From a virus: 24,126 bases of DNA. The notes under the pieces are model-generated. The model was not told where the DNA came from. It saw only the letters and a list, made by a program, of their open reading frames with translations, and ran no database searches. Positions 1 to 24,126 of the stretch are shown here, one piece after another; the first letter of the stretch is position 1, and each line of letters opens with the position of its first letter. The stretch spans positions 1 to 24,126 of IMG/VR virus record IMGVR_UViG_3300044614_001346, one strand, 5' to 3'. The translations under genes were made by a program, and so were the position numbers.

Positions 1-2243
1 GATTGTCCTTGAACTCCTTGTCTTCCTTGAGTTCCTTCAGAACCTTGAATTCCTTGAATTCCTTGGTTTCCAGTTCCAGATTGACCTTGAACTCCTTGTC
101 TTCCTTGAGTTCCCTGAGTACCTTGAATGCCTTGAGTACCTTGAATACCTCTAAAACCATCTGATCCCTGAATTCCTTGAGTACCTTGAATTCCTTGAGT
201 ACCTTGAATTCCTTGAGAACCAGATCCAGATTGTCCCTGAACCCCCTGAATTCCCTGTCTACCCTGAATACCTTGAATTCCTTGAGAACCAGATCCAGAT
301 TGTCCTTGAACTCCTTGAATACCTTGGGTTCCCTGAATTCCTTGAGGACCTTGAATTCCTTGAATGCCTTGGATTCCTTGTGGACCACGAATATTTCCTG
401 CATTAGTCCACCCACTACTTCCATCGGATACCCATAAATTTCCAGTATTACTATCAATTACACTATCACCAAGACTTGCAGAGGGGAATGCAGCATTTAA
501 CTCAGTAATTTCACTTCCAGGAGTTAATGCTAATGTTCCTACAATATTAATTGAAGTGCCATCATCACCTTTAGTTCCCTGAATTCCTTGAATACCTTGT
601 CTTCCTTGTATTCCTTGTATTCCTTGAGTACCTTGAATTCCTTGGATACCTTGATTTCCTGAACCAGTTTGTCCTTGAATTCCCTGTCTACCTTGACTGC
701 CTTGAATACCTTGAGTACCTTGAGTTCCACTGAATCCAACTGCACCTTGAACTCCCTGAGTTCCTTGAGTTCCTTGCGTTCCCTGAATACCTTGTGATCC
801 TATAGCTCCTACTGGACCATCAATTCCTTGAATTCCTTGAATTCCTTGTCTTCCTTGAGAACCTGTAGTTCCTTGAGTTCCTTGAGTTCCTTGAGTTCCT
901 TGATTTCCTAACTGACCTTGAATTCCTTGAGTTCCTTGAGATCCAGCATCTCCAGTTGATCCTATAGTTCCTTGAGTACCTTGAGTTCCTTGAATTCCTT
1001 GAATTCCTTGGATACCTTGGGAACCTGTAGTTCCTTGAATTCCTTGTCTTCCTTGAGTGCCTTGAGTACCTTGAGTACCTTGAGGTCCTTCAGAACCAAT
1101 CTCTCCAGATAATCCTTGAGTACCTTGGGTGCCTTGAACTCCTTGCCTTCCTTGAGTTCCTTGAACTCCTTGAACTCCTTGAATTCCTTGAGAACCTTCG
1201 GTGCCTTGAGCACCTTGAATTCCTTGAATTCCTTGATTTCCTAATTGACCTTGAATTCCTTGAGTTCCTTGAGAACCTTCGGTGCCTTGAGTACCTTGAG
1301 TACCTTGAGTACCTTGAATTCCTTGAATTCCTTGAGTACCTTGAATTCCTTGGATACCTTGAATTCCTTGGATACCTTGATTTCCTAATTGACCTTGAAT
1401 TCCTTGAGTGCCTTGAGTACCTTGAGTACCTTGAGTGCCTTGATTTCCTAATTGACCTTGAATTCCTTGTCTTCCTTGAACTCCCTGAATTCCTTGGATA
1501 CCTTGCGAACCTGTAGTTCCTTGAACACCTTGTCTTCCTTGAATTCCCTGAAGTCCTTGGAGACCTGTTTCTCCTAGAGCAGTAGACCAAGTTACACCTA
1601 ATCCAGGGCCTAATGATTTTAAGTATCTATCTTGAGATATAGGTCCTAAGTTTCCATAACTATCTACTAAATCCCCTCCAATTTTCAGGGTAGTTCCATA
1701 TCCAATATCTAAATTATATTGTGGTTGAGTAGATCCTATACCAAGATTTCCTGTACTTGGAATAAATACCAAGTTTTCTGAAGAAATATCCAGAATTGTT
1801 GTGATTCCAGTAGCAGTTATACTTGTAAATCCAATATATCTTGGGGAAGAATCTGTTGGTTCATTAATATAAAGGGAAGTATCTCCAACATATATTGTCG
1901 CAATTCCAATTCCAGGTTCTACAACTCCAGTTACACTGACCCCACGACCAACAAAGTTTAACTGAGTAATAGATCCAATTCCAGCAAGTCCACCAATAAT
2001 TTCACCTTCATCACGAACTGTAATTCCGAGTTCAATTTGTCCTGGCGGAATAGTGACCCAATATCTTTCTCCTGGATATCCATCAACGGATACCAGCATA
2101 TATTGAGGACCGATTGGAAGTTCATCTCCAGGAGGATCACCCAAATTAGGCTCAGCTTGATTTAACCCCAGAAACTGATATCTATCAGGAGTTAATCTTG
2201 ATTGAGGTGTTCTTACAACTCTTCTGCTTAAATACTTTGCCAT
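1..2243 (-). CDS. Collagen-like tail fibre / appendage protein (C-terminus beyond window)
   Basis: This open frame of 747 codons runs off the left edge without a stop. It starts at an ATG (complement of 2241-2243) beginning MAKYLSRRVVRTPQSR. Residues 1 to about 220 are a non-collagenous head and include GIGSTQPQYNLDI, a motif shared with the 1465-residue fibre protein at 2673-7070. From about residue 223 the chain is Gly-X-Y triplets with Y almost always Gln and X mostly Ile, Thr, Val or Arg. About 110 triplets are followed by a roughly 58-residue globular insert (about residues 560-617, genomic about 390-570) containing NTGNLWVSDGSSGW, and then by more triplets to the edge. Collagen-like segments of this kind form trimeric fibre shafts in phages. 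A late promoter core and a leader shared with the 7070 gene precede it. Its role as a fibre and its binding target are inferred; the tip domain is not visible. Confidence 0.85.
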   Translation of the reverse strand, partial: MAKYLSRRVVRTPQSRLTPDRYQFLGLNQAEPNLGDPPGDELPIGPQYMLVSVDGYPGERYWVTIPPGQIELGITVRDEGEIIGGLAGIGSITQLNFVGRGVSVTGVVEPGIGIATIYVGDTSLYINEPTDSSPRYIGFTSITATGITTILDISSENLVFIPSTGNLGIGSTQPQYNLDIGYGTTLKIGGDLVDSYGNLGPISQDRYLKSLGPGLGVTWSTALGETGLQGLQGIQGRQGVQGTTGSQGIQGIQGVQGRQGIQGQLGNQGTQGTQGTQGTQGIQGQLGNQGIQGIQGIQGIQGTQGIQGIQGTQGTQGTQGTEGSQGTQGIQGQLGNQGIQGIQGAQGTEGSQGIQGVQGVQGTQGRQGVQGTQGTQGLSGEIGSEGPQGTQGTQGTQGRQGIQGTTGSQGIQGIQGIQGTQGTQGTIGSTGDAGSQGTQGIQGQLGNQGTQGTQGTQGTTGSQGRQGIQGIQGIDGPVGAIGSQGIQGTQGTQGTQGVQGAVGFSGTQGTQGIQGSQGRQGIQGQTGSGNQGIQGIQGTQGIQGIQGRQGIQGIQGTKGDDGTSINIVGTLALTPGSEITELNAAFPSASLGDSVIDSNTGNLWVSDGSSGWTNAGNIRGPQGIQGIQGIQGPQGIQGTQGIQGVQGQSGSGSQGIQGIQGRQGIQGVQGQSGSGSQGIQGTQGIQGTQGIQGSDGFRGIQGTQGIQGTQGTQGRQGVQGQSGTGNQGIQGIQGSEGTQGRQGVQGQ
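3..1575 (-). repeat. Gly-X-Gln collagen-type repeat array with one globular insert
   Basis: A 9-base periodic array on the minus strand encodes G-X-Q triplets and appears on the plus strand as endless variants of CCTTGAATT. It is broken once by the unique insert at about 390-570. Four places lose one residue from the triplet phase in the motif GQ(S/T)G(S/T)G(N/S)Q: near 62-87, 215-240, 280-305 and 660-680. The array probably expands and contracts by recombination. Confidence 0.9.
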
Positions 2244-2245
2244 AG

Positions 2246-2265
2246 TTGGGTTCCACTATCCCCCT
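2246..2265 (-). repeat. Shared 5' leader element, copy 1
   Basis: The plus-strand 20-mer TTGGGTTCCACTATCCCCCT lies just upstream of the collagen-like gene. It is identical to the element before the 1465-residue gene at 7070-7089. On the transcript it reads AGGGGGATAGTGG followed by AACCCAA, and its G-rich stretch is the only ribosome-binding candidate. The spacing to the ATG is long, about 15 nt. Confidence 0.75.
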
Positions 2266-2271
2266 TTAAGA

Positions 2272-2281
2272 TTATTTATTA
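2272..2281 (-). promoter_or_regulatory. T4-type late promoter core (TAATAAATAA)
   Basis: On the minus strand this reads TAATAAATAA, close to the T4 late consensus TATAAATA. It lies in the 42-base gap between the 126-residue gene and the collagen-like gene, just upstream of the shared leader. It would let the collagen-like gene be transcribed independently of the genes before it. Confidence 0.55.
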
Positions 2282-2285
2282 TTAA

Positions 2286-2666
2286 TTATTGATTGAGAGT
2301 TTCTAATAAAGAAACTGTATATTTCAAATGATTTGGATTTGAAGTTGAAATTCCTGATAACCTAATGCTATCAGTTTTTAAAGCAGTTCTTTCCAATACT
2401 AATCTCCCATCCAACATAATTAAGGCATCGTTTGGAGGAACTGGTGTTTGGAATAAGATTTCACTTTGACTTGTAGTAACTCCAGCCTGACTTCTAGTTT
2501 CTCTTTGATGATAGAAAGAAACCGTGCCTACCCCAACTCCAGTGTTGGCAACTTGGGCATAAAGAACAATTGTAGTATATCCAGTTCTAGTTCTGTAAAT
2601 TTCTTCTGCGGAAGTACTTACAATACCAGTAATAGTTTTATATTGATTTAAAGGTTGTTGTGCCAT
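2286..2666 (-). CDS. Small virion protein of cyanophage type (126 aa)
   Basis: The protein begins MAQQPLNQYKTITGIVSTSAEEIYR and ends SLLETLNQ. It is rich in beta-strand-forming residues and has no signal peptide or membrane segment. I recall similar small proteins (MAQQPLNQ near the start, LETLN near the end) encoded next to fibre genes in T4-like cyanophages and annotated as virion structural or hypothetical, but this is memory and not a search. It starts 6 bases after the stop of the 1465-residue gene with no visible Shine-Dalgarno sequence, so translation is probably coupled. A beta-sandwich adaptor or decoration subunit is a reasonable guess; the function is unknown. Confidence 0.8.
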   Translation of the reverse strand: MAQQPLNQYKTITGIVSTSAEEIYRTRTGYTTIVLYAQVANTGVGVGTVSFYHQRETRSQAGVTTSQSEILFQTPVPPNDALIMLDGRLVLERTALKTDSIRLSGISTSNPNHLKYTVSLLETLNQ

Positions 2667-2672
2667 GGTTTT

Positions 2673-5600
2673 TTATTGTTGTAATGCAATAATTAATGGA
2701 GTAACTTCTGCCTGAAGGCTCTTGCTAAATGCTTGACCACTAATAGTTCCAGTATTTTGATTAATCGTAATACCTTCACTGATTCTAAAATCACCACTTT
2801 GATCAGTGCTTGTGAATGGAACTTTTCCTCCATTAGTAGCAACTACCTGATTTTCATCAATTGGAACTGCTCCTTTTGATGGAATAGCATTTACAATATT
2901 TATACCAGTACCGATGTATTCAAATGTGATGCTACTTGCAATGATTTTACTTGATTGATAGAAGTACACTGTATCACCAACTCCGACAAGTGGAGAGTAT
3001 GTAATAAATTCATCAAAGGTAACTGTGGTAGTTCCTCCAACAGAAACAGGAGTTGACGATACTGGATTGAAGAAATATTTTTCCATTACAGCAACTGCTT
3101 CTGCTTGAGTTCCTCCTTCCCCAGGAGGGTCAATTGTTACTGTTGGAGGAGTTTCTAAATAACCAGTTCCAGAAACCAAGATTTCTACATTTGCGATAGT
3201 CCCGTCTTCATTAATATTATTTTCAAATATTGCTGCTTCTGCTGGAATGAATAGATCGGAATTTTCGGGAAGAGCTACAGTAACATTAACTGGAATTGTT
3301 GGGTCATATCCAGATCCTGGATTAGTAACTTCAATTCTAGATACAAAATAATATTGAGTATCAATAACTGCAATCTGTCCGTCATATGGTCTTTGTCCCT
3401 TTGGAAGTATTTGTGCTGGAACAGCAGTTGTTCCAATTCCAATAATACTAGTGATGATTCCAGCACGAGATTGAATGAAGGAATCTATTTGCGCTGATGT
3501 TGTAATTCCAGTTAATTTAACTTGAGGGAAAGAACCAACACCAGTCTGATAAGATGTTGGAACATCTTCGTTTCTTACGATGTAATATGATAAGTCAACA
3601 ATTTTTTCAATAGCAGAAATTTCTGCCTCCTTAACATAACCAGCAGATAGCCCTGTTGGAGGAGGGGAAGTTTCATTTAAATATGTTAATGATCCATCCT
3701 CCGAATCACGATATGCTAATCCAGCATCTATTGAGTTTAAATTGCCCAATGTTAAAATATCAGAGCATATCTGTTCTACTATAATCTTACTATCTCTTCT
3801 ACAGATTTCTCTTCCCTTCTCGGGTCCTATTGGACCATAATCAAATACTGTTCCAGCAGCACCAAATGGACCATCTGATGAAATAATAAATCCAACAACT
3901 TCAGAAGCAATAAAATCTTTATTTGCTCTTAAAATTGTAACTGAATCTTTAAATTCTTGAGATGCACCAACTCCAACATTAATAACTAAACTATCGACGT
4001 TATCCCCTTCCGGATCAGAAACAATTTCTCCAGTATATTGAAGTGGAGTTGCTCCATTAGATACTAACCCAAAGTTACCAAATGAGGAGTTGGAGTTGTT
4101 GAGGTCACATACTCCACCAGTATCACAGAAAACTGCAGTATCACAGCAAATTGTAAATAGTGAAACTAACTGGGCATATCCAAAGTTTGTAATTGATACT
4201 CCGATACCACCTTGATTATATTGCGTATAAGCATCCAGAACCATTGACTTGAATCCACCTGCCCTGGTTCCATCAATTCTCATTCCAATGCTATCTGGAA
4301 CAAAGTTAGTGCAGTTTTGGACGTAAGGTGACTGCCAATTTTCCTCAGTTCCATCAGCATATCCATACCCTCTCGTTGGGAAGGACACCATTGCTTTTCC
4401 TGGATTGCTTGGTCCAACAAAAGATAGTTGAGCAACGTAACAACCTCTCTTCACATAGAATAAATCAGTCAAATCTCTAGTTGTAACAAGAGTTCTTCTT
4501 AAATCTTCTCCAACTACGGCAACTCTTTCATTGAGTGAAATAGGACCATCTTCAATATAAAGACCTGCAAATACTTTAATTGTATCTCCTGGTTGTGCTA
4601 TAGATGCTGCTTTCTTAATAGTAAGGAAAGCATCTCCTGGACCAGTTCCTCCATTTCCATCATCTCCTAATTTATTAACAAACCATTCATTTCCAATTCT
4701 TGGTCCTGGTGGTTGCCATACCAATTCCCCAGAAGGATAGTTGGTAGTAATTCCTGACGCAGTATATCCAACTCCAATAATTGTGGTAACAATACCAACA
4801 GCACTATGAATTGCTGACAATACATTTGCACAACCAAGAATGTTTGTATTTGAATCTCCGTCTGCAACAATTTCTAGGTCAATTAATTGTGATACACTTG
4901 AGATGCCAGATTGATATGATACTGGAGGTCTGGAATTATTAATTACGTATTGTGCTAAAGTTGCAATTGAACTGATTCCAGCAAGAGTTGCATACTTTAC
5001 GTATCCACCTGGATAAGATTCCAGACCAGTTGGTGCTGGAGAACTACTTTCCAGATAATTGCCCAAAGAGTATGAAATGCCTGCACCAACAGACTTTGAG
5101 TTTCCTCCTTTGGTGATATCAAATGCGATAGCATCAATAATTAGTCCAATATCTCTCTTACACTTTTCTCTACCCGTTGTAACTCCAACTGGACCATAAT
5201 CAAAATTGGGACCATATGCTCCAAATAAACCATCAGTGGAGGTGATAAAACCAACAATTTCTTCAGCAATAAACTCCTTATTGCGAATTAAAAGATTTGC
5301 TCCATCAATAAATCTGCCAGTAATTCCAATAGCACCAGCAGAAGCAAGTACTGAATAAGCAAATCCAACTTGATTATTTGAATCAATAACTTCACCACGA
5401 ACTCTTAAATCACCAGCAACATCAAGAGTTCTTGTTGGTTCTGTGGTATTGATACCTACTATAGGATTAATTTCCTTAATTTCATTTCCATCTAAATCAG
5501 TAACTGTGGTGATACCGAATCCACGAACCTTAACTAATGTTGCTCCAATTCCAACATCTAGTTTTGCGGTTGTTGTAATTCCAGTTACTAAAAGATTTTC

Positions 5601-7070
5601 TATTTCAGAATCTAATACATTCTCTCTTGTAATTGAGGCAATTCCAATGGTGGAGAACCCTACTACTTCATTAGTAATTGAGGCAACACCTATAGTAGAA
5701 AATCCTACTACTTCACGGGTAATACTAGCAACCCCAATTGTGGAGAACCCTACTACTTCACTGGTAATTGATGCGACACCTATAGTGGAGAATCCTACTA
5801 CTTCATTAGTAATTGAGGCAACCCCAATGGTGGAGAACCCTACTACTTCATTAGTAATTGAGGCAACCCCAATGGTGGAGAACCCTACTACTTCGTTAGT
5901 GATACTAGCAACACCTATAGTAGAAAATCCTACGACTTCGTTAGTGATACTAGCAACTCCAATAGTGGAGAAACCTACTACCTCTGAAGTAATAGATGCT
6001 ACTCCAATGGTGGAGAAACCTACAACTTCATTAGTAATTGAGGCAATACCAATGGTGGAGAAACCTACTACCTCCGAAGTAATAGATGCTACTCCAATAG
6101 TAGAGAACCCTACTACTTCACTGGTAATTGATGCGACACCTATAGTGGAGAATCCTACTACTTCACTGGTAATGCTAGCAACACCAATAGTGGAAAATCC
6201 TACTACTTCCGAAGTAATACTAGCAACACCAATAGTAGAAAATCCTACGACTTCTGTTGTGATTGATGCGACACCAATAGTAGAGAACCCTACAACTTCT
6301 GTTGTGATTGATGCAACACCAATAGTGGAAAATCCTACTACTTCACTGGTAATAGACGCTACTCCAATCGTGGAGAACCCTACGACTTCACTGGTAATAC
6401 TAGCAACACCTATAGTAGAAAATCCTACTACTTCTGATCCAATGGTTGCTACTCCAATTGTAGATACACCAACATACTCTGTTGTAATAGTAGCAAATCC
6501 AGATACTCTTATATTTTCAGCAATATCTAAATTATATTCTGGATTGAGTTCATTAATACCAATAAATCCAGAGGAATTAATTACAATATCATATCCACCA
6601 CCTTCTGGTTGATATCTTAAATCATATTCACCAGGATCAGTAAATCGAATACCAATTTTTCCCCCAGTAGTAATCGCAACCGGGTTTGAATCTGATGGAT
6701 TGACTTGGAATGCTTGTTCTGGATCTATAGTCCCTATACCAAATGAACCCAATCCAGTTATAACAACTGGATTTTGATCTGATGGATTTACCTGGAATAT
6801 TTGTTCTGGATTAGTTGTTCCAATACCGATGGTATATGCTATACCAACTCCCCTAACATCAAGTCTCTGATATGGAATTGTAGTTCCAATACCAACATTA
6901 TTATCAACTAAAATATTGGCATCACCATAGATTGTGCCATATACGTCTAAAGTATAGTCACCAGAAGTTGCTCCAATTGCAACTTGCTTAAATTCAGCAT
7001 CTGCATATAAAGTATTTGTCCCTACCCCTAGACCTGTTTTTACCTTAAAAAAAGTATCTTGTGATGCCAT
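2673..7070 (-). CDS. Giant mosaic tail fibre / appendage protein with 15-residue repeats (1465 aa)
   Basis: Modules seen in order are as follows. Residues 1-190 hold several GIGTTxPxxxxxV units typical of phage fibres. Residues 198-482 are nineteen 15-residue repeats (EVVGFSTIGVASITS type). Residues about 593-765 form a domain with FDYGPVG and GREKCKRD. Residues about 790-1010 resemble a parallel beta-helix (IKKAASIAQPGDTIKVFAG, then NNSNSSFGNFGL). Residues about 1046-1215 are a second copy of the 593-765 domain. Residues about 1245-1310 contain NPGSGY and SGTGY modules. The tail region has DFRISEGITINQNTGTISG, a cyanophage fibre signature I recognise. A late promoter core and the shared 20-base leader precede the ATG. 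The protein is presumably a trimeric fibre or baseplate appendage; the enzymatic or binding role of the beta-helix is unknown. Confidence 0.88.
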   Translation of the reverse strand: MASQDTFFKVKTGLGVGTNTLYADAEFKQVAIGATSGDYTLDVYGTIYGDANILVDNNVGIGTTIPYQRLDVRGVGIAYTIGIGTTNPEQIFQVNPSDQNPVVITGLGSFGIGTIDPEQAFQVNPSDSNPVAITTGGKIGIRFTDPGEYDLRYQPEGGGYDIVINSSGFIGINELNPEYNLDIAENIRVSGFATITTEYVGVSTIGVATIGSEVVGFSTIGVASITSEVVGFSTIGVASITSEVVGFSTIGVASITTEVVGFSTIGVASITTEVVGFSTIGVASITSEVVGFSTIGVASITSEVVGFSTIGVASITSEVVGFSTIGVASITSEVVGFSTIGIASITNEVVGFSTIGVASITSEVVGFSTIGVASITNEVVGFSTIGVASITNEVVGFSTIGVASITNEVVGFSTIGVASITNEVVGFSTIGVASITSEVVGFSTIGVASITREVVGFSTIGVASITNEVVGFSTIGIASITRENVLDSEIENLLVTGITTTAKLDVGIGATLVKVRGFGITTVTDLDGNEIKEINPIVGINTTEPTRTLDVAGDLRVRGEVIDSNNQVGFAYSVLASAGAIGITGRFIDGANLLIRNKEFIAEEIVGFITSTDGLFGAYGPNFDYGPVGVTTGREKCKRDIGLIIDAIAFDITKGGNSKSVGAGISYSLGNYLESSSPAPTGLESYPGGYVKYATLAGISSIATLAQYVINNSRPPVSYQSGISSVSQLIDLEIVADGDSNTNILGCANVLSAIHSAVGIVTTIIGVGYTASGITTNYPSGELVWQPPGPRIGNEWFVNKLGDDGNGGTGPGDAFLTIKKAASIAQPGDTIKVFAGLYIEDGPISLNERVAVVGEDLRRTLVTTRDLTDLFYVKRGCYVAQLSFVGPSNPGKAMVSFPTRGYGYADGTEENWQSPYVQNCTNFVPDSIGMRIDGTRAGGFKSMVLDAYTQYNQGGIGVSITNFGYAQLVSLFTICCDTAVFCDTGGVCDLNNSNSSFGNFGLVSNGATPLQYTGEIVSDPEGDNVDSLVINVGVGASQEFKDSVTILRANKDFIASEVVGFIISSDGPFGAAGTVFDYGPIGPEKGREICRRDSKIIVEQICSDILTLGNLNSIDAGLAYRDSEDGSLTYLNETSPPPTGLSAGYVKEAEISAIEKIVDLSYYIVRNEDVPTSYQTGVGSFPQVKLTGITTSAQIDSFIQSRAGIITSIIGIGTTAVPAQILPKGQRPYDGQIAVIDTQYYFVSRIEVTNPGSGYDPTIPVNVTVALPENSDLFIPAEAAIFENNINEDGTIANVEILVSGTGYLETPPTVTIDPPGEGGTQAEAVAVMEKYFFNPVSSTPVSVGGTTTVTFDEFITYSPLVGVGDTVYFYQSSKIIASSITFEYIGTGINIVNAIPSKGAVPIDENQVVATNGGKVPFTSTDQSGDFRISEGITINQNTGTISGQAFSKSLQAEVTPLIIALQQ
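5625..6479 (-). repeat. 19 tandem 45-bp units encoding 15-residue repeats
   Basis: Eighteen near-identical units EVVGFSTIGVASIT(S/N/T/R) plus one degenerate first unit (EYVGVSTIGVATIGS) occupy residues 198-482. The protein units differ almost only at the last position. The DNA units differ at many synonymous sites, for example in the codons for Gly, Phe, Ser and Val. This points to strong selection on the peptide rather than a fresh slippage product. Confidence 0.95.
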
Positions 7071-7089
7071 TGGGTTCCACTATCCCCCT
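7070..7089 (-). repeat. Shared 5' leader element, copy 2
   Basis: This is an exact 20-base match to 2246-2265, directly upstream of the 1465-residue gene and overlapping the A of its ATG. Both copies sit between an ATAAATAA promoter core and the start codon. The element is therefore probably the 5' untranslated leader of two late transcripts. No other gene in the window carries it. Confidence 0.75.
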
Positions 7090-7187
7090 GTCTATAAAGT
7101 TATTTATTAGATGATATAATTATAAGTATTGGATTTTTAAGCATTTTTCAATTTAATAGACTAAAGCAATTTTAAACTTTTATTTGC
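7071..7187 (-). promoter_or_regulatory. Intergenic region with late promoter core (ATAAATA at 7101-7107)
   Basis: This 117-base gap is the largest gene-free stretch in the window. On the minus strand it holds CTAATAAATAACTT (core 7101-7107) followed by the shared leader. Next to the stop of the 12374 gene an AAGCAA...TTGCTT inverted repeat with an A/T-rich loop (about 7163-7189) could be a weak terminator, but it has no GC stem. I see no small ORF here. Confidence 0.55.
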
Positions 7188-10100
7188 TTATTGAATAACT
7201 ACAAAATTAAAAGGTGCATCCACCGATTGTAAACCACCAGTTTCCCCTGCATCACTTTCTCTAATTTTCACTCTAAAGGAACCGGCAAATTTTTCAACTA
7301 CATAAGCACATCTTCCTCCTCCAGATGAATCTCCTGGATCATTATCAATAGTAATTGTAACTGTATATTGACTATTACTCATGTTTGTATCAAATTCAAT
7401 AGTATAGGTGCCTTCAGAAGTTCTTCCAGTAGAGGATATATTCGCACTATACGAATTCGTTCCATCAGATGCAACTCTTCCAAAAGCACGAATTCCATAA
7501 ATTGGTGCAGAACCACTTTGATTTCCATTTAATTTTGCTGCTGAAACTGCTCCTGATCCAATTTTACCTTCAGTAACTGCTCCTGATCCAATTTTACCTT
7601 CAGTAACTGCTCCTGATCCAATTTTACCTTCAGTAACTGCTCCAGTTTCTAATGTATGAGTGTGACTATTTGCCGTAACTCCATTAGTTGAAGTGGATGT
7701 AATGCTGCTTGGAGTTCCGAGAGCAATCGTTTTATTTGAAGTATTATCAAAGGATCCTCCAGTTAATCCATCTCCATCAGAAACTGAAAATTCAAGATCT
7801 CCAGAAATTATTCCTCCGACAGTTAGATTTCTTCCAACATTCAAGTCTCTGTTAACTTGAATATCTTTAAATTCTGTTGTAGCAGAAGAGGCATCAAGAT
7901 TATTAGTAACTGTCAGGTTATTTACAGTGAGTTCATCTGAATAGTTTGATTGACTTATTGATTGTGGAACTCCTACAAATTGCTCTTCTCCAGTAAGAGC
8001 ATTAATTTTTCTTCTTCCAATGTAGAATTCTCCATTACTATTCATACCAGTGTAGAGAACTGATCCTCCACGAGTTGGTAATGACTGAGAAATTAAAATT
8101 TCATCTTCCGACAATACCCTGTCTTGATTGGTTGGCATACCAGTTGAGTAGTTGCCAGGACCAAATCCAGTGTATTCAAAAGTATGTCCTGATGCTCTTA
8201 AGATAGAGTTTCTTCTTAATTCAACAGGAATTGGAGAAATTCTAGTTACAATTGAATCGTCTAAATGTGATGTTTGCTTAGTATTAAATAATCCTCTTAA
8301 AACACTCAATGATGATCCATCAACTTTAGTAATCATCATAATTTCTTCATCAATCTGAATGAAATCTGACTTACTCAAACCTCTAGAATTTCCAACGGAA
8401 ATTGTTGATGCGTTTTGTCCGACAGAAGAAGAGCATCTCTTTTGAAGATCTGATATTAAAGGATATTGTCTAGAAGAAAGATTTTCATTTGATTTATTAG
8501 AATTACTTAAAGATGGTGCTATAGGAATTAGATAAACTTTTCCTGTTTGAGAAGATGCATTACCAGAAACTTCAAATTGAGTAGCACTATTTACACTAGT
8601 AACATCAAAGGTATCTGAAACTATGCCTGAGAAATAAACTTTATTTCCAGCAAAGAATAAATGTGGAGAAGATGAACTAGTGACTGTAATTGTGCTTATG
8701 TCATCTGCTGAATTATATGATACTGATTGAACGTTTAATGCTTCATTAGAAATAATTGCAGAGGGATAAGTTTCAAAACTTTGGGCGGACTCATCAGCAC
8801 CATTAGCATTTGTGTATGTAATTGTGTTTGGAGTTACTGACTCGATTGGGAAGAATCCATCATTTTCAATTTTTTTACTTCCGATGATTTGAATTCCCTT
8901 ATTAATAGCAGAAAATACTGAAGAAACTGTAAGATTAACTGACTGAGAATTTGAAGATGAATGAGGTATTCCCCTAGCAGTTAATACATCACCTGCTGTG
9001 TATCCAGATCCGGGATGAGATATTGCTGCAGATGTAACTGATCCTCCAGATACAGTAATGGTCGCAGTTGCATTTTCTCCAGTTCCACCACACAAAGGAA
9101 TATCACTCCAAGTTCCATTTACAAATCCAGAACCACCTCCAGAAATAGATAATGCAGAAATTCCTTGTAGTCCGTGATTTACAGTGGTTGTGATTACGCA
9201 AGTTGATCCAGTATTTTCAATTTGTTCTACTTCATAGGAAATTCCAAATTTAGATAAAAACGCAGAGGTTGTCTCTTTAGTTACACTATAATTTAAATCA
9301 TTGACATCAACTTTACCAATGGTTTTTCTGGAAGCATATGTCTTTGTTGGATATGGATCTGAAACTGGATTATCAAAATCAGTAGTTGGGTATAGATTTT
9401 CTATACTTTGAGAAAGTCTTAAGTTATCAACATCAAACGGAGAAACATTAGGAGTATTCTTAAAAGCATTCAATGTTACATAATAAACACCATCTGATAC
9501 ATTGTAAGAATATTTCTGAATTGTATCAACCTTATAAATTTGGAATTCATTAGTAATTTCTTCACAACTAAAGTAAGGAAGAGACTCTCTAGTATTATTG
9601 TCATCTTCAATCGTATATGGAGGAACTCTATAAGTTGAAGAGTTGCAATCTCTTACGTTTAGCCAATTAGTTCTAGTTGTTTCTGCTGTTGGTGTAATTG
9701 TACCTGGATTTATTTCAATTTCATATCTAAAATGAAGTTCGTTTACAACGTTAGAAACTATAAATGATCCATTATATCCAGTTCCTGTTCCTAAACCAAC
9801 AGGAGATGGTTCATTAGAACTCTTCAAATTATAAATATTGACTACATCTCCCACTCTTAAATTGTGAGGATTTTTGGTAATAATATTTGCTTCATCAGAT
9901 GCATACCAAGCATCTACAATTTGATTAGTATTTCTTGCTTGAGATACTGAGGTCAAATCAGTATCTAATTTTGTATATAGATCTGAAATTGCAGAAGAAG
10001 ATCTTTGTAGAATGAATCCAACAGAAGGTTCTGCTGCATTTATTGAAGAATCTTTTGGAATTACGTATCTAGCACGATAAATCTTATCATCTAGATTTCT

Positions 10101-12374
10101 ATTGTCATAAGATCTCGTAATGTAAAATGATGGATCTGCCGCAGCAGAAACATCATCAACAAATGATTGTTTGGATTGAATATTGATATACCAACCATCA
10201 TTCGCAGAGTCATATTGTATTGGACTTCCTGGAGTTCCTGGAGATCTATCAGATACTTTGCTTACTAGTCTTAAATTTCTATTACTTGATCCTATATCAT
10301 TAATATCAATAACATTATCTTCATCTTCAGAAGCAGATATGCTTTCTGATAATTGTACTGTATTTGTAGTTAATGAAGTATTAATATAATATACCTTATG
10401 TGGATCTATCCCATCAGGCAATTGACCATTATTTGATACTATTCTTACTGCCTGAGATGTATTAATTCCAGTTATAGAACCGACAGTTTGATTATTAAGT
10501 AGAGTAATGGTATTTGTAGAACTATCAATAGAAGAAATTGTTAGATCAAACCCATAACTTGGAGATACTGTAGCATTTGATATATTTCCATCGACATTAA
10601 TATAAATTTTATCATCAACCATTCCACCGATAGAAAACTCTTTGACAGTTGATGGAGGAACCGTTAATTCATTATTATATCCGTTTAAGTATACTCTTGT
10701 AGGCAAATCAACGTCACTTGTTTTACCCGAATCTAATTCAAAACAAGTAACATTTACTTCTTGAGAATCAATCTCTTTAGGTGGAATAATGTGAGTTATA
10801 AATCCGTGATTATCCTTTGGTAACTCATACTTTTTGAAACCACTAGCAGAAAGAGCAATTGCTCCAAAATTACTATTTGAGTTGGTGATGCTTTGATCTC
10901 CACCAGTTTGTGCCGAAAAATGGTTTGCATATCCAATCGCAAATATCGACACACACTGAATGAATGCATCATTTGATGCTTTTATGTGGAAACTTTCCCA
11001 ATCAGGTTTATATCTTGCTCTAGAATTCTGATGTAAGAACTCATCCTCAAATGCACTTTGATCGTTATATGTTCCAGAGGATTCATTATAAATTACAAAT
11101 GCATTGTCATCCTTTTGAAGTGAAATTCCAGTAAATTGTGCCGTGACAATACTTCTAAAACCAGTTGCCTTCGATCCATCAGCATGAAGACCATTCATGC
11201 CATAAACAGACTTCAAACTGCAGTTAAAGACATAAGGAGAACTTGATGATACAGTATCAGAAACTGTTGTCAGTTTAGAATCGCTATTGACCTGTGGAGT
11301 AAGTGTAGATGCTGGATTTGAGGGAAGTCTATATGTAAATTGTGTGCTGTTTATAACTTGAGCTACTGTAAATGAACCATTATACTCTGCAATTTGCTGA
11401 GAACCATTTCCAACATTTGAAATTAAAATGGCGGTGTTTGGACTTAAATTATGATCTGTAGTAGTCGTTACTGTGACAATGTTAGAAATTTCAAGTCCAC
11501 CGTCTCCAGCATAAATGTTCGTGATTATATTTGTGCCAAATCCAAGATCTCCAACAATTCTATTTTCTTCAACATTTGGATATAAGTCAGGATTAGTATT
11601 AACCCCCCAATCAATAATTACAGGAATTCCAGTATTTTGTCCGAAACCTTTAGCAACTTTATAGTAATACATTTCAAGGTCAGTCTTATCTAGAGTGACC
11701 CCATTCTTCACATACTTATTCTTACCATCCACATATTCAAATGCAGTTAGTTTGTGGTGAGAATAACTTGGTGGTGTTCTAAAATTTGAAGAAGGATAAT
11801 TATATACGTTTCCGTTTGGATCCCCATCAAAAATAGAAAATCCATAGATATAGCAAGATCCAGTCAATCTAAAAATTGAAGTTGCTGGTATTAATTCGTC
11901 AGTTGGATAAGGAACATATTTTGGACGAATCTTTGTCTTACGAAGGTCGCTTGAAACAATGGAAACACCTCTAGGGACAATAACTCCACCATCGGCACTA
12001 TTATACTTGTATAGTTCATTAGTAGGATCATCAAGATCCATTATGCTCTGAAGTGTTAATTCTGGCAATACAGTGGTTGTTCCACTATAATTTTTAATAG
12101 TATCTCCATCTACATAAAATCCAGGACGATTATCAATATAATGAGTACCTGGGGAAATTAAAATTGTTGTCTGGTCGAATAAGTCATTATTCGCACCTTG
12201 AATATATGAGAATCTAACTGCTTCAAGGAGTGCTCTTTGAATAGTCTTAAAAGGTCTTAAAGCAGAATTTCCTCTATTATCTGTAGAATCCGTTGAATCT
12301 AACTGTGCCGGATCTACATAAAGAATATTACCGTTCAGATTTTTCAGTAAATTTTCGAGTCTCGCTAAAGGCAT
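7188..12374 (-). CDS. Giant beta-helix tail fibre / baseplate appendage protein (1728 aa)
   Basis: Residues 1 to about 520 look like a pectate-lyase-type beta-helix (LRPFKTIQRALLEA, ILISPGTHYIDNRPGFYVDG, then TNSNSNFGAIALSASGF). The middle contains at least three modules with a His-x-Leu...V-x-(I/F) pattern and a following TQF/HFRY strand (near residues 308, 835 and 1238), and a GSGY module near 1100. A segment near 1400 with HTFEYTGFGPGNYSTG is one I recognise from cyanophage structural proteins. Then come NSHTHTLETG, three AVTEGKIGSG repeats (1581-1610), and a C-terminal domain (about 1622-1728, AFGRVASDGTNSYS to FNFVVIQ) resembling fibre tips that bind receptors. It is transcribed from the palindromic promoter at 12406-12425. 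Host binding is inferred. Confidence 0.87.
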   Translation of the reverse strand: MPLARLENLLKNLNGNILYVDPAQLDSTDSTDNRGNSALRPFKTIQRALLEAVRFSYIQGANNDLFDQTTILISPGTHYIDNRPGFYVDGDTIKNYSGTTTVLPELTLQSIMDLDDPTNELYKYNSADGGVIVPRGVSIVSSDLRKTKIRPKYVPYPTDELIPATSIFRLTGSCYIYGFSIFDGDPNGNVYNYPSSNFRTPPSYSHHKLTAFEYVDGKNKYVKNGVTLDKTDLEMYYYKVAKGFGQNTGIPVIIDWGVNTNPDLYPNVEENRIVGDLGFGTNIITNIYAGDGGLEISNIVTVTTTTDHNLSPNTAILISNVGNGSQQIAEYNGSFTVAQVINSTQFTYRLPSNPASTLTPQVNSDSKLTTVSDTVSSSSPYVFNCSLKSVYGMNGLHADGSKATGFRSIVTAQFTGISLQKDDNAFVIYNESSGTYNDQSAFEDEFLHQNSRARYKPDWESFHIKASNDAFIQCVSIFAIGYANHFSAQTGGDQSITNSNSNFGAIALSASGFKKYELPKDNHGFITHIIPPKEIDSQEVNVTCFELDSGKTSDVDLPTRVYLNGYNNELTVPPSTVKEFSIGGMVDDKIYINVDGNISNATVSPSYGFDLTISSIDSSTNTITLLNNQTVGSITGINTSQAVRIVSNNGQLPDGIDPHKVYYINTSLTTNTVQLSESISASEDEDNVIDINDIGSSNRNLRLVSKVSDRSPGTPGSPIQYDSANDGWYINIQSKQSFVDDVSAAADPSFYITRSYDNRNLDDKIYRARYVIPKDSSINAAEPSVGFILQRSSSAISDLYTKLDTDLTSVSQARNTNQIVDAWYASDEANIITKNPHNLRVGDVVNIYNLKSSNEPSPVGLGTGTGYNGSFIVSNVVNELHFRYEIEINPGTITPTAETTRTNWLNVRDCNSSTYRVPPYTIEDDNNTRESLPYFSCEEITNEFQIYKVDTIQKYSYNVSDGVYYVTLNAFKNTPNVSPFDVDNLRLSQSIENLYPTTDFDNPVSDPYPTKTYASRKTIGKVDVNDLNYSVTKETTSAFLSKFGISYEVEQIENTGSTCVITTTVNHGLQGISALSISGGGSGFVNGTWSDIPLCGGTGENATATITVSGGSVTSAAISHPGSGYTAGDVLTARGIPHSSSNSQSVNLTVSSVFSAINKGIQIIGSKKIENDGFFPIESVTPNTITYTNANGADESAQSFETYPSAIISNEALNVQSVSYNSADDISTITVTSSSSPHLFFAGNKVYFSGIVSDTFDVTSVNSATQFEVSGNASSQTGKVYLIPIAPSLSNSNKSNENLSSRQYPLISDLQKRCSSSVGQNASTISVGNSRGLSKSDFIQIDEEIMMITKVDGSSLSVLRGLFNTKQTSHLDDSIVTRISPIPVELRRNSILRASGHTFEYTGFGPGNYSTGMPTNQDRVLSEDEILISQSLPTRGGSVLYTGMNSNGEFYIGRRKINALTGEEQFVGVPQSISQSNYSDELTVNNLTVTNNLDASSATTEFKDIQVNRDLNVGRNLTVGGIISGDLEFSVSDGDGLTGGSFDNTSNKTIALGTPSSITSTSTNGVTANSHTHTLETGAVTEGKIGSGAVTEGKIGSGAVTEGKIGSGAVSAAKLNGNQSGSAPIYGIRAFGRVASDGTNSYSANISSTGRTSEGTYTIEFDTNMSNSQYTVTITIDNDPGDSSGGGRCAYVVEKFAGSFRVKIRESDAGETGGLQSVDAPFNFVVIQ
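7545..7643 (-). repeat. Three perfect 30-bp tandem repeats (AVTEGKIGSG x3)
   Basis: The units start at 7545, 7575 and 7605 and are identical at the DNA level. A 9-base partial fourth unit starts at 7635. They are in frame in the 1728-residue fibre gene just before its C-terminal tip domain. Perfect DNA identity indicates a recent duplication, in contrast to the codon-diverged 45-bp array in the neighbouring gene. Confidence 0.95.
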
Positions 12375-12405
12375 TTGGAGATTATCCTACTAATTTTTCT
12401 TCTGA

Positions 12406-12425
12406 CTTATTTATCAATAAATAAG
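12406..12425. promoter_or_regulatory. Palindromic, probably bidirectional late promoter
   Basis: The sequence CTTATTTAT-CA-ATAAATAAG is a perfect inverted repeat with 9-base arms. Each strand therefore presents ATAAATAAG, close to the T4 late promoter core TATAAATA. Reading right, it lies 21 bases before the ATG of the 250-residue gene. Reading left, it lies 31 bases before the ATG of the 1728-residue gene. Promoter function is inferred from similarity and position. Confidence 0.6.
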
Positions 12426-12446
12426 ATTATTAGTATTTTTTGATAA

Positions 12447-13199
12447 ATGGCAATTAGTTCGGAAACTGAAGAGATTATTGCGTTTTATAATCAACGAATT
12501 TCTTTAGATTTAACACAAATATCTCAAATTGAAACTCTAGAAGTTGGAATTGCAGTTACCACTGGAATTGGTTCAACTCATCAAATAAAAGTTTTTGGTC
12601 CAAATCAATTAATTGAGAATTTTGATGTTCCAATTGAATCACTGGATGAAGAAGTCGTATCAATCAATACTCAAATAAGAGATCTTCAGCAGTTAGTGTT
12701 GGATATTGGAGAACAAGCAAATTCTGTTGGATGTGGATCCACTGCTTGGGTTGCAGGTCTTACAACAACTATCGTAAATCAAGATCAAGCAAGATATAGA
12801 GGATACACATATACTGCACCAAATCCCTTTTCTCCAACCGATGGAACATTAACAGTCGGAAATGCTGGAATTGGAACTCAGGATTATATCAATCAAGTAG
12901 CAATAGGAAGTTATTTCTCACCCATTAACGTTTGTTCGAACCCATTTTTAGGATGCACGAATGGAGAATGTGCTGGATATGCAACTTCAATTACAAATAT
13001 AACTAATCAAATACAAATTCTTCAAACCGAACGAAATGACCTAATTGATAAAGTCAATACTTTAAAGGCATCTAGATCAGAGTTTGAACTTCAACAATAT
13101 GCTTATACACAGTCAAAAAATAAATTAAATCAAAGAATTCAAAGCACTCAACAAATACTTGAATTCCTACAAGACCCTGCTAATGACGAATGGTTATAA
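12447..13199 (+). CDS. Unknown probable virion protein (250 aa), opposite to its neighbours
   Basis: The protein begins MAISSETEEIIAFYNQRISLDL. Residues 1 to about 110 are mixed and include a helical stretch (DEEVVSINTQIRDLQQLVLDIGEQ). Residues 95-180 are Gly/Thr-rich with several cysteines (VCSNPFLGCTNGEC). From about residue 180 to the end it is probably coiled coil (ITNQIQILQTERNDLIDKVNTLK onward). There is no signal peptide or membrane segment. The IGST and GIGTQ wording resembles the fibre proteins beside it, which suggests a virion component, but I do not recognise the family. It is the only complete rightward gene in the window, reads from the palindromic promoter, and converges on the 65-residue gene. 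No clear Shine-Dalgarno sequence precedes the ATG. Confidence 0.8.
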   Translation: MAISSETEEIIAFYNQRISLDLTQISQIETLEVGIAVTTGIGSTHQIKVFGPNQLIENFDVPIESLDEEVVSINTQIRDLQQLVLDIGEQANSVGCGSTAWVAGLTTTIVNQDQARYRGYTYTAPNPFSPTDGTLTVGNAGIGTQDYINQVAIGSYFSPINVCSNPFLGCTNGECAGYATSITNITNQIQILQTERNDLIDKVNTLKASRSEFELQQYAYTQSKNKLNQRIQSTQQILEFLQDPANDEWL

Positions 13200-13245
13200 A
13201 AACCCTAGGGGCATTTTTTACCCGGAGATTTTTTTGCCCGATTTT
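13200..13245. terminator. Possible bidirectional terminator between convergent genes
   Basis: The 70-base gap between convergent stops holds GGGCA (13209-13213) paired with TGCCC (13235-13239) around a T/A-rich loop. A run of T follows on the plus strand, and TAGGGTTTTT follows on the minus strand. A CCCTAGGGG stretch lies at its left end. The stem is short (5 bp) and the loop is long (21 nt), so this is tentative. Confidence 0.35.
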
Positions 13246-13269
13246 TGGAATTAAAAGTCAATTTTGAAA

Positions 13270-13467
13270 TCAGGCAACAAGTTCTCCACGAAGTTCAGCA
13301 AGTTTAGCAATAGCAAGACACTCTACACAAGTCCAATAAGTTTCTCCACTAATGGGAAAATTCTCATCAGTGAAATATGCTGCCATATCTTCGTGCATTG
13401 CTTGGAGGTCTTTGAGTTGCTCTTTGGAAATTTGCATCTTGTCGGGGGGTAGTGACCTATGTATCAT
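13270..13467 (-). CDS. Small CxxC protein at the end of the tail operon (65 aa)
   Basis: The ATG at 13467 has a good Shine-Dalgarno sequence, AAGGAG, six bases upstream (plus strand 13474-13479). It overlaps the end of the S74 gene by 11 bases. This supports both the gene and its start over the internal ATG at residue 11. The product is acidic and mostly helical (EQLKDLQAMHEDMAAYF) and has one CVEC pair at residues 47-50. A single CxxC could be redox-active or a half metal site, but I do not recognise the family and assign no function. It may be a small regulator or host-interaction protein rather than a structural one. Confidence 0.65.
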   Translation of the reverse strand: MIHRSLPPDKMQISKEQLKDLQAMHEDMAAYFTDENFPISGETYWTCVECLAIAKLAELRGELVA

Positions 13468-14152
13468 AGCATACTCCTTGGACTTTTTCAGAAGGAGTGG
13501 ACAGTTTGCTGACTGTCTCCTTCAGGTCCTCAATTTGCTTTTGCTGTTCTTTCATTGCTTCTATTAATAACGAAGTTAAATGTCCGTAGTTAATGGTTTT
13601 TAATTCAGATCCTGGTTTATAATTGGTTACTACCTCTGGAACTATCTTTTCAACTTCTTGTGCAATTAAACCTATTGTAGGTTTCTTTTGTTGCTCGGTA
13701 TCTTCTATCCAATTAAAAGAAACTCCTTGTAGTCTTAAGACTTTATCTAAACAACCAGTAAGGGGAACTATATCCTTCTTCAAGGATATATCAGATCCAC
13801 AATCTCTTTCTATGGAACATCCATTATAATCCCAATTGCCCCAAAGGTCTCCATTTGGGGAAGAATAATCAGTATTTACTGCGGCACTATCATAAGATGG
13901 TTGAGCATCAACGTGACCTCCAACGTGCAATCCTAATCCAATTCCACTATAAGTTCCAAGTTGATTCCATAATCCAATACCATTATAAAGACCAACTTGA
14001 TTATGCATCCCAACAAAGTTTGAGATGCCCCAATTTTGTTGAGAAAAAATTGCTTGAGGATCAATACTAGGCCAAAATTCTGCTGATGAAATTGGAAAAG
14101 ATATAGATTCTCCAACTTGCATCGAAGAACAATTTACTACGTCAGCGTCCAT
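13457..14152 (-). CDS. S74 intramolecular chaperone protein with hexapeptide repeats (231 aa)
   Basis: Residues about 118-225 match the peptidase S74 / intramolecular chaperone family found at the ends of trimeric phage fibres and endosialidases. The signature is SDISLKKDIVPL (Ser120, Lys125/Lys126), then FNWIEDTEQQKKPTIGLIAQEVEKIVPEVV in part, and a C-terminal coiled coil (EAMKEQQKQIEDLKETVSKL). Members of this family trimerise the upstream chain and then cleave themselves just before the conserved Ser. Here the upstream part is only 119 residues. It contains at least six consecutive hexads of form (V/I/L)-G-x-x-x-x at residues 47-82 (VGMHNQ, VGLYNG, IGLWNQ and so on). The gene overlaps the spike gene by one base (TAATG). 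A short trimeric beta-helical tip or spike-associated part is inferred. Confidence 0.88.
   Translation of the reverse strand: MDADVVNCSSMQVGESISFPISSAEFWPSIDPQAIFSQQNWGISNFVGMHNQVGLYNGIGLWNQLGTYSGIGLGLHVGGHVDAQPSYDSAAVNTDYSSPNGDLWGNWDYNGCSIERDCGSDISLKKDIVPLTGCLDKVLRLQGVSFNWIEDTEQQKKPTIGLIAQEVEKIVPEVVTNYKPGSELKTINYGHLTSLLIEAMKEQQKQIEDLKETVSKLSTPSEKVQGVCYDT
13907..14032 (-). repeat. 18-bp periodic repeats encoding hexapeptide units
   Basis: This segment encodes residues 41-82 of the S74 protein. Six clear hexads start at residues 47, 53, 59, 65, 71 and 77 with an invariant Gly at position 2 and Val, Ile or Leu at position 1. The preceding WGISNF is a looser seventh unit. The DNA is diverged between units. 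The pattern resembles left-handed or triple-stranded beta-helix hexapeptides. Confidence 0.8.
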
Positions 14153-14727
14153 TAAAAATACTCCGGAAGAATGGATTGAAATGCGGTTTGTATTACATCA
14201 GATATTGATGTTGGGATTAATTTAGTCTTTGGTTCTGAAATTAGAACCCCACCTTTACCTCTTATATTTAAGAGACCTTTTGATGCTATAATTAATTTAT
14301 TTCTTGCTGCCACTGCAACGTTTGATCCCTCTATCTTAATATTATCAGCAGCATCCAAATTTATATGTTGTGCGGATCTAATTGTAACTCCTGCTTCGTC
14401 TGCTCCTGTGGCATTGATTACAATACTTCTTGCTGTAATTGTTAACTCACCATTTCCAGCATCAATATGAATTCCCTTTCCATTACTATAGATCCCAAGA
14501 CCATCTTTTGAGTTACTGATGATGTTATCTTTTAATTGTGATGATGGATTACTTCTGATATCAAATCCGCCATCACCAAAAAGACGGATACAACCTAAAG
14601 ATTGTGCTCCTAATTCAATTTGTCTAGGTCTTTTTGAATCTGGATCTTTTCCGATAATAATGGTCCCATCCTGAGGATCACTAATTACATAACCCGTGGG
14701 TTGAGGTTGAGGTTTTTTAAGGGTCAT
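14152..14727 (-). CDS. Baseplate central spike, gp5 C-terminal beta-helix type (191 aa)
   Basis: The chain alternates short strands and turns throughout, for example GELTITARSIVINATG, GVTIRSAQHINLDAAD, NIKIEGSNVAVAARN and KGLLNIRGKGGVLI. This is the pattern of the trimeric beta-helix that forms the needle of T4 gp5 and VgrG proteins. It begins with an ATGA overlap of the stop codon of the gp5-like OB protein. The needle that is the C-terminal part of gp5 in T4 is thus a separate polypeptide here. It should sit below the OB-fold trimer and pierce the outer membrane. I see no PAAR tip protein in the window; the downstream S74 protein may fill that position (inference). Confidence 0.75.
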   Translation of the reverse strand: MTLKKPQPQPTGYVISDPQDGTIIIGKDPDSKRPRQIELGAQSLGCIRLFGDGGFDIRSNPSSQLKDNIISNSKDGLGIYSNGKGIHIDAGNGELTITARSIVINATGADEAGVTIRSAQHINLDAADNIKIEGSNVAVAARNKLIIASKGLLNIRGKGGVLISEPKTKLIPTSISDVIQTAFQSILPEYF

Positions 14728-16751
14728 TTCTTATCAGAACAATATACAACAGTTTGAACTTCTACATTACTAATTCGTTCCTCTGGTGGAGTTGTACTAA
14801 ATCCTAAAACGGGTTTCAGAATTGCTCCAGATCCAGTATCACTATTTATTTCCAACTCTGGGTATGTATTAATAGATGTTCCTGGATTAGTAATTTTTGC
14901 TGCAGTAATTCTTCCATCATCATCCAATTCTAAATCTAATCTCACATCACTATCAGGACAACTTGAATTAATTGCAAAGTCCTCTGAAGAATATCCAATT
15001 CCAGTCTCTTCAATGATTACATTAAGAACATAAGGATAAACAATAGCACCAGAAGATTCTGCTGGAGGGATAGAGCAAGAAGATTGTATTAAAGTTTCTT
15101 CATCAGATTCTTCATCAACATTTGATGTATCTGGTCCTAAATATCCACCTCCAGGATTTTGCATCACAACTTCTGATAATTTCCCATTTTCAATTCGAGC
15201 ATATCCATATGCTCCAGTTCCATTTTCACAAGAATCTTCGAATGAAACATATGGAGGAGAAGAATATCCCCCACCTGGATTTGTAATATTAACTCCCATA
15301 ATTTGTCCGAATGAATCAACAACTGCATTTCCAGTTGCACCAGATCCTCCTCCACCAAAAATCTTAACTTGTGGCATCCCACACTGAAGACTTACATCAC
15401 AACCACCAACATATGGTGCCAATTCTTCAGGCAATCCTTCCCCTCCAGATATTCCACCCAAAAATCCTGCTGCCTGTTTCTTACCATCATCTAAAAGATT
15501 TCTCAATCCTTGTGCTGGAGAATAATTAATAATATTTTGGAACTTAATGTCTCCATCCTTTGGAACAAATCCTTTGTTCATTTCATAATTAAAGACTTGT
15601 TTGCAGGGAGATTCTTCACACTGAAGGAAACTTGCAATTGTTTTTGCAATTCCAATTGCCTTTTCTACATATGACATTACAGTTCCAATTCCTCCACCTA
15701 GAGTAGAAGAAATCTGATCTAGTGCAGGTTGAATGGCATCTTGAATTTCATTTACTACTGACTGTAAAATACTACCAGTAAAAGTTTCTACTAAACATAC
15801 TGGAATACTTGCTACCTTTCCAATCATTCCAAACAAGAAATCAAAAACAAAATTTTTTATTTTCTTGATGATATTTAAGAAAAGGCACCATATCCCATCA
15901 GCAATCTCACCTGCTGCTGCCTTCTTTAAAAATTCCGCCCACTTCGGAAGTTTTACTTGTTCGATATAATCCTCTAAAAGATTATAGACCCCTGTTATAA
16001 TTTCATCTCGTATATATTTTACCAACCATATCAGAGCATCAGATATTACAATAGCAATCTCATCAATCTCTGATGAAATATCAGTAACTTTGTTTAAAAC
16101 TGGATTGATGTAAGTATCATTAACGTACTTAACTTCATTCATCAACTGAATAAATTTGATTAATCCTTTATTGATTTGGGATACAACATCCTTTCCTTCT
16201 CTACAGTGCCCTGGAATAGTTACTGTTGGATTTTTGTTTAACTGATCTCTTGCTACAGTCTTTTCTTTATTGTAATCACCATCTGGTTTTACTATTCCAG
16301 GTTTTCCTTTAGGATCTGATACTGTCTTATTATATGGACTAACAATTGCTCCTGGTTTTTGTTGGAATAACTTAAATCCTTTTGTTCCTTGCGTAAAAGT
16401 ATTCAAGTAATCTATATTTGCTCCATTGTATAATGAACCAATTACAATTGGTTGTTGTGCGTCTTCTCCATCGGCAAAAAATCCAATCACAACTTCACCA
16501 CCACGGGTATTCATACTAATACCAGCACCACCTGCACCAGTTCCCATATTTGTAGGGATTAGTACGTGAGCCCAAGGAAGATTTCTATCTTCTATCTCAT
16601 CTCCTGGATGATGACCGATAATTCTTACTTGAACTCTATAACCATACTCTAGGTCAGCACGATCTGGTTGAGTATTTGCTACGATACCAATAAACCATTT
16701 GAAACCATCTCTTCCTGCAAAATTAGGATTAATTAATGATTGTTCTAACAT
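14724..16751 (-). CDS. gp5-like baseplate hub protein with OB fold, no lysozyme domain (675 aa)
   Basis: Residues about 15-110 carry the gp5/VgrG OB-fold signature: RVQVRIIGHHPGDE, LPWAHVLIPTN, and GGEVVIGFFADGEDAQQPIVIGSLYNG in part. Residues about 190-380 are long amphipathic to hydrophobic helices without a signal peptide. Residues about 460-640 hold three repeats of a glycine-rich strand module ending NPGGGY or NPGTS (GVNITNPGGGYSSPPYVSFED in part). The C-terminal half has many cysteines. T4 gp5 has a lysozyme domain between OB fold and needle. I see no lysozyme motif here, and the needle is the next gene. The gene follows the gp27-like gene after 4 bases, matching the gp27-gp5 hub partnership. 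Confidence 0.82.
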   Translation of the reverse strand: MLEQSLINPNFAGRDGFKWFIGIVANTQPDRADLEYGYRVQVRIIGHHPGDEIEDRNLPWAHVLIPTNMGTGAGGAGISMNTRGGEVVIGFFADGEDAQQPIVIGSLYNGANIDYLNTFTQGTKGFKLFQQKPGAIVSPYNKTVSDPKGKPGIVKPDGDYNKEKTVARDQLNKNPTVTIPGHCREGKDVVSQINKGLIKFIQLMNEVKYVNDTYINPVLNKVTDISSEIDEIAIVISDALIWLVKYIRDEIITGVYNLLEDYIEQVKLPKWAEFLKKAAAGEIADGIWCLFLNIIKKIKNFVFDFLFGMIGKVASIPVCLVETFTGSILQSVVNEIQDAIQPALDQISSTLGGGIGTVMSYVEKAIGIAKTIASFLQCEESPCKQVFNYEMNKGFVPKDGDIKFQNIINYSPAQGLRNLLDDGKKQAAGFLGGISGGEGLPEELAPYVGGCDVSLQCGMPQVKIFGGGGSGATGNAVVDSFGQIMGVNITNPGGGYSSPPYVSFEDSCENGTGAYGYARIENGKLSEVVMQNPGGGYLGPDTSNVDEESDEETLIQSSCSIPPAESSGAIVYPYVLNVIIEETGIGYSSEDFAINSSCPDSDVRLDLELDDDGRITAAKITNPGTSINTYPELEINSDTGSGAILKPVLGFSTTPPEERISNVEVQTVVYCSDKK

Positions 16752-16755
16752 AGAT

Positions 16756-18057
16756 TTATGGTTCCCCGTATGAATCTCTTACTAATTTAAGTCCAGTATA
16801 ACCCTGATTGTCACTGAATTCGTGTGCGAGTTCTGCAATTAAATACAACCCAGATTTCTTACTGTCCTTTTGCTTTTCTTGCTTTGTAATCTCTCCTATA
16901 TCTAGGAAGATTACATCACCAACTGTAAGATTTAAATTTAAGGGTACTGTAATATTGGCAATCTGACTGAATGCTAAATTATATCTAGTTACAGAGTGTG
17001 CTTGATATCTAATTCTGTCATCTATTTTTTCATTTGGATTCACTGTTCCTGGAGATTTTACGATACCATCAATAAATCTTACCATTACTCTAGAAGGACT
17101 TTCTTCCAATCCTTGTGGAATTTTTGGAGATTTTTTATCACTTGATGCGTGGTTCATAATCTCATAACTATCGGAAAGTTTATACTTATAATAATTGAAT
17201 TTTTTGGTATTCAAATCAAGGAAGTAATTTGAACTTGAATACATTCCAGCAAGTAAATTATCAAGAACATTTACATTCTTATTAAATGTTGGGACTGTAA
17301 GAACTTTAAAATTAGTAGCATTATCTGCATACTCATTTGTATTTTCATTGTAAAAATATCGAATATAATTTTTTGAATCACCTGAAGAAGGTTGAAGAGG
17401 TGACATTAAAGAATCTACACTTCTAAAGTTGTAACCATTTTTACTTTGATAGAACAGATACCCAGCAGTTCCAGCCTCTGGAGAAGATTTCCCGACAGGA
17501 GGTATTGACTTGGGGCAGAGCCAAGAGATGACATTAAATGGTTTTTTTGTATTTCCATAAAATGCATAACTATTTTGAGTTGGTTCGACAAAAATATTTC
17601 TATCTGTCTTCAATACAGATTTTAAAATTTGTTCTACAGAATCACTAATTTTTTGTTCTGAACCTTGATTTTCTGGATACCTTCTAATTACTCTAGATGT
17701 CTCATTCTTATACATATCAACTGGAGCAAGATCAACAAAGAATGCTTCCCTTGTTGATTGAGATGTTGATCCATAAACTTTGTAAATGTAGTATTGATTT
17801 TTCTCTTCAGTAAATTCTATTCTTTGTCCTGTTGCTTCTTGAGAAATTATTAATCGAACTCTTTCACCACCACGAATTGGAAGTGATGAAATTAAACCAT
17901 CAGTATTCACAACTTGCATTGAAATGAAAATTGATGGATTGAATATATCTTCAAAGTATTTTATTCGGGCAACACAAGAAGTGGCATCAATAGATTTTTC
18001 TCCATCTAAAGACTCAATTATAAACTCTTCTATTTTGTAATTAAAATATGATGCCAT
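16756..18057 (-). CDS. gp27-like baseplate hub protein (433 aa)
   Basis: The protein begins MASYFNYKIEEFIIESLDG, and the layout fits the gp27/VgrG-N hub family. It has an N-terminal beta-barrel with DIFNPSIFISMQVVNTDGLI and PIRGGERVRLIIS, a helical SVEQILKSVL segment, then KKPFNVISWLCPKSIPP and AGYLFYQSKNGYNFRSVDSL, where the second barrel starts. The C-terminal part has LTVGDVIFLDIGEI and GLYLIAELAHEF, typical of the end of phage hub proteins. The hub trimer joins the tail tube to the spike. Position immediately before the gp5-like OB protein supports this. It abuts the preceding gene (TAAATG). Confidence rests on pattern and context, not on a search. Confidence 0.8.
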   Translation of the reverse strand: MASYFNYKIEEFIIESLDGEKSIDATSCVARIKYFEDIFNPSIFISMQVVNTDGLISSLPIRGGERVRLIISQEATGQRIEFTEEKNQYYIYKVYGSTSQSTREAFFVDLAPVDMYKNETSRVIRRYPENQGSEQKISDSVEQILKSVLKTDRNIFVEPTQNSYAFYGNTKKPFNVISWLCPKSIPPVGKSSPEAGTAGYLFYQSKNGYNFRSVDSLMSPLQPSSGDSKNYIRYFYNENTNEYADNATNFKVLTVPTFNKNVNVLDNLLAGMYSSSNYFLDLNTKKFNYYKYKLSDSYEIMNHASSDKKSPKIPQGLEESPSRVMVRFIDGIVKSPGTVNPNEKIDDRIRYQAHSVTRYNLAFSQIANITVPLNLNLTVGDVIFLDIGEITKQEKQKDSKKSGLYLIAELAHEFSDNQGYTGLKLVRDSYGEP

Positions 18058-20112
18058 TTATCCTAGTTCAGAAAGTGCTTGGCGTTTTAATGATGCTAAT
18101 GTATTTAACGAGGTATCTCCACCAATTGTGATAAATTGAGTTGATAATTGAGATTGTGGTTGGGGAGATCTCACTGGTTGAGGGACATATACCATAGCAA
18201 TCGTAGAAGATTGGTCATTGTAAGATGGATACATTTCAATATTCCTATCTTTAGGGGAAAAGGATACAAGTTCTCCTTCTTTTTTCACATAATCCCAATT
18301 ACGTTTATCAACTTCCAAAAATTTTCCATCATTACCTTTCGTTGTTGAATAATATTTACCATCATTTCCTTTGAATAATGTTGTTCCCCTTAAAGTATAT
18401 TTACTTCCAGGTACAGGTTGAACTGAATTTGAAGGTGTAGTTGGTGGTGAAGGTTGTGAGGTCGATTTTTTCTTGTGCTCCTCTTCGGCACGTTGTCTGG
18501 TTAAAGGTGATGGTATTTTTTGAGATGCTGATATGTCAGTATTGGGATTTATATGTCTGCCATTTTTCCAAACCTCAAAGTGTAAATGAGTATCATACAT
18601 CCTTCCAGAAACTTCTTCTCTTCCTGGCAGCAATTTCCCAATTTGCTGCCCCCCATATACAGTATCTCCACTACTAACTGTAGCAATAACGTGCTTATAT
18701 TTTGTATAAACACCGTTCCCGTGATCTATAGTAATAATATTATCTGGACCTTCTAGTCCTGGTTCCACTGTAACAGTTCCAGTTTTCCAAGCAACAACTG
18801 GACTATTACCAGGAAGTCCACCTATGTCTTGTCCGCTATGTCCTCCCTCATAATTTCTATCAGCACCATACTCACCACGAGGAACACCTACTGCTGCAGT
18901 AGATAAAATCCCACCAGGAAGAGGGAAAAATGAATCCTTATCTATTGGTCCAGTATATGGATTTGCTGATGGTGGAGGTGGATTTGGTGGTCCTCCTTCA
19001 GTCATATCCAGAATTTCCTCTGGTGGTTTAAAATTCTTGGAAAATTCTTCAAATTTATTCACAACTCGTTCATAACCAACTAAAGTTTTTGAGAACGAAA
19101 GACCCACTCCACCTTCATCCTTTCTTTTAACTAGATCCTTTTGCTTTTTAGTTTGCTCTTCTAACTTTGTTTGTATTCCTTTCTTTTTCTTTGCTTCATT
19201 CTCACTCATTCCTGTAATGTCACGAGCAAAATTAACAAGGTCTAAAGTTACTGAAGCAAGTCCTAGGAAAGGAGTTGCAACTAATCCAATTCCAGTTGCT
19301 GCAGATGCAGCCGCAGCAGCATCTAAAGCAGCAGATGCTCCAGCAATTCTTGATCCAGTAATGTCACCTTCATTTGCTCTCATCTTGGCATCAACCGCAC
19401 CAAGAACTGCACCAACACCAGGTATAATAGATTTTCCTAATCTGCCAAATGCTTTTGCTACCTTTCCTCCTCCACTAGCAGTTGCAGTAGAACTTGCTGC
19501 TTGCTGAGATTTTTTGAGAGCATCTGCTCCAAATCTATTTTTAAATGCCTTATCACCATAACGACTTAAGTATCTTTCTTGTGCGCCTTGACTTACTCTT
19601 CTTCCAGTAACATCAAATCCTCTCCTCAATTTATTTCTACCCAGAATTTTATCCATTCCTGCACTGACCCCAGCACCTATCAAACTTGGTCCTGCTACCA
19701 TTCCAGCAGCAACTAATCCAGGACCAAGTGCTCCTAACAAATCTCCCGAAGCAATTTTCTCAAGACTATTAAATGCTGCAAGTGCTCCAATTGCCTTGAA
19801 TGGATCTTTAGAAGCATCAGGTGCGAAAAATGATCCAGCAAATTTCTTAATTGTTGGAAGTTTTATTTTCTTTTTAGATGCCCTTCTTGCCCTTTCTTCT
19901 TCTGCTCTTTCAATTGAATCTAATTGTCTTTTATATCTTTTTAATACTGGTAATTGAGTTCTCTTTTGATAACTATTTCTTTCAAATAATCTTCTTAATC
20001 TTCTGGAAGTCGTGTTTAAATCATCAACAGACTTCTGAAGATTTTCTATGTTAGAAACTCTTGTAACAATCTTTGGTTGTTTAGGTTTTGCCTTTACTAC
20101 AGTTTCTTCCAT
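18058..20112 (-). CDS. Tail/hub scaffold protein with M23 peptidoglycan endopeptidase domain (684 aa)
   Basis: Residues 1-90 are basic and helical (coiled coil). Residues about 92-155 hold a hydrophobic segment (FF...ALAAFNSLE...LLGALGPGL) that matches the neighbouring 703-residue protein. Residues 225-300 are Ala/Gly-rich and hydrophobic, followed by a charged helix (300-360) and a Pro-rich linker. Residues about 405-525 form an M23 lysostaphin-type domain with complete zinc and catalytic motifs: HSGQD (His425, Asp429) and HLHFE (His509, His511). M23 enzymes cut peptide crosslinks in peptidoglycan. The 160-residue C-terminal region is unassigned. It probably acts as a tail-borne enzyme that opens the cell wall during infection; a tape-measure-like location is inferred. 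Confidence 0.85.
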   Translation of the reverse strand: MEETVVKAKPKQPKIVTRVSNIENLQKSVDDLNTTSRRLRRLFERNSYQKRTQLPVLKRYKRQLDSIERAEEERARRASKKKIKLPTIKKFAGSFFAPDASKDPFKAIGALAAFNSLEKIASGDLLGALGPGLVAAGMVAGPSLIGAGVSAGMDKILGRNKLRRGFDVTGRRVSQGAQERYLSRYGDKAFKNRFGADALKKSQQAASSTATASGGGKVAKAFGRLGKSIIPGVGAVLGAVDAKMRANEGDITGSRIAGASAALDAAAAASAATGIGLVATPFLGLASVTLDLVNFARDITGMSENEAKKKKGIQTKLEEQTKKQKDLVKRKDEGGVGLSFSKTLVGYERVVNKFEEFSKNFKPPEEILDMTEGGPPNPPPPSANPYTGPIDKDSFFPLPGGILSTAAVGVPRGEYGADRNYEGGHSGQDIGGLPGNSPVVAWKTGTVTVEPGLEGPDNIITIDHGNGVYTKYKHVIATVSSGDTVYGGQQIGKLLPGREEVSGRMYDTHLHFEVWKNGRHINPNTDISASQKIPSPLTRQRAEEEHKKKSTSQPSPPTTPSNSVQPVPGSKYTLRGTTLFKGNDGKYYSTTKGNDGKFLEVDKRNWDYVKKEGELVSFSPKDRNIEMYPSYNDQSSTIAMVYVPQPVRSPQPQSQLSTQFITIGGDTSLNTLASLKRQALSELG
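18538..18900 (-). other. M23 endopeptidase domain
   Basis: Residues about 405-525 of the 684-residue protein. The four M23 metal and catalytic residues are present (His425, Asp429, His509, His511), and a TKYKHV segment (His474) stands where families often have YxHL. The domain is predicted to be active. Confidence 0.85.
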
Positions 20113-20113
20113 A

Positions 20114-22225
20114 TTATGCTAGTTGGCAATAAGTTTTTGCGGAATCACTATATACACAATCATAACCAGTGGAAACTGGATTAATAGGATTTCCTCCGTT
20201 GTCACCCATAGACATTGGAGTTTTTTCCGAATTTTGCGGGGGCAATCCTAATGCTATTAAATTTGGAGTTGATTGTGGAACTTTTGCAACTGATTCACTT
20301 AATCTTTTTATATTTGATTGAGGTCCATTTGGATCAACGGGATTAGGTGCTGGTGCTACTGGTGATTGTTGTGCTGGTGTTGATGGAGGAGAATTTTTCG
20401 GTTCTACAACTTCAATAGTAGCATTTTTTAGAACTCCAGTTCCAATACCACCAAGAGCTCTCATAGCACCTTCACTCAAATCTAAAGATCTGTCCCCGAC
20501 AAAAGGTCCTCTATCGGTAACTCTAACAACAACAGATTTATTATTATCTTTGTTTGTTACCTTTAATAATGTTCCGAATGGCAAAGTTTTATGTGCTGCT
20601 GTCAGCTCATTGGGGTCAAAAGTAGTTCCACTTGCCGTTTTATTTCCTTCAAATCCTGGACCATAATAACTAATTCCTCCAGCAACATCTACGGTTTGTC
20701 CTGTGATATTTACATCTTGAGGGACATCAGTTGACAATTGATCTACAGATGGTGGAGTTCCTGAAGGTGTCGGTGGAGTGGGACTGCCACCAGAACCTCT
20801 AGTTCTGCTACGTGGAACCTCTTTTTGTTTCTTCAATAAAAAGTCAAGTGCGTTTTCAAATTTTTGATTCAATGATTCAAATCTCTTCAAAGCACTATCT
20901 GGTATGGCACCTAATGCTTGAGGTTGGGTTGATTCTTTCTGTTGAGTTTCGAGTTCATCTAATCTTGTTTGAATGGCAGAATCTGGTGCAGAAGTATCTT
21001 GTTCCCCTCCATTCTTTCCCAGCATTCCACTTCCAAGTGCCAATGCTCCAGCACCTAATGCTGCGATTGCTCCAAACTTACCTAACCTAGGCATTCCTGC
21101 AGCAGCAGTCCCAACTCCTCTTGCTGCAGTTACTCCACCTCTTGCGGCAGAACCTCCTCTAGCAGCACCAAGTAGTCCTCCCAGGACTTTCTTCCCTATC
21201 ATTCCTGCTATCAATCCGCCAATAGCAGGAAGATAAGTAGCACCAATTCCTAATAATGGACCAAGAGCATCCAACGGTCTCCCGTTCATAAATGCTTCTA
21301 GCATATTGAAGAGTGCTAGAGCACGAATTGCTCCACCAGCACCACTAAAGAAGTTTCCAACATACTTCTTAACTAAACCAGAAACATCTACTTTGCTGCT
21401 TCCGAGTTCAGTCTTCCCAATCTTTCTTCCACGATTGGCAACTCTCTTTCTATATTCATCAACTTCTTTTTTATTTTCTACCTTTGTATTTGCAATATCT
21501 TCTGCAATCTTGGCAAGAGTAGCATTCAGATTATCATTAGTCTGCTCAATTGATAATGCTAATCTTCCAAGAGCAGATACAATTCTCTTTGAACCACCAA
21601 TTCCTTCTTCAGTTTCTTGTGCTTCTAACTGTGGTTTTGAAATTTTATCTACGATTTCTTGAGGAGCTGCTCTCTTTGGAATAATTCCAGGCAACTTCGT
21701 GACTTTTAATTTTGCCTTTGTTCCTGGTCTAAAACTAGTAGCACCAGAAACAAATGATTTTGCCTTTTGCTTCTTCTCTTCAGATTGCTCTAATGTTTTC
21801 TTCTCTTTATCCTGCTGCTGTTGAAGTAACTTAAGTCTTACATCTTCTTCATCATTAATTCTCTTAATAGTAATTTCAGCAAGATCATAGAAACGAATAA
21901 GGTAATCGCAAGCCTCAACGAGGTTTCTGTTTAATTCTGGTTCTTTATGAAATATACCCTTACCTTCTGCTTCTTTATAGTTAGAAAGTGAATATCCGAA
22001 AAATCTTAAATGTTGTATTGCAGTATCATAATCCTTATTTGTTGCATATAAATATCCAACCTGCATCAAGAATTCAGTATCTCTATCCAAAAACCTATCT
22101 AAATTCTCATAAGTAGTTCCCCTATTCTTTGGAGGTGGGGACAAATGGAATCCAGGAGGAACTAATTTATAGAGTTCCTCCTGGATTCTTTGTTTCTTAA
22201 TTTTAATTAGATCTTGCGTATCCAT
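20114..22225 (-). CDS. Tape-measure-like tail protein with RlpA-like (DPBB) domain (703 aa)
   Basis: Residues 1-160 are helical with a TPR-like stretch (YLYATNKDYDTAIQHLRFFG) and a Lys/Glu/Gln coiled coil. Residues 286-400 are strongly hydrophobic (NFFSGAGGAIRALALFNMLE, then Gly/Ala-rich), as in many tape measure proteins. Residues about 515-607 match RlpA-type double-psi beta-barrels: YYGPGFEGNKTASG, LTAAHKTLPFGT, VRVTDRGPFVGDRSLDLS. RlpA proteins are septal lytic transglycosylases that act on stem-peptide-free glycan. Residues 610-703 are a Pro/Ser-rich tail. The position right after the gp26-like and 60-residue genes is where tape measure genes usually lie. No other tape measure (gp29) candidate is visible here. 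The start abuts the previous stop (TAAATG). Confidence 0.82.
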   Translation of the reverse strand: MDTQDLIKIKKQRIQEELYKLVPPGFHLSPPPKNRGTTYENLDRFLDRDTEFLMQVGYLYATNKDYDTAIQHLRFFGYSLSNYKEAEGKGIFHKEPELNRNLVEACDYLIRFYDLAEITIKRINDEEDVRLKLLQQQQDKEKKTLEQSEEKKQKAKSFVSGATSFRPGTKAKLKVTKLPGIIPKRAAPQEIVDKISKPQLEAQETEEGIGGSKRIVSALGRLALSIEQTNDNLNATLAKIAEDIANTKVENKKEVDEYRKRVANRGRKIGKTELGSSKVDVSGLVKKYVGNFFSGAGGAIRALALFNMLEAFMNGRPLDALGPLLGIGATYLPAIGGLIAGMIGKKVLGGLLGAARGGSAARGGVTAARGVGTAAAGMPRLGKFGAIAALGAGALALGSGMLGKNGGEQDTSAPDSAIQTRLDELETQQKESTQPQALGAIPDSALKRFESLNQKFENALDFLLKKQKEVPRSRTRGSGGSPTPPTPSGTPPSVDQLSTDVPQDVNITGQTVDVAGGISYYGPGFEGNKTASGTTFDPNELTAAHKTLPFGTLLKVTNKDNNKSVVVRVTDRGPFVGDRSLDLSEGAMRALGGIGTGVLKNATIEVVEPKNSPPSTPAQQSPVAPAPNPVDPNGPQSNIKRLSESVAKVPQSTPNLIALGLPPQNSEKTPMSMGDNGGNPINPVSTGYDCVYSDSAKTYCQLA
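20405..20683 (-). other. RlpA-like double-psi beta-barrel domain
   Basis: Residues about 515-607 of the 703-residue protein. His545 and Asp571 of the conserved AAH and TDRGPF motifs are present. The TASGE motif of many RlpA proteins reads TASGT here, so the conserved acidic position is Thr534. Confidence 0.85.
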
Positions 22226-22408
22226 TTAGAGACTCTGTTTTTTTGATGCCTTTTCTTCTTCTTCCTGAATATGTTGCTCCAATAGAGTTAAATAGATTTC
22301 CCTTTCCCAAGGTATCATATTTTCAATCTCTGTTAATGAATATTTATGATACTGCATCAGGGCAAAATTAATTCTAAAATAAGATTCCAAGTCTTCGTGA
22401 CTCATCAT
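22226..22408 (-). CDS. Small tail assembly protein overlapping the gp26-like gene (60 aa)
   Basis: This acidic helical protein (MMSHEDLESYFRINFALMQYH) contains IENMIPWEREIYLTLLEQHIQEEEE. Short helical segments of this style follow tail assembly chaperones in many phages, and T4-like annotations often call the ORF in this place a gp51-type hub assembly catalyst. I do not assign that name firmly. Its start overlaps the stop of the gp26-like gene (TAATG), and its stop abuts the ATG of the 703-residue protein. Its frame is -1 relative to the upstream gene. The last codons of that gene contain T TTT TTC, so it may also be made as a C-terminal extension of the gp26-like protein. Confidence 0.8.
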   Translation of the reverse strand: MMSHEDLESYFRINFALMQYHKYSLTEIENMIPWEREIYLTLLEQHIQEEEEKASKKQSL

Positions 22409-23139
22409 TATCCGAAAAAACTTGATAACCCTTCTAAAACTATTTCATTTTCAACTTTTGTTTTTGGATTAACGACAGTTAATGTATGAGATAATTTAGG
22501 CATTGTGTCGAAGAACTGCTCAATTCCTTTGAATTGATTTGAATCCATAGTTTCTAGCCAAGAAATCAATTCTTTCTTACTGACATCTCCTGCAGACCAA
22601 GATTCATCTTTAGTATAAACCATATCAACACAAGAAGCAACAACCTCAAATGATTTGTCAATTACTTCTTTACTATTATTTTGAGCACCAAAATCAAAGT
22701 TGTTATCAATAAATTCTTGAAGTGATGGATACTTCATCTTCACTGTAATATTATCATCAACTTTAACTTCAGAAGTATGTCCCTCTGGAATTAGAACTTT
22801 AATTTCGTCAATATTTACACTGACATCAACTTGAGTTTGATTGTCATCGGGACAAGTAATAGTCAGTTCAACAGATTCTCCCACAGACTTTGCACGAATA
22901 TTCAAGAACAAATATTCAATATCAAAACTAGGAAGAGTTTCAATTTTTACTCCACGAGTTAGGATGCAATCTTTTAAAGTAGTTTTGACTGCATTTGTAA
23001 TCTCATCTTGATTTCCACTTTCCATTGCAAGAATAAGAATTTTCTCTTCTTTAACTAGGAATGGACGATACTTAATTGGTTTTTTAGTAGATGGTAAAAT
23101 CAACTCATAACTAGGAGTTGCAATCTTTGGTAAAGGCAT
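22408..23139 (-). CDS. 26: gp26-like baseplate hub protein / tail assembly chaperone (243 aa)
   Basis: The opening MPLPKIATPSYELILPSTKKPIKYRPFLVKEEKIL in part and the pattern LESGNQ...LKDCIL...LPSFDIEYLFLNIRAKSVGE match the T4 gp26-type baseplate family (T4_baseplate). The C-terminal half is helical (SKKELISWLETMDSNQFKGIEQFF in part) and ends SSFFG. In T4 this protein is required for hub assembly. Members resemble the tail assembly chaperones that precede tape measure genes in other phages (my inference). A 29-base gap separates it from the tail-tube-fold gene, with no strong Shine-Dalgarno sequence. The 3' end carries a T TTT TTC heptamer directly before TAATG. The family call is confident; the chaperone role is not. 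Confidence 0.85.
   Translation of the reverse strand: MPLPKIATPSYELILPSTKKPIKYRPFLVKEEKILILAMESGNQDEITNAVKTTLKDCILTRGVKIETLPSFDIEYLFLNIRAKSVGESVELTITCPDDNQTQVDVSVNIDEIKVLIPEGHTSEVKVDDNITVKMKYPSLQEFIDNNFDFGAQNNSKEVIDKSFEVVASCVDMVYTKDESWSAGDVSKKELISWLETMDSNQFKGIEQFFDTMPKLSHTLTVVNPKTKVENEIVLEGLSSFFG
22414..22420 (-). promoter_or_regulatory. Candidate -1 ribosomal frameshift site (T TTT TTC)
   Basis: The gp26-like frame reads AGT TTT TTC GGA TAA, so the heptamer fits the X XXY YYZ rule exactly in phase, six bases before the TAA. A -1 slip would read CGG ATA ATG ATG and continue into the 60-residue ORF without a stop. I see no strong downstream hairpin or pseudoknot, and function is inferred. Confidence 0.45.
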
Positions 23140-23168
23140 TTTGAAATATACAATTCAGTTGTAAGTAT

Positions 23169-23789
23169 TTAGATTCCTTTGTTAAACGATGTCTTATTCT
23201 TCTTAACTTCAAAATCATAGTAATCATAATTAAACGTTATAGTTGTTCTCAATACATCGGATTGACCATATGATACAGGAACCGAAATAATATTAGAGGG
23301 AAACGCATTTCTTAAATTATATCTTGCTTGATGTGATGGCTCAGAAACTGTTCCTGCAGTTCCTGGTGAATTTAATCTATCTTTACTTTCTCTAAATTCT
23401 CTTTCGAATTTTGTAATAATTACATCAGTTTCATAACCTCCAGATGGATAGCTAAATCTAAAATTATCAGACTTATCATTAATTTGCTTAAACCACCTTT
23501 CAAAAAAATCTAAGACATCATATTTAGTGTCAACATAAAAACTTACATCTACAGGAGGATAAACTCTCTTAGTTGGATACTGTTCTGTTACTCCTTGCCT
23601 ATCACCAAACACTTGTCCTAGTTCAAAAGATGAACCTGGAAGGACAGCTTCATATGCTGAAAAATTTACAACCTCATCATCAATTCCAGAAAATGACTTA
23701 CTAATAAACACATCAAATGTTGAGGTAAGTGACGGTTTAAATTTCCTTACTAACTCATCAGTACTATAGAAAAGTCTTCTTGATGGCAT
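23169..23789 (-). CDS. Tail-tube-fold protein, gp19/gp48/gp54 type (206 aa)
   Basis: The protein has the layout of contractile-tail tube proteins. It has an N-terminal strand set (TFDVFISKSFSG), a central PPVDVSFYVDTKYDVLDFFERWF helix region (in part) where tube subunits contact each other, and a C-terminal YNLRNAFPSNIISVPVSYG followed by TTITFNYDYYDF. The last block (Y.L.naFP...v.lsY...tvtFnY) is the hallmark of the family. Being next to the hub genes rather than the sheath and portal genes, it is more likely the baseplate tube initiator or cap (gp54 or gp48 role) than the main tube gp19, but I cannot settle this. The ATG at 23789 lies 31 bases from the divergent gp4-like gene. Confidence 0.72.
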   Translation of the reverse strand: MPSRRLFYSTDELVRKFKPSLTSTFDVFISKSFSGIDDEVVNFSAYEAVLPGSSFELGQVFGDRQGVTEQYPTKRVYPPVDVSFYVDTKYDVLDFFERWFKQINDKSDNFRFSYPSGGYETDVIITKFEREFRESKDRLNSPGTAGTVSEPSHQARYNLRNAFPSNIISVPVSYGQSDVLRTTITFNYDYYDFEVKKNKTSFNKGI

Positions 23790-23820
23790 CTAAATAATTG
23801 GAAGTGTATATAATATATGT
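23790..23820. promoter_or_regulatory. Divergent start region between tail operon and head completion gene
   Basis: These 31 bases separate two divergent ATGs and must carry start signals for both unless transcripts overlap. The sequence is A/T-rich (GTGTATATAATATATGT on the plus strand) without a clear late core or Shine-Dalgarno sequence. GGAAG at about 23800 is about 16 bases from the rightward ATG. Confidence 0.3.
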
Positions 23821-24126
23821 ATGTCCTATAAGGGAATATTCAAACCATCATTCCCAGAAAAGTACATTGGTGACTATAAAAATATAATTTATAGATCATT
23901 ATGGGAACTTAAATTTATGAACTACTGTGATAAAAATGAAAATATTCTAAAGTGGTCCTCTGAAGAAATACATATTCCATATATTTCTCCTATTGATAAC
24001 AGAATTCATAGATACTATCCAGACTTTTTTATAAAGTATAAAGATGCTGATGGATGTATCAAAGAAAGTTTAATTGAAATCAAACCCAAAAGACAAGTTA
24101 AAGAACCAAAGGTTGGTAAAAAAATC
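23821..24126 (+). CDS. 4: gp4-like head completion protein, PD-(D/E)xK fold (partial, first 102 aa)
   Basis: An open frame from ATG at 23821 runs off the right edge after 102 codons. It begins MSYKGIFKPSFPEKY. It then has RSLWELKFMNYCDKNENI, WSSEEIHIPYISPIDNRIHR, YYPDFFIKY and SLIEIKPKRQ. This is the pattern of T4 gp4 (head completion), whose family has a PD-(D/E)xK nuclease-type core: Glu in WELKF, Asp in YPDF, and Glu-x-Lys in IEIKPK are all present. In T4 gp4 acts with gp2 and gp50 to finish filled heads before tail joining; its biochemical activity is less certain. An ATG four bases upstream (23817) leads to a stop after four codons, so 23821 is the start. Confidence 0.88.
   Translation, partial: MSYKGIFKPSFPEKYIGDYKNIIYRSLWELKFMNYCDKNENILKWSSEEIHIPYISPIDNRIHRYYPDFFIKYKDADGCIKESLIEIKPKRQVKEPKVGKKI

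Follow-up and report, generated by a model that had tools for sequence, protein, structure and literature searches.

A gp26-like gene and the short ORF behind it as a probable single frameshifted tail assembly chaperone gene in T4-like phages

The gp26-like gene of this virus and the 60-codon ORF behind it very probably constitute a single recoded tail assembly chaperone gene expressed by -1 frameshifting, a reading drawn from sequence comparison. The window, by which we mean the whole stretch of 24,126 bases of a virus record that was analysed, carries T4-like tail genes on its minus strand. We infer that most ribosomes would end at the TAA of the gp26-like ORF, yielding a short form of 243 residues, and that a minority would slip by -1 with both tRNAs on the heptamer T TTT TTC, yielding a long form of 304 residues whose last 62 residues would be the gp51 C-terminal domain. 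The slip would probably be aided by Shine-Dalgarno-like purines upstream and, in most relatives, by a stem-loop downstream. By analogy with phage lambda, the short form may coat a tape-measure-type protein and the tail of the long form may recruit a tube-type subunit. The features involved are listed here by coordinates in the window.

23169..23789, minus strand: preceding gene, 206 aa, tail-tube-like (PF23849 Phage_TTP_2, E = 2e-12; phrog_45 tail tube, E = 1.8e-33), in the position of V in lambda
22408..23139, minus strand: gp26-like ORF, 243 codons plus TAA, putative short isoform (TAC-N, like lambda gpG)
22429..22434, minus strand: GAAGGG, Shine-Dalgarno-like, 8 nt 5' of the heptamer, candidate upstream stimulator
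22414..22420, minus strand: slippery heptamer T TTT TTC in X XXY YYZ phase, with the single sense codon GGA between it and the stop
22408..22410, minus strand: TAA, the stop of the 0 frame, which shares bases with the start ATG of the 60-codon ORF (TAATG)
22388..22404, minus strand: weak hairpin of 4 Watson-Crick and 2 G-U pairs, 9 nt 3' of the heptamer, candidate downstream stimulator
22229..22414, minus strand: fusion tail coded in the -1 frame, 62 codons (RIMMSHEDLESYF...), putative long isoform (TAC-NC, like lambda gpGT)
22226..22408, minus strand: 60-codon ORF with its own ATG and stop, gp51-like C-terminal domain
20114..22225, minus strand: next gene, 703 aa, DPBB/RlpA-like domain (PF03330, E = 8.1e-21), in the position of the tape-measure gene in lambda

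On the minus strand the gp26-like ORF ends TTA GAA GGG TTA TCA AGT TTT TTC GGA TAA. No stop interrupts the -1 frame from a point 34 nt 5' of this TAA through the whole 60-residue ORF. This confirms the initial annotation, which had noted a heptamer in the correct phase and a stop-free -1 frame running into the next ORF. A tandem slip on the heptamer would join 242 residues to 62, giving a fusion of 304 residues and correcting the 303 first proposed.

The junction was compared across sampled relatives. Two of the sets hold the 80 top-scoring loci out of at least 600 and 591, respectively, and all counts are therefore counts of samples. Among 208 sequences a gp26 ORF was obtained in 202; the six others are L082 (the window stretch in opposite orientation), L095, L097, L128, L145 and L185 (cut off). 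Eight loci with a separate gp51 gene (L090, L092-L094, L096, L204, L205 and L207) were set apart, leaving 194 frameshift-type sequences, which include the window and some duplicates that clustering removes. Clustering of the gp26 proteins gave 117 representatives at 90% identity and 30 at 60%. A scan with an Aeromonas-phage gp51 for further loci returned one locus only; alignment-based scans for distant relatives were unsuccessful, conserved stretches being too few.

The heptamer is conserved to a striking degree. In the window, its best 80 IMG/VR relatives (of at least 600 loci) and S-SSM7, the ORF ends NNT TTT TTC NNN stop without exception (82/82). An in-phase heptamer of six Ts and any base (T6N) lies at most one codon from the stop in 174 of the 194 frameshift-type sequences, with T TTT TTN one codon 5' of the stop in 172 and abutting it in two (Melnitz-3 and C48C1). 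Counted by cluster, the motif is present in 111/117 representatives (109 + 2) at 90% identity and 28/30 (26 + 2) at 60%. The last three codons of other ORFs of at least 100 codons, taken from both strands of the same loci, contain it in 0/486 cases against 111/117 at the junction, a comparison for which a Fisher p is indicative only, the representatives being kin. In each of the 192 assessable sequences the -1 frame continues without a stop for 49 codons or more, and in the other two of the 194 (L067 and L120) it runs off the contig. The initial annotation had named relatives without a slippery heptamer and relatives with stops in the -1 frame as refuting outcomes; both comparisons favour the tail-chaperone-type arrangement with a -1 frameshift that had been suggested from the window.

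Among the 109 representatives in which a single codon separates T TTT TTN from the stop, the codon 5' of TTT TTN is AGT in 52, GAT in 24, AAT in 16, TCT in 14, GCT in 2 and ACT in 1, and despite this variation the base before TTT TTN is T in 109/109. The slip codons are TTT TTC in 100, TTT TTA in 6, TTT TTT in 2 and TTT TTG in 1. Away from the junction, Phe-Phe pairs in the same genes (n = 110) are written TTC TTT in 59 cases, TTT TTT in 39, TTC TTC in 7 and TTT TTC in 5, so that TTT TTC accounts for 100/109 at the junction versus 5/110 elsewhere. In 26,500 other codons of these genes, in-phase T6N occurs 14 times. A tree of the 109 representatives was built without the last 12 codons and from rows chosen for having T6N. 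It requires a minimum of 22 changes in the two leading bases of the codon 5' of TTT TTN, 29 in the 0-frame residue 3' of the heptamer and 27 in the stop codon.

Some relatives depart from the canonical site. Nineteen Ackermannviridae-type loci (L088, L098-L115) have A/G ATT TTC and no canonical heptamer; their gp26 ends GAR ATT TTC ATT/ATC TAA in 19/19, with the -1 frame open into the gp51-like domain. In several of these loci that frame opens only 10 nt 5' of the stop, so ribosomes would most likely shift at A/G ATT TTC, a non-canonical site. The gp26 of Vibrio phage K474 (L089) ends ACG CTT TTT GCG TAATG, in which G CTT TTT is half slippery and the -1 architecture is kept.

The -1 frame also appears to be read as protein before any start codon could be used. 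Its residue following the two Phe codons is Arg in 101/109 representatives, upstream of any ATG, and the 0-frame residue over this conserved Arg varies (G 64, A 23, V 12, E 3 and others). Where the heptamer ends in A, the following bases yield AGA or AGG in 4/6. The Ile, Leu or Val found as the second residue past the Phe pair was discarded as evidence, being nearly forced by the 0-frame stop codon.

Protein family searches gave matches for both parts of the putative fusion. The gp26-like ORF matches PF12322 T4_baseplate (E = 7.7e-74) and the phrog_150 baseplate hub family (E = 4.7e-79, 267 bits). The 60-codon ORF matches phrog_634, the baseplate hub assembly catalyst gp51 (E = 4.2e-28), as well as the C-terminal end of phrog_150 (E = 6.6e-8). 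When the virtual fusion was compared with phrog_150, residues 1-292 were matched and the score rose to 312 bits from the 267 of gp26 alone. T4-type gp51 and T4-type gp26 both belong to phrog_150. In hhalign, a profile of the fusion aligned with four T4-type gp51 proteins at E = 5e-23 (a single comparison) over columns 16-293 of 306; the alignment is ungapped at the junction, where it passes through FFRIMMSHEDLESYFRINFALMQYHKYSLTEIENMIP. The same profile aligned with four T4-type gp26 proteins at E = 1.3e-20, ending where gp26 ends. Since T4-type gp51 is matched by the fusion and T4-type gp26 by the short form, gp26 and "gp51" would correspond to the short and long isoforms of one chaperone.

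Phages with two separate genes offer a natural control. In RB51, gene 25 follows gene 26, and gene 51, of 250 codons, is found on the opposite strand, an arrangement like that of Phi1 and Aeromonas phage 31; in KP27, gp51 and gp26 are neighbours on one strand. These four phages supplied the T4-type proteins of the hhalign comparison. The Phe-Phe codons of T-even gp26 are TTC TTT in L090, L092-L094 and L097 and TTT TTT in L096, and a -1 stop lies between them and the gp26 stop. Judged from these six loci, which are few and closely related, the heptamer is absent where a frameshift is not needed.

We observed candidate stimulators on both sides of the heptamer. Upstream, predicted anti-Shine-Dalgarno pairing peaks for 8-nt stretches starting 15-16 nt 5' of the heptamer, with a mean of about -7 kcal/mol. 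The Glu codon within this stretch is GAG in 65/97 cases versus 31% in the genes overall. The pairing energy is -7.17 as observed versus -5.44 under a synonymous null, and 76/109 representatives are stronger than the mean of their synonymous reshuffles; the null is already at -5.44 because the conserved Glu-Gly by itself makes a Shine-Dalgarno-like stretch. An apparent GAA/GGG covariation in the element (Fisher p = 0.003) was not significant after tree correction and was dropped. In dnaX-type frameshifting stimulated by a Shine-Dalgarno sequence, the element lies about 10 nt 5' of the heptamer, compared with 8 nt in the window. Together these patterns are no more than suggestive of an upstream stimulator, with amino-acid constraint and relatedness as other possible causes.

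Downstream, the RNA is predicted to fold more stably than shuffled sequence. From +5 to +45 the mean z was -2.56, with 70% of representatives below -1.5 (n = 109), and from +5 to +65 it was -2.02, with 58% below -1.5 (n = 108); control stretches gave means of -0.07, -0.03 and 0.31. For stem analysis three alignments were used: A3, with 62 rows, for which 15 distant sequences were left out of the 77 representatives that do not belong to the P-HM1-like group; A5, the 49 rows that remain once the window and 12 relatives at least 74% identical to it are taken out of A3; and A4, 25 of the 31 P-HM1-like rows. In the 49 relatives of A5, outside the window clade, an 11-bp stem (stem A, columns 13-23 with 33-43) starting 5-6 nt 3' of the heptamer had 83.5% of cells paired versus 26-47% for slid versions, although the counting used a structure from single-sequence folds, which favours that structure. 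Its covariation score of 0.173 was matched by 0/500 shuffles and compares with 0.032-0.098 for slid versions; two-sided changes occurred in 18 cells, the slid versions having 6 to 23, two of them higher (20 and 23). On all 62 rows of A3, 74.5% of cells were paired versus 27-49% when slid, with scores of 0.155 versus 0.043-0.120. RNAalifold yielded no consensus structure for either A3 or A5; for A4 it gave three pairs, zero with two-sided changes.

Other lineages have stems of their own, with GCCCTC/GAGGGC in many P-HM1-like phages, GGCTCTCA/TGAGAGCC in L191 and L195, and further lineage-specific stem-loops of GTATGGCTCA/TGAGTCATAC and CTAAGTC/GACTTAG. Among nine distant T6N-type loci, z was below -1.5 in two for +2 to +47 and in seven for +2 to +67, and in five Ackermannviridae-type loci no downstream structure was found. 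In the window itself, the downstream stretch was no more stable than shuffles (z = +0.68). The hairpin of the window clade had 84.6% of cells paired, a value reached in 88/500 shuffles, and its covariation did not go beyond shuffles; the hairpin is longer in the relatives L004, L006 and L009. A stable predicted fold just 3' of the heptamer, with compensatory changes in the largest group, is supported in most representatives among the relatives.

One alternative is that both mechanisms operate, the frameshift making the fusion and coupled initiation at the ATG making a free gp51 domain in lineages where an ATG comes early. With numbering from the heptamer, such an ATG is among codons one to nine of the -1 frame in 56/109 representatives, the window included, so some free gp51 domain could be made here. 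On the tree of the 109 representatives, the class of ATG (early, late or none) changed at least 11 times, which makes it look weakly constrained, and we consider this dual output a possible but rather unlikely addition.

A second alternative is that RNA polymerase slips on the T run, so that a mixed mRNA pool, not the ribosome, joins the frames. The run of at least six Ts in 174/194 sequences might allow this, and transcriptional slippage is known for longer runs, but the run in the window is only T6 and that of the Ackermannviridae-type sites four Ts. Stem-loops beginning 5-6 nt 3' of the heptamer, as stem A does, are moreover typical of ribosomal frameshift sites. We regard polymerase slippage as very improbable.

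Ordinary translational coupling had been put forward as the simpler explanation: the 60-codon ORF would be a separate gene, its own ATG used by ribosomes terminating at the TAATG, and no fusion would exist. The window does have the TAATG, with a second ATG immediately behind the first; early ATGs are common, as given above; and among 14 frameshift-type records a separate second ORF is annotated in 11 and the fusion in 0. (In the records of Vi01, S13 and P-RSM1, L088, L200 and L206, the gp51-like second ORF is without annotation.) Yet 17/109 representatives have an ATG only at codons 9-14 of the -1 frame, and 36/109 have none in the first 15 codons (6 with GTG or TTG only, 30 without ATG, GTG or TTG), which leaves a third of them without a usual start, so coupling fails as a general explanation. 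It also leaves unexplained the in-phase heptamer, the Arg upstream of the ATG, the downstream structures and the existence of T4-type gp51 as a natural in-frame counterpart of the fusion. The chance that coupling alone accounts for the junction seems to us extremely small. The last alternative, that the heptamer is kept solely because the protein requires Phe-Phe near its end, draws on the Phe pair that T-even gp26 has in the corresponding position, from which no gp51 domain would be reached by shifting, but it has next to no plausibility given that this T-even pair is TTC TTT in five of six loci, that TTT TTC is so rare in other Phe pairs of the same genes, and that the residue before the pair varies while its third base stays T.

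Returning to the frameshifted chaperone, the predicted structure of gp26 was compared with known folds. An AlphaFold model of the window's gp26 with 51 relatives had a mean pLDDT of 84.9. Of 999 PDB chains ranked by Foldseek, the best match was 2ob9, a tail assembly chaperone of HK97 (Z 7.9, rmsd 4.0 over 84 residues), followed by 3fgx (Z 7.8) and 3klu YqbN (Z 7.3); the 2ob9 match covers gp26 residues 1-86, a Z under 8 can arise by chance, and the list barely probes the rest of gp26. Foldseek's own E for 2ob9 is 1.0, and proteasome chains rank above it. In a viral structure library, several gp26-type hub proteins were among the best-named matches. Sequence searching against solved structures gave a best E of 0.27, and another search gave no match. 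The model is consistent with the N-terminal third of gp26 having a chaperone fold. Evidence against a pure-chaperone reading comes from a review, one passage of which cites genetic evidence placing T4 gp26 in the hub.

The partner proteins would be encoded on either side. The next gene had been described as hydrophobic and tape-measure-like, and a hydrophobic stretch is indeed present in the translation of its 703-aa protein. The tape-measure identity is not established by the searches: the best tape-measure PHROG match reached only E = 0.047, and BLASTP against the Cr30 gene annotated as tape measure lent no support.

Several other genes of the window are worth recording. The proteins of 20114-22225 and 18058-20112, both minus, have a hydrophobic module in common (41% over 73 residues, E = 1e-6) and differ in their wall-degrading-type domains, DPBB/RlpA-like in the first and peptidase M23 in the second. 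Positions 3-2243 (minus) encode a long collagen-like repeat protein (GIQGIQGTQG...) of at least 747 residues, its gene cut by the window end, and 2673-7070 (minus) a protein of 1465 residues with many near-identical copies of VVGFSTIGVASITSE. On the plus strand, 23821-24126 runs divergently and encodes a TnsA-like member of the head-closure family (PF08722, E = 2e-13; phrog_218, E = 1.2e-40).

If the reading is right, two "baseplate hub" genes of T4-like phages, those of cyanophages included, become one recoded chaperone gene. It would also account for the truncated look of cyanophage gp51. According to a passage in Sullivan et al. 2010 (PMC3037559), the short gp51 of cyanophages and marine vibriophages is without the first ~200 residues and matches at its C-terminus; these residues would be missing because the gp26 part of the fusion supplies them. 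The word "frameshift" occurs 0 times in the main text of that paper (PMC3037559). We further consider, with about as much reason for as against, that the gp26-gp51 junction of T4-like phages other than the T-evens is an ancient recoding cassette, in which a near-invariant heptamer persists as its stimulators turn over, some lineages having no stem-loop, and in which non-canonical sites of the Ackermannviridae and K474 types occur with an unchanged -1 architecture; T-even gene 51 would then be the long form made separate by duplication, and T4 gp51, still described in 2010 as of unknown function, would equate to the short cyanophage gp51. With a constant heptamer in varying surroundings, these phages form a natural series that may help to measure the determinants of frameshift rates.

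Vladimirov, Gautam and Davidson (Virology 2022;566:9-15) are said to have described what appear to be gp26 and gp51 as tail assembly chaperones of T4-like phages. A passage in the PRFect paper (PMC10885494), citing Vladimirov 2022, states that some T4-like phages have one short and one long chaperone gene and no frameshift, and one in the Adele paper (PMC12846349), citing the same work, that the TAC-N genes of T4-like phages are known to have slippery poly-T sequences. We infer that these short and long genes are gp26 and gp51; the phrog_150 family, common to the window's gp26, T4-type gp26 and T4-type gp51, links our proteins to those chaperones. Going by these passages, the chaperone role of gp26 and gp51 and the poly-T sites of T4-like relatives both appear to have been published already, contradicting the initial annotation, which held that such a frameshift is not described for the gp26 family. 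By titles and abstract openings, subscription journals being outside the coverage, no paper on the gp26-gp51 junction in cyanophages was found. The downstream structures, the Shine-Dalgarno-like element and the losses of start codons come from the present analysis, and may overlap with Vladimirov 2022.

A -1 frameshift in a tail assembly chaperone gene is thus known in kind, and probably already known for the gp26 family; the comparative evidence presented here in its favour is strong. Lambda G/GT yields short and long chaperone isoforms by -1 frameshifting, as we propose here; T-even phages instead have two genes. Lambda has another slippery sequence, at another spacing from the stop, than the junction described here, where T TTT TTN is followed by zero or one codon before the stop. 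In lambda, as described in a part of one account (PMC5009743), a tube-type gene comes before G/GT, and likewise a tail-tube-like gene comes before the gp26-like gene of the window.
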